Under the pieces are notes generated by a model that was not told the DNA's origin, did no database searches, and was given only the letters and a program-made list of their open reading frames with translations. Shown here piece after piece: positions 1-50,822 of a stretch of DNA of 50,822 bases. Origin of the DNA: Chloroflexota bacterium (GTDB taxonomy: Bacteria; Chloroflexota; Anaerolineae; Anaerolineales; Anaerolineaceae); assembly GCA_012799995.1 (NCBI GenBank), contig JAAZKE010000082.1:1-50822 (forward strand), written 5' to 3'. Within the stretch, counting starts at the first letter, position 1. Every line of letters starts with the position of its first letter. The translations under genes and the position numbers were made by a program.

Positions 1-360
1 CCTCTTCCACAACAAACTCCCAATAAGATAAGTCACTACGGATCGCAGTTGCAGGTTATTCTACCGGAAAGGGATCAGCTGGAGACTTTTCCGTGGAAGT
101 TCCCTGACATAACTTGCCCGTCCGAGTCAAACAGGACGGTTGTAAATTCTGTAGTAATCTGATGAATTAATCGTTTATCGGAAACTTAAACGGGAATCTC
201 GTTTTATGTAAAACAGTCATCTTAACCGGCACAGTTGTCACCCATTCAACTGCATCTGTTGCGTCTTTTTAGTGACAGCGATGTTAATAAGTCAGCGTCG
301 AAGAATTCTTTGAGAACAATATCATTTTCATATTTCAGTATCGCTGAGAGGAGCAGCACG
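1..360. other. Gene-free stretch downstream of rpsI
   Basis: No convincing coding region was found. The only open frame (plus strand, from 235) runs through the rpsI terminator and into rpsI antisense, so it is treated as noise. A weak inverted repeat, CCGTCC at 118-123 with GGACGG at 134-139, has no T-run after it. It could be a decayed terminator for a gene left of the window. The rest is AT-rich and featureless to the eye. Confidence 0.5.
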
Positions 361-388
361 AAAAAACGCCTCTCTGGAGGCGTTTTTA
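361..388 (-). terminator. Rho-independent terminator of the ribosomal supercluster
   Basis: ACGCCTC at 366-372 pairs perfectly with GAGGCGT at 377-383 around a TCTG loop. A-runs flank it on the left and T-runs on the right, so the hairpin has a U-tract in either direction. It lies about 25 bp beyond the rpsI stop codon, as expected for the end of the minus-strand operon. Confidence 0.88.
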
Positions 389-412
389 TACATACTTTCA
401 ATTTTGATAGAA

Positions 413-811
413 TTACCGTTTTGTGTAGGTAGGAGCCTTGCGAGCCCGTTTCAAACCTGGCTTCTTCCGTTCCTTGATGCGCGGGTCACGGGTGAGCAGC
501 CCGGCATGGCTCAAAGACGGTTTCAACGATTCATCCATCACGACCAAAGCGCGGGCGAGCCCTAATCTGACCGCATCAGTCTGACCGGTGATGCCACCGC
601 CGTTCACATGAACGCTGATGTCATAGGCAGATTGATCCTGATTGATCGCCACGAATGGCCCCAGAATCGATTCAACATCGCCCATTCGGGGGAAATATTC
701 AGCGACCTGTTTATCATTCACAACAAAAGCACCACTGCCGGAACTGATTCGTACGCGTGCTACGCTTTCTTTTCTGCGTCCAATCCCTTCATAATACCGT
801 TCAGCCATCAT
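413..811 (-). CDS. rpsI: Small ribosomal subunit protein S9
   Basis: This is a 132-residue S9, the usual bacterial length. It has the family N-terminus (YYEGIGRRKESVARVR), the central GGG(I)TGQ segment and the basic C-terminal tail ending in YTKR. In bacteria that tail reaches the P-site tRNA in the small subunit. A strong AAAGGAG lies just upstream. Two adjacent ATG codons (811 and 808) are possible starts and the second has the more usual spacing. It is the last gene of the cluster, 8 bp after rplM, and the pair is conserved throughout bacteria. Confidence 0.97.
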   Translation of the reverse strand: MMAERYYEGIGRRKESVARVRISSGSGAFVVNDKQVAEYFPRMGDVESILGPFVAINQDQSAYDISVHVNGGGITGQTDAVRLGLARALVVMDESLKPSLSHAGLLTRDPRIKERKKPGLKRARKAPTYTKR

Positions 812-819
812 TTGCTCCT

Positions 820-1251
820 TTAATTAACCTTTCGTGGATTCTGGGCAGCATGCGGATGACTGTTACCCGCATAAACCTTTAACCGTTTCATCAATGCACG
901 ACCGTGTCGATTATGCGGAATCATCCCCCAGACCGCATATTTGATCACTCGTTCGGGATAGGTTTGCATCATATCTTTCAATGTCGTCTTCCTTAATCCA
1001 CTCGGATACCCGGAATGACGATAATACATTTTAGACATCAATTTTTTAGGGCTGATCGCCAAATGATCGGCATTGATCACAACCACGAAATCCCCCATTT
1101 TCACACCCGGGGTAAAACTGGGTTTATGTTTCCCCAGTAAATAACTTGCAATTTGGGTCGCCAGTCTGCCAATGTTTTGCCCGTTGGCATCCACAAGCAG
1201 CCATTCGTTCTCCGGTTCCCCTTTAATGACATAGGTCTTTTCCACGGTCAT
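820..1251 (-). CDS. rplM: Large ribosomal subunit protein L13
   Basis: This is a full-length 143-residue L13, an early assembly protein that binds 23S rRNA. It has the recognisable GQNIGRLATQIASYLLGK block and the HNRHGRALMKRLKVYAG motif near the C-terminus. It follows truA by 30 bp and precedes rpsI by 8 bp, so the two ribosomal genes are probably co-translated. The start at 1251 gives the expected N-terminus (KTYVIKGEPENEW) with a GGAGAA sequence just upstream. Confidence 0.97.
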   Translation of the reverse strand: MTVEKTYVIKGEPENEWLLVDANGQNIGRLATQIASYLLGKHKPSFTPGVKMGDFVVVINADHLAISPKKLMSKMYYRHSGYPSGLRKTTLKDMMQTYPERVIKYAVWGMIPHNRHGRALMKRLKVYAGNSHPHAAQNPRKVN

Positions 1252-1281
1252 TTCTCCAATCCCTATATATTTATTCTCCTG

Positions 1282-2082
1282 TTACAGTCTCTCAGGCATA
1301 TCCGGATAATTTACACGCATCAGCGTTAATCCGCTTGCCGGAGCCAATCCGCTTGTGTCAATTTTTCCGGTGGTCACTGCACCGATCCAATCCTGCCAAA
1401 GTATCTTTCCCTGCGCAAGGGTCATCTGCAAATAAACCAGCCTGCGAACCATATGGTAAAGGAAGCCATTCGCTTCCACCAGGTATTCAATTTCATCTGA
1501 CGAAGATTTGATCCACTCACTGCAGTAGACCGTACGAACAGTCGCGCCTCCCTTCCGGGGCGGGGAACCGAAAGCGCTGAAATCATGTTCGCCGATAACC
1601 GTTTCCGCAGCTCGCTGCAGCATCTCGAAAGAATAACCCAATCCAATTCGCCAGGCAAAGCGTTCACGCAGCGGGTCCCGCACCTCATCGAAGAAGATGC
1701 GATAGCGGTAGCGGCGGGAGCGGGCGTCGTAGCGCGGGTGAAATTTTGGGTGAACCATCTGCACCTCCCTGACCGCAATCTCCGGAGAGAGATGTGCGTT
1801 CAAGGCTGCCTGCAGACGTTCCAGTCCATGATTCCAGCTGATATCCGCGCTGAAAACCTGCCCCTCAGCATGAACCCCGCTGTCCGTTCTGCCTGCGCTC
1901 AGGACAGCAGTTCCCTGCCAGCCAATCTCGCGCAATGCGTTCTCCAGTTCCAGTTGAACCGTTTTCTGGGTCGCCTGGCGCTGGGAGCCACGGTAAAGCG
2001 TTCCGTCGTAAGAAACTGTAAATTTGTAACGTTCTAATCCTGTTGCTTGAGAGCTTTCCTCTTCAGCTTCGGGATCATTCAC
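1282..2082 (-). CDS. truA: tRNA pseudouridine(38-40) synthase TruA
   Basis: TruA isomerises uridines 38-40 in the anticodon stem-loop of tRNAs. The catalytic Asp lies in the motif AGRTDSGVHAEGQV (around residue 67 of the GTG-initiated product), and FSAFGSPPRKGG and YHMVRRLV are further family motifs. The open frame extends to a TTG at 2100, but a GTG at 2082 overlaps the rplQ stop as GTGAATGA and is the more natural coupled start. Neither has a good Shine-Dalgarno sequence. The placement between rplQ and rplM is also found in Gram-positive genomes. The length of about 266 residues is normal. Confidence 0.93.
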   Translation of the reverse strand: MNDPEAEEESSQATGLERYKFTVSYDGTLYRGSQRQATQKTVQLELENALREIGWQGTAVLSAGRTDSGVHAEGQVFSADISWNHGLERLQAALNAHLSPEIAVREVQMVHPKFHPRYDARSRRYRYRIFFDEVRDPLRERFAWRIGLGYSFEMLQRAAETVIGEHDFSAFGSPPRKGGATVRTVYCSEWIKSSSDEIEYLVEANGFLYHMVRRLVYLQMTLAQGKILWQDWIGAVTTGKIDTSGLAPASGLTLMRVNYPDMPERL

Positions 2083-2455
2083 CAACAAGCTCAACAACAA
2101 CCATTTCAGCGGAGTCCCCTTTGCGAGGTCCCAGCTTGGTTAATCGAATGTAACCGCCATTTCTTTTTTCGAATCGCGGAGCAATATCGTCGAAAAGTTT
2201 TTGTGTAATTTCGCGATCATTCCCAAGGCGGGAAGCAGCCAGGCGGGAGGCGTTCATCTTAGCGACTTTATCTCCCTGATTGCCCTTCTTCGCCAATGTA
2301 ATCAATTTTTCAGCATCACCGCGCATCGCATACGCTTTCGCCTGTGTGGTCACAATTCGTTCGTGTTCAAACAGCGCTCGAATTTGTGAGATCCGCATCA
2401 GTTTGCGTTGTGATGATGTTCTTCCCAGTTTATATCCAGCAACTCCATGTCGCAT
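2075..2455 (-). CDS. rplQ: Large ribosomal subunit protein L17
   Basis: This is a 126-residue L17 with the diagnostic N-terminus MRHGVAGYKLGRTSSQRK, the RIVTTQAKA block and the C-terminal segment NGGYIRLTKLGPRKGDSAEM. L17 lies near the polypeptide exit tunnel of the 50S subunit. It directly follows rpoA (5 bp gap), the classical alpha-operon order. Its last codons overlap the start region of truA. Confidence 0.97.
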   Translation of the reverse strand: MRHGVAGYKLGRTSSQRKLMRISQIRALFEHERIVTTQAKAYAMRGDAEKLITLAKKGNQGDKVAKMNASRLAASRLGNDREITQKLFDDIAPRFEKRNGGYIRLTKLGPRKGDSAEMVVVELVGE

Positions 2456-2460
2456 TTCAA

Positions 2461-3432
2461 TTACTCCGTGTCACTATCCTTTTTGAGATAACCTTTTTCC
2501 TGCAGTTTCTCACGCAATTCCTCAAGGCTTTTTTCGCCGAAATTGCGAATCGATTTCACTGCTTCATCCCCTTTTTCCAACAAATCAAGCACTTCTCCGA
2601 CCGTTGCAATACCTGTTCGCTTCAATGAGTTGAAGACCCGAACTGACAAATCCAGATTTTCGATAGGAGTTTCCGCTGTTTCAGTCGCCAGTCTTGTGTT
2701 CTGAGTTTCTTTCGTCGGCAGATCAGGGAGCATGTCCTCGCTGATTCCGGAGATGAAGCGCAGATGTTCAATCAGGATTTTGGATGCATTGACCAGCGCC
2801 GGTTTCGGCTGAATCGTTCCATCCGTCCAGATTTCCAGTTCCAGTTTGTCATAGTTGGTGCTTTGCCCGTACAGAGCTGACCCGACGTTCCAGTTGACGC
2901 GCTTAATGGGGCTGAAGATCGCATCCACCGGCAGTTCACTGATCTGCAGGTGACTTTTTGAACCACGATCGTTCGCCGGCAGGTAGCCGCGTCCCCGTTC
3001 CACTGTCAAATCGATTTCCAAATGTGTATTGGGGTCGTTGACAGTAAACAGGAAGAGTCCCGGATTCAGAATCTCAACTTCTGCCGGGCATTGAATATCA
3101 GACGCAAACACCTCGCCTTCACCGTTCACTTCCAAATGAAGGTGGGAGATATCTCCTTCGAAAAGTTTCAGTCGAATTTGCTTAATTTGCAGCATCACCT
3201 GCAGTACGTCTTCACGCACACCCGGAATGGCACTGAATTCGTGCATCACTTCGGAGATTCGAATAGAAGTAACTGCTGCGCCTTCCAGTGAAGAGAGCAG
3301 TACACGTCGGAGTGCATTCCCAAGAGTCACACCATAACCGCGCTCAAGCGGGTAAATGACGAATTTTCCGTAATTCTCCGCTTCTCGTTCGCGTTCCACT
3401 TTCGGTGTTACCATATTGCTTAAAGTAGCCAA
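2461..3432 (-). CDS. rpoA: RNA polymerase alpha subunit
   Basis: This is a 323-residue alpha subunit. The N-terminal domain (about 1-230) includes GYGVTLGNALRRVLLSSLEG, the dimerisation and core-assembly segment. A linker follows, and then a C-terminal domain (about 255-315) with VFNSLKRTGIATVGEVL and IRNFGEKSLEEL, the helix-hairpin-helix surface that contacts UP-element DNA and activators. Length and both domains are standard. It lies between rpsD and rplQ as in most bacteria. Confidence 0.98.
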   Translation of the reverse strand: MATLSNMVTPKVEREREAENYGKFVIYPLERGYGVTLGNALRRVLLSSLEGAAVTSIRISEVMHEFSAIPGVREDVLQVMLQIKQIRLKLFEGDISHLHLEVNGEGEVFASDIQCPAEVEILNPGLFLFTVNDPNTHLEIDLTVERGRGYLPANDRGSKSHLQISELPVDAIFSPIKRVNWNVGSALYGQSTNYDKLELEIWTDGTIQPKPALVNASKILIEHLRFISGISEDMLPDLPTKETQNTRLATETAETPIENLDLSVRVFNSLKRTGIATVGEVLDLLEKGDEAVKSIRNFGEKSLEELREKLQEKGYLKKDSDTE

Positions 3433-3485
3433 TTTTCACCCCTTTCCGATACAAACCATTTCCGATTGCATCGGTGCCTTATCGA

Positions 3486-4130
3486 TTATCGTGAATAAAA
3501 CTCGACAATCAATTGTTCGTTGATATTCCCATCAATTTCACTGCGTTCAGGCATCCGTAATACTTTTCCGCTGATCGCTTTTGCATCGCGGGAAAGCCAT
3601 AACGGGCATGTTCTCTTATCCGCTACTTCAGCCAAATCTCTGAAAAGAGGTTTTGATTTTGAATTCTCGCGAATTTCAACCGTGTCTCCGGGTTTCATGA
3701 TCATCGACGGGATGTCATGAGGGACACCGTTCACCTTGAAATGACCATGGGTTACCATCTGGCGCGCCTGTGTACGATTTTCGGCAAACCCCAGACGGAA
3801 AACCACGTTATCCAATCGCGCTTCCAACATCTGCAGCAAATTGATACCAGTCATACCTGGTTGTTTCAATGCGATGCCGAACACACGTCTGAATTGACGT
3901 TCCAAAACACCATATTTCCTGCGAGCCTTCTGTTTCGCGCGGAGCTGTTTCGAATAGTCCGAAACCCGTTCCCCACCGCCGCGGCCGCTTCCCGAACGAC
4001 CATGGTCGCCAGGCGCATAAGCGCGTTTTTCAAACGAGCATTTTGCGGAAAAACAGCGTTCGCCTTTCAAGAATAATTTTTCATTTTCTCGTCGGCATAA
4101 TTTACATACCGATCCGGTATACCTTGCCAT
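3486..4130 (-). CDS. rpsD: Small ribosomal subunit protein S4, zinc-binding form
   Basis: This is a 214-residue S4, a primary 16S rRNA binder that nucleates the 30S body. The N-terminus carries Cys9, Cys12, Cys26 and Cys31, the four-cysteine (C+) form expected to bind zinc. The S4 RNA-binding domain is visible around LDNVVFRLGFAENRTQARQ. In many bacteria S4 autoregulates the alpha operon; no such site could be assigned here by eye. Confidence 0.97.
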   Translation of the reverse strand: MARYTGSVCKLCRRENEKLFLKGERCFSAKCSFEKRAYAPGDHGRSGSGRGGGERVSDYSKQLRAKQKARRKYGVLERQFRRVFGIALKQPGMTGINLLQMLEARLDNVVFRLGFAENRTQARQMVTHGHFKVNGVPHDIPSMIMKPGDTVEIRENSKSKPLFRDLAEVADKRTCPLWLSRDAKAISGKVLRMPERSEIDGNINEQLIVEFYSR

Positions 4131-4149
4131 TCTATATTCCTTTCATCCT

Positions 4150-4554
4150 TTATACGCGGCGTTTCTTTGGAGGACGGCATCCGTTATGGGCAACGGGCGT
4201 GATATCCGAAATGGAACGGACCTTCATTCCCATCCCCTGGATAGCACGAATCGCAGATTCACGACCGGGACCCGGGCCTTTGATAATCAAATCGACTTCC
4301 TGAACACCCATTGTCTGCGCAGTTTTGATCGCCTGTTCGGCTGCGAGACGCGCAGCGAACGGTGTGCTCTTGCGTGAACCTTTGTAGCCTGATGAACCGG
4401 AGCTGCTCCAGCAGACCGGGTTCCCCATGGCATCGGTTACCGTTACGATGGTGTTGTTGAAGGAAGCAAAAATGTGCACCTGAGCAGAACCCAGCGTGCG
4501 CTTCACTTTTCGTGCGGTAGTCGCACGACGCGATGAGCGTACATTTTGAGCCAT
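4150..4554 (-). CDS. rpsK: Small ribosomal subunit protein S11
   Basis: This 134-residue S11 forms part of the platform of the 30S subunit next to the mRNA exit. Family blocks are [19 protein letters not shown], the [17 protein letters not shown] region and the C-terminal [19 protein letters not shown] gap of 118 bp separates it from rpsM upstream, longer than most gaps in the cluster, with no gene in it. Confidence 0.97.
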
Positions 4555-4672
4555 ATTTCCCCTTACTGACTTATGTTACTTGGTTAATCGAAAACATCGG
4601 TCGCAACAGCAGGCAGCCGCAGGGATGATGAAAGGAATCCCAACCTGCCGTATAAGACCGAGTTGTTTCGGA

Positions 4673-5062
4673 TTATTTCTTCGTTGCTCCGCGGCGACGG
4701 CCACGACCGGCAACAGTCTTCTTCGGACCTTTGGCTGTTCTGGCGTTTGTGCGCGTCCGTTGACCACGGGAAGGAAGGTTCCTTCGATGGCGCATACCGC
4801 GAAAACAACCGATTTCGACCAGACGCTTGATGTTCATTTGAACTTCACGTCTCAGATCACCTTCAACGATGTAGTTCTTTGCGATGTAATCGCGCAGAAG
4901 GTTTTCGTCATTTTCTGATAAATCCTTAACGCGAATTTCCGGCCGAACACCGGTATCGCGCAGGATTTGCTGTGCACGCGTCAACCCGATCCCATAGATG
5001 TAGGTCAATGCGATTTCAATGCGTTTGTTACGTGGAAGATCAACACCTTCAATTCTTGCCAT
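4673..5062 (-). CDS. rpsM: Small ribosomal subunit protein S13
   Basis: This 129-residue S13 sits in the head of the 30S subunit and bridges to the 50S. It begins [21 protein letters not shown], has the helix-turn [12 protein letters not shown], and ends in [18 protein letters not shown] followed by a strongly basic tail that normally contacts tRNA. It follows rpmJ by 8 bp. Confidence 0.97.
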
Positions 5063-5070
5063 AGTCTATC

Positions 5071-5184
5071 TTATCCCTGTCGCTGTTTGTGCTTTGGATT
5101 TTCGCAAATGACATACAAACGACCTGATCGTTTGACGATTTTGCATTTAGCACAGCGTTTCTTAATAGATGAAGTAACCTTCAT
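5071..5184 (-). CDS. rpmJ: Large ribosomal subunit protein L36, zinc-binding form
   Basis: This is a 37-codon gene read directly from the sequence: ATG at 5184, TAA at 5073-5071. The product begins [19 protein letters not shown] and has Cys11, Cys14, Cys27 and His32, the classical zinc knuckle of L36. Length and position immediately before rpsM are typical. The infA gene that usually precedes it is not present in the 78 bp between rpmJ and map. Confidence 0.95.
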
Positions 5185-5262
5185 TTTTCACACTCCCTCG
5201 GATCTGTTCATCCGGAAATAACAATAAAAGCCTATCAATTATATCTGCTGTTAGGCAGATTG

Positions 5263-6090
5263 TCAAACAATTCTATAATCCGTTAGACGGATTCCGCTCA
5301 CCGGTGGGGTACCATCCTTCAACAGCGTCAGGATCCTCGGCCCGTCCTCTGTAATCGCCACAGAGTGTTCAAAATGAGCAGTAAGGCTCATATCCGCTGA
5401 GGAAACGCCCCAACCATCCGAGATGGTTTTCGTCGCTTCGGTTCCCACCAGAACCATCGGTTCCAGGGCAATCGTCATGCCGCTTTTCAGCACTACACCC
5501 TGTCCGGGTTCGCCATAGTTCGGCACTTGCGGCGCCTCCCACATTCTTCTGCCAACGCCATGTCCGGTGTATTGTCTCGTGACATAGAAGCCGTTTTTCT
5601 CGACATAAGCCTGGACAGCTGCGGAAACATCGCCGCTGCGATTGCCGGGGATCATCTTGCTGATCCCTTCATAAAGGGATGCTTCTGTTACCTCCAGCAA
5701 CTTGCGAGCTTCAGCGGAGATTTCACCCACACCGATCGTAAATGCTGAATCAGCAACATACCCTTTGTAAATTGTGCCGCAGTCAACAGACACAATATCC
5801 CCTTCTTTAAGGATCACCTTTGAGGAAGGAATCCCGTGGACAAGAATATTGTTGACACTCACACAGGTACTGGCAGGGAACGGAATCGGTCCGGGGACGC
5901 CCTTGAAAGGGGATGTCACCTTATAGTGTTTCAGCACACTCTCCGCCGCATGATCCACATCTGCTGTGGAAGCGCCCGGTACGCAAGCTTTAGCTGCTGC
6001 TGCAAGCGCCTCAGCATTGATAATGCCCGCCTCGCGCATCAGCTCCAACTCAGCTTTCGATTTGATGCTGATCTGCCGTTCCCAGCTCAT
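5263..6090 (-). CDS. map: Methionine aminopeptidase, type I
   Basis: This 275-residue enzyme removes the initiator Met from nascent proteins. The pita-bread metallopeptidase ligands are all visible: the two Asp in VDCGTIYKGYVADSAF, His in YTGHGVGRRMWE, Glu in ALEPM and Glu in HFEHSVAI. It is slightly longer than the E. coli enzyme, with a C-terminal extension after ITEDGPRILT. It lies 10 bp after adk, the usual secY-adk-map order. Confidence 0.96.
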   Translation of the reverse strand: MSWERQISIKSKAELELMREAGIINAEALAAAAKACVPGASTADVDHAAESVLKHYKVTSPFKGVPGPIPFPASTCVSVNNILVHGIPSSKVILKEGDIVSVDCGTIYKGYVADSAFTIGVGEISAEARKLLEVTEASLYEGISKMIPGNRSGDVSAAVQAYVEKNGFYVTRQYTGHGVGRRMWEAPQVPNYGEPGQGVVLKSGMTIALEPMVLVGTEATKTISDGWGVSSADMSLTAHFEHSVAITEDGPRILTLLKDGTPPVSGIRLTDYRIV

Positions 6091-6100
6091 TTCTTTCCTG

Positions 6101-6781
6101 TTATTCTTTCAAACCGCAACCTGCGCGGATTACAGACAGGATGTCTGCACTGACTTCATCGATCGTCCGGTTACCGTCTACCCGATTCAACACCCCTTTT
6201 TTCTCATAATAGTCAATCAAAGGAGCAGTCTGGTTTTCATAAACTTCAATCCGATGCAGGATCGTCTCTGTTTTGTCGTCCTCGCGCTGATACAGCGTCA
6301 AGCCGCAGACGTCGCAAACTCCTTCCACTTTCGGAGGGTTGTTTACTTCATGGAAGACATGTCCCTGCGGGCACATCCAACGGCCGCTCAGACGGCTGAC
6401 TAACACTTCGTTTGCCAGATCAATCAGCGGCACGCAGCAGATCGAGGTTCCAAACTGTTCGCCAAGGATCTTGTCGAACGCTTCTGCCTGGGCGATTGTG
6501 CGCGGGAAACCATCTAAAAGCGCTCCCTTCGCGCAATCAGGGCAACTGATACGATCAGCAACCATGGCAATCGTGACTTCATCTGGCACCAGCTGACCAC
6601 TGTTCATGTAGGTCTGTGCGGTTTTGCCCAACTCGGTCTGATTCTTCAAATTGTCGCGGAACAGATCACCGGTACTGATGTGCGGGATCTGTAACTTCTC
6701 CGCAGCAATTTTTGCCTGCGTTCCTTTGCCGGCCCCAGGAGGACCGATCAGAACGACAAATGTCTGGCTCATTGGCTTCAT
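6101..6781 (-). CDS. adk: Adenylate kinase with a zinc-type LID
   Basis: Adenylate kinase catalyses ATP + AMP = 2 ADP. The P-loop GPPGAGKGT is at residues 13-21, the AMP-binding region HISTGDLFRD at about 34-43 and DGFPRT at 90-95. The long-form LID carries Cys137, Cys156 and Cys159. The second usual Cys is absent and His141 (CPQGH) lies nearby, so a Cys3His zinc site is possible. The ATG at 6781 lies just after secY; an internal ATG at 6772 (MSQTFVVLIG) has the better Shine-Dalgarno spacing and may be the true start. Confidence 0.96.
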   Translation of the reverse strand: MKPMSQTFVVLIGPPGAGKGTQAKIAAEKLQIPHISTGDLFRDNLKNQTELGKTAQTYMNSGQLVPDEVTIAMVADRISCPDCAKGALLDGFPRTIAQAEAFDKILGEQFGTSICCVPLIDLANEVLVSRLSGRWMCPQGHVFHEVNNPPKVEGVCDVCGLTLYQREDDKTETILHRIEVYENQTAPLIDYYEKKGVLNRVDGNRTIDEVSADILSVIRAGCGLKE

Positions 6782-6786
6782 CCTGA

Positions 6787-8124
6787 TTACCGAATCAATC
6801 TTTCTTCATAGCCATGTTGGCTCAGCTCACTCTGCAGGTAGTCAATGATGTCACGTACAACACCGACAACAATCAACATACCAGAAGAGGACATCAACAT
6901 AGTGGAGTGAGCACTCGTCCCAAGAAGCGCACCCAGAATATATGGAAGGATCGCGATCAAACCAAGGAAGATAGCTCCCGGAAAGGTGATCCTGTTCTGG
7001 ATTTTCGCAAGATAATTCTGCGTGTCAACTCCGGCTGCGCGCCCTGGAACAACTGCGCCCTGCTTTTTCAGGCTGGTACCGTAATCGTTGTTCATAAAGG
7101 TGACGCTGGTGTAGAAATAGGTAAACGCTACCACCAAAACAAAATACATAAAAATGTAGAGCGGGCTGTTACCGCTGAAATTCCGTTGGAACCACAGCGA
7201 AGAATTACGCACCCACTCAGTCCCTGAGTTGACAAAGAAGCTGGCGATCAGCGCCGGGAAGGTGATGATCGACTGCGCAAAGATGAGCGGGATCATACCA
7301 ACTGCGTTCACGCGCAGCGGCAATGAGGTCGAACCGCCGGATTTTACGCCACGATAACCAATGCGCTGTCCCGGGATCATCAGTTTCACATAGCGGGTAC
7401 CCTGCTGAATGTACACAATCGTATAGACCGTGACCAGCAATACCAGGATCGAGACGATCAGAATGTACCAGCCAGAGGTTTGATCTGCCAGGATGCGCAC
7501 CAGGTTACTGGGAACCTGAGAGACGATACCAGAGAAGATGATCAGTGATAACCCCTGTTGCTGAATTCCATATTCTGAGATGATTTGCCCCAGCCAGATC
7601 GCGATCAGCGTTCCAGCGACCATCGTGGCGATGTTGGCAATGGTTGGCAGCAGGTTTGAACCGCTGAAGCCGTAATTTTTCAACACGGTCACGCCGGGCA
7701 TAATCTGGTTGAACAGGCTGATCTGACCAATAGCCGACAACAACGCCATCGGGATCGTCAGATACATCGTCCATTTTTCCATCCATTTTCGGCCTTCGCG
7801 CGGGTCTTCCTTCATTTTCCTTTCAATTGCAGGAATGATTGGTCCGAGCAATTGCAGGATAATGGATGCGGTGATGTATGGGTATACCCCCATTGCCAGA
7901 ATAGAAAATGATGAAAGCGTACCACCAGAAAGAACGTTCAAAATGCCGATCAGGTCTCCGGCAGCGGTCGTGCTGGTTCTCAGCGCTTCAATCACTGCGG
8001 AGTTAAACCCGGGCACCGGGATATTCGCGATCAGCCGGTAGATCACCAGAATTCCGAGTGTGATCAGCAGCTTGTTGCGAATATCGTTAGATTTCCAGAT
8101 ATAACGCCATGGGGATCTCTTCAT
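6787..8124 (-). CDS. secY: Protein translocase subunit SecY
   Basis: This 445-residue polytopic protein has about ten membrane helices and forms the channel of the Sec translocon. Family signatures are the segment around NIPVPGFN after helix 1, GERKMKEDPREGRKWMEKW-like cytoplasmic residues, the long cytoplasmic loop with IPGQRIGYRGVKSGGST, and LRVNAVGMIPLIFAQSI. It follows rplO by 32 bp and lies directly before adk, as in spc operons generally. Confidence 0.97.
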   Translation of the reverse strand: MKRSPWRYIWKSNDIRNKLLITLGILVIYRLIANIPVPGFNSAVIEALRTSTTAAGDLIGILNVLSGGTLSSFSILAMGVYPYITASIILQLLGPIIPAIERKMKEDPREGRKWMEKWTMYLTIPMALLSAIGQISLFNQIMPGVTVLKNYGFSGSNLLPTIANIATMVAGTLIAIWLGQIISEYGIQQQGLSLIIFSGIVSQVPSNLVRILADQTSGWYILIVSILVLLVTVYTIVYIQQGTRYVKLMIPGQRIGYRGVKSGGSTSLPLRVNAVGMIPLIFAQSIITFPALIASFFVNSGTEWVRNSSLWFQRNFSGNSPLYIFMYFVLVVAFTYFYTSVTFMNNDYGTSLKKQGAVVPGRAAGVDTQNYLAKIQNRITFPGAIFLGLIAILPYILGALLGTSAHSTMLMSSSGMLIVVGVVRDIIDYLQSELSQHGYEERLIR

Positions 8125-8156
8125 ACTTTCTTTCTCCTTAGAAACACAGGCGTCTA

Positions 8157-8609
8157 TTACCCGATGAGTTCGACACTGCCGCCGGCAGCTTCAATTTTCT
8201 CGCGAGCGCCTTTAGTAATGCGATGAACCTTCAGTTTATATGCCTTTTCCACTTCACCTCTGCCGAGGATCACGATTGGATTGTTCTTTTTGCTGAGCAG
8301 GTTGGCTTCAGCTAAGACTTCAGGCGTAATTTCCTGGCTGTCGTCAAGTCGTTCCAGCATTTCCAGATTTACTTCGTTATATTCAACACGATTCGGCGGA
8401 GTAAACCCTTCACCGCGCATGAACGGCAATCGGCGATAGAAAGGCAGGTTACCACCCTGGCGATAGATGTGACCGCCAAAGCCCTGTCGGGCGTGCTGAC
8501 CCTTGGTACCTTTACCGGCAGTTTTCCCCTGACCGGCTGCGTGACCACGACCGACACGCTTCTTTTCCTGCTTTGCGCCTTCATTCGGTTTTAAATCATG
8601 AATTTTCAT
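8157..8609 (-). CDS. rplO: Large ribosomal subunit protein L15
   Basis: This 150-residue L15 has a long glycine- and basic-rich N-terminal arm (KRVGRGHAAGQGKTAGKGTK) that threads into 23S rRNA. The globular C-terminal part has VVILGRGEVEKAYKLKVHRI-like residues ending in AAGGSVELIG. It starts 2 bp after the rpmD stop, so the two genes are probably translationally coupled. Confidence 0.97.
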   Translation of the reverse strand: MKIHDLKPNEGAKQEKKRVGRGHAAGQGKTAGKGTKGQHARQGFGGHIYRQGGNLPFYRRLPFMRGEGFTPPNRVEYNEVNLEMLERLDDSQEITPEVLAEANLLSKKNNPIVILGRGEVEKAYKLKVHRITKGAREKIEAAGGSVELIG

Positions 8610-8611
8610 AC

Positions 8612-8827
8612 TTATTCCTCTACCTCGCTCACCTCAACCAGGTGGTTCACCTTCAACAGCATCCCACGCAATGAGGGAGTGTCCTTCTGAACGACAACCT
8701 GATTCAACCGGGTTAATCCGAGGGCTTCAATCGTTCGTTTATGGTTTTTGGAGTAACCGATGCTGCTTTTGACATACTTAATCTGCAGCTTCTTCGGTTC
8801 AGCAGTTTTTGCTTTCGCTTTAGCCAT
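8612..8827 (-). CDS. rpmD: Large ribosomal subunit protein L30
   Basis: This is a 71-residue L30. The open frame extends upstream to 8899, but the ATG at 8827 is preceded by GGAGG at normal spacing and overlaps the rpsE stop by 8 bp, so it is chosen. The core [19 protein letters not shown] and [20 protein letters not shown] is typical. A short Ala-Lys-rich N-terminal extension ([13 protein letters not shown]) makes it about ten residues longer than the E. coli protein. Confidence 0.95.
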
Positions 8828-9350
8828 GCTTCCTCCGATCCCAGAATGGAACCAGTTCGTCATCGCTCTTGTTGCGAAGCGAAGCCAGTTCTTCCGCATC
8901 TTTCAATTGATCCAGCGCATCAAATGTCGCCTTGACAACATTCAACAGGTTAGCGCTGCCCAGCGATTTGGTGAGGATGTCGGTAATTCCCGCCACTTCC
9001 AACGCTGCACGAACACCACCCGCAGAGATAACGCCGGTACCTTCAGATGCCGGGCGCAGCAGAACACGCGCGCCACCGGTTTTGCCGAGCACTTCGTGCG
9101 GAATGGTGGTTTTATACGTGTTCACTTTATGCATGTTCTTTCGTGCACGTTCACTGGCTTTTCGCATCGCATCCGGTACGGCAAGCGCTTTTCCGATTCC
9201 CAAACCTACGGTCCCTTTGTTGTCACCTACTACAACTGTCACGCGATATTGAAAACGGCGGCCACCTTTAACGACTTTCGCCACGCGTGCAATTTCGATG
9301 ACACGTTCATCGACCTGGTCCTCCATAGGTTGAAAAAGTGTATTCTCCAT
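8820..9350 (-). CDS. rpsE: Small ribosomal subunit protein S5
   Basis: This 176-residue S5 has the N-terminal double-stranded-RNA-binding-like domain with [18 protein letters not shown] and GLGIGKA, and a C-terminal S5 domain with [19 protein letters not shown]-like residues. The protein works at the mRNA entry site and in decoding fidelity. An AGGA lies 9 bp before the ATG. The end overlaps the rpmD start by 8 bp. Confidence 0.97.
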
Positions 9351-9374
9351 TGATCCAGTTCCTTGCCTTTCTGC

Positions 9375-9740
9375 CTAAAACTTCAACCCGGCTTCACGTG
9401 CCGCGTCTGCCAGCGCTTTTACACGTCCCATAAAACGGAACCCACCGCGGTCAAACACTACTGTGGTGACGCCTTTATCCATGGCGCGTTCCGCAATAGC
9501 TTTGCCAACCAGTTTGGCCTGTTCCGTCTTATTTTTGCCGCTCAATTCAGCACGCAGACCATGGTCAATCGAAGATGCGGATGCTAATGTCTTACCCGCT
9601 TCGTCATCGATCACCTGAGCATAGATGCTGTCCAGACTTCGATAGATGTTAAGCCGAGGGCATTCAGCAGTACCGGACAATTTTTTGCGAACCCGCGCAT
9701 GGCGGATAATTCGCGCTTCACTTCGTGTATATTTTCCCAT
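9375..9740 (-). CDS. rplR: Large ribosomal subunit protein L18
   Basis: This 121-residue L18 binds 5S rRNA in the central protuberance. Family residues are [20 protein letters not shown], the [19 protein letters not shown] strand and [21 protein letters not shown] at the end. The length is standard and it lies in the conserved position between rplF and rpsE. Confidence 0.97.
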
Positions 9741-9748
9741 AGGTCCTC

Positions 9749-10297
9749 TTACTTCTTAGCCTTTCCGGATTTACCTGCCTTGCGGCGGATCTTCTCTCCC
9801 AGATAACGGATTCCCTTGCCCTTGTAGGGTTCTGGAGGCCGGATAAAGCGGATATCCGCTGCTGTCTGTCCAACCACTTCGCGGTCATGTCCCATAACCT
9901 TAATCTGGCGGGTTTTCCCATCGACTTCAAAACTGATCCCTTCAGGAGGAACCACTTCTTTCGGAGATGAGAAGCCAACATACAGCATCAAATTTTTGCC
10001 ATTCATTTCAGGCCGGTAGCCAACGCCATCGACTTCAAGAATAACGGTGAAGCCTTCGGACACGCCGACAACCATATTGTTCAGCAGCGCCCGGCTTGTC
10101 CCATGCAGCGCGCGGACAGGAGCTTCATCAGAGGAGCGCACAACCGTTAAAGTGCCATTTTCATGTTCGATCTTGACGACCGGGGAAAAAAGGCGTGATA
10201 ACTCGCCTTTCGGCCCTTTAACTTTAACTTCGTTCCCGTTGATATCAACTTTCACGCCTGCCGGAACGGTAATGGGTAAACGTCCAATTCGAGACAT
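9749..10297 (-). CDS. rplF: Large ribosomal subunit protein L6
   Basis: The open frame begins at 10342, but the ATG at 10297 gives the canonical N-terminus [17 protein letters not shown] and has AGGAAA just upstream, so a 182-residue product is called. The signature [19 protein letters not shown] is at the C-terminus. L6 lies near the sarcin-ricin loop where elongation factors bind. It starts 16 bp after rpsH. Confidence 0.96.
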
Positions 10298-10313
10298 TTC
10301 CTGTTTTCCTTTC

Positions 10314-10724
10314 CTACCAGACTTTACAAAGGATCTCGCCACCGACGCCCTTTTGGCGTGCCTGCTGGCCAGTCATCACTCCCTGAGGAGTGGACATGAT
10401 GGAGATCCCCAAACCTGATAATACCCACGGGATTTCGTTTTTACGCGTATAAACGCGTCTTCCAGGTCTGCTAACACGGACAATGCCGGTGATCACAGGA
10501 CGCTTTGAGCGTCTTTCTCCCGCATACTTAATTTTCACTTTGAGGGTTTTGTGAGTCGGTTTTTCACCGTCCACTACCTCATAGGATTCAAGGTAACCTT
10601 CTTCCTTCAGAATCCTTGCAATTTCCGTTTTGATATTCGAGCTTGGCATCGCAACTGTGGCATGACCAACCATCATGGCATTGCGAATTCGAGTCAACAT
10701 ATCGGAAATAGGATCATTCGTCAT
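10314..10724 (-). CDS. rpsH: Small ribosomal subunit protein S8
   Basis: This 136-residue S8 is a primary binder of the central 16S rRNA domain. It begins [18 protein letters not shown] and ends with the family signature around [20 protein letters not shown] and [10 protein letters not shown] clear AAGGAG precedes the start. In E. coli S8 is the spc-operon autoregulator; whether this holds here cannot be read from the sequence. Confidence 0.97.
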
Positions 10725-10745
10725 CTTTTACTCCTTCGAATTCCT

Positions 10746-10928
10746 TTACCAGGATGATTTGGTAACGCCGGGAATTTGGCCGTTCAACGCCAGTTCACGA
10801 AAACAGATTCTGCAGAGGCCGAAGCGGCGGATATATCCGCGCGGTCGACCACAGATTCGACAGCGATTACGCACCTGATTGGGGTATTCTCGCCGCAATT
10901 CTCTATATTTCATGCATTTCTTAGCCAT
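10746..10928 (-). CDS. rpsN: Small ribosomal subunit protein S14 type Z
   Basis: This short 60-residue S14 has two CXXC pairs (Cys23/Cys26 and Cys39/Cys42), so it is the zinc-binding type Z (rpsN1/rpsZ) form rather than the 100-residue C-minus form. The sequence [20 protein letters not shown] is diagnostic. It lies 2 bp after rplE and 21 bp before rpsH. Confidence 0.96.
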
Positions 10929-10930
10929 AC

Positions 10931-11473
10931 TTAACCCTTCCTGAAAGGCATGCCGAGCAAACCCAGCATCACCCGTGCCTGATCATCATTCTGAGCAGTA
11001 GTCACGATTGTAATTTCCATACCGCGGACCTTATCAATCTTTTCATAATCGATCTCGGGGAACAGTGTCTGTTCTTTCAGTCCCAGCGTGTAGTTTCCAC
11101 GACCGTCAAAGGAATCCGGAGATACACCGCGAAAGTCGCGGACACGGGGCAGAACGATGTTCAGAACCCGATCCAAAAACGCCCACATCTTTTCACCACG
11201 CAACGTTACTTTGGCGCCAATCTGGCGTCCTTCACGCAGCTTGAAGTTCGCAACGCTGATCCGGGCTTTCGTTACGACCGGTTTTTGACCAGTGATCTGC
11301 ATCAGATCGTTCACCGCGGCGTCCAGAGCTTTCGGATTGTCGATCGCTTCGCCTAATCCGATGTTCACCACCACTTTTTCAACCTTCGGGTAAAGCATCA
11401 CATTTTCGAGCTTCAATGTAGATTGCATAGCGGGGAGAACTTCATTCATATATTTTTCTTTAAGTTGATTCAT
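10931..11473 (-). CDS. rplE: Large ribosomal subunit protein L5
   Basis: This 180-residue L5 binds 5S rRNA and contacts P-site tRNA. Family blocks are [11 protein letters not shown], the [20 protein letters not shown] segment, and [20 protein letters not shown] followed by [14 protein letters not shown]. It follows rplX by 15 bp. Nothing unusual was noted. Confidence 0.97.
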
Positions 11474-11488
11474 TTCTTCGCTTCTCCG

Positions 11489-11824
11489 CTATTTCACATC
11501 GATCGCTGCACTGCATTTTTTGCAAATGCGAACGCCTTTACCATCTTCCCGGCTGATACCGACACGTGTTGCCTTATTGCACTTTGGGCAAACCAGCATC
11601 ACATTTGAAAGGTGAATCGGTGCTTCAAATTTGACAATTCCAGCATCGATCTGTCGTCGTCCAGCCTGAGTTTGACCGCGGTGACGTGAACGAATATTCA
11701 CGCCCTGAACGACAACCCGCTGTTCGTCAGGAATCACACGAATGACTTCCCCTCTCTTTTTCTTATCCTCGGAACGACCACTGATTACTTCAACCATGTC
11801 GCCCTTGCGAATTTTCAGTTTCAT
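11489..11824 (-). CDS. rplX: Large ribosomal subunit protein L24
   Basis: The ATG at 11824 (MKLKIRKGDMVEVISG) is preferred over the upstream ATG at 11839 because it has a GGAG ribosome-binding site and the family N-terminus. The product is about 111 residues. The N-terminal KOW motif (KGDMVEVISGRSEDKKKRGE) binds rRNA. A CXXC pair (CPKC) and a later CKKC pair form a predicted C-terminal zinc ribbon. L24 initiates 50S assembly. Confidence 0.95.
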   Translation of the reverse strand: MKLKIRKGDMVEVISGRSEDKKKRGEVIRVIPDEQRVVVQGVNIRSRHRGQTQAGRRQIDAGIVKFEAPIHLSNVMLVCPKCNKATRVGISREDGKGVRICKKCSAAIDVK

Positions 11825-11848
11825 TCTTCGCTCCAACATTCCCTATAA

Positions 11849-12220
11849 TTAAATCGATTCCGGCGCTAAGGATACGATCTTCGTAAATCCTTTTTCGCGT
11901 AATTCGCGGGCAACAGGGCCAAAAATACGAGTTCCCTTGGGATCCTGTCCGTTTGTATCCAAAATCACAGCCGCGTTGTCATCAAAACGGATCGAAGACC
12001 CGTCTTCACGACGCCATTCTTTTGAACAACGGACGATCACCGCTTTTACGATTTCGCTTTTCTTCACAGAGCCATGTGGTGCGGCGGATTTTACGGTGGC
12101 GATAACAACATCACCGATGCTGCCGTAATGTCGGACTGATCCGCCGGTAATATGAATCACCAGAATCTCTTTGGCGCCGGTATTATCAGCAACTTTTAAT
12201 CTCGATTCCTTCTGAATCAT
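11849..12220 (-). CDS. rplN: Large ribosomal subunit protein L14
   Basis: This 123-residue L14 has the family signature around [19 protein letters not shown] and the C-terminal [21 protein letters not shown]14 lies at the subunit interface. The ATG overlaps the rpsQ stop by 4 bp, the last of three successive short overlaps in the rplP-rpmC-rpsQ-rplN run. Confidence 0.97.
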
Positions 12221-12531
12221 TCCTCGGCTCCTTTTTCAAGAACTTCCGCCAGGCCTTCGTCAATTTCCGCTTTGATTTCCTGCTTCTCATCATGGGTGAT
12301 GATCTGCTGAACAACCCAGCGTTTATCACGGGAGAGCGGACGGCTTTCCACAATCATGACTTTGTCGCCGATTTTGCATTCGTTATTTTCATCGTGCGCC
12401 TTCACGCGCTTATGATCATGAACGACTTTTCCAAGTAACGGATGGCGATAAGTACGCTTGATCTCGACGACAACTGTTTTATCCATTTTGTCACTGGTGA
12501 CAGTGCCAATTAGTCGACGACGTGAATTCAT
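12217..12531 (-). CDS. rpsQ: Small ribosomal subunit protein S17, C-terminally extended
   Basis: This is an OB-fold 16S rRNA binder with [20 protein letters not shown], the [19 protein letters not shown] block and [14 protein letters not shown]. At 104 residues it is roughly 15-20 longer than the common form. The extra part is an acidic helix-like C-terminal tail ([16 protein letters not shown]). It overlaps rpmC and rplN by 4 bp each. Confidence 0.96.
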
Positions 12532-12740
12532 GCTTTCCCTTCCTGTTCTTTCTTAATTTCCATTTCCCTTAGGATGGTTTCCAGCCGGGCAATGTCACGC
12601 CGAACTTCCTTCGCACGGGTCTGATCGGTCAACTGACCGGAAACAACCTGGAAGCGAAGATTCATCTTTTCATGCCGCAATTCATCCAGCTTGGCGTGGA
12701 TTTCTTTGTCAGTCATGTTTCGAATTTCAGATGCTTTCAT
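12528..12740 (-). CDS. rpmC: Large ribosomal subunit protein L29
   Basis: This 70-residue L29 is a two-helix protein near the exit tunnel that helps dock signal recognition particle and trigger factor. The recognisable core is [16 protein letters not shown]-like ([20 protein letters not shown]) followed by [15 protein letters not shown]. It overlaps both neighbours by 4 bp. Confidence 0.95.
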
Positions 12741-13171
12741 TCCGCCGCCTCTTCCACGCCGATTTCATGTTTGGCGATCACTTTGGTTCTGATTGAGAAC
12801 TTGTAAGAAGCCTGTTTCAGTGCAGCTACTGCAACATCTTCGGTCAACCCGCCGATTTCGAACATGATTCGACCCGGTTTTACCACAGCTACCCAATATT
12901 CAACGTTCCCTTTCCCTTTACCCATTCGGGTTTCGGCAGGACGGTGTGTATAAGGTTTATCAGGAAAGATTCGAATCCAAACCTTTCCTCGGCGCTTCAT
13001 TTCACGCGCCAGAGTACGGCGGGCAGCTTCGATTTGACGAGCGGTGACCCATCCCGGCTCCATGGCAATCAGGCCATAATCGCCGAAATTGATTTCCGCA
13101 CCGCGCAGTGCCTTACCACGCATCCGTCCGCGTTGCTGCTTTCTGTACTTTACTCGTTTTGGCATTAACAT
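12737..13171 (-). CDS. rplP: Large ribosomal subunit protein L16
   Basis: The chosen start at 13171 gives [17 protein letters not shown], the usual L16 N-terminus, with GAGG at good spacing; the open frame extends to 13192. The product is about 144 residues. The segments [20 protein letters not shown] and [20 protein letters not shown] are conserved. L16 organises the A-site region of the 50S subunit. Confidence 0.96.
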
Positions 13172-13228
13172 TTCCAATACCTCTTTCGTCATTCACCAGG
13201 AGGGCGAACCTCCTGCCGAATGTGAGAA

Positions 13229-13909
13229 TTATTCGCTGACGAATACGCCATCGGTCTGCTCGGGGATGGCTTCTTCATTCATTGAATGAACGATCCCGCG
13301 ATAAATCCAGACTTTGACGCCAATTTTTCCATAAGTCGTGTTGGCTTCTGCTCGGGCAAAGTCAATATCCGCACGCAGTGTATGCTGAGGGACACGTCCT
13401 TCACGCAGGGTGACTGAGCGCGCCATATCGGCACCGCTCAAACGACCACCAACCTGTACTTTTACACCTTCGGCACCCTGGCGCAGACCCTGTTGGATCG
13501 CGCGTTTCATAGCGCGGCGATACCCAACCCGGCGTTCCAGTTGACCGGCAATATTGGTCGCAACCAGATAAGCATCCAAATCAGGTGCTTTGATCTCTTT
13601 GATTTCCAGATCCACTTTTTTGCCAACCAGTTTTTCCAGGTTTTCACGGATCACTTTCACCGTCTCGCCTTTTCTGCCGATCAGGATACCTGGTTTGGCA
13701 GTATTGACGACTATCTTGACTTTGCCGGGGAATCGTTCGACTTCCACGCGGGAAACACCGGCTTTTCCGGTCTGGTCATGGATCAGTTTGCGAATTTCCA
13801 GATCCTGGTGGAGCTGTTCTACATATTCTTCCCCTTTGGCAAACCAGCGACCATCCCAGGGCTTGTTGATTTTTAACCGAAATCCAATCGGATGTACTTT
13901 TCTACCCAT
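13229..13909 (-). CDS. rpsC: Small ribosomal subunit protein S3
   Basis: This 226-residue S3 begins MGRKVHPIGFRLKINKPW. It has a KH domain with GILIGRKGETVKVIRENLEK and a C-terminal S3 domain with SGADMARSVTLREGRVPQHT. S3 forms part of the mRNA entry channel and helicase. It follows rplV by 38 bp. The length is near the normal range. Confidence 0.97.
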   Translation of the reverse strand: MGRKVHPIGFRLKINKPWDGRWFAKGEEYVEQLHQDLEIRKLIHDQTGKAGVSRVEVERFPGKVKIVVNTAKPGILIGRKGETVKVIRENLEKLVGKKVDLEIKEIKAPDLDAYLVATNIAGQLERRVGYRRAMKRAIQQGLRQGAEGVKVQVGGRLSGADMARSVTLREGRVPQHTLRADIDFARAEANTTYGKIGVKVWIYRGIVHSMNEEAIPEQTDGVFVSE

Positions 13910-13947
13910 AATTGTTTGTCTTCTCCTTTGGTCCTTTCGCTCTCACA

Positions 13948-14289
13948 CTACTCACGTTCACGAAGAACCACAGTAACATGAGATGATCTCCGCAATATCG
14001 GCTTAAATCGACCGCGGGCACCAAAATAGCGCCATTTGCGCGTGGCTCCTTCATCACAGAAAATCGAGTGAACCACCATATCATTCCGATCCATCCCAAA
14101 GTTTTCCTCGGCATTTGCCGCGGCGGAAGCGATCAGTTTGTAAACCGGCTCCGCAGAAACTTTGTTGGTGAATTTCAAAATATTCAGGGCGTCGTTCACC
14201 GACTTACCACGGACGAGGTTAATCACCAAACGTACTTTTTGAGCAGAAACGCCATAATTACGTAACTTAGCAGTAATATCCTGTGCCAT
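13948..14289 (-). CDS. rplV: Large ribosomal subunit protein L22
   Basis: This 113-residue L22 has a long beta-hairpin that lines the exit tunnel. Conserved residues are SAQKVRLVINLVRGKSVNDA, IASAAANAEENFGMD and the C-terminal hairpin GRFKPILRRSSHVTVVLRE. It lies 5 bp after rpsS, so it is probably translationally coupled to it. Confidence 0.97.
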   Translation of the reverse strand: MAQDITAKLRNYGVSAQKVRLVINLVRGKSVNDALNILKFTNKVSAEPVYKLIASAAANAEENFGMDRNDMVVHSIFCDEGATRKWRYFGARGRFKPILRRSSHVTVVLRERE

Positions 14290-14294
14290 CGTTT

Positions 14295-14570
14295 CTATCT
14301 CCTCGTTGATTTTTCCGAAACATGACCGCGGAACAGGCGCGTCGGAGCGAATTCGCCCAGGCGGTGCCCAACCATATTTTCAGTGATATACACCGGAATA
14401 TGGCGTCTGCCGTCATGTACGGCAATCGTGTGTCCAACCATCTGAGGGAAGATCGTGCTGGCACGGCTCCAGGTGCGAATAACTTTCTTGTCACCGGCTG
14501 CGTTCAGCTTTTCGACCTTTTTCAGAAGTTTGGGGTCAATGAATGGCCCCTTCTTTAATGATCGTGACAT
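14295..14570 (-). CDS. rpsS: Small ribosomal subunit protein S19
   Basis: This 91-residue S19 binds with S13 in the 30S head. It has [20 protein letters not shown], the [20 protein letters not shown] block and the C-terminal [16 protein letters not shown] signature. It lies 35 bp after rplB in the invariant rplB-rpsS-rplV order. Confidence 0.97.
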
Positions 14571-14605
14571 AACTCTATTCCTCTCTTAAGCTGCAGTTCC
14601 GGGGA

Positions 14606-15445
14606 CTAACGCCCACTCTTCGAATTCCTGCGTCGAACGATAAATTTATCAGATTTCTTATTGCGCCGTGTCTTATAACCAAGCGCCGGTTTCCCCCATG
14701 GGGTCTTCGGGCCGGGCATACCGATCGGTTGACGTCCTTCACCACCTCCATGCGGATGGTCGCGCGGGGACATCGCAGATCCGCGAACGGCTGGTCTAAA
14801 GCCAAGATAGCGTTTTCGGCCGGCTTTCCCGAGCTTGATGTTGCTGTGATCCAGATTACCGAGCTGGCCAATGGTGGCAAAGCAGGTTTGCAGGATCATG
14901 CGGACTTCACCGGATGGCAGACGAATCTGAGCATAGTCGCCTTCTTTAGCAAGCAGCTGAGCGGATGTACCGGCAGCACGAACCAACTGTCCGCCCTTAC
15001 CAGGTCTCATCTCGATGTTGTGAATCGTCGTACCGACCGGAATGCTGGAAATCGGCAACGCGTTCCCGGTTCGAATCTCGGCATTAGCACCAGAGACAAC
15101 CGTATCACCGACTTTCAAACCAATCGGAGCCAGGATATAACGTTTGTCGCCATCTGCATAGAACAGCAGGGCAATGCGTGCGCTGCGATTCGGATCATAT
15201 TCAATGGCATTGACTTTCGCGGGGATATTCAGCTTGTTCCGTTTCAGGTCAATGATCCGGATTAAGCGGCGATGACCACCACCACGATGGCGCACTGTGA
15301 TACGTCCGGTAGCGTTTCGGCCGGCGTAGTTCTTTCGGAACACAACCAAAGAGCGTTCCGGTTTGTCTTTCGTAATTTCTTCAAAGGTATAGCCGGTCAT
15401 CCCACGAAGACCCGGGGTAATCGGTTTATAAATCTTTACAGCCAT
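14606..15445 (-). CDS. rplB: Large ribosomal subunit protein L2
   Basis: This 279-residue L2 is needed for subunit association and peptidyl transfer. The universally conserved stretch [20 protein letters not shown], with the functionally important His, and [19 protein letters not shown] are intact. The N-terminal [13 protein letters not shown] is typical. The start codon shares one base with the rplW stop codon (position 15445). Confidence 0.98.
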
Positions 15446-15747
15446 TATTCAACTCCTTCGAAGAACGGAATCTTGTCGCCATCCGCCAATGTCACAATCG
15501 CCTTCTTCATAACTGGGCGTTTGAGTACCGTGCGGCGGTTTTTCATGTTCCGTTTGGTTTTGCCGGCGGTTTTGATGATATTGACACGCAGAACAGTTAC
15601 TTTAAAAATGTTCTCGACAGCCTCTTTCACCATCGTCCGGTTAGCATCCAAAGCTACTTCAAACGCATATTGGTTCTGCTTGAAGAGCAACTCATTTGTT
15701 TTTTCCGTGATCAGTGGACGGCGAAGAATTTCGTAATAGTTTGTCAT
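15445..15747 (-). CDS. rplW: Large ribosomal subunit protein L23
   Basis: This 100-residue L23 lies at the exit tunnel and is the main docking site of trigger factor. Family features are [34 protein letters not shown] and the basic loop with [16 protein letters not shown]. It follows rplD by 9 bp and its end touches the rplB start. Confidence 0.96.
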
Positions 15748-15756
15748 GGTTCCTCT

Positions 15757-16383
15757 CTATCCAAGATACGCGTTAATAGTTTCAATTGCTGCAACAGGCA
15801 TAACAACTTTGTCAAACCGCAGAAGATCGCGGATATTTAAGTAGTTTGCCAGCAGGACTTTTGCATACGGAATATTGTTGGTCGCGCGAATCACTTCCTC
15901 ATTCGATTCCTTGTCAGGGATCAGAATCAGGGCAGTGTTTTCGCCAACCAGCGCATTCAGCGCTGCAACCATCAAACGGGTCTTCGGTTCATCCAGTTTC
16001 AGATCATCAATCACGATAATCTCTGAATCTCCGGCTTTCACGCTCAAAGCAGAGCGCAGCGCAGCCCGACGCATCTTCTTAGGCATATCCTGGGTGTAAT
16101 CGCGCATATGCGGAGTATGCACCCGCCCGCCGCCCTTCCACTGTACGGCGCGGATCGAACCCTGTCGGGCTCGGCCTGTTCCCTTTTGTTTATATGGTTT
16201 TCTACCGCCGCCGGCAACCTGGTGCCGGGTCTTGGTCTCATGGGTTCCAAGGCGGGCGTTAGCCATCTGGCGAACATATGCCTGATGCATCAAGTCTACG
16301 TATATTGGGGCGGCAAAAATGGAATCAGGAAGTTCAACTTCGCTGACGACCTCGCCCTTCATATTTTTGACATCGATTTTCAT
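15757..16383 (-). CDS. rplD: Large ribosomal subunit protein L4
   Basis: This is a 208-residue L4. The extended loop that reaches into the exit tunnel is visible as THETKTR plus GGGRKPYKQKGTGRARQGS. The globular part contains ALRSALSVKAGDSEIIVIDD. In some bacteria L4 represses its own operon by binding the leader; the long leader before rplC makes that conceivable here but it is not shown. Confidence 0.97.
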   Translation of the reverse strand: MKIDVKNMKGEVVSEVELPDSIFAAPIYVDLMHQAYVRQMANARLGTHETKTRHQVAGGGRKPYKQKGTGRARQGSIRAVQWKGGGRVHTPHMRDYTQDMPKKMRRAALRSALSVKAGDSEIIVIDDLKLDEPKTRLMVAALNALVGENTALILIPDKESNEEVIRATNNIPYAKVLLANYLNIRDLLRFDKVVMPVAAIETINAYLG

Positions 16384-16415
16384 TTTACTTACGCTCCATG
16401 TTTCCAGTAAATCCG

Positions 16416-17045
16416 TCAGGACTTACGGGCATCCCGAATCGTCACCAAACCGCCACGCGAACCGGGAACGGCGCCTTTTACGCCAATCAGGTTGCGTTCT
16501 GCATCGATGAATGCAACTTTCAGGTTTTGCACCGTAACGCGATCATTGCCCATATGACCCGGACCACGGGAACCCTTGAATACTCGACCTGGTGTAGTAC
16601 CAGAACCGCGGGAACCCGGTGCGCGCATACGATCAGACTGACCGTGAGTCTTTTGACCACCACGGAAGTTGTATCGTTTCACGCCGCCCTGGAAACCACG
16701 GCCTTTGCTGGTGCCGACAACGTCGACCAATTCGCCTAAAGTGAACAAATCCACAGTCACTTTGTCACCTTCAGCGACCTGTGGATCTTTGACACGAAAT
16801 TCGCGCAAAAAGCGCAACGGAGGCAAGTTGTTCCGCTTCAGGTGACCCTTTTCGCCATTGGTAATTCGAGACGGCTTTACCTCTTCGTAACCCAATTGCA
16901 CGGCGCTGTATCCATCAGTTTCCTGATTTCGCAGCTGGGTAACATAACAAGGCCCAGCTTCGATGACGGTGATCGGAATTGCCGCACCGCGCTCATCGAA
17001 AATCTGGGTCATGCCGATTTTCTTGCCGATTAGCCCTTTAAACAT
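16416..17045 (-). CDS. rplC: Large ribosomal subunit protein L3
   Basis: This is a 209-residue L3, one of the two initiators of 50S assembly. It begins MFKGLIGKKIGMTQIFDERG. The central arm near the peptidyl-transferase centre is visible (KGRGFQGGVKRYNFRGGQKT, then GSRGSGTTPGRVFKGSRGPG). A strong GGGGAG lies before the ATG. It is the first gene of the cluster here: no rpsJ lies upstream. Confidence 0.98.
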   Translation of the reverse strand: MFKGLIGKKIGMTQIFDERGAAIPITVIEAGPCYVTQLRNQETDGYSAVQLGYEEVKPSRITNGEKGHLKRNNLPPLRFLREFRVKDPQVAEGDKVTVDLFTLGELVDVVGTSKGRGFQGGVKRYNFRGGQKTHGQSDRMRAPGSRGSGTTPGRVFKGSRGPGHMGNDRVTVQNLKVAFIDAERNLIGVKGAVPGSRGGLVTIRDARKS

Positions 17046-17252
17046 ACTCAGTTTTCTCCCCTTTTAAGGTTATATTTTTCGGTCCTTCAGACCCGTCCAC
17101 AAGATTGTCAGCATGGGCTTAGCTGCATCATCTTGTCCTTATATCAGTCAATTCGCTGATGCATCACCGTGGAATGTTTGTCGTGGGCATTCTCACGAAT
17201 TCTTAATATAAGGTGTTTTTATTCGCGCAGGCATCTATCAGCGCGACAGAAA
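17046..17252 (-). other. Long leader of the rplC operon
   Basis: About 200 nt separate the predicted promoter from the rplC start, far more than a ribosome-binding site needs. On the minus strand several short inverted repeats can be drawn, for example ATCAG/CTGAT at about 17142-17159, CAGC/GCTG at about 17112-17127 and GGTC/GACC near 17081-17093. It may be a regulatory leader for ribosomal-protein feedback; no known leader family was recognised. Confidence 0.4.
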
Positions 17253-17279
17253 AGTATACCACAACTTTTTATCTGTAAA
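17253..17279 (-). promoter_or_regulatory. Extended -10 promoter of the ribosomal supercluster
   Basis: Read on the minus strand, TGGTATACT gives a near-perfect -10 (TATACT, 17258-17253) with the TGn extension. A -35-like TTTACA (17279-17274) is spaced 15 bp away, which is short, so the extended -10 probably carries most of the recognition. Its position upstream of rplC and the absence of any other gene make it the natural cluster promoter. Confidence 0.55.
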
Positions 17280-17442
17280 GGAATTCACCATGACCAAAAA
17301 TGAAGGGGTATATGTGGTTCACATCACAGAGATCTTACTATTGAATAACTTCATTCCTGATCCAAGTTCAGGCTCGCTGCGTAGAAGGGAACATATCCCT
17401 GCTCGTGGCAACCATCCGCGTGTGATGTTCCCGTCCTGTCCT

Positions 17443-17471
17443 CAAACAGGCATCCATGCAAAGGATATAAT
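17443..17471 (+). promoter_or_regulatory. Possible promoter of the peptidase-YfhO pair
   Basis: A consensus TATAAT occupies 17466-17471, with a weak -35-like CAAACA at 17443-17448 (17-bp spacing). Only 8 bp separate the -10 from the ATG at 17480, so transcription from it would give a leaderless or nearly leaderless mRNA. The AAAGGA at 17460-17465 would lie 14 bp before the start, too far for a good Shine-Dalgarno. Confidence 0.35.
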
Positions 17472-17479
17472 GAATACAA

Positions 17480-18676
17480 ATGAAAAAAAGCCACATTCCA
17501 CTGATTCTACTGACAGCAGCGATTGCGATAGCGCTCGTGGTTGGTGCAGTTCTGATTTCTCGGCTGCACGTGCCCGCCAAAGGAACGGACAGCGGGTCAG
17601 CATCCGCTGAAATCCTCGATGCACTGGTCGCAACCGAGATGATCCTCACCGAAACTGCGCTGCGGACCTCAGAATCCGCTCAGCTGCCCGAGATGACGCC
17701 GACAGCTCTTCCCGCCACTGCAACCATCGATCCGTATACTTATTTCCGCAGTCAAACCGATCCTGATCGCTTTATGGCATGGGTGCGCGCGCTTTCCGGT
17801 GCTGAGCCCATCCAAGTAAACGACGTAGAGACCAGGATCGAAACCCGCTACAGTTACGCCATGTTCACCGGACAGGCCAACGCGCCCGCAAAAGCCTATC
17901 TGCTGGAACAGATACGACAGTGGATTCCGGAAAACCAACTGGCTGTCGAAGAATATCCCTATACCGATGCCACCAGCAGCTACACCTGGAAGAATATTGT
18001 GGTTACCTTCCCGGGAACGGTACATCCCGAAGAGCAGGTGCTGTTTACCGCCCATTTTGACAGCATCGTTGTCTTCGAAGGTGATCCCTTAACCTATGCC
18101 CCTGGCGCGAACGACAATGGCACGGGGCTGGCGACGATTCTGGAAGCCATACGCATTTTCAAAGATATGCAATTTGAAAAAACCGTCAAAATCGTGCTCT
18201 TCAGCGGCGAGGAGAACTTTCAGGAAGGCAGCAAAGCCTACGTCGCTGCTCACGCTGGCGATAACATCATCGCGGTGGTGAATATGGATATGTACGGGAC
18301 AGACAAGGACAACGACCGCTGTTTTGAGTTGTATGTTGGGCCGCTCCCGGGGTCCAGGCAGCTTTCTGAACTGTTCATGCAGACTGTGGCTGAGTTCAGC
18401 CTTAATCTGAAGGCTGATCAGCTGGTCGATAACGCCTATGCAAAAGCGGATCATAAACCATTTTGGGATGCCGGCATTCCGGCAGTGACAGCGATGGAGA
18501 ATTTCCTTACCGATTACACCCCTGGCGGCTGTGAAACCGGGATGGATCGCACCGATTGCTGGCACCTCCCCTGCGATACACACGAGAAAATCAACGTTCC
18601 CTATGCCTTTGACATTGGACTGGCAGGAACATACACGGTGATGAAACTCGCCATTGTTCAACCCATAAAGCAATGA
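17480..18676 (+). CDS. M28-family zinc peptidase, membrane-anchored or secreted
   Basis: This 398-residue protein has an N-terminal hydrophobic segment (about 7-27) acting as signal anchor or signal peptide and a Ser/Thr/Ala-rich linker to about residue 80. An M28 di-zinc aminopeptidase domain follows. Expected ligands and catalytic residues are visible: His192 (AHFDS), Asp212 (GANDNGTG), Glu244-Glu245 (FSGEENF), Asp270 (NMDMYG) and His325 (ADHKPFWDAG). The C-terminal DTHEKIN also fits the family. It probably trims extracellular peptides; the substrate is unknown. The stop overlaps the next start as ATGA (18673-18676), implying translational coupling with the YfhO-like protein. Confidence 0.9.
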   Translation: MKKSHIPLILLTAAIAIALVVGAVLISRLHVPAKGTDSGSASAEILDALVATEMILTETALRTSESAQLPEMTPTALPATATIDPYTYFRSQTDPDRFMAWVRALSGAEPIQVNDVETRIETRYSYAMFTGQANAPAKAYLLEQIRQWIPENQLAVEEYPYTDATSSYTWKNIVVTFPGTVHPEEQVLFTAHFDSIVVFEGDPLTYAPGANDNGTGLATILEAIRIFKDMQFEKTVKIVLFSGEENFQEGSKAYVAAHAGDNIIAVVNMDMYGTDKDNDRCFELYVGPLPGSRQLSELFMQTVAEFSLNLKADQLVDNAYAKADHKPFWDAGIPAVTAMENFLTDYTPGGCETGMDRTDCWHLPCDTHEKINVPYAFDIGLAGTYTVMKLAIVQPIKQ

Positions 18677-21288
18677 ATTCACAAGGAGAACTACCCACCC
18701 CCGGTCATAAGCGGGTTCCACTTCCGCTGATCACCTTCTTTTTGTCAGGGTTGCTGTTTCTGCTGTTGCTGGCGTCTAACGGAATCTTCCCCTTTGGAAA
18801 ATTGTCGCTGCTGATCAGCGACATGAACTCGCAATACATCGACTTCATGATGGAATATCGCCGCGTTCTCGCAGGTCAGGGCAGCTTGTTTTACAGCTGG
18901 CATGCCGGAATGGGAATGAATTTCCTCGCCATCATCGCCTACTATCTCGCAAGTCCTTTCAATTTCCTGCTGCTGCTCTTCCCTGAACGGAATATTATTG
19001 ATGCGGTCACGCTGATTACCGGGTTGAAGCTGACCTGTGCGGCGGCTGCCATGAGCTGGTATCTGAACAGCATCTCCAAAACCAATGCTAAACAGCGCAT
19101 TCTTGCGCTGTTGTTAATCGGATTCGGACTGCTGTACGGTTTCTCAGGATATACGGTCGCGTATTCTTTCAATATTATGTGGCTGGATGGCGTTATCCTG
19201 CTGCCGCTGTTGTGCGGTGTGATAGAGCAGCTCAACCGGCGAAATCGCTGGGTCTGGCTGACTTTGTTGTTCACAATTCTGCTTCTGTCTCAGTTTTATA
19301 TCGCCTATATGGTGATCCTGTTCTGCGGTCTTTACGCTTTCATTCAGCTCGCCATTGAATCACAACCAGATCCAAAAGAAAAGCTGGGATTTCTGCTGAA
19401 AGTAGGCGGTTCGCTGGCGTTGGCGGCTGGCATGAGCCTGTTTCTGCTGCTGCCCACTTTTTTTGTACTCAAAAACAATATGGGACTGATTGGGCAGGCT
19501 TTCCCTGACTGGGGAACGAATTTTTCGCTTCCGCAGCTGTTGATTAAGGGATTTCCAGGTACATTTGACGGGGTAAAAGGCAACTTGCCGCATGTGTTTA
19601 CCGGTTTGATCACTTTTTTCGGAGTATCCGCTTATTTTTTCAGCGGGGCTTTTTCTAAAAAAGAACGAATTCTATACGCTTTGCTGCTCGTAATCCTGAT
19701 TGCAAGTTTCTGGCTTAAGCCGCTTGCCTTTATCTGGCACGCGTTGGATCATCCCAGCTGGTTCCCCTACCGCAACGCTTTCCTGCTGACCTTTCTGTCA
19801 ATCAGCCTCGCTTACAGAGGAATCGCTGTCGGCGGACAACCGCGAAAGCTGACACTGATTCTGCAGGCAGTCCTGCTGGCAACCATTCTCGCATTCTACC
19901 GGGATCGTTTCACCGAGGCAACCCGTTATCTGGCATTCTTTTCCGGGCTGTTGATCGTCTTGTATCCGGTTTTGGTGTGGCGCTACCATTCGCGTCCCTC
20001 TCAAGCATCCTTGCTGTTGGTGATCTTGATGCTGATTGAATGCTCCCTGAATGCCAATGGCATTCTCTCTCATTACACCCTGAATTATCTGCCGCGTCAG
20101 ACTTACCTTGACTTTTATGACCGCAATCGCGAAGCGCTCTTCCCGTTACTGCCGACTGATGGAGAATTCTACCGGCTGGAAAAATCCGAGATACGCACCT
20201 ACAACGATCCGATGTCAATCGGCTATCCCGGCATTGGTCACTTCAGCTCCAACGCTTCCACGGCTCAGAGCCGTTTTCTCAAGAAAATGGGGTTTGACTG
20301 CTACGCTACCTGGTGCATGTATCGCGGCGGCACCGTTTTCAGCGACGCATTGCTGGGGATCCGCTATCTGTTCACAGGAGATCAGACTGGCAACCGCTTT
20401 TACCGCTCCGCAGGAGCTGGCGTGCAACAAAATCCATACGCGCTGCCTCCGCTGCTGTTTCTGGACGATGGTTTTGAATCGCTGCCCTCCCTGGAACCCG
20501 ATCAGCCAATTGAGCATCAGGAACAGATAATGCAGGCGCTGCTGAAGGCAGGGAAGCCCTATACCAAAAGCAGTCGCCTGTTTCCTTCAAAGATCAACAA
20601 CCTGACCCTTTTCCACTCAAACGAAGACGGCGACGTCTATGCGAAAGTGAATTCCGGTGATAATGCGAGTCTGGTTTACACGGTGCAGGTTGATCCCACC
20701 GATCCATCGTACTTATTCCTGCCCAATATCAGCCTGAACTACGACGTATGGCTGGATGGGGAGCAGATTTTTTCGAAATCCGGCAACTACACGCCTTTCC
20801 TCGTCGATCTCACATCATTTGAAGCCGGCAGCGACCTGGAACTGCGGATAGAGCTGGCGGATCAGACAGAAATCAGCGATGATGTCACGCTTTACAGCTT
20901 TGACTACCAGCAAATCAGCGAGATGGTGAAGGTGCTCTCACGGAATTTCCCGGTTGTCAGTTTTGACGGCAGGACTGGTTTCACCGCGCAATTCCAGCCA
21001 GCCGATCATGATCGGGCAATGCTGACTTCCATCCCGTTCGACGCCGGCTGGATGGTTCAAATTGACGGAGAAAAAGCGGAAATCAAGAAAGCGCTGGATG
21101 GCTTGATCGGGATCGTTGTTCCTGCCCATACGCAGAGAATGGAGATCGCATTTCTGCCGTACGGTTTCCAAACCGGCGCAACCCTGTCCGCGGTAAGCTT
21201 GTTTATTTTCGCTATCTTAATTGGAATTTCGTCGCGAAATAAAATCAAAAAGCCGCTGACAGCACCTCATCAGACTGATCCAATGTAG
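18673..21288 (+). CDS. YfhO-family polytopic membrane protein
   Basis: This 871-residue protein has many hydrophobic helices in roughly residues 15-430 and again at the extreme C-terminus, with a large extracytoplasmic region between. The motif LISDMNSQYIDF (about 48-59) after the first helix and YSWHAGMGMNF are typical of YfhO proteins, which are GT-C-like and act in polymer glycosylation in Gram-positive bacteria. The Asp in DMNSQ is the likely catalytic or metal-associated acid of the first loop. The substrate cannot be inferred. It is coupled to the M28 peptidase upstream and its last 44 bp overlap the convergent mgtC-like gene. Confidence 0.85.
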   Translation: MNSQGELPTPGHKRVPLPLITFFLSGLLFLLLLASNGIFPFGKLSLLISDMNSQYIDFMMEYRRVLAGQGSLFYSWHAGMGMNFLAIIAYYLASPFNFLLLLFPERNIIDAVTLITGLKLTCAAAAMSWYLNSISKTNAKQRILALLLIGFGLLYGFSGYTVAYSFNIMWLDGVILLPLLCGVIEQLNRRNRWVWLTLLFTILLLSQFYIAYMVILFCGLYAFIQLAIESQPDPKEKLGFLLKVGGSLALAAGMSLFLLLPTFFVLKNNMGLIGQAFPDWGTNFSLPQLLIKGFPGTFDGVKGNLPHVFTGLITFFGVSAYFFSGAFSKKERILYALLLVILIASFWLKPLAFIWHALDHPSWFPYRNAFLLTFLSISLAYRGIAVGGQPRKLTLILQAVLLATILAFYRDRFTEATRYLAFFSGLLIVLYPVLVWRYHSRPSQASLLLVILMLIECSLNANGILSHYTLNYLPRQTYLDFYDRNREALFPLLPTDGEFYRLEKSEIRTYNDPMSIGYPGIGHFSSNASTAQSRFLKKMGFDCYATWCMYRGGTVFSDALLGIRYLFTGDQTGNRFYRSAGAGVQQNPYALPPLLFLDDGFESLPSLEPDQPIEHQEQIMQALLKAGKPYTKSSRLFPSKINNLTLFHSNEDGDVYAKVNSGDNASLVYTVQVDPTDPSYLFLPNISLNYDVWLDGEQIFSKSGNYTPFLVDLTSFEAGSDLELRIELADQTEISDDVTLYSFDYQQISEMVKVLSRNFPVVSFDGRTGFTAQFQPADHDRAMLTSIPFDAGWMVQIDGEKAEIKKALDGLIGIVVPAHTQRMEIAFLPYGFQTGATLSAVSLFIFAILIGISSRNKIKKPLTAPHQTDPM

Positions 21289-21934
21289 CTAAAAGATCAA
21301 TCGGTTCCAGATCGAACGGAATCTTAACCAATAATTCAACCGTTCGGCTGGATTCACGGGCCTTCAGCAGTTCAAAATTTACGATTTCGACTTTATTTGA
21401 TTCGAGAATTGTCAGCGTACGCATCAGCGCACCAGGGTTGTTTTTTATTGTAATCACCAGATATTCTGTCTCAGGAATATTCAGAATGTGACCGTAGTGA
21501 TAGATCAGCAGCTGAGCAACAATCACCAACACAGCGGAAAAAATGCCTATTGAATACATCCCTGCACCGATTGCCAAACCAACACCGGATGTGGTCCAAA
21601 TACCCGCCGCAGTTGTCAGCCCCTGAACACCATGTTTGCGCACAAAGATGATTCCTGCTCCCAGGAAACCAACCCCCGAGACCACCTGGGATGCAATTCT
21701 GGTCGCATCAGCCCGGTAAAAAGGATTATTGAGCAGGTCATCAAATCCGTACTTGGAAACCACCATAAACAACGTGGAACCCAGACAGACGATCAGATGC
21801 GTTTTAACTCCGGCTTCCTTCAGCCGGATCTCACGTTCTATTCCAATTAATGCGCCAATCAACCCGCTGAGGAAAATCCTCAGCATTAATGAGAATGTCA
21901 TGTGGTCAGAAAGAAATTGAGTGATTGCTGCCAT
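21245..21934 (-). CDS. MgtC/SapB-family membrane protein with C-terminal ACT-like domain
   Basis: This 229-residue protein has four or five predicted helices. The MgtC core is clear: GLIGALIGIEREIR, KTHLIVCLGSTLFM, GVGFLGAGIIF and GLTTAAGIWTTSGVGLAIG. From about residue 150 a soluble domain (LVITIKNNPGALMRTLTILE) resembles the ACT-like domain found in MgtC itself. MgtC proteins are linked to magnesium limitation and modulation of the F-ATPase in pathogens; the role in an environmental bacterium is unknown. No magnesium-sensing leader was recognised upstream. It ends inside the tail of the convergent YfhO-like gene. Confidence 0.88.
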   Translation of the reverse strand: MAAITQFLSDHMTFSLMLRIFLSGLIGALIGIEREIRLKEAGVKTHLIVCLGSTLFMVVSKYGFDDLLNNPFYRADATRIASQVVSGVGFLGAGIIFVRKHGVQGLTTAAGIWTTSGVGLAIGAGMYSIGIFSAVLVIVAQLLIYHYGHILNIPETEYLVITIKNNPGALMRTLTILESNKVEIVNFELLKARESSRTVELLVKIPFDLEPIDLLATLDQSDEVLSAAF

Positions 21935-22050
21935 ATTCTGTTCCTTATATCTATCTTAATAATACTATGTTCAAAGCAAAAAGAAAACAGGGAAAATTGA
22001 TTGTATCTCAATAAGGAATCGTGATTTGCAGGAATTTTCTTAATAAGACT

Positions 22051-22084
22051 TAAAGAAAAAGCAACCCCGGAAATCCGGGGCTGC
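22051..22084 (-). terminator. Rho-independent terminator after the sortase gene
   Basis: On the minus strand a GC-rich stem (GCAGCCCCGG at 22084-22075 pairing with CCGGGGTTGC, with an ATTT loop) is followed by TTTTTCTTTA. It lies 26 bp beyond the sortase stop codon and before the mgtC-like gene. It separates the two transcription units. Confidence 0.88.
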
Positions 22085-22109
22085 TGTCCAATGTATCTTG
22101 TTGTCAGTT

Positions 22110-24659
22110 TCAGGGCAGATAAGGTTCGGAATTGACCAGCGTTGCCTGAACGATGTAGCGTTTCTGATATTTATCCGTGATGAAATTGTAGTCATCGCAA
22201 GTTACCAGCGTCAGGGAGCGGTCGCCATTCGGCTGGAACATCTGATAGACGTCGGTCGGTTGCGTCCAATAGGAGTTGGTGACCGAATAGGTGTACTTCA
22301 TGCCATCGTTGCCAAAGACGATGATCTCATCCTCTAGCCTCAGGTTCACCAGGTTAACGAACACACCCTGTGAATAGTAGTGGCCTGTCAGCACCGAGTT
22401 GCCGGCATACGGCAGATAAGCGCCGCCTTCCAGCTCACCAATGTACCCGCCCAGCATTTTCAGGTTCCAACCGCTTTCAAGGGTGCCATCCCTGTAATTG
22501 AGATGAACGATCGGCACACCGCCATCCATTCCCAGACCAATTGCCGGGATCTGCAGTGAGTTCCCGGTAAAGATAAAGGAACCGTCTCCCTGTGCCAACG
22601 GCGCCGGAGACCGTAGCGAATAGCCGGTTTCCGGGATGGCTTCCATCGGGCATTCAACATACTGAACGTCGATGAACAGGTTCATGTTGTCCTTGTTGGT
22701 GGTGCGCTGGTACGCCATAATGTATTCAAACTGATTCGGTCCATCTTTCATCGGCGGACGCTTAGAAATATAGATTCGTCCACCCTTTACAATCGCGCGC
22801 GTCATCGGCGGCAGCTCAATCCGGTCAGGTTTGCACACCGCACCGGACGCGCTGTATCCATCCGCCAGCACCTGCCAGTCGCAATACAGCTCGCTGATAT
22901 TGCCGGCCATCGGGACGGTGGAAATCGACGGGTTGAAGTTGAATACCAGCCGCTGGTTAGAGTAATTGGAGAGAAAGCCGTAGTGTTCGTCAATAGCTTC
23001 AAATTCGAGCGACTGTGGATTGTGATTTTCCTTGCAGCCAGCCCATTTCGTCTTATAGAATCCATCCTTACCAGAGCTCAGACAGGTGGCATCGCCGCCC
23101 TTCTGCGGGATGGTAACAAATAGTTCCAGCCCGTATTTGGCCGGATCATTCGGAAACCCATCAGCAGGGTTTGTATTTTTATAAAAGCCGCGGATACGGT
23201 AGGTTCCGGCTGTCCTGGCGGCAAAATCAAGGCTCCTGAGTCTCGTATTTGCAACATTCCCAAAAAATTTCATGCGGATTTTGGAAACAACATCCCCCCA
23301 GATACCGACATAACCATATAAACGGTTATCAGTTTCCGGGTCTTTCACATGCACAAGGGTAACGTAAGCGTCGGAGCCAACGACATGCGTACAGGTGGCA
23401 TCAGCACATTTCTGAACGTGGAAATAGACATCACGCCAACTGGCCGTACTGAAGGTTGCGCTTCCTTGGAATGAGCTATTAAAGTAGGTCGGTATAGGTG
23501 TATCTGCAGGAAGAGGAAGCTTGAAAATCTGTCTTGATGTCAGACATGGATCAATAGGTGTAGTTGTAATGTATTTTGCAGGATCATTACACATTATTGC
23601 GGATTGCATTGGTATACTGCGCTGGAAATGGAAAGTGGAGTTCTGAATGCCAAGAGTTGGGTCGACGTTTTTATAATAAATATCGAACACAAACGGTACC
23701 GACAACGGCATTAGTTCCGGGGCAACCTGACGCTCTATTTTAATAGACCCCTCTACCAGCTTTATTGGAGTTTTCGTATCTTTCCATGCTTTTTTTCTAT
23801 TGTCATTCCATACAAAATCCGAAGGTGCAGGCTCAGTGCCCCTGGTGTAGACATAAACCAGCTCCAGGTGGTCATCGGGGTCAGAATCCGCATCATCTCC
23901 ACCGTCGAATTTCAGGTGGAGAGTATAGTCAAAGGCATCGATTTTTGGGAAGGGAACAATCGCCCAACGTTCCGCATCTATCGTTTCGTTTAAGGGGAAA
24001 CTTACAATCGTAAACGGGTTGGTTGTGCTCTCATAGAAGCTGAAGGTTTGGATTTTCTCTGCAGTTTCACAGGTATTAAAGATAAAATTGAGAGGATTCT
24101 TGGGGGTAAATGGTGCCGGCGCCTGGTTCCAGGCACAGGCGCTCGACATAAAATTGATCGGCGCAATACCAGAGAAGATTTCGTTAGTTGTATTCAGGTT
24201 TTCTACAGAAATTTTATAATCGCCGGTAACTAATTTATCCCCATCAAATTTTGGGATAAAGCGAACGCTGATACGACCTATCGTCCCGCCAGCCGGGAAA
24301 CTGTTACAACTGAAGGAATTGTCGTCCGGAGCAGTTGTCAGTTGTTGACATTGATAGGCTGTTCCGCCGGTAGCAGTGGCATAAAGAACCACTTCTGTCA
24401 CATTATCAGTACCGGCAGTATGATAGTCAGCTCCGCCTGGATCGAGTATATTCACCTGGATCCGATCCCGCCAGATTTCGGTTTGTTCCGGTGGGATTGA
24501 TACAGTAGCAGTGAACTGGATTCCATCATTCTTTAAATCTTTGCAGTCGCTTGTAGTTGAGAAGGTCACCGCTTCCGCCGTGGTAAAGAACAGGCCAAAG
24601 ATCGCGAATACCACGATCAAGCTGACCACATGCAAGAAAAGGATTTTATTTGATTTCAT
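22110..24659 (-). CDS. Large secreted or anchored protein with C-terminal sortase domain
   Basis: This 849-residue protein has a signal peptide or anchor (about 1-30, ending TTAEA). About 640 residues of extracellular, mostly beta-predicted sequence follow, in which DIYYKNVDPTLG and GFYKNTNPADG may mark a repeated module. A C-terminal sortase domain (about 690-849) has His760 in SVLTGHYYSQG, Cys821 in LTLVTCDDY and Arg834 in KRYIVQA, the complete catalytic triad. A sorting-signal-like IPETG (675-679) lies just before the catalytic domain. Sortases join proteins to wall or pilus nucleophiles by transpeptidation. No separate substrate with a C-terminal LPXTG signal is in the window. A good AAGGAG precedes the start, and a terminator follows the gene. 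Confidence 0.85.
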   Translation of the reverse strand: MKSNKILFLHVVSLIVVFAIFGLFFTTAEAVTFSTTSDCKDLKNDGIQFTATVSIPPEQTEIWRDRIQVNILDPGGADYHTAGTDNVTEVVLYATATGGTAYQCQQLTTAPDDNSFSCNSFPAGGTIGRISVRFIPKFDGDKLVTGDYKISVENLNTTNEIFSGIAPINFMSSACAWNQAPAPFTPKNPLNFIFNTCETAEKIQTFSFYESTTNPFTIVSFPLNETIDAERWAIVPFPKIDAFDYTLHLKFDGGDDADSDPDDHLELVYVYTRGTEPAPSDFVWNDNRKKAWKDTKTPIKLVEGSIKIERQVAPELMPLSVPFVFDIYYKNVDPTLGIQNSTFHFQRSIPMQSAIMCNDPAKYITTTPIDPCLTSRQIFKLPLPADTPIPTYFNSSFQGSATFSTASWRDVYFHVQKCADATCTHVVGSDAYVTLVHVKDPETDNRLYGYVGIWGDVVSKIRMKFFGNVANTRLRSLDFAARTAGTYRIRGFYKNTNPADGFPNDPAKYGLELFVTIPQKGGDATCLSSGKDGFYKTKWAGCKENHNPQSLEFEAIDEHYGFLSNYSNQRLVFNFNPSISTVPMAGNISELYCDWQVLADGYSASGAVCKPDRIELPPMTRAIVKGGRIYISKRPPMKDGPNQFEYIMAYQRTTNKDNMNLFIDVQYVECPMEAIPETGYSLRSPAPLAQGDGSFIFTGNSLQIPAIGLGMDGGVPIVHLNYRDGTLESGWNLKMLGGYIGELEGGAYLPYAGNSVLTGHYYSQGVFVNLVNLRLEDEIIVFGNDGMKYTYSVTNSYWTQPTDVYQMFQPNGDRSLTLVTCDDYNFITDKYQKRYIVQATLVNSEPYLP

Positions 24660-24793
24660 GCAATACTCCTTGTGTTTATCCCAATGTAGGGAACCTGTTT
24701 TCTCTTATTAAAAATTGATTATATCGTATCATAATTCGATTCATCGTCCATTAAGATTCGACAGCATTGTTCAGCGGAATACATCTGATAATG

Positions 24794-27037
24794 TTAACGA
24801 TCCCCGTTCAAAATTAGTTCCGCAGACGTTGAACGTAGCAAAGCAAAGTCAACCATCCCAAATGAATCGAAGCGAATCGCCTCCTGTGGGTTCAATTGAT
24901 AGAGGGTTCCATTCTCGCTGACGCGGATTGGGTATGCAGTTCTGGCATCAACGATTCCCGGCTCTCCCTCATCAGTGATATAGATGACCGGCTGATCTTT
25001 AAATCCCTCACCATGCAGGAAGTAAATGACTTCTTCAGTAATCAGGTTCGTTTCATCCGCAGTTGCTGTCACCTTGCCAAGCACTGCCACCCCACCCGTT
25101 TCGCTGCCCTGATAGCTGAACAGATACAACGGGCGGTCGGGCTGATCGTTCAGGCTGGCTGCCAGGTCGTCTCTGCCCCCTGCCTGCAACTCCCCGCTGA
25201 CAAAGTCCCTGCCAGAATGGATGGTATTGAATTCGCCATACAGACGACGCGGAGGTCCCCAACTTGCCTCCCACATATACCACCCCGGATTCATGGAGAT
25301 CACAGTGGCGTTGTCCGGCAGAAAGTCAAACAACCCACTCTCAAGCGCCTGTTCGCCGGTTTGTCTCGGATAATAAAAAACCCGATCCATCCAATGTGTG
25401 ACCAGACGATTATGCTGAGTGGTCACCAGAAAAACAACTGCGATCAAAGCCAGCAGAAAGCCTTGCAGAAAAGCATTTCGCCTTCGGAGAAGGCGGCTGA
25501 CAAGCAATGCCAGCACGATTGCCACACCGAACAGGCTGATATATACCGGCAGGTATCCCAGCCCGGGCACCAGTTGCCCCTGGTAGCGCGTGCTGAGAGC
25601 GATCGTGACGGCCGGCAACAGGAACAGGCACAGACCCAGCGCAAGCGCCGGTCGCAACGCCCTATTCCCGTTCCCATTCCCGCTCTCCGTATACCAGCGC
25701 TGAAAAATCAAGACGGCGCTGAAAACCAACAACCATACCAGCAGGTAATCGGCTGTATCGTTGCCGCGCAGGATCTCGTCTGAGGACTGGCGAAAGAAGC
25801 CATCTGCCAGCGTGATCTGCTCCATCGCCGTCAGTTGATCGGTGAAGGTATAGTAACTGAGCGGCAGCGCTGCCAGCAGCTGAATCCCATAGGTGCGCAA
25901 AATCGCGGACAGTTTCCACTTGAACCGCACCCCCTCATACACTTCTGCCGTGGGCAGATTCAGCCGCAGGATCAAAACTACTCCCAACAATACCAGACAG
26001 ATCAGCAGAAAAGGCAGTATCGCCTTGATCGTTTGTTTCAGTGAGATTCCCTCCGCCCAGCACAGCAACGGAATCAACAATCCAAAAGGAAAGACGACTT
26101 CATAAATCATGCAGCCTACCATGTAAGCGGCAAGGCTGAAAATCAGATTTCGCTTTTGTCCGCCGCGCAGATAACGCGTGAAAAAGTAAGCCATCAACAG
26201 AATCGTGATTAACAGCACCTGCATCAGACCGTAAAATCCACTGACCGGATCCTGGTAGGCACGCAGCTGAATTAACAGCGGGATCAACAGCATCGTGAAT
26301 TGTCCCAGCGAAAGGCTGCCGGTCATGTAGGTGAGTACGACGCGTACCACCAGCTGGCAAGCCAGCACCAGTGCAATGATCAGCGCCTTATAAGCTGCCA
26401 CACTTGGGATATAAAACAGGAAATAATAGTAAGCTGAAAGTACGTTAATCCTGCCCAGCGCCAGATATTTTCCCATAAAACTCAGCAGGTTTTGAATTAA
26501 CGGGATGCCGTCCTGCCGTTCAAACAAATACTGCGTCGAATTTAGCGCGTCATCCCAGTAATACCCGCTCGGCACCAACATCCGCAACGACAACGCCGTG
26601 ATTGCCAACAGCAACAGTTCAATGCCCCAGTTCCCGAAGAATTCTATGAAGGGCGCTGACCAACTGTGATTTTCATCCCTGACCTTCATCGATTTCCGCT
26701 CGAAGATCAGTGCGTAAATTCGCAACCCAAAGCCGTAAACGATAAAAGTCAGGAACAACCAGGAAACTCGTCTCAGAGGCACGAATGCCTGAAAAATCTG
26801 CACACTGGAAGCGGTCATCGCCATCGCAGTTTTCCACCCAAAACCGATCGCCAGCGCCAGCCAGGCGATTCGTTTCTCCCGCGTCATCCCGAGGCGAAGA
26901 TCTGTCAGAAAAGCAACCGCCAGCAGGGAAAGCAACAACGGAATCATTTTGCGGGACGCGAATACGCCTGCGATAAAAAGAACTCCCAGCACAGCCATCA
27001 AGCTATAAAAAAGCACATTCAGAGGGGAACGTTTCAT
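24794..27037 (-). CDS. GT-C-like multi-pass membrane protein, first member of a tandem paralogue pair
   Basis: This 747-residue protein has about a dozen predicted helices in the first 560 residues and a soluble C-terminal part of about 190 residues. The first extracytoplasmic loop carries GYYWDDA (WDD at 161-163), an acidic motif like that of GT-C glycosyltransferases and related mannosyltransferases. The segments YQDPVSGFYGLMQVLL and GGQKRNLIFSLAAYMVG match the next gene (27039-29264) closely, as does the C-terminus (GTLYQLN... RFDSFGMVDF). The function is inferred only: a lipid-linked sugar transferase or polymer-handling protein. It lies 1 bp after its paralogue, so the pair is an operon, and the sortase gene follows after 134 bp. 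Confidence 0.75.
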   Translation of the reverse strand: MKRSPLNVLFYSLMAVLGVLFIAGVFASRKMIPLLLSLLAVAFLTDLRLGMTREKRIAWLALAIGFGWKTAMAMTASSVQIFQAFVPLRRVSWLFLTFIVYGFGLRIYALIFERKSMKVRDENHSWSAPFIEFFGNWGIELLLLAITALSLRMLVPSGYYWDDALNSTQYLFERQDGIPLIQNLLSFMGKYLALGRINVLSAYYYFLFYIPSVAAYKALIIALVLACQLVVRVVLTYMTGSLSLGQFTMLLIPLLIQLRAYQDPVSGFYGLMQVLLITILLMAYFFTRYLRGGQKRNLIFSLAAYMVGCMIYEVVFPFGLLIPLLCWAEGISLKQTIKAILPFLLICLVLLGVVLILRLNLPTAEVYEGVRFKWKLSAILRTYGIQLLAALPLSYYTFTDQLTAMEQITLADGFFRQSSDEILRGNDTADYLLVWLLVFSAVLIFQRWYTESGNGNGNRALRPALALGLCLFLLPAVTIALSTRYQGQLVPGLGYLPVYISLFGVAIVLALLVSRLLRRRNAFLQGFLLALIAVVFLVTTQHNRLVTHWMDRVFYYPRQTGEQALESGLFDFLPDNATVISMNPGWYMWEASWGPPRRLYGEFNTIHSGRDFVSGELQAGGRDDLAASLNDQPDRPLYLFSYQGSETGGVAVLGKVTATADETNLITEEVIYFLHGEGFKDQPVIYITDEGEPGIVDARTAYPIRVSENGTLYQLNPQEAIRFDSFGMVDFALLRSTSAELILNGDR

Positions 27038-27038
27038 A

Positions 27039-29264
27039 TCAGCGGAATTCTGTCAGCCCAATCGAATCAAAATACAGAGCATGCGGATCATCCAGCTTAT
27101 AGAGCGACCCTTTCTCCGTCCGCTCAATCAGCCAGGCATCTTTGACAGCCAGCGTTTGACCACTGCCATCCCACCTCGTCCAGGTCAGTGCGGCATCCGG
27201 CGAAACTGTTCCAGAAACAAATACATAACCATTTTTGACGACTGCGTTCAGCAACGTCCCACTTGTGCTCACGCCTTCGGCAAAGACCGGGTTCGCAGCC
27301 TTTGCCAGCCCATGCTGTTGATCAGCATCATAAGCAATAAGCACAAAAGACTGAGAAATTTCATCAAAGTGGATCTGACCATCAACGTTAACCAGACTCG
27401 CCAGTTCTGTATTTGTGAGCGTGTTTACTTTTCTGTCACTGTAGAGCGAGAAAAATACACCTTTGTCCGCTTTCCCGCTCCAGCCGCCTTCCCAGAGCTC
27501 ATTTTCGTTGTTCGAAATCACCAGTGACTGTTCATCGCCCGATTGAGCAAGAATACCAGCTTTAAGAGCAGCTTCTCCAGTTTTCCGCGGATAAAGCAGG
27601 CTCTCATTTATCAGCGAAAGGACCCGTCGGTTCGTTTGCTGATTGAATAGAAAAATCACCGTAAAAACTGCCAGCAGCAGCGCCATTCCAGCGCGCTTAT
27701 TGGTTTTCGCTGTCAGCCAACAGAAAGTAGCCCCAAGAAGATAAGCCACGCCAAAATAGCTGAACCAAATTGGGAGATAGCCAATGCCAAATGTAATCTG
27801 GAACTGGTATTTTTCGCTCAGCGCAATCACCAGTCCTGAGGCGGCCAGCAGAACCGCTCCGAACAGCCAGTGATATTTCCGTGGCTGATCCGCTGCCCGC
27901 ATTCGTTTGAACCAGGAGATCAGTAGCAATAACGCCGCAGTCACCGCTAACAGATCCTCCCAGCGAATCCCCTGCAGAAATTTCAACGGAGGGAGCGCAA
28001 AAATATCTCTCGCCTGGATCAGGCGATGATGAATGGTGGCGTCATTATCCGCCAGCCGATAGGTGAACGGGAAGGCTGCACTGATCTGATTGAACCAGGT
28101 CATAAGTATTTTCTCCGGGTTCATAGCAAACACCGTACCCTGATAAATCATGCAGGGTTGCACATTTTGCGCATATTGCCTTCGCAGCAGGAACGTCAAC
28201 CCCATCAGCAGCCCCTCTGCCAGCAGATAAGGCGCAGCACTGCGAATAGTTGCAGCCAGGGATTTTCTGCGCTCAAAGATGACCAGCAAAACCAGCAGGA
28301 TCATGGGATAGAACATCTCATACGACATCAAGCCAATCAGATAGAAAACCAAGCTGCCTGCCAGATATCGTTTTTTGCCACCATCCAGATATTTCAACAA
28401 CCAGATCAGCGAAATCATCAATTCCGCGAACATCATCTGCATCAATCCGTAATATCCGGTCATCGGGTCATGATAAATGCGGAACTGGATGCACAACGGC
28501 AGCATCAGCAGCATCACCGCACCGGGCAGATCGCGTCCCCAAAATCTGCGAATAAACTGATAAAACAAGACACAATCAAACGCGCTCAGCAGAATTAAAA
28601 ACGCCTTATAGGCAACCTCAGTTTGCAGGAAGTAAAAAGTAAGGAACTGGAAGGTCGCAAAGGGGTTGATTCTGCCTCGCCCTGCATACAACAACATCTC
28701 GTCCACCGTGCGTTTCCACACCGAAACGTCATCAAATTTCATCGCTGGAATCTGGCTCGAAAAGGAAGCATCGTCCCAATAGAATCCGCTTTTCAAAACC
28801 GGCAATGCAAAAATCAGCAGCACGAAACCCAGCAAGATCAACCGGTGTTCATGGATTTTGTCCCAAAATGGTTTATTCTCTAGCCGGATAATTGAGCGCG
28901 ATCGCAGAAAAGCTCCAGTGAAAAGGATGATCCAGGCGATAAAATTCCAGCGCAGCAAACCCTGTGCAACTAACGTATCTGGAGAGGAACCAACAATTAT
29001 GATCGACAGCGCATGGATCAGACAGCCGACCAGTACCAGCAACCATGCAACTCGCTTCCAGCTGGAATCTCCCGATCGGGCGAAGTCAAACGCGGCACAG
29101 GCGACAGCAATCAACAGAATTAAGACACCCTGTCGGATCGGTCCAATCGGCGGGTTCATCGGGTTGACCAGATCCCCCTTAAGAAAAATCCATCCAATGG
29201 CAAGAATACTTAGGATTGCCACCATCATGAGTGCAGATTTCAGCTTAACGGTTTTCCGAAACAT
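27039..29264 (-). CDS. GT-C-like multi-pass membrane protein, second member of the tandem pair
   Basis: This 741-residue paralogue of the downstream neighbour shares topology and motifs: GFYWDDA (WDD at 163-165), YHDPMTGYYGLMQMMF, GGKKRYLAGSLVFYLIG with a following YEMFYP, and the C-terminal GSLYKLDDPHALYFDSIGL. The two have clearly diverged, most of all in the soluble C-terminal region, which suggests different substrates rather than a recent copy. A TATAAT (29276-29271, minus strand) lies only 6 bp before the ATG, and GAGG lies too close to be an ideal ribosome-binding site, so the mRNA may be leaderless. Confidence 0.75.
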   Translation of the reverse strand: MFRKTVKLKSALMMVAILSILAIGWIFLKGDLVNPMNPPIGPIRQGVLILLIAVACAAFDFARSGDSSWKRVAWLLVLVGCLIHALSIIIVGSSPDTLVAQGLLRWNFIAWIILFTGAFLRSRSIIRLENKPFWDKIHEHRLILLGFVLLIFALPVLKSGFYWDDASFSSQIPAMKFDDVSVWKRTVDEMLLYAGRGRINPFATFQFLTFYFLQTEVAYKAFLILLSAFDCVLFYQFIRRFWGRDLPGAVMLLMLPLCIQFRIYHDPMTGYYGLMQMMFAELMISLIWLLKYLDGGKKRYLAGSLVFYLIGLMSYEMFYPMILLVLLVIFERRKSLAATIRSAAPYLLAEGLLMGLTFLLRRQYAQNVQPCMIYQGTVFAMNPEKILMTWFNQISAAFPFTYRLADNDATIHHRLIQARDIFALPPLKFLQGIRWEDLLAVTAALLLLISWFKRMRAADQPRKYHWLFGAVLLAASGLVIALSEKYQFQITFGIGYLPIWFSYFGVAYLLGATFCWLTAKTNKRAGMALLLAVFTVIFLFNQQTNRRVLSLINESLLYPRKTGEAALKAGILAQSGDEQSLVISNNENELWEGGWSGKADKGVFFSLYSDRKVNTLTNTELASLVNVDGQIHFDEISQSFVLIAYDADQQHGLAKAANPVFAEGVSTSGTLLNAVVKNGYVFVSGTVSPDAALTWTRWDGSGQTLAVKDAWLIERTEKGSLYKLDDPHALYFDSIGLTEFR

Positions 29265-29318
29265 GCCCTCATTATAAATTAAAAGCTAATTCCGATATTT
29301 ACGGATACGAGAGAAAAG

Positions 29319-29350
29319 AATATCCGCCCCTGCATGAGGCGGATATTTTT
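29319..29350 (-). terminator. Terminator of the symporter transcription unit
   Basis: AATATCCGCC (29319-29328) pairs perfectly with GGCGGATATT (29338-29347) around a nine-base loop. On the minus strand CTTTTCTC follows the stem, and on the plus strand only TTT. It lies about 40 bp after the symporter stop codon and before the GT-C-like operon, so it belongs to the symporter unit. Confidence 0.8.
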
Positions 29351-29387
29351 GAAATGCAAATTCTATATGGCAGGAAAGGGAATCCGC

Positions 29388-30632
29388 TTACTCCTGCACT
29401 ACCGGAACGTCACTGTTGAAGATATCGCGATTCAGTTCTCCTTCGGTGGCTGCAACCCAGACCCCAACCGTAACATCGGTTACCACATTCAAAAGCGTTC
29501 TGAATGCACCTGCAAACCAGTCAATCCCAGCCAGCAAGGCAATCCCTTCCAAAGGCAGCCCAATGGTGGGCAGTACAATTGCCAGTGCAACCAGACCGCC
29601 GCCAGGGACAACAATCGTTCCCAACACTGCCAGCGTCGACATGATGACGACTTTGAACTGGGTCACCATCGGCATTTCATACCCAAAGAACTGGGCAATG
29701 GTAATCGAAGCCATTGCCAGATACAACGCTGTACCATTACTGTTCATCGACATGCCCAGTGGCATGACCAGGCGGTTGACACGTTTACTGATACCAATCT
29801 TGGTTTCGCAGTCTTCCATTTCAACCGGTAGCGTCACCGCAGAGGAGGTTGTAGTCAATGCAACCATCATGGTACGCATCAATTTACTGATCAGCCTGAA
29901 AGGATTCAAGCGGGTGACCGCCGCAGTGATAAAGATAAAGAACAGGGACAACAGCACGCAAGCTGCAATCAGGATGAACAGGAAGGATAACAACGGTTTA
30001 ATCACCTCATAACCATAAGTGGCTACCGTCCAGCCAAGCAGCGAGAAGATTCCGATCGGCGCAACTTTGATGACCATTTTGACCAGATTGAGAAGAATCT
30101 GATTGATGTTTTTCACAAAATTGAGGATTGATTCATCCCCAGTTTGTTCAACAAAGGTCGCCAACGCAACGCCAAACAGAATCGAGAAAATGATGACCTG
30201 AATCGTATTACCCGAAGCCAGGGAACCAACAATGTTGCTCGGGAAGAAGTCAGTGATCATTTTGGAAACGGATGGTGTTTCAACAGTTTTTACAACCTGG
30301 TCTAATGCTTCAGAGGAAGCAGCAATGTGTTTACCGGGTTCCAGCACATTGGCAATCACAATACCCACGTAAGAAGCAAACAGGGTCGTCACCATGAATC
30401 CAGCCAGGGTTTTTCCGCCCAGTCTGCCCAGCTCACTGATTTTCAAACTGCCGACCGCCTCGATCACAGCGCCCATCACGAGCACCACGATGCTCATCTG
30501 AATCAGTCTCAGGAAAACATCCCCAATAAATTTTGTGTCGATCATAAATTGTGGGAATAAGTATCCAGCTATCATGCCTAAAACCATGGCAATGACAATG
30601 GACGTGGTCAAATCAATCTTAAACTTTTTCAT
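29388..30632 (-). CDS. Dicarboxylate/amino acid:cation symporter (DAACS, SLC1-type)
   Basis: This 414-residue transporter of the GltPh/DctA superfamily couples uptake of acidic substrates to a cation gradient. HP1 has the serine-rich TTSSAVTLP (261-269). In the TM7 motif NSNGT (297-301) replaces the usual NMDGT. HP2 has VVPGGGLVAL. In TM8 the residues equivalent to GltPh Arg397, Thr398, Asn401 and Asp405 are conserved (Arg378, Thr379, Asn382, Asp386), but the amino-group ligand Asp394 is Gly375. This suggests a carboxylate substrate without an alpha-amino group and altered cation binding (inference). It lies 18 bp after the amidohydrolase gene with a clear AGGAG, so the two are co-transcribed. 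Confidence 0.9.
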   Translation of the reverse strand: MKKFKIDLTTSIVIAMVLGMIAGYLFPQFMIDTKFIGDVFLRLIQMSIVVLVMGAVIEAVGSLKISELGRLGGKTLAGFMVTTLFASYVGIVIANVLEPGKHIAASSEALDQVVKTVETPSVSKMITDFFPSNIVGSLASGNTIQVIIFSILFGVALATFVEQTGDESILNFVKNINQILLNLVKMVIKVAPIGIFSLLGWTVATYGYEVIKPLLSFLFILIAACVLLSLFFIFITAAVTRLNPFRLISKLMRTMMVALTTTSSAVTLPVEMEDCETKIGISKRVNRLVMPLGMSMNSNGTALYLAMASITIAQFFGYEMPMVTQFKVVIMSTLAVLGTIVVPGGGLVALAIVLPTIGLPLEGIALLAGIDWFAGAFRTLLNVVTDVTVGVWVAATEGELNRDIFNSDVPVVQE

Positions 30633-30650
30633 ACAATAACTCCTAAATAT

Positions 30651-32003
30651 TTATTGGTTTATGGCTCCGCTTTTTTCCGCCAGATTCCATGCAGCTTGGT
30701 TGGCATCATGCAGAACCTTTTCTTCATCCAGTGTGAGCAGGTTGCGGTCTTGCACCACGATTCGCCCATTGACTAATACGGTATTAACAGCGTTGGATGT
30801 CGCTGCATAAACAAGATTGGAAACAGGGTTGAAACAGGGAGTCATACTCGGATGATCAATATCCACAAGCACGACATCCGCACGTTTCCCCGCTTCCAGG
30901 CTACCAATTTCATCCTCCAGCCCAAGCGCACGAGCAGCATCGATGGTTGCCATGGTAAGCACTTTTTCAGCTGTCATGATTTCCGGATCCAGATTTTTCA
31001 CCTTGTGCATCAGCGCGGTTAGTTTCATGGCTTCGAACATGTCGTGATTGTTGTTACTGCATGCGCCATCCGACCCAATGGTGACTACAATGCCTTTCTC
31101 CAACATACGGGGAACGGGGGCAACGCCATCGGCAAGATATTGATTGCTGACAGGATTGTGAGCTACTTTTGCACCGGTTTCAGCGATCAGATCCATATCG
31201 ACATCATCCACCCAGCAACAATGAGCGAGTAACAAATCGGAGTCGAGGATCCCAAGCTTGTACAGGTATTTAACCGGAGTCATACCGAACTTCGCAGTCA
31301 TCGTTCTGACGCGGGGAAGCGCTTCCATCATATGCATATTCATTCCCACGCCATACTGCCGGGAAACCTCTCTCATTGCCAGCATCATTTCTGTGGATGC
31401 AAGTGCTTCGTTCAGCGGTTCCAGCCTGACTTTGAGCAAACCGTCGGCCTGATTATGATAGGTTTTGATAATGCGTTCAGATTCACGAATCGCCTGATCA
31501 ACGGCTTCACGCAGTTTTTCCGGGACAGGAGCTACATCTACAGTAGACCGTCCCATAATGCCACGAATACCGCTTAGAACAGTTGCTTCTGCGATCTTAT
31601 CCTGACAGGAGAGATCCCAATTGATGTAGTGACTGTCAACGTAGCAAGTAACACCACCTTTTAACATTTCCGTAGCAGCCAGAAGGGTTGCATGATAAAC
31701 ATCATTTCCGGTCAAGTTCAGGGACATCCGATAAATACATTCGCTGAGCCAGTCTGCCAAAGCCAGATCGTCACCAAGCCCGCGATACAGGACCTGAAAC
31801 AGATGGACATGCCCATTCACCAGTCCGGGAATGACAACTTTATTGGTTGCATCAATAATTTCCGCCTGAGGATACTTTTGTTTCAGCGCATTCGTTTCAC
31901 CAACTTCAGTGATCCGCGAACCGTCGATTGCCAGTGCGCCATTACGATAAATATTGCGCTGCTTATCCATCGTAACGATCCACCCATTTGTGATTAGATA
32001 CAT
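30651..32003 (-). CDS. Metal-dependent amidohydrolase or deaminase
   Basis: This TIM-barrel amidohydrolase belongs to the guanine/8-oxoguanine/S-adenosylhomocysteine deaminase and AtzB-TrzN group. The start at 32003 (MYLITNGWIVTMD, 450 residues) has an excellent AAAGGAG; an open frame to 32069 adds an unlikely N-terminus. The metal ligands are His65 and His67 (VNGHVHLFQ), His224 (NMHMMEALP), His261 (LLAHCCW) and Asp312 (IGSDGACS), and His282 (VAHNPVSN) is also conserved. The exact substrate cannot be fixed; its PucR-type regulator points to a purine-like or related N-heterocyclic compound. It lies in a unit with the symporter downstream. Confidence 0.85.
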   Translation of the reverse strand: MYLITNGWIVTMDKQRNIYRNGALAIDGSRITEVGETNALKQKYPQAEIIDATNKVVIPGLVNGHVHLFQVLYRGLGDDLALADWLSECIYRMSLNLTGNDVYHATLLAATEMLKGGVTCYVDSHYINWDLSCQDKIAEATVLSGIRGIMGRSTVDVAPVPEKLREAVDQAIRESERIIKTYHNQADGLLKVRLEPLNEALASTEMMLAMREVSRQYGVGMNMHMMEALPRVRTMTAKFGMTPVKYLYKLGILDSDLLLAHCCWVDDVDMDLIAETGAKVAHNPVSNQYLADGVAPVPRMLEKGIVVTIGSDGACSNNNHDMFEAMKLTALMHKVKNLDPEIMTAEKVLTMATIDAARALGLEDEIGSLEAGKRADVVLVDIDHPSMTPCFNPVSNLVYAATSNAVNTVLVNGRIVVQDRNLLTLDEEKVLHDANQAAWNLAEKSGAINQ

Positions 32004-32150
32004 AGGACTCCTTTCTTTAATTACAAGAACAACTGTGAAATCTTTAACATTAAGTTTAAATGCTGCCATTCCTTTTCGTATTGTACTGAACGCACAAGAA
32101 AAAGCATGAATTTTTGTCTTATACGAACAACCTTAAAATTGCTGTGCTTC

Positions 32151-33713
32151 CTATTTCCCCGAAAGTAAATATAGTTTCAGCGCGATAGAGACATTGTTTT
32201 TATTTTCAACAGTATCAAGATCAAGAAGTTCATTGATTTTTTTGTATCTGTTTTTCATCGTATTGTAATGAACAAACAATTTTTCTGAGGCAACCTTCAG
32301 ATTCCAATTCGAAGCGATCAGCGTTTTTACGGTCAACAGATACTCAGAACCAAAGCGTTGATCATGACTGATTAACGGGTCAAGGTAACGTTTCTGAAAT
32401 TGAAGCGCCGTTTCCGATTCTGCAAGCGGCGCCAACAGGCGATATATTCCTAAATCATCGTAGCAACATACTGCACAGTCAATTTCACGCCCGACTTTGA
32501 TCGCCTGGCTTGCCTCTTCATAACTTTGACTGAGCTCCAGCAGAGATTCTTTATATTTCCCAATTCCGATAATAAACTGTTCGCCGAAATCCTGAATGAT
32601 TTCGTTATGAATCACAGTACAGAGTTCAAGCAGTTCTTTGAGAAATCGTCTCAAATCTTTATAAGGAGAAGGGATCAAAAATATGATTTGACTGCCTATC
32701 TTGGTGTAAATCAACTTTTTAAAGCAATAATTGAGACGTGTTTTAATTCTCGAAGTGATTTCCTCAGTCTGAGTGACGATTTCCATTAATTTCGGTCGCA
32801 TATTCCATTCAAAAACCACAGCTACCATTCCAGCCTGTAGCTCTTTCCGATAGAAACTCGCGTATGTCTGAATCTCATCCAGGGTGGAAAACTTATGGGT
32901 AAGCAGCTCCTGAATAAAAATATCATGATATTTGCTCTCAATTTGCTGGTTCGAGACTGCTTTTTGAATATGCAGTTTGATTACCGTCGCTGCATGCTCG
33001 ATGGCAATATCCTGGAATTCTTTTGAATTTTCAAATCGTGAGGACTGATCGCTTTCACCAAAGATCAGGTAGCCATAAATCCGTTTATCCAGGTCAATCT
33101 TCTCGTGTTTTTGATTTTTCAACAGCTCAGGTAAATTCGGCAGTTCCGTGGCCTCCGATGAAAATTCCCCTTTGCTGTAATAGATTCTGTGAAAATAAGT
33201 ATCATAGTATGTGACATCGCATCCCAGCAGTTCGCTCAAGTTAACGATGATCTGCTGAATAGAACCGCCTTTGAGCACAAGTTTTGTAAAGGATTTTTGC
33301 ACTTTCTCTGAGAAAGAAAGTTGCTCAACCTGTTTATTGATGATATCTATATAAATTGGATTGATTATGTCGATAAACTTGAAGTCCGGAGGGATATATA
33401 TGATTGGAAATTTAAATTCATTGGCCATATCAATCACTTCAGGGGGAATTTTTATGATATAGCGCTCAAGTTTCACCCCTAAACCAACCACACCCTGTTT
33501 GACCGCATGATCCAGAATGTTCAGGAACATTGAACTGTCATCTTTCAGAATAAATGCCGCAGAAAGCAGGAATTCACCCCCTCTAAAAAAATTGTAGATG
33601 TCTGGAGAATCAATAATGTTGACTGAGGTGATCTCCTTATCCTGATAGTTATTGCCCGCCAGGAGCTTGAAATCCTTAAATTCTGGAACAAGAAACAATT
33701 CCGATACCTTCAC
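32151..33713 (-). CDS. PucR-family transcriptional regulator
   Basis: This 520-residue regulator has an N-terminal PucR ligand-sensing domain (about 1-125, with DIYNFFRGGEFLLSAAF and GVVGLGVKLERYI), a central GGDEF-like segment and a C-terminal helix-turn-helix (about 465-510, ASEKLFVHYNTMKNRYKKI). The family activates purine, gamma-aminobutyrate or proline catabolism genes in response to substrate. The start is a GTG at 33713, supported by AGAGGA 5 bp upstream. It probably controls the amidohydrolase and symporter genes 147 bp downstream; no operator was identified. Confidence 0.88.
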   Translation of the reverse strand: MKVSELFLVPEFKDFKLLAGNNYQDKEITSVNIIDSPDIYNFFRGGEFLLSAAFILKDDSSMFLNILDHAVKQGVVGLGVKLERYIIKIPPEVIDMANEFKFPIIYIPPDFKFIDIINPIYIDIINKQVEQLSFSEKVQKSFTKLVLKGGSIQQIIVNLSELLGCDVTYYDTYFHRIYYSKGEFSSEATELPNLPELLKNQKHEKIDLDKRIYGYLIFGESDQSSRFENSKEFQDIAIEHAATVIKLHIQKAVSNQQIESKYHDIFIQELLTHKFSTLDEIQTYASFYRKELQAGMVAVVFEWNMRPKLMEIVTQTEEITSRIKTRLNYCFKKLIYTKIGSQIIFLIPSPYKDLRRFLKELLELCTVIHNEIIQDFGEQFIIGIGKYKESLLELSQSYEEASQAIKVGREIDCAVCCYDDLGIYRLLAPLAESETALQFQKRYLDPLISHDQRFGSEYLLTVKTLIASNWNLKVASEKLFVHYNTMKNRYKKINELLDLDTVENKNNVSIALKLYLLSGK

Positions 33714-33934
33714 AGCAATCCTCTATAAAATACAACGATTTAACTATTAGGTTCAACCGATTAAAAAAATTGCCCGTTTCATTAAATTATTTATTCTTTA
33801 AAATCTCCTTATACAACTGAATCATATTGAATGAACGTTAATTTGTCAATTGTCTATACCCCTTGTTTCCAGCCAATTGTTGAGTAAAAATACTCCACTC
33901 GGTAAACAAATGGATTTCGTATAAAATTGAAGGA
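33714..33934. other. Divergent intergenic region between the regulator and the flippase gene
   Basis: This AT-rich 221-bp region separates the minus-strand regulator from the plus-strand flippase gene. On the flippase side TATAAAAT starts at 33920, 9 bp before the ATG, so the transcript could be leaderless. The GAAGGA next to the ATG is too close for normal initiation. No inverted repeat that could serve as an obvious PucR operator was seen. Confidence 0.35.
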
Positions 33935-35431
33935 ATGACCGAGTCACAACAAAACACGAAAATTGCCGGAGACATTGTTCTATATGGATTAGGTGGAGTG
34001 CTTTCTCAGGCTGCCGGGCTGATCACGCTGCCTTTGATTGTGCGCACCCTGACCGCTGTCGAATATGGCACAATTGAGACGATCTCCGCTGCAACCGGTT
34101 ATTTTTCGCTGTTGATTGGGCTGAATATCCTTTACGGCGTTTACCGCTACTATTATGAGTACGAAAAGGATCTCAACGAACAGCAGAAAATAGTCAGCAC
34201 TGCAATTTTCTTCACATTCTTCTGCGGCATCATACTGGCGTTATTTGCTTTCCCGCTCAGCAGCAGATTATCACAAAACCTTTTCCAAAGTGACAAAAAT
34301 CGGCAGTTTATACTAATGTCATTCTTCGCGATGATTCCAATGGCAATCTATAATTACACGTTAGGGTTATTGAGGCTCAAACGTCAGGCACTGGCATACA
34401 TTCTCTCCTCATTAGCAGTTTCACTTATGTATCTGTTTAGCATAGTAATTTTCATCGATCAACTGAGATTGGGAATTCGAGGGTTCTACTATGCACAAAT
34501 CCTGTCATACGGTCTCGGAATCGTAATCACCATGTTTTTGTCACGGGAATTACTGACTTTTTCAATCTCGCTTAACTGGTTGAAAAGATTAGCGAAATAC
34601 AGCATTCCGTTAGTACCTAGCACCTTTTTTATTTGGTCAATAGGAGCAAATACGCGCCTTTTCTTGAACACCTATACCGACGCAGCCCGTGTGGCTTATT
34701 ATGTATTTGCGAGTAAATTATCATTTCTGGTGACGCTATTCACACAGGCTTTCAACTCTGCCTGGGAACCAACTAAGTATTCCCTCCTCAATAATGAAGA
34801 GCAACTCAAAAAGAAATTACCATCCATTCTTTCGATTTATACTTTCACAACATTTGCTGTAAGCATTTTTTTATTGGTAATTGCTCGGGAAGCATACCTG
34901 TTGCTTGCTCCGCCAGAATACCTGATAGGCATTGGGCTATTGGGTATTATCGGGGTTCGATGGCTGTTCACGATTGGGGTTTGCATTATTGATCCCGGTA
35001 CAGCCAAGACGGGAAAAACCTATCTGGTCTCTCTCGCTCTGGGGATTGCAGTTGTAATAAACATGATTGCCAACAGGTTGCTTTTACCCACGTTTGGAAT
35101 TGAAGGAGCTGCTGTAGCTGAACTGATCGGATTTGCAGTCGCCATGATCATCCGTTGGCTGATTTCAAACCACCTTTTCCCGATTCATTGGGACGTTAAA
35201 TATTTCGTCATGTCTTTGGGGGTATATGCACTTATCGCAGTAACGATAACAAGAGTAACACTGAGCAACCTTCCCATAATATGGAGCGTGGCCTTAAGGT
35301 TCATTTTGTTGATCGGATTTATCTTTATTGAGTTTTATCTACTAGATCGAAATTCAAGGAGGGAATTGGTCAGCACGATACAATCCTTTGCAACCAGGCT
35401 CCAACGCTTTACCTCGAGAGAGAAGAAATGA
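33935..35431 (+). CDS. Polysaccharide flippase, Wzx/MATE-like
   Basis: This 498-residue protein has about 14 hydrophobic helices and the N-terminal pattern of the polysaccharide-transport family (VLYGLGGVLSQAAGLITLPL then RTLTAVEYGTIE). It is expected to flip undecaprenyl-linked oligosaccharides across the membrane. It is the first gene of the surface-polysaccharide locus. The degraded patch directly downstream suggests that the locus once held at least one more gene here. Confidence 0.87.
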   Translation: MTESQQNTKIAGDIVLYGLGGVLSQAAGLITLPLIVRTLTAVEYGTIETISAATGYFSLLIGLNILYGVYRYYYEYEKDLNEQQKIVSTAIFFTFFCGIILALFAFPLSSRLSQNLFQSDKNRQFILMSFFAMIPMAIYNYTLGLLRLKRQALAYILSSLAVSLMYLFSIVIFIDQLRLGIRGFYYAQILSYGLGIVITMFLSRELLTFSISLNWLKRLAKYSIPLVPSTFFIWSIGANTRLFLNTYTDAARVAYYVFASKLSFLVTLFTQAFNSAWEPTKYSLLNNEEQLKKKLPSILSIYTFTTFAVSIFLLVIAREAYLLLAPPEYLIGIGLLGIIGVRWLFTIGVCIIDPGTAKTGKTYLVSLALGIAVVINMIANRLLLPTFGIEGAAVAELIGFAVAMIIRWLISNHLFPIHWDVKYFVMSLGVYALIAVTITRVTLSNLPIIWSVALRFILLIGFIFIEFYLLDRNSRRELVSTIQSFATRLQRFTSREKK

Positions 35432-35578
35432 AAGATTCTCAGACGAAAGTCTCGGAATACACTCACGAACAGTAGATTTTTAACAAGCATCAGACTGTGA
35501 TTGTAATAAAAACAAGCGGACAAATAACTGGCTAAAATAATATCATTGCAGACTGGTTATACGTGATCTGGTTAAGAT

Positions 35579-35776
35579 TTAAATCGGGTCAACAGTTGAA
35601 AGTTCGATGAATTTATTACATGGTCCCGACTGTTTCGCGCTTATTGAATCCATCAGTGAAGCCATTTTTTTCAAGTCTACAGCCGGGTGCTACCATCGAT
35701 CTATTGCAATATAGCAAACGATGTTTCCCTCATCCCTAACAAAGTCAGCTGGAACGATGCTGATATAGTAAAAGTA
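35579..35776 (-). pseudogene. Possible C-terminal gene remnant interrupted by an in-frame amber codon
   Basis: Reading the minus strand from 35776, 28 sense codons (YFYYISIVPADFVRDEG, continuing to AIDRW) are followed by TAG at 35692-35690. Then 36 sense codons in the same frame (HPAVDLKKMASLMDSISAK, continuing to LSTVDPI) run to TAA at 35581-35579. A second in-frame TAG lies just upstream at 35779-35777. The composition looks protein-like, not like a random frame, but no family was recognised and there is no start codon. A chance open stretch cannot be excluded. Confidence 0.3.
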
Positions 35777-35789
35777 CTAATCAGGAATC

Positions 35790-35978
35790 CTAAGGTAATG
35801 AATTAGTTATGGTTTTGTAAATTGTTTTATCCTGATGGTTTTTGTAGAATTCTGGATCGATATCTTCCAGTGAATAGCCAATACACCGATCAAATTTTCC
35901 AAAATGTTTGGCAGCAAACAACGCCAACCGCTTTGCCCGCTCATACTTTTTGTCGGAATAGGTAATAAAAACATTCAT
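35790..35978 (-). pseudogene. N-terminal remnant of a glycosyltransferase-like protein
   Basis: This 62-codon frame begins MNVFITYSDKKYERAKRLAL and continues with FDRCIGYSLEDIDPEFYKNH. From memory this is the N-terminus of capsule-type glycosyltransferase-like proteins of about 270 residues, which open with ITYGDxKF, then FDxxIxYTPEDLDPEF, and continue into a GYWLWKP motif. Here the similarity stops near residue 50, where a short unrelated tail leads to a stop, so the gene is truncated. It lies between flippase and mutase, a logical place for a lost glycosyltransferase. Confidence 0.5.
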
Positions 35979-36014
35979 CAGGATCTTTGTTATTTATAGA
36001 GCCCGGCTTGAAAA

Positions 36015-37478
36015 TTATTTCACTTTATCAGCGATGGAATTACCATACGCTAACAGCTCTTTCACCATCTCCAGCGATCTGCCCTCACTGTAGACACGCA
36101 ATACCGGTTCTGTTCCGGAAGGACGAATCAACAACCAGGAATCATCAGCAAGGATGTATTTTACGCCATCCTTGGTGCTTACTTCAACTACTTTTTCGCC
36201 ATTCAGTTCTGCTGGGGCATTGTCTGTTAAGAACTTGATCATTTCTGCCTTCGCCACGGGCCGTTTTAGCCGAATATCGGTGCGATCGTAATAAAAAGCT
36301 CCAATCTCATTGGTGAGATCCTCAATCAGTTGACCTAAGGTTCCGCCACTGGCAGCAACCATCTCAGTGATCAACAAGCCCATGATAATGCCATCGCCCT
36401 CGGGAATATGCCCTTTGAAAGAGATGCCACCGGATTCCTCACCGCCAATCAGCACATCGCGCTCCAGCATGTGATCCGAAATATAGTTGAACCCTACCGG
36501 AGTCTCAAACACCTCCAATCCATAATTTCGTCCAAGACAATCGACCATTCTTGTGGTGGACACAGTTCGGATCAGTGCACCGCTTAGTCCACGGTTCTGG
36601 TGCAGGTAGCGAATAGCAAGCGCCAGGATTTTATGCGGGTCAATGAAAGTGCCGCGCTCATCCATTGCACCAATGCGATCAGCATCGCCATCGGTTGCCA
36701 GCCCAAGATTGCCCATGCCGGCAGCAATTGCGCTCGCCAGCGCACCCAGATTACGGTTGATCGGTTCGGGATGAATACCTCCAAAACCAGGGTTCATCTC
36801 GCCTCGGATCTCAGCCACGTCAATGCCGGTTCCCTGAAGCAGATTCCGCATAATTCCATGACCGGAACCATACATCGAATCCACAATTACCCGCAGATCG
36901 TGCGATTCTGCGATCACGTCAAAATTAATCAGGGTACGGATGTGATTGCTGTAATCGATGACCGGGTTAAACATTACGATACGATTCATCGATTTCGCCT
37001 GGTCAAAGTCCATGATGTTCGGTCCGCGCATATTAATTTCATTGTCGTTCATGTACATTTCAACCAGTTTGCATTGCTCTGGCAGAGCGCCACCACCATA
37101 AGGCGCTTTGATCTTCACACCGTTATAGCGAGGCGCATTGTGAGAAGCGGTGATCATTACCCCGCCAATCGCCCCAAAATTCTTGACTGCAAACGAAATT
37201 GCCGGTGTAGGGGCTGCGGATTGGCTCAAATACACTTCCAAACCATTGGCTGCCAGAATCCGCGACACTTCTTTTGCATAGCGATCGGAGAGAAAACGCG
37301 TATCATACCCAACCACAACTCGATTGGGGTTTTCGACACTCTCCAGTTTTGATAAGCTGAGCCAACCTGGAGAGATCACGGCATCCGCGATTGCCTGAGA
37401 CACCATCCGCAAGTTTGCATAGGTAAATGTATCTGAAATAACCGCCCGCCAACCGTCTGTCCCGAATTGTATTGACAT
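36015..37478 (-). CDS. Phosphoglucomutase/phosphomannomutase
   Basis: This 487-residue alpha-D-phosphohexomutase interconverts hexose 1- and 6-phosphates to feed nucleotide-sugar synthesis. All four active-site loops are visible: the phosphoserine loop ITASHNAPRYNG with Ser112, the metal loop DGDADRIG with Asp263, Asp265 and Asp267, the sugar-binding loop GGEESGG (345-351) and the phosphate-binding RPSGTEPVLRVYSEG near the C-terminus. The sequence does not separate glucose from mannose or glucosamine specificity. It is divergent from the acetyltransferase gene. An AGAGGAC precedes the ATG. Confidence 0.92.
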   Translation of the reverse strand: MSIQFGTDGWRAVISDTFTYANLRMVSQAIADAVISPGWLSLSKLESVENPNRVVVGYDTRFLSDRYAKEVSRILAANGLEVYLSQSAAPTPAISFAVKNFGAIGGVMITASHNAPRYNGVKIKAPYGGGALPEQCKLVEMYMNDNEINMRGPNIMDFDQAKSMNRIVMFNPVIDYSNHIRTLINFDVIAESHDLRVIVDSMYGSGHGIMRNLLQGTGIDVAEIRGEMNPGFGGIHPEPINRNLGALASAIAAGMGNLGLATDGDADRIGAMDERGTFIDPHKILALAIRYLHQNRGLSGALIRTVSTTRMVDCLGRNYGLEVFETPVGFNYISDHMLERDVLIGGEESGGISFKGHIPEGDGIIMGLLITEMVAASGGTLGQLIEDLTNEIGAFYYDRTDIRLKRPVAKAEMIKFLTDNAPAELNGEKVVEVSTKDGVKYILADDSWLLIRPSGTEPVLRVYSEGRSLEMVKELLAYGNSIADKVK

Positions 37479-37642
37479 AAAATGTCCTCTTTTTTTCTTT
37501 TGGATGAGTTTTTATAAGAATATATCATGCTTTGTTCATCAACCTGATGGTTGATTTTCGACAGCGGGAATTTTATACTAAAATTGAGCCATCGGAATAT
37601 GACGATTACAGATACTTTAGTATGCAGACAGGATAAGATTTC

Positions 37643-38323
37643 ATGAAAAAACGTATCATCATCTTTGGCGGCGGCGGTCACAGTAAGGTCGTTATTGAAT
37701 TGCTTCGAGTTTTGGGAACCTGGGATATTGCCGGAATCATCGATGATCATTTACCGGAAGGGACGCAGGTGTTGGATGTTCCGGTACTTGGTACCAGCGA
37801 ACTCCTGAACACCCTCCGTAAAGAAGGCATCAATCACGCAGTCAACACATTAGGCGGGATCAATAATTATCAAATTCGCCTGCATGCCTTCGAGAAACTT
37901 GAGTCTTTACACTTTCAGTTCCCCAACCTGATTCATCCATCCGCAGTACTGGAACCCAGCGTAAAGTTAGATAGCGGCATCCAGATTCTTGCCAAAACTT
38001 ATATCAGCAGTGATGTCGAGATCGATTTTGGAACGCTGATCAATGCAGGTGTGATCGTTTCACACGATTGTGTTATCGGACGCTGTGTCAACCTTTCCCC
38101 AGGCGCAATGCTCGGTGGTGAAGTTCATATCGGTAATTACGCTCAGGTCGGAATGGGCACCACGATCAATATGCAGGTAAAGATCGGAAAAGAAGCCCGT
38201 GTCGGCAATGGAGCTACTGTCAAGGGAGATGTACCGCCACGTGGCAGAGTGTTTGCAGGAACAATCTGGCCTTACCGCGAGAACCTTTCACCGGATTCAA
38301 AAACCTTTCGAAAGATCGCCTGA
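37643..38323 (+). CDS. NeuD/PglD-like sugar O/N-acetyltransferase
   Basis: This 226-residue protein has an N-terminal Rossmann-like domain (GGGGHSKVVIELL, residues 9-21) and a left-handed beta-helix of hexapeptide repeats (about 100-195). The catalytic base of the family corresponds to His141 (VSHDCVIG). Family members acetylate amino-sugar nucleotides (PglD) or sialic acid (NeuD). With the DegT aminotransferase two genes downstream it suggests formation of an acetamido sugar (inference). AGGAT lies upstream of the ATG. It is the first gene of the plus-strand run. Confidence 0.88.
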   Translation: MKKRIIIFGGGGHSKVVIELLRVLGTWDIAGIIDDHLPEGTQVLDVPVLGTSELLNTLRKEGINHAVNTLGGINNYQIRLHAFEKLESLHFQFPNLIHPSAVLEPSVKLDSGIQILAKTYISSDVEIDFGTLINAGVIVSHDCVIGRCVNLSPGAMLGGEVHIGNYAQVGMGTTINMQVKIGKEARVGNGATVKGDVPPRGRVFAGTIWPYRENLSPDSKTFRKIA

Positions 38324-38334
38324 AAGATCATTAA

Positions 38335-38766
38335 ATGTTTAAAAAATCCCCAGCCTCCAAAGAAGCCCCTGCTACTCCGGCAGTTGAACGTGTCACATCG
38401 ATCCTCGGACCGGGAATCAACTGGCGCGGCAACCTGCGCGGCAGTGGTGGGATCCGAATTGAGGGGACGTTTGAGGGCGAGATTCAGATCCAGGGGCTGA
38501 TTGTCGTCGGCGAGACTGGCCGCGTAACCTGTAATAATATGCGGGCCAACACCGTTGTTGTCGCAGGGACGGTACGCGGCAATATCACTGCTGAAAAGCT
38601 GGAAATCCGCAGTACCGGTCGGATTTGGGGAGATGTAGTTGTGGTTGGCTTTGCCACGGAAGAGGGTGCATTCCTGCGCGGGCAGGTACGAATGGAAGAT
38701 GCTGTCAACCTCAATCTCAACCCACAACCACCATTTAATCCCAATCCCCCTTATTCAAGTTTTTAG
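38335..38766 (+). CDS. Bactofilin-family cytoskeletal protein
   Basis: This 143-residue bactofilin (DUF583) has a beta-helical core (about 20-115) with repeats such as GNLRGSGGIRIEGTFEGEIQ, VGETGRVTCNNMRANTVVVA and GTVRGNITAEKLEI. It is flanked by a short basic N-terminus and a Pro/Asn-rich C-terminus (NPQPPFNPNPPYSSF). Bactofilins polymerise without nucleotide and recruit envelope enzymes. Its place 11 bp after the acetyltransferase and 9 bp before the aminotransferase gene suggests it scaffolds this polysaccharide pathway (inference). Confidence 0.88.
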   Translation: MFKKSPASKEAPATPAVERVTSILGPGINWRGNLRGSGGIRIEGTFEGEIQIQGLIVVGETGRVTCNNMRANTVVVAGTVRGNITAEKLEIRSTGRIWGDVVVVGFATEEGAFLRGQVRMEDAVNLNLNPQPPFNPNPPYSSF

Positions 38767-38775
38767 GAGCGATCA

Positions 38776-39960
38776 ATGGACTTCTATAAGAAACTGAATG
38801 TGCCTATGTCACAACCAAATATCAGCGATCTTGAAATTGAACTGGTCAATGCCGTTCTGAAATCAGATTCGCTTAGCATGGGCCCCTATCTCCGGGAATT
38901 TGAAGAGCGGATTGCAGAAGTAGCTAATTGTAAACACGCGATTGCGGTCAATTCCGGCACGGCTGGCTTGCATTGCTGCGTACGGGCAGCCGGATGGGGT
39001 GTAGGGCACTATGTGATCACTTCACCGTTTTCGTTTGTCGCTTCAGTCAACGCACTTCTTTATGAGGGAGTCACCCCGATCCTGGTGGATGTAGATCCCC
39101 TGACAGGCAATATCGACCCGGCATTGGTCTCCCAGGCAGCTGAAGATCTGGCATGTCAGGGCGAAGCCTCTCGAAAATGGTTGCCTGAGAAAAATTCTGA
39201 TCCTATGGGAACACTTAAGGGAATCCTGGCTGTGGATGTCTTCGGACAACCGGCTGATTATGATGCCTTGAACGAAACAGCGCGGAAAGCGAATTTGAAA
39301 GTTATTGAAGACTCCTGTGAAGCGATTGGCGCTGCTTACAAAGGAAGGCCCGCTGGAAGTCTGGCAGATTTCGGTGTGTTTGCTTTTTATCCCAATAAAC
39401 AGATGACGACCGGTGAAGGCGGCGTGGTAGTGACCAACGATGCTGATTCTGCGATGATGATTCGCGCCTTACGCAATCAGGGGCGCGCTCCCAGCGATAC
39501 CTGGCTGGACCATACTTATCTGGGGTTCAATTACCGGATGGACGAAATGAGCGCTGCCCTTGGCGTCGCTCAACTGCGACGGTTGCCATCCCTGTTGGAA
39601 GCGCGTTCACAGGTTGCAGACTGGTACGAAGAGGAATTAAAAGATATTCCAGGCATCGAACTGCCTAAAAAAGCAGCGACAACTACGTACACCAGTTGGT
39701 TTGTTTATGTAATTCGGCTGGATCGTTCGATCAACCGCAACGAAGTTATTCGTAAGCTGGATGCACTGGGTATCCCCTCACGTCCATACTTCTCCCCAAT
39801 TCATTTACAGCCATACATGGTAGAAAAATTCGGCTACCGGGCAGGCGACTTTCCAATTGCCGAAGACCTCGGAGCACGCGGGTTGGCGATCCCCTTCTCC
39901 TCGAAACTCAACAGGAATCAGGTTTATCAGGTTGCCTCTGCATTAAGACAGGTGTTATGA
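38776..39960 (+). CDS. DegT/DnrJ/EryC1/StrS-type sugar aminotransferase
   Basis: This 394-residue PLP enzyme of fold type I transfers an amino group to a keto-sugar nucleotide. It has AVNSGTAGLH (57-66), Asp179 in IEDSCEA (pyridine-nitrogen ligand) and the PLP-binding Lys208 in FAFYPNKQMTTGEGG. The C-terminal half has the family YRMDEMSAALGVAQL. It probably makes an amino sugar that the NeuD/PglD-like enzyme acetylates. No 4,6-dehydratase (PglF-like) partner lies in the window. AGGAGC precedes the ATG. It overlaps the next gene by ATGA. Confidence 0.92.
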   Translation: MDFYKKLNVPMSQPNISDLEIELVNAVLKSDSLSMGPYLREFEERIAEVANCKHAIAVNSGTAGLHCCVRAAGWGVGHYVITSPFSFVASVNALLYEGVTPILVDVDPLTGNIDPALVSQAAEDLACQGEASRKWLPEKNSDPMGTLKGILAVDVFGQPADYDALNETARKANLKVIEDSCEAIGAAYKGRPAGSLADFGVFAFYPNKQMTTGEGGVVVTNDADSAMMIRALRNQGRAPSDTWLDHTYLGFNYRMDEMSAALGVAQLRRLPSLLEARSQVADWYEEELKDIPGIELPKKAATTTYTSWFVYVIRLDRSINRNEVIRKLDALGIPSRPYFSPIHLQPYMVEKFGYRAGDFPIAEDLGARGLAIPFSSKLNRNQVYQVASALRQVL

Positions 39961-40889
39961 ACTTCGTTCAACCATCCAAACCAATCCCCGAAAAGAATGA
40001 ATATATCTTTTCACCCAGCCGGACTGCCGGATTGGTTTTGTTGTTTCTGTTGGCATTTGTTTTAATAGCGATTAATTCAGCCTTTTTCTATCTGTTTTCC
40101 CGTCAGCAACCTGGCCCGTTATTCTTTTTAACGTTTATCCTTTCGGTGGGATTTTTAATCCCAGTCGAGATTGTACTGTATCGAATTTACGGGTTGATCG
40201 TCTCCAGATATCAAATCACCCGTAGCGCTATTCAACTCCAATGGGGACTGCGTAGCGAGACAATTCCGCTTTCCGAGGTAAACTGGATTCGCCGCCCGGA
40301 GGAAATGACCATAGAAGTACCCTGGCCGCCCTTACCCATGCCCGGCGCCTATATTGGCAGCGTTCAGACCGCTGACCACAATACGATCGACTTTATGGCG
40401 TCCAATGTAAAAAAGATGCTTTTCGTTGGCACGACTGATCAGATTTACGGAATCTCTCCTGCTGATCCTGAGCAGTTTATTCAGAGTTTCGAACGCATTT
40501 TGCAGATGGGAACGCTTTCGGATGTCGAACGATTGACAATTCGGCCGACGGATTGGATAACTGCGTCTTATGGAAACCGCACCGCAAGATATTCGCTCTT
40601 TTTATCGCTGATTCTGCTTATGTTGCTGTCATTATGGATTGGGTTTCGCATCACTGCAACCGAAACAGTTCAACTAGGGTTTACAGCAGCAGGAACACCT
40701 AATGAGCCAATCCCCGCGAGAAATATCCTGATTTTGCCGGTGCTGGCTGCCGTTTTTTGGCTGGCAAATCTGGTTCTCGGCATTCAATTCTATAAAAGTC
40801 AGTCATTGAGAAAGTGCGCTGAAATTCTGTGGGCAGCTAGCCCTGTTATCCTGTTGAGTTTTCTGATTGCCGGATTTTTAATCATTTAA
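39957..40889 (+). CDS. Membrane protein with a bacterial PH domain
   Basis: This 310-residue protein has two N-terminal helices (about 25-47 and 55-78), a cytoplasmic bacterial PH-like domain (about 80-180, with YQITRSAIQLQWGLRSETIP and LSEVNWIRRPEE), and three further helices (about 205-230, 255-275 and 290-308). The biochemical role is unknown. It is translationally coupled to the aminotransferase (ATGA at 39957-39960), which ties it to the polysaccharide operon. Confidence 0.75.
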   Translation: MNFVQPSKPIPEKNEYIFSPSRTAGLVLLFLLAFVLIAINSAFFYLFSRQQPGPLFFLTFILSVGFLIPVEIVLYRIYGLIVSRYQITRSAIQLQWGLRSETIPLSEVNWIRRPEEMTIEVPWPPLPMPGAYIGSVQTADHNTIDFMASNVKKMLFVGTTDQIYGISPADPEQFIQSFERILQMGTLSDVERLTIRPTDWITASYGNRTARYSLFLSLILLMLLSLWIGFRITATETVQLGFTAAGTPNEPIPARNILILPVLAAVFWLANLVLGIQFYKSQSLRKCAEILWAASPVILLSFLIAGFLII

Positions 40890-40904
40890 GGAAATAAGTA
40901 ACCT

Positions 40905-42488
40905 GTGAAAAAACCTTTTCTGCCCCATACTGTAAAACCTCTGATTCTTTTTTTACTTTTCGTGGGGATTTTTATCTACATCTTTTTCTCATTTGCGAAA
41001 GTCCCTTCAGATTCGGACTTTGCCAGTCTCACGCTGGAAGCGGACGAAATGCTCCGAGGCAACTTCTTCCTGAAAGGCTGGAATTTAACCGGGGCTGCTT
41101 TTACATATACCGAACTTCCTTTTTACATGGCAGGCGTTTTGGTTTTTGGGGTTGATCCAAAAGCTTTCATCCTCGCCAACAGTCTGATGGTGACGCTGAT
41201 TATTTTCTTCGGCTATTTGTTACTGCCCGCAAAACGATCAGGATTGATCGACGGTATCTATTTTGCGCTGACTGCGCTGCCAAGTCATTTTCTGCTCCAC
41301 AGCTTAAGAGCACATGCCGGTATATTCCTTTATTCCTTCATCGGTTATTTTCTTATTAAACGCTTGCAGGAAGATTATTCCGATGGGAAAAGGTCATCGA
41401 AAATGATCTATTTTGGATTTGTCCTCATTCTCACGCTTGGCACTGCCAGCGATGTTTTTATACTGCCAATTTTAGCTATGCCTGTAATCTTGATTTCGCT
41501 CCGGATAATTGTTGCCAATGATTCATTGAAGAAATGGTTTTCCTTGCGATTGATTTTTTATACTGTTATCGGCATTATGCTTGGAATAATCCTCGAAAAA
41601 GGATACCTTGCAATCGGAAGAGCGAATCTCAACGCGCGAACGAATCTGGTAACTTTCAACGCTTTTCCCATGGCCCAATCCAACTTTACGGTCTTCGTTG
41701 AAGGTTTATTGCATATATCCGGCGCTTACGCGCCTGCTGTTAAAATCTTTTCCCTGGCAGGGATCATCCTTTTACTGAAGTTCCTGCTTCTAATCCTTAT
41801 GATTGTGATCCTTTTTATGGATGTAGTTGCTGGTTTCAAACGCCCCAGAACTGATCCATTGAGCTCAATGATAGCGACCGGGATGGTTGTGCTTACCTTT
41901 CTGTTATTAATTGCTCCCTTTCTTCATGGTTTAGAAAATATACGGTATTACTCCTACTTTCCTTTTGCCATGGTCGTCCTGATATGCCGATGGATTCATC
42001 GCAACTGTTTGCTTGACAGTAGAATAATCAACGAACAGGTTTCAATGAAAATTCCGGTAATGGCTGTGGTAGCATTTTTGTTCATCGCTTCTTTTCGACC
42101 CATTAGCATTGCCCGCACACCAACTCCTCAGGATCGGCTGGCAACATATCTGGAAGAAAACGGGTTGACCTATGGCTATGCCGATTTCTGGCATGCAAAT
42201 CATACCGTCGTTTCTTCCAAAGCAGCTGTCAGATTGGCAGCCCTGACATTTGAAGAAATTGATGGTGAAGTCGGGCCTCATCCTTACTATTGGTTCAGTA
42301 AAGATGAGTGGTATGAAGATCCTCGTAGTAATTTTGTCGTGGTTGCTGAAGAGCCCTATCGCGATATGACCGTTGATAATGTCATTCGCTATCTCGGAAT
42401 CCCGAACGATGTAAGAAAAATTGAAGGGTATACGATTCTGATTTATGATCCAGGCCTTTCAGACATGCTTACTGCGAAGAAACCCTGA
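40905..42488 (+). CDS. GT-C-like multi-pass membrane protein
   Basis: This 527-residue protein has about ten helices and a soluble C-terminal part of about 130 residues. After the first helix the acidic motif KVPSDSDFASL (Asp36, Asp38) resembles the catalytic loop of GT-C glycosyltransferases, and FTYTELPFYMAG resembles the following loop region. The start is GTG at 40905 with a distant AAGGAAAT. The function is inferred: a polyprenyl-linked sugar transferase in this locus. No close family was recognised. Confidence 0.65.
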   Translation: MKKPFLPHTVKPLILFLLFVGIFIYIFFSFAKVPSDSDFASLTLEADEMLRGNFFLKGWNLTGAAFTYTELPFYMAGVLVFGVDPKAFILANSLMVTLIIFFGYLLLPAKRSGLIDGIYFALTALPSHFLLHSLRAHAGIFLYSFIGYFLIKRLQEDYSDGKRSSKMIYFGFVLILTLGTASDVFILPILAMPVILISLRIIVANDSLKKWFSLRLIFYTVIGIMLGIILEKGYLAIGRANLNARTNLVTFNAFPMAQSNFTVFVEGLLHISGAYAPAVKIFSLAGIILLLKFLLLILMIVILFMDVVAGFKRPRTDPLSSMIATGMVVLTFLLLIAPFLHGLENIRYYSYFPFAMVVLICRWIHRNCLLDSRIINEQVSMKIPVMAVVAFLFIASFRPISIARTPTPQDRLATYLEENGLTYGYADFWHANHTVVSSKAAVRLAALTFEEIDGEVGPHPYYWFSKDEWYEDPRSNFVVVAEEPYRDMTVDNVIRYLGIPNDVRKIEGYTILIYDPGLSDMLTAKKP

Positions 42489-42505
42489 CGACCGATGGTG
42501 AAAAT

Positions 42506-44557
42506 TTGAAAATCCTTTTCCAGCGTAAACCTCTGATTCTGATCCCGCTTCTGGCAGGGCTATATCTGTTCCTCAGTTATGGTTTGTCAATCTGCAAACT
42601 GGGGATTTATTGGGATGACTGGGTCTATCTCTGGACAAAATTCGAATTGGGATATGATGCCCTGGTTCGCCATTTCAGCTTCAGCCGCCCATTGGCAGGA
42701 CAAATCCAGAATCTGGTGATGAGCCTGACCGGGACATCTACAGTCGCGATTCAGCTCTACGGGCTGATCATGCGCCTGATCTGTTCATCGTTGGTTGGCA
42801 TTTTGGTATACAGGGTATTCTCCAAACAACCGTTTGCAGCGATTGCTGCCGCCTGTCTTTTTTCTATTTACCCCGGCTTCAGCATGCAGCCGATCGCGCT
42901 CAATTTCGGTTTTTCCTATTTGCTGCTCTCGTTGTTGATAATCTCATTCCTTTTCACGTTGAAAGCTGCTGAACAGGCAAACTGTTCTGTTCTTTACAGC
43001 GGAATTGCCCTCGTGCTCACAGCAATTAATCTTTTTGCTTCTGAATATTTCTTTTTACTTGAACTGATCCGTCCACTGCTGCTGTGGTGTTGGTTGGCAA
43101 ACCATAAAATCGACGGAAAAAGTCGGCTGAAAAAGTGCCTGGAAGCTGCAACTCCTTATCTGGTGCTTTTTCTGACAGCGGTGCTTTATCGAATCTTCTT
43201 CAACCGCACTCAGACATTGCACTATGATTTTTCGCTGATTTCCGCGCTGAAAACTGATCCGGTCGGTGCACTCGGAACCTACTTTTCCGCGATTTTCCGC
43301 GATCTTTACTCTGTACTGTTCAGCGCCTGGGCGCTGCCATTTTCGCTGCCAGCTTCCGCCCAACTCGGACAACGAACATATTTTGTTTTTTGGGGTGTCA
43401 TTGTAGCATCTTTACTTGCCGGCATGATTGCTCTTTGGTTAATTCGAGAAGAAAAGGGGGCTTTTCAGGAAAGACAACCCTTACAGCTGATGTTGATCGG
43501 CATCATGGCACTGGTACTGGCAGGGCAGCCTTTCTGGTTGACCGGTTCTTACCTGAATTTTGTTTTCCCCAACAGTCGCTATACACTGCCATTTCTGCTC
43601 GGAATGGCTTTCTTTTTGACTGGGCTTCTTTGGCTGTTGTCGAAATTCCGGTTTGGAAAAATGGCTGCTTCAATCACGATGGCATTGTTGGTCTCTTTCA
43701 GCGTCGGTTATCATTTCCGCGTCGCCAGCGAGTATCGCAGAGACTGGAACCTCACCGGCAGCTTCTTTGAACAGTTGAAATGGCGAATCCCGTCACTGAA
43801 GGAAGAAACAGTGATCATCACCAACGTACTGCCAATCCGATTCAGCACCGATAACTCATTGACAGCCCCGCTAAACTGGATCTACAGCGTGGATTCAGAG
43901 TCAGAATTGATCCCCTACATGCTTTACACCAATACCAAGCGCGCGGAGACGCTCAGTAAATTCAAACCTGGGCAAAAAATCGAACAGGAATACCTGTCAG
44001 CCCGATTCGAAGGCAACACGGAGAACGCCATCAGCCTGTATTTCCAAAATCCGGGCTGCGTACATGTGCTCGACCCGGAAGTGGATGTCTTCAATCAAAC
44101 GTTGCCGCTTATTGACAGAGAAGCCGCTTTGCTCAATAATTACCAACGGATCAACAAGAGCGAGACAGGCACCGAAGTAGTCAAAAAGTTCTTCGGCAGC
44201 AACGACGTCAGGAGTTGGTGCTGGTACTACCAGAAGGCGGATCTGGCACGCCAATTCAAAGATTGGGAAAGCGTTGCACAGCTTGGCGATAAGGCTTTTG
44301 CGCTGGCAGATCATCCCAATGATGCCATAGAGCGCGTACCATTTATCGAAGGCTATGCGCACATGAACCGCTGGGAAGATGCCGCCACCCAATCGAAAGC
44401 AATGCTGAAGATCTCGCCGCTCTATAATGACGTGCTGTGTGCGCTTTGGCAGAGGATTGACCGCGAAACGCCTGATTCAGCGTCCAAGTCAGCCGCCGAT
44501 CAGGAGATCGGTTCGCTGTTGAATTGTGAGTTTTTAACGACCAATGACACAAAGTGA
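42506..44557 (+). CDS. GT-C-like multi-pass membrane protein with helical-repeat C-terminus
   Basis: This 683-residue protein has the first-loop motif GIYWDDWVYLW (WDD at 36-38) and about ten more helices. It has general similarity in layout to the tandem pair at 24794-29264, including YPGFSMQPIALNFGFSYLLL at the position of their conserved loop. The C-terminal 250 residues are soluble and end in TPR-like helices (AFALADHPNDAIERVPFIEG). The start is a TTG at 42506; the nearby ATG and GTG are out of frame. Its end overlaps the GT4 open frame but not the chosen GT4 start. Confidence 0.68.
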   Translation: MKILFQRKPLILIPLLAGLYLFLSYGLSICKLGIYWDDWVYLWTKFELGYDALVRHFSFSRPLAGQIQNLVMSLTGTSTVAIQLYGLIMRLICSSLVGILVYRVFSKQPFAAIAAACLFSIYPGFSMQPIALNFGFSYLLLSLLIISFLFTLKAAEQANCSVLYSGIALVLTAINLFASEYFFLLELIRPLLLWCWLANHKIDGKSRLKKCLEAATPYLVLFLTAVLYRIFFNRTQTLHYDFSLISALKTDPVGALGTYFSAIFRDLYSVLFSAWALPFSLPASAQLGQRTYFVFWGVIVASLLAGMIALWLIREEKGAFQERQPLQLMLIGIMALVLAGQPFWLTGSYLNFVFPNSRYTLPFLLGMAFFLTGLLWLLSKFRFGKMAASITMALLVSFSVGYHFRVASEYRRDWNLTGSFFEQLKWRIPSLKEETVIITNVLPIRFSTDNSLTAPLNWIYSVDSESELIPYMLYTNTKRAETLSKFKPGQKIEQEYLSARFEGNTENAISLYFQNPGCVHVLDPEVDVFNQTLPLIDREAALLNNYQRINKSETGTEVVKKFFGSNDVRSWCWYYQKADLARQFKDWESVAQLGDKAFALADHPNDAIERVPFIEGYAHMNRWEDAATQSKAMLKISPLYNDVLCALWQRIDRETPDSASKSAADQEIGSLLNCEFLTTNDTK

Positions 44558-44567
44558 GCAGGAAACC

Positions 44568-45686
44568 ATGACAGATATGGCACGACAACCCCGGATATTG
44601 ATCGTCTGTCTTACGAGACGGGGCGGATTGCTCCATTTCAATGACTGCCTGACCCAGGAATTGCGCAAAATTTGCCAGCTGAAAGTGATTTCTCTGGCAA
44701 ATGCAGAACACTTCGAGCAATACCGCTTTGATCCGGACATTGATCTGACGCTGGATACCGGCAGAGGAGCCAAAGGGACGCTTTTAAACCTCCTCAACCG
44801 GAAAACCTGGCAATTTTTCTCTCAAACCATCGATTCGTTCAAACCGGATATTGTTCACATTACCTCTGCGCAGGAATGGAACCCTGTACTGGGAGTTTAT
44901 TTCCGCACAATTAAGAAACTTCCCCTCATCTACACGTTACATGACGTCATCCCACATCAGGGCATGCCGATTTACTCGCGTATCACCGAGAGAATATTCA
45001 GGCATCAGCCTGACGGTTACGTGGTATTGACAGAAAAGGGGAAGGAGGTTCTGATTTCAGAGGGAATTCAGGCTGATACGATCCTGGTTGTCCCGCATGG
45101 AACCTACGATTTCTTCACAGATTCAATCAACCCATCTTTGAAATCGCAGCTTGAAATACTGTTTTTTGGAAGAATTGAGCCCTACAAGGGAATTGAAATC
45201 CTGCTGAAAACAGCGCAAAACACCCTCAACCGCCACCCTAACTGGACACTGCACATTGCCGGAGGCGGAAATCTTGAACCCTATCGTAAATACCTCGATC
45301 ATCCTCAGATTCGCGTTTCGAACTTTTTTCTCTCCAATGAAGAAGTCGCAGCCGCAATGCAGACCGCCTCAATCGTGGTGCTGCCTTATCTCTCTGCCAC
45401 CCAGTCCGGCGTAATCCCCATTGCATTTTCGTTCCGAAAACCGGTGATCGCCACCAACGTCGGCGGAATCCCGGATATGATCAGGAATCTTGAGACCGGG
45501 TTGCTCATCCCGCCAGGCAGTATCAGTGCACTTGATTACGCGCTTGAAAAACTGATCGGCGATCCTGCCCTGAGAAGGCAATTGGGCGAAAATGGTTGGA
45601 AATATCAGAAGGAAGAACTTGGCTGGGCATCCATAGCGCGCCGCCACGTGGCGTTTTATCGGAAATTTATCAGGGAGAACGCCTGA
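44568..45686 (+). CDS. Glycosyltransferase family 4
   Basis: This GT-B fold enzyme transfers a sugar from a nucleotide donor with retention. Features are the N-terminal RILIVCLTRRGGLLHFN (acceptor side), HVTSAQEWNPVLG-like residues, YTLHDVIPHQG, LFFGRIEPYKGIEILLK opening the donor domain, and VVLPYLSATQSGVIPIAFSF with KPVIATNVGGIPDMI. The QSG form of the donor loop replaces the common EGFGLVxLE. An ATG at 44544 lies inside the previous gene without a ribosome-binding site; the ATG at 44568 follows CAGGAAACC and is preferred (372 residues). Its stop overlaps the methyltransferase start as TGATG. Confidence 0.9.
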   Translation: MTDMARQPRILIVCLTRRGGLLHFNDCLTQELRKICQLKVISLANAEHFEQYRFDPDIDLTLDTGRGAKGTLLNLLNRKTWQFFSQTIDSFKPDIVHITSAQEWNPVLGVYFRTIKKLPLIYTLHDVIPHQGMPIYSRITERIFRHQPDGYVVLTEKGKEVLISEGIQADTILVVPHGTYDFFTDSINPSLKSQLEILFFGRIEPYKGIEILLKTAQNTLNRHPNWTLHIAGGGNLEPYRKYLDHPQIRVSNFFLSNEEVAAAMQTASIVVLPYLSATQSGVIPIAFSFRKPVIATNVGGIPDMIRNLETGLLIPPGSISALDYALEKLIGDPALRRQLGENGWKYQKEELGWASIARRHVAFYRKFIRENA

Positions 45687-46588
45687 TGACGGATTTTGTT
45701 CCCCTGCAAAATTTAACTGCTCTGCAAAAACAAAACGACATTGACTGGGTTCAGCGTTGGAATGATCTGGTGATCGCCAGAAACTGGAAATACGAACCGA
45801 AAACGGAGACCGATTTTGACTACTGGCAGAAAAATGCGCGCGATTACTCCAAGCGGGTAATGTCGCGCTGGACGCAACCCGATTCTACCCGTGATTTCCT
45901 TATCGCTGTCATGCAAAAACAACCCGGTGCAACCCTGCTGGATATCGGCGCAGGAACTGGCAACTGGGCGATCCAGCTTGCCCCGTATCTTTCGAAGGTG
46001 ACTGCCATTGAACCCTCAGCTGGGATGCGAATGGTGTTTGAAGAGGTTATGCGTGGCCAAAAACCACCGATCGGAAATATCACTCTGGTGAACGGAAAAT
46101 GGCCAGAAGTAGAGACGATGCCGCATGATTTCACCTTGTGTTCCCACGCAATGTATGGTTTTGCGGATTTGCGTTCCGCTCTCGAAAAAATAAATCGAGT
46201 CACCCGAGATACCTGTTTCCTGCTGATCCGTGCTCCCCAGCCAAATGACCCGCTTGCCAGGCTTGCGCGGAGATTTTGGGGACATCCTGACGACAGTCCC
46301 AATTTCCACGTGCTCTATAACGCCTGCCTACAGCTTGGCATTTACCCGAATGTCCTGTTTGAGGAAGCCTCGCGACCGCATCCCCGCCGCTATGAGTCAC
46401 CCGATGCAGCGCTGAAAGACCTCCGAATGCGCTTCCATCTTGCAGAAACCGACGCGGGGATCAATGTGATTCGATCGATTTTGGCGGAGAATCTGAACCG
46501 GAATGAATCCGGCAGCTGGACGCTTGCGATGCACGTGAAGGTTGCGCTGGTTTACTGGAAACCATCTCACAACCCGATCATCTCCTGA
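45686..46588 (+). CDS. SAM-dependent methyltransferase, class I
   Basis: This protein has about 300 residues from the ATG at 45686, which overlaps the GT4 stop and has GGGAG upstream; the open frame reaches back to 45596 inside the glycosyltransferase gene. Motif I is LLDIGAGTGNWAIQLAP (84-100), followed by AIEPSAGMRMVF and a motif IV-like FTLCSHAMYGFADLRSALE. It probably methylates a sugar or lipid-linked intermediate of this locus, for example as chain terminator (inference). It is the last gene of the plus-strand run. Confidence 0.85.
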   Translation: MTDFVPLQNLTALQKQNDIDWVQRWNDLVIARNWKYEPKTETDFDYWQKNARDYSKRVMSRWTQPDSTRDFLIAVMQKQPGATLLDIGAGTGNWAIQLAPYLSKVTAIEPSAGMRMVFEEVMRGQKPPIGNITLVNGKWPEVETMPHDFTLCSHAMYGFADLRSALEKINRVTRDTCFLLIRAPQPNDPLARLARRFWGHPDDSPNFHVLYNACLQLGIYPNVLFEEASRPHPRRYESPDAALKDLRMRFHLAETDAGINVIRSILAENLNRNESGSWTLAMHVKVALVYWKPSHNPIIS

Positions 46589-46601
46589 ACTGATATATAG
46601 C

Positions 46602-46636
46602 AAAATGGAGCCGGAATGTTACCGACTCCATTTTTT
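46602..46636. terminator. Bidirectional terminator
   Basis: ATGGAGCCGG pairs with CCGACTCCAT around AATGTTA, with a single C/A mismatch. It is flanked by AAAA on the left and TTTTTT on the right. It lies between two convergent genes (methyltransferase and binding protein), so it probably ends both transcripts. Confidence 0.85.
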
Positions 46637-46661
46637 GAGCTGCTTGCCAAATATGAGACAG

Positions 46662-47726
46662 TTAGTTGACCATCTCGGGTTCAGCCAGGTAGGCATTCAC
46701 CAGATTCTCACGAATCACGTCTTCAGAAAGCCCGAACCACTGATAAAACTTCACAATTTCCTGCTCTATATCAATATCTTCTGCGAGTTCAGGATGGATC
46801 GTTTTGAACGCCCACAACAGTCCAAGCCCCCAGCGCGGTGAAGCTGAATCCCAGCTGAGCGTATCTTTACCAAATGGATAGATCTGCTCATCCTTGACAG
46901 CACGCAGGTCTGACCAACCGGGTTCACTGACCAGTTTTTGTACGCTGGCTTTTGGATCAGCAAAATAATTGACTACCAGAATAACATCCGGATCCCAGGC
47001 AGCGATTTGTTCAAAATTGACATCCGACCAGGAATTGGGGTTGAGCCCAATATCGAGCCAAACCGGGTCCCCGCCAGCCATCGATACCAACTCAGTCTGC
47101 AGCCAACCTTCTGGAGAAACTTTCAGCACATAAGCGCCGTCAGATTCGGAATACTGAAGCAGCAAAACTTTCGGTTTTTCGCTCAAATCCTTTGTCTTCT
47201 CAGTGACCGTATTGACAATCTCATCATAGTAAGCGATGATTTCTGCTGCGCGTTCTTCCTCGTTAAAAATCTTTCCCAACATCGGAATTTCTTTATGATA
47301 ATCTTCAATCGATTCAAAACTAAGGTAGACAACCGGGATGCCGGTTTCCTCATAGGCCAATCCCGCATCTTCGCGAGTATAACTCTTCAAAAAGATCACA
47401 CTGGGTTTTAATGCGGCAATCGCTTCCACGCTTGAATCTTCAATCGCTTCAAAACGATCTGCCAACAGCGACTGGAATTTGCCTTTGTCCTGACCACCAA
47501 TGGTTGCTGCCATATGACCGGTGGCATTAATAAACAAATATGGCGCTTCACTGATCGTGGCAGTCTTTTTGCCGGCGACTACACCTAAAGCCGGCGGTGC
47601 GTCAACCGTTACTTCACGTTCCAGAATATCAACAACGGACACATTTTCCGCGGATACGATGCTGATGCCAAGCAATAGAACAGCTAAAACAACACACCAC
47701 ATTAACCAAAAATGCTTCTTATTCAT
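46662..47726 (-). CDS. Metal-chelate ABC transporter substrate-binding protein
   Basis: This periplasmic-binding protein of the FecB/BtuF type has DILEREVTVDAPP near the N-terminus, the central IAALKPSVIFLKS strand and SWDSASPRWGLGLLWAFKTI near the end. The start at 47726 (MNKKHFWLMW) has GGAGG just upstream; the open frame reaches 47738. The signal peptide (about 1-26, ending VSAEN) has no lipobox Cys, so membrane attachment would need an uncleaved N-terminal helix. The ligand (ferric siderophore, heme or corrinoid) cannot be told. It is last in the importer cluster, 115 bp after the permease gene, and has its own promoter. Confidence 0.87.
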   Translation of the reverse strand: MNKKHFWLMWCVVLAVLLLGISIVSAENVSVVDILEREVTVDAPPALGVVAGKKTATISEAPYLFINATGHMAATIGGQDKGKFQSLLADRFEAIEDSSVEAIAALKPSVIFLKSYTREDAGLAYEETGIPVVYLSFESIEDYHKEIPMLGKIFNEEERAAEIIAYYDEIVNTVTEKTKDLSEKPKVLLLQYSESDGAYVLKVSPEGWLQTELVSMAGGDPVWLDIGLNPNSWSDVNFEQIAAWDPDVILVVNYFADPKASVQKLVSEPGWSDLRAVKDEQIYPFGKDTLSWDSASPRWGLGLLWAFKTIHPELAEDIDIEQEIVKFYQWFGLSEDVIRENLVNAYLAEPEMVN

Positions 47727-47762
47727 ATCTCCTCCCAATATAAATATGCAGAATTAATACTT

Positions 47763-47792
47763 ATTATATAAGCAAATCTTCTATTATGGAAA
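47763..47792 (-). promoter_or_regulatory. Promoter for the binding-protein gene
   Basis: On the minus strand TTTCCA (47792-47787) and a perfect TATAAT (47768-47763) are separated by 18 bp, about 37 bp before the ATG. An 8-bp palindrome ACAATTGT (47797-47804) lies just upstream of the -35 and could be a regulator site, though it is short. A separate promoter would allow more binding protein than permease, which is common for importers. Confidence 0.5.
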
Positions 47793-47840
47793 TGTGACAA
47801 TTGTAATTATTTATAAACTCAGGAAAATGAATAAGATTTT

Positions 47841-48848
47841 CTACTGCGAAGACCTGGAAAAACTGCTCATGATCGGGATAAAGAGCGATGCGCCGATGAT
47901 CGCAGTGACCACCCCTAAAGGGATTTCAGCGGGAAACAGGACCCGCGCAATATCATCGCATACCATCATCAGGATTCCTCCCAACAGGATCGATGCGGGA
48001 ACGGTATAACGCGTGTTGGCTCCGAAAACCTTGCGGCATAAATGAGGAATGATCATCCCCACCCAGCCCACCAATCCGCAGACAGAGATGCACAAAGCCG
48101 TCACGACCACCGCACAGATCAGAAAAATGGTACGTTCGCGTTTTACATTCACGCTGATCGAATGCGCAGTCTCATCATCCAGCGAAAGCAGGTTCAGGCG
48201 CCAGCGCAGCACCAGCAAAATCGTTGCCGCAAAGAGGATGGGCGGGATAATCGGCAGCACCGTCTTCCAGGTTACGCGTGCGGTACTGCCCAACAGCCAG
48301 AAAGTCAATGTCGGCAGTCTTTCCATTCGATCGGCATAGTATTTGAGCATCCCCAAACCTGAAGAAAACAGTGCAGAGATCGCAATTCCAGCCAGCACCA
48401 GTCGCATCACCCAGTGACCGACATCAAGCGTCCGCGCCAGCAACATCGATAAGAACAGACCACCCATGCCAAAGAGAATCGCAAGAATCTGAATCATGGT
48501 CTGGTTTCCACCCAAGAGCAGGATCGCCAATGCTGCTCCGAAGGATGCTCCCTGTGAAACCCCCAGAAATCCAGGCTCCACCATCGGGTTGTTCAAAATG
48601 GTTTGAAATACGAGCCCCGCCAGCGATAAACTGGCGCCTAATATCAACGACATCACCACCCGAGGCAAGCGGATCTGCAGCAAAATGTTGCGATGGATTC
48701 CCTCCTGAAGAATCATTGTGGGAGACTGCAAACCCGGCTGAGGAAACCTGCCTGACAGCGTTGAAATCGCGAACACGATCACCAGCAACAATGCCATTAA
48801 CGCCAGCCAGATCTCTCTGCTGCGCATGCGCTTTGCACTCAGGTCCAC
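47841..48848 (-). CDS. FecCD/BtuC-type ABC permease, second copy
   Basis: This 335-residue permease has about ten helices. Family landmarks are LRLPRVVMSLILGASLSLAG, NPMVEPGFLGVSQGASFGAA, LLSLDDETAHSISVNV near the coupling helix, CGLVGWVGMIIPHLCRKVFG and the C-terminal EIPLGVVTAIIGASLFIPIM. It differs clearly from the permease at 49626-50600, so the channel is probably a heterodimer. The start at 48848 lies inside the ATPase gene (10-bp overlap); an ATG at 48827 is an alternative. Confidence 0.92.
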   Translation of the reverse strand: MDLSAKRMRSREIWLALMALLLVIVFAISTLSGRFPQPGLQSPTMILQEGIHRNILLQIRLPRVVMSLILGASLSLAGLVFQTILNNPMVEPGFLGVSQGASFGAALAILLLGGNQTMIQILAILFGMGGLFLSMLLARTLDVGHWVMRLVLAGIAISALFSSGLGMLKYYADRMERLPTLTFWLLGSTARVTWKTVLPIIPPILFAATILLVLRWRLNLLSLDDETAHSISVNVKRERTIFLICAVVVTALCISVCGLVGWVGMIIPHLCRKVFGANTRYTVPASILLGGILMMVCDDIARVLFPAEIPLGVVTAIIGASLFIPIMSSFSRSSQ

Positions 48849-49621
48849 AGGACAACCTTTCTCCCGCCAATTTCTACCAGTTCAATTGGCGTCTCATAGA
48901 TAGTCTCCAGGTTATCCTTCGTCAGCACTTTATCCATCGGTCCGGCAACCAGCACTTTCCCTCTTTTCATCAAAATCACCTTGGTTGCAGCAGCAATTGC
49001 AAAATCCGGTTCATGGGAGGTTAACAGAATCGACTTACCCTGTCCTGCCAGACGATGCAGGATATCCAGAAAAAGCCGTTTGTTCCCCAGATCCAGTTGT
49101 GAGGAAGCTTCATCCAGCAGCAACACACCGGTCTGTTGTGCCAGGGCGCGTGCCAGCAGCACCAGCTGCAGCTGTCCGCCGCTCAATTTTGTCACCTTTT
49201 GATTCAAGTAGCGATCCATACCAACTTCATGGATGGCTTCTGTTGTAATTTCCATATCCTCCCTGCCGGGAACATCCAGCGGTTTCAACCAGGGAGTACG
49301 CCCCATACTGACGTATTCCTGCACGGTATAGTCAAACGAGATTTTTTCCTGTTGCGGGACGAAACCCAACCGTTGCCCGATTTCTCTTCGGGAATAGCTT
49401 TGTAGCGGACGCCCTTCATAGCGGATTTCCCCAGCCTCAGGCTTGAGCCTGCCATTGGCCAGTTTCAGCATGGTCGTTTTCCCTGACCCGTTTGGACCAA
49501 GCACCGCTGCAATCTGTCCGGGCTGGAGTGTCAGATTCACGTCCGAAACAGCTAACCCTTCTCCGGTATCATAGGTGAAATTGATCCTGCGCAGCTCAAA
49601 ACGAACCTCATGTACCTTCAT
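48839..49621 (-). CDS. ABC transporter ATPase, FecE/BtuD type
   Basis: This 260-residue ATPase energises metal-chelate import. It has Walker A GPNGSGKTT (42-50), Q-loop Gln90 (FVPQQ), signature LSGGQ (146-150), Walker B VLLLDEASS with Asp170 and catalytic Glu171, and switch His203 (TSHEPD). All residues needed for hydrolysis are intact. It lies between the two permease genes, 4 bp after the first and overlapping the second by 10 bp. Confidence 0.94.
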   Translation of the reverse strand: MKVHEVRFELRRINFTYDTGEGLAVSDVNLTLQPGQIAAVLGPNGSGKTTMLKLANGRLKPEAGEIRYEGRPLQSYSRREIGQRLGFVPQQEKISFDYTVQEYVSMGRTPWLKPLDVPGREDMEITTEAIHEVGMDRYLNQKVTKLSGGQLQLVLLARALAQQTGVLLLDEASSQLDLGNKRLFLDILHRLAGQGKSILLTSHEPDFAIAAATKVILMKRGKVLVAGPMDKVLTKDNLETIYETPIELVEIGGRKVVLWT

Positions 49622-49625
49622 TTCT

Positions 49626-50600
49626 TCACCTTTTTCTCATCAACGCGATAAAAATAATCACGCCAAAAAATGCGGTCAAAACTCCCAATGGGATTTCGAT
49701 CGGTGTCAGCGTACGAGACCCATTATCACAGATCAAAATCAAAATCGCACCAATCAGCATCGCTGCGGGGAGAGCATCGCGTGTATCCGCACTGAACAGG
49801 CGGCGGGCCATATGCGGCACGATTAAGCCAACCCAGCCAACGATCCCGCTCAGGGAGGTTACAGCAGCAACCGCAAACACGGTCACGCTGAGAACGACCA
49901 GCCGCTCCAAAATCACCCGCACCCCCAACGAGGTACCTGTTTCAATATTCAGCGACATCAGGTTCACCCGCCAGCGCAGTAGCCACATCACAATCAGACA
50001 GCACACCACAATGACAATTACGATCGGCAACCCGCGCCAGGTGGTGTAGCCCAGCCCGCCCATCAACCAGAATTCGATTGCATGCAACTGATTGCGCCCA
50101 TCCGCCAACACTTTCAACATCGCCAGCATCGCGCTGAAAAAAGCAGAAACCACGCTTCCTGCCAAAATCAACCGTAGCGTCCAACCACCATAACGAATTC
50201 TCCGAGCAGAAAGCACCGACAAAATCAGACCACATAGTCCGAAACCGATCGCAAGAGACTGTACAATCCCGGCGTGCGATTCGAAAAACACAATTCCCAG
50301 CGCTGCGCCGAAAGCTGCACCCTGCATAACGCCCAACATACCACTGTCCACCAACGGGTTATTGAACACGGTCTGGAAAATCAAACCGGAAGCTCCCAAA
50401 GTCATCCCAAGCAACACACCCAGGATCACACGTGGAACGCGCAAATTATAGAAAACGTTGCTGCCAATTGGATCGTTGGATAGTTCAAAGAGGTTGATAA
50501 AACCCCGCGCCGGATACCTGCCACTCAATAATGACAGGATCACGCAAATAACCAGAATTGCGATCAAAAGAAAATATTTTGCATTTTTCGTCAACGTCAT
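49626..50600 (-). CDS. FecCD/BtuC-type ABC permease, first copy
   Basis: This 324-residue permease has about ten helices. It has LRVPRVILGVLLGMTLGASG, NPLVDSGMLGVMQGAAFGAA, NLMSLNIETGTSLGVRV before the coupling region, SGIVGWVGLIVPHMARRLFS and EIPLGVLTAFFGVIIFIALM. It is the first gene of the importer operon. Together with the second permease it would form the two halves of the membrane channel. Confidence 0.92.
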   Translation of the reverse strand: MTLTKNAKYFLLIAILVICVILSLLSGRYPARGFINLFELSNDPIGSNVFYNLRVPRVILGVLLGMTLGASGLIFQTVFNNPLVDSGMLGVMQGAAFGAALGIVFFESHAGIVQSLAIGFGLCGLILSVLSARRIRYGGWTLRLILAGSVVSAFFSAMLAMLKVLADGRNQLHAIEFWLMGGLGYTTWRGLPIVIVIVVCCLIVMWLLRWRVNLMSLNIETGTSLGVRVILERLVVLSVTVFAVAAVTSLSGIVGWVGLIVPHMARRLFSADTRDALPAAMLIGAILILICDNGSRTLTPIEIPLGVLTAFFGVIIFIALMRKR

Positions 50601-50661
50601 CTGTCAGCCTGATATCTGTTTCGATCAAACAGTGCAATTATGCCATAAGTACGGCCTTTCG

Positions 50662-50690
50662 CCGGAGTTTTCCCTTTGCTCCGGTTTTAT
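50662..50690 (+). terminator. Hairpin with T-run on the plus strand, role unclear
   Basis: CCGGAG (50662-50667) and CTCCGG (50679-50684) form a perfect 6-bp stem, followed on the plus strand by TTTTAT. It looks like a plus-strand terminator, yet no plus-strand gene leads into it. On the minus strand it would lie upstream of the importer operon or in its leader, without a T-run after it. Confidence 0.4.
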
Positions 50691-50700
50691 TCTCAACGTA

Positions 50701-50760
50701 TTGCCTCATAATAAAACGTCACTGAACTGGGTATGGTTGCCTCATAATTGACGTCACCGA
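50701..50760. repeat. Two-copy direct repeat upstream of the importer operon
   Basis: TTGCCTCATAAT occurs at 50701-50712 and again at 50737-50748. In both copies ACGTCAC and GA follow shortly after (50716-50725 and 50751-50760), giving a period of 36 bp. The second copy is slightly shorter in the middle, so an indel separates them. They may be paired operator sites or part of an element that continues beyond the window. Confidence 0.55.
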
Positions 50761-50822
50761 GCAATCTTTAAGATTCGTGCAGTATAGTTGTTTTTCATCT
50801 CCAATAATTCAACCGGATCCAA

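Follow-up and report, generated by a model that had tools for sequence, protein, structure and literature searches.

The question raised by this locus is why an exported protein of 849 residues should carry, at its C-terminal end, both a motif resembling a sortase substrate and a sortase domain. The gene lies on the minus strand at 22110-24659 of the window, by which we mean the whole stretch of 50,822 nucleotides that was analysed; the open reading frame and its translation place an ATG start at 24659, and no open frame was found on the plus strand over the same interval. The initial annotation had described an exported protein with an ectodomain of about 640 residues and a C-terminal sortase domain, and each of these parts is borne out by the reading frame, an apparent signal peptide and the Pfam search. 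Residues 1 to about 30 (24570-24659, minus strand) look by eye like a Sec signal peptide, being basic at the N-terminus, hydrophobic in the core and closed by AEA (MKSNKILFLHVVSLIVVFAIFGLFFTTAEA). The ectodomain, residues 31 to about 670 (22650-24569), is beta-rich, strands predominating in a structural model of low to moderate confidence, and matches no Pfam family; outside the sortase domain, the search of the whole protein likewise returned none. The sortase domain, residues about 700-842 (22134-22562), was assigned from its catalytic residues and from PF04203, which covers residues 703-842 with an E-value of 5.7e-18 and 65.3 bits against a Pfam cut-off of 26.6. The proposed triad is present, with His760 encoded at 22380-22382, Cys821 at 22197-22199 and Arg834 at 22158-22160, all on the minus strand.

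Between these two parts stands IPETG, residues 675-679 (22623-22637, minus strand), in the place claimed for it, where the ectodomain meets the sortase domain. The sorting-like motif is conserved in orthologues and in the aligned proteins of the same layout described below. Orthologues of the window protein occur in ten genomes of a genus-level group; its closest named relatives are Anaerolineaceae, including Leptolinea sp. UBA5366 and the named strain Flexilinea flocculi TC1, in which the orthologue is L038. Across seven orthologues, His760, Cys821 and Arg834 are invariant, as are the I, P, T and G of the motif. Canonical sorting substrates, too, are exported and have an LPxTG-like motif close to the C-terminal end, but no clear transmembrane helix with a positively charged tail follows IPETG in the window protein; the sortase domain is found there instead. 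The protein also falls below every cut-off of the NCBIfam sortase classes C, D, E, F and GN, its best score being 36.3 bits against the 165 set for class D.

The gene appears to belong to a short operon. A terminator-like hairpin of 11 pairs, found by consensus scan, lies directly 3' of the stop codon (22060-22085, minus strand). Directly upstream, in the same direction, is a gene for a polytopic membrane protein of 747 residues (24794-27037, minus strand) with a GT-C-like WDD motif noticed by eye, and the next gene upstream encodes its 741-residue paralogue (27039-29264, minus strand). Another hairpin of this kind, with 12 pairs (29319-29347, minus strand, same scan), marks the upstream boundary, and because terminator-like sites precede the first membrane protein gene and follow the sortase gene, a three-gene operon is likely. 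In eight of the ten genomes (the window's own, G001, G004, G005, G006, G007, G012 and G013), the window-type gene has homologues of the membrane protein pair upstream of it; in G009 and G010 none were found. The two paralogues match no Pfam or NCBIfam family; their YYWDD/FYWDD motif suggests that they are possibly GT-C glycosyltransferases, and that enzymes of this type might glycosylate the ectodomain is a guess from the motif.

To place the protein among its relatives, PF04203 was searched in 41 genomes, most of which hold two populations of sortases: one high-scoring protein of about 300 residues, and long open reading frames with a sortase domain, ranging from several hundred residues to over 3000 and reaching 3838 with the window protein as the query. 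The former, a housekeeping membrane sortase, turned up in nearly every genome examined and is represented in the window's genome by L003. In G012 (4.8 Mb) there are 46 sortase-domain matches, most of those listed lying in long frames, which amounts to a strong local expansion. A further 100 regions were fetched by their sortase domain and not by the motif, giving 146 distinct sortase proteins in all. Conservation of the triad extends to this wider set, with His in all 146 and Cys and Arg in 145 each; the sole protein short of the latter two (L078) is a truncated frame. A decayed sortase is ruled out by these intact catalytic residues.

The place of the motif was assessed in 94 long non-housekeeping proteins, nearly all from the window's order, that have at least 250 residues ahead of the sortase domain. 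Eighty-eight of them carry [LIVM]PxTG within 80 residues ahead of the domain, well above the 0.015 occurrences per 80 residues (1.5%) found elsewhere in the same ectodomains; in housekeeping sortases, the motif precedes the domain in none of 31. Three of the six exceptions have a near variant in its place (LPASG, TPKTG or NPLTG), and the motif is absent from the other three, L144, L146 and L157. Its position varies little: in 77 proteins it lies at -40 or -41, counted from the domain start. Directly after the five motif residues, as the sixth, comes F in 82 proteins and Y in 7. In 54 aligned proteins of this layout, the P and G are invariant. Within the largest subgroup (60 sequences), each of the fifteen columns ahead of the motif holds only 0.25-0.62 bits, and the next six hold 2.7, 4.0, 1.2, 3.1, 3.5 and 4.7; this sharp rise indicates that the conserved module starts exactly at the L of LPxTG. 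Judged from the alignment, such an onset is the pattern to be expected of a sorting signal. Some columns on the C-terminal side of the motif are also conserved in the main subgroup, so that the linker is not wholly free.

Chance occurrence of the motif is ruled out by these counts together with the abrupt onset of conservation. Also rejected was a general sortase trait of the phylum, since the housekeeping sortases have no motif and matches from outside the order mostly start behind it. Stand-alone secreted sortases of about 190 residues in the window's order, which carry a signal peptide (L093, L163, L164 and L165, in G006, G012 and G013), have no motif either; two of them, L163 and L164, adjoin a gene for a seemingly secreted protein. 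Two of the motif-less long proteins, L144 (878-4102, in G044) and L146 (910-8163, in G045), end in a sortase domain with no LPxTG ahead of it, and that of L144 clusters in the tree with ordinary membrane sortases; they are possibly independent fusions or cases of motif loss.

The ectodomains in front of this module are unrelated by Pfam. They include CnaB, subtilase, protein kinase, Ig-like, beta-propeller, cohesin with Big_2, SdrD_B, DUF11, YDG and S41 peptidase domains, and a von Willebrand A domain scoring just under the Pfam cut-off. The proteins stop 2-16 residues past the sortase domain, and no clear transmembrane segment was seen after the motif. As read from these sequences, LPxTG, linker and sortase domain form a portable C-terminal cassette that replaces the usual tail of LPxTG, transmembrane helix and charged residues. 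Profile and catalytic residues identify it as a sortase and the motif marks it as a predicted sorting substrate, which makes it a natural fusion of the two. The other cassettes, too, score far under every NCBIfam class cut-off. On a sortase-domain tree they fall into three deep subgroups, and presence of the motif requires 3 changes against 41 with shuffled labels, on a FastTree topology built from few columns and with many weak forks. The suggested check for a motif conserved at this exact junction has thus come out positively, in 88 of 94 long proteins, in three deep subgroups and with many unrelated ectodomains. As for the self-sorting surface protein envisaged in the initial annotation, the motif at the junction stands; the picture of a one-off giant sortase does not, the window protein being one member of a large fusion family in its order. 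Another member, L073 (649-3039, in G004), combines a PknB-like Ser/Thr kinase, one hydrophobic segment, a low-complexity stalk, LPRTGF and a sortase domain. This order fits a cytoplasmic kinase with the cassette outside, and the protein is possibly a wall-tethered receptor kinase.

The distribution of the cassette was surveyed in this phylum, plus plasmids and phages, and the 54-sequence alignment served as the query against 400 genomes of Chloroflexota. Strong matches covering the motif columns come from the window's order, mostly from long frames; of those listed from outside the order, the majority set in past the motif and belong to proteins of 200-400 residues. Ten regions were inspected, nine of them from outside the order and one a fragment from inside it, and none has an intact motif. 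Within these 400 genomes, the complete cassette appeared solely in the window's order, which its named relatives identify as Anaerolineales. A phage or plasmid origin was rejected. Two other cassettes, used to query viral contigs, brought up nothing close, and neither did the search of phages. Among the plasmid matches listed, the only near-full-length one comes from a Chloroflexota record whose annotation names a DUF11 protein, and the others begin past the motif.

Structural models were built with AlphaFold for the full-length protein and a fragment, with the window's own and close relatives' sequences as the only input, which accounts for their low confidence (mean pLDDT of 60 and 48, respectively). 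A motif buried in a strand had been named as an outcome that would speak against self-sorting. In both models, IPETG is coil, at a very low pLDDT of about 26, and neither model is good enough to show docking. For the fragment model (pLDDT 48), the top Foldseek matches are all sortases, none with E below 0.001; the full-length model gave loose matches to beta-sandwich proteins with TM-scores below 0.25, which were not used.

Canonical substrates were sought by reading LPxTGF patterns in context in three genomes, the window's own, G004 and G009. The only match in the window (49002-49019, minus strand) reads CTC CCA TGA ACC GGA TTT and was discarded as a substrate for its in-frame stop. Thus the earlier statement that no conventional LPXTG substrate lies nearby is correct for the window. 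It fails for the genome, where the Pro/Ser/Thr-rich protein L239 (1-1650) ends in LPDTGF, a transmembrane segment and RLLRNKR. Besides this protein, the LPxTGF proteins of the window's genome are cassettes and two proteins ending at or just past the motif. The plausible proteins with LPxTGF in G004 are cassettes only. In G009, where three of the 23 matches (92331, 126347 and 183607 on C1) and one on C2 (454306) were left out, the ones read comprise cassettes and one canonical LPETGF-TM protein, L286, with a tail matching that of L239. L239 and L286 are likely substrates of the housekeeping sortase. The two proteins that end at the motif are a papain-type protease (L236, 1-1536 on contig C17), which stops exactly at LPSTGF, and a CnaB protein (L243, 1520-3100 on C87), which stops with LPDTGFPVLYP; neither has a sortase domain or a transmembrane tail, and they are either truncated cassettes or unusual substrates acted on in trans. 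Canonical Pfam LPXTG anchors are otherwise rare, so that canonical substrates exist but look few.

The best explanation of this architecture, to which we assign a probability of roughly 60%, is self-sorting in cis. After Sec export, the C-terminal sortase domain would take the adjacent IPETG motif as its substrate. We infer that Cys821 would attack between Thr678 and Gly679 and hold the ectodomain as a thioester, that the ectodomain would then be handed to an amine of the cell envelope, most probably a peptidoglycan precursor, and that the spent sortase domain of about 170 residues would be set free. Peptidoglycan is a plausible acceptor, since the window's genome has four genes for PBP-type transpeptidases. 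Certain observations count against this reading: the conserved residues behind the motif argue against a purely disposable linker, L144 and L146 have the sortase domain and no motif, and L236 and L243 have the motif and no sortase domain.

The same arrangement could arise if the housekeeping membrane sortase of about 300 residues cut the motif in trans, and the C-terminal domain served to retain the precursor near the membrane or had some other task. Such an enzyme is at hand in nearly every genome searched, and the canonical LPxTGF-TM proteins of the window's genome and G009 carry the same motif as the cassettes; with L003 and L239 in one genome, some enzyme probably reads that motif in trans. 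A domain needed for mere retention, however, would have no use for strictly kept catalytic residues, and the cassette proteins have no transmembrane anchor by which the precursor could be held. The flavour of the motif bears on this point as well. Window-type proteins of ten genomes carry IPxTG[YIL]S, and LPxTGF prevails among the cassettes resident with them; the flavour appears to follow the protein's own sortase subgroup and not the genome, in a comparison of one clade with the rest. A single housekeeping cutter for all would lead one to expect one flavour per genome, and the two that are seen favour action in cis, although the difference could also be read as inheritance within a single clade. 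On balance we consider cutting by the housekeeping enzyme unlikely.

Alternatively, the motif may never be cut, acting as a pseudo-substrate or regulatory segment in or near the protein's own active site, with the whole protein displayed as a sortase for other proteins. Conservation running on behind the motif would suit such a role, and spending one enzyme domain per ectodomain on a single use would be costly; but the largest subgroup is conserved from the L onward with x variable, as in a substrate, separate substrates with a matching motif proved to be few, and the stand-alone secreted sortases of the order lack the motif. These points make the uncut motif quite improbable. Least likely of all, in our judgement very unlikely, is that the domain links its own LPxTG to a lysine on an adjacent copy and builds pilus-like chains, as class C sortases do. 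CnaB and SpaA-like domains, which are typical of sortase-built pili, do occur in several ectodomains, and the best curated class by name for L070, L073 and L074 is class C, at scores far below the cut-off. Yet most ectodomains share no domain able to supply a common acceptor lysine, and the window's genome holds a few unrelated cassettes with no obvious shaft protein. Taken together, the motif flavour, the few canonical substrates and the undecayed catalytic residues favour self-sorting, and the self-cleavage of engineered fusions with the same layout was counted on this side too.

In well-known systems, one sortase serves many substrates. Here, signal and enzyme travel together, so that every substrate would bring along an anchoring enzyme for one use only. 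The cassette is thus a candidate explanation, and a testable one, for the attachment of giant adhesins and enzymes to the surface of these bacteria, in which classic LPXTG substrates look scarce. A broader proposition, to which we would give even odds, is that a large share of the surface proteins of Anaerolineales is anchored by natural self-sorting, with a single-use cis-acting sortase per protein in parallel to one housekeeping sortase, and that signalling proteins, the PknB-like kinase for example, can be bound to the wall by the cassette as well. The orthologue L038 of F. flocculi TC1 makes the idea testable on a strain, beyond metagenome bins. Moreover, the family offers many natural fusions of target, LPxTG and sortase for protein ligation work, for which such fusions have hitherto been engineered.

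No report of natural LPxTG-sortase fusions, or of sortases of this order, was found in the open-access papers searched. The cassette can be compared with systems known from elsewhere. Like the canonical LPXTG signal (PF00746), it places LPxTG close to the C-terminal end of surface proteins that are exported and often have several domains; the canonical signal is cut by a separate housekeeping sortase, whereas the cassette has a complete sortase domain instead of the transmembrane helix and charged tail. With sortases of classes A-F and GN (NCBIfam) it shares the domain with His, Cys and Arg, but those enzymes have an N-terminal transmembrane anchor where the cassette proteins have a signal peptide, an ectodomain and LPxTG. 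In autoprocessing of the Hedgehog type, a C-terminal enzyme domain cuts itself off via a thioester and the N-terminal part passes to cholesterol. The thioester hand-over resembles the mechanism proposed here, but the fold is unrelated and the acceptor is cholesterol and not an amine, so that the likeness is one of analogy only. Closer counterparts are man-made: the purification by sortase self-cleavage attributed to Mao (2004) reportedly used an engineered fusion with the sortase first. In STEPL, an engineered fusion of target, LPETG and Staphylococcus aureus sortase releases the target joined to an amine (PMC11561820), and in BISOP, engineered SrtA-LPETG-protein fusions cut themselves (PMC2901362). 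STEPL and the cassette both unite sortase and LPxTG substrate in one chain, in the order of target, motif and sortase that is also found in the window protein; the Mao and BISOP fusions, with the sortase first, have the reverse order. All three were built with the S. aureus sortase, whereas the cassette is natural, is joined to many unrelated proteins and has its own diverged domain and linker.
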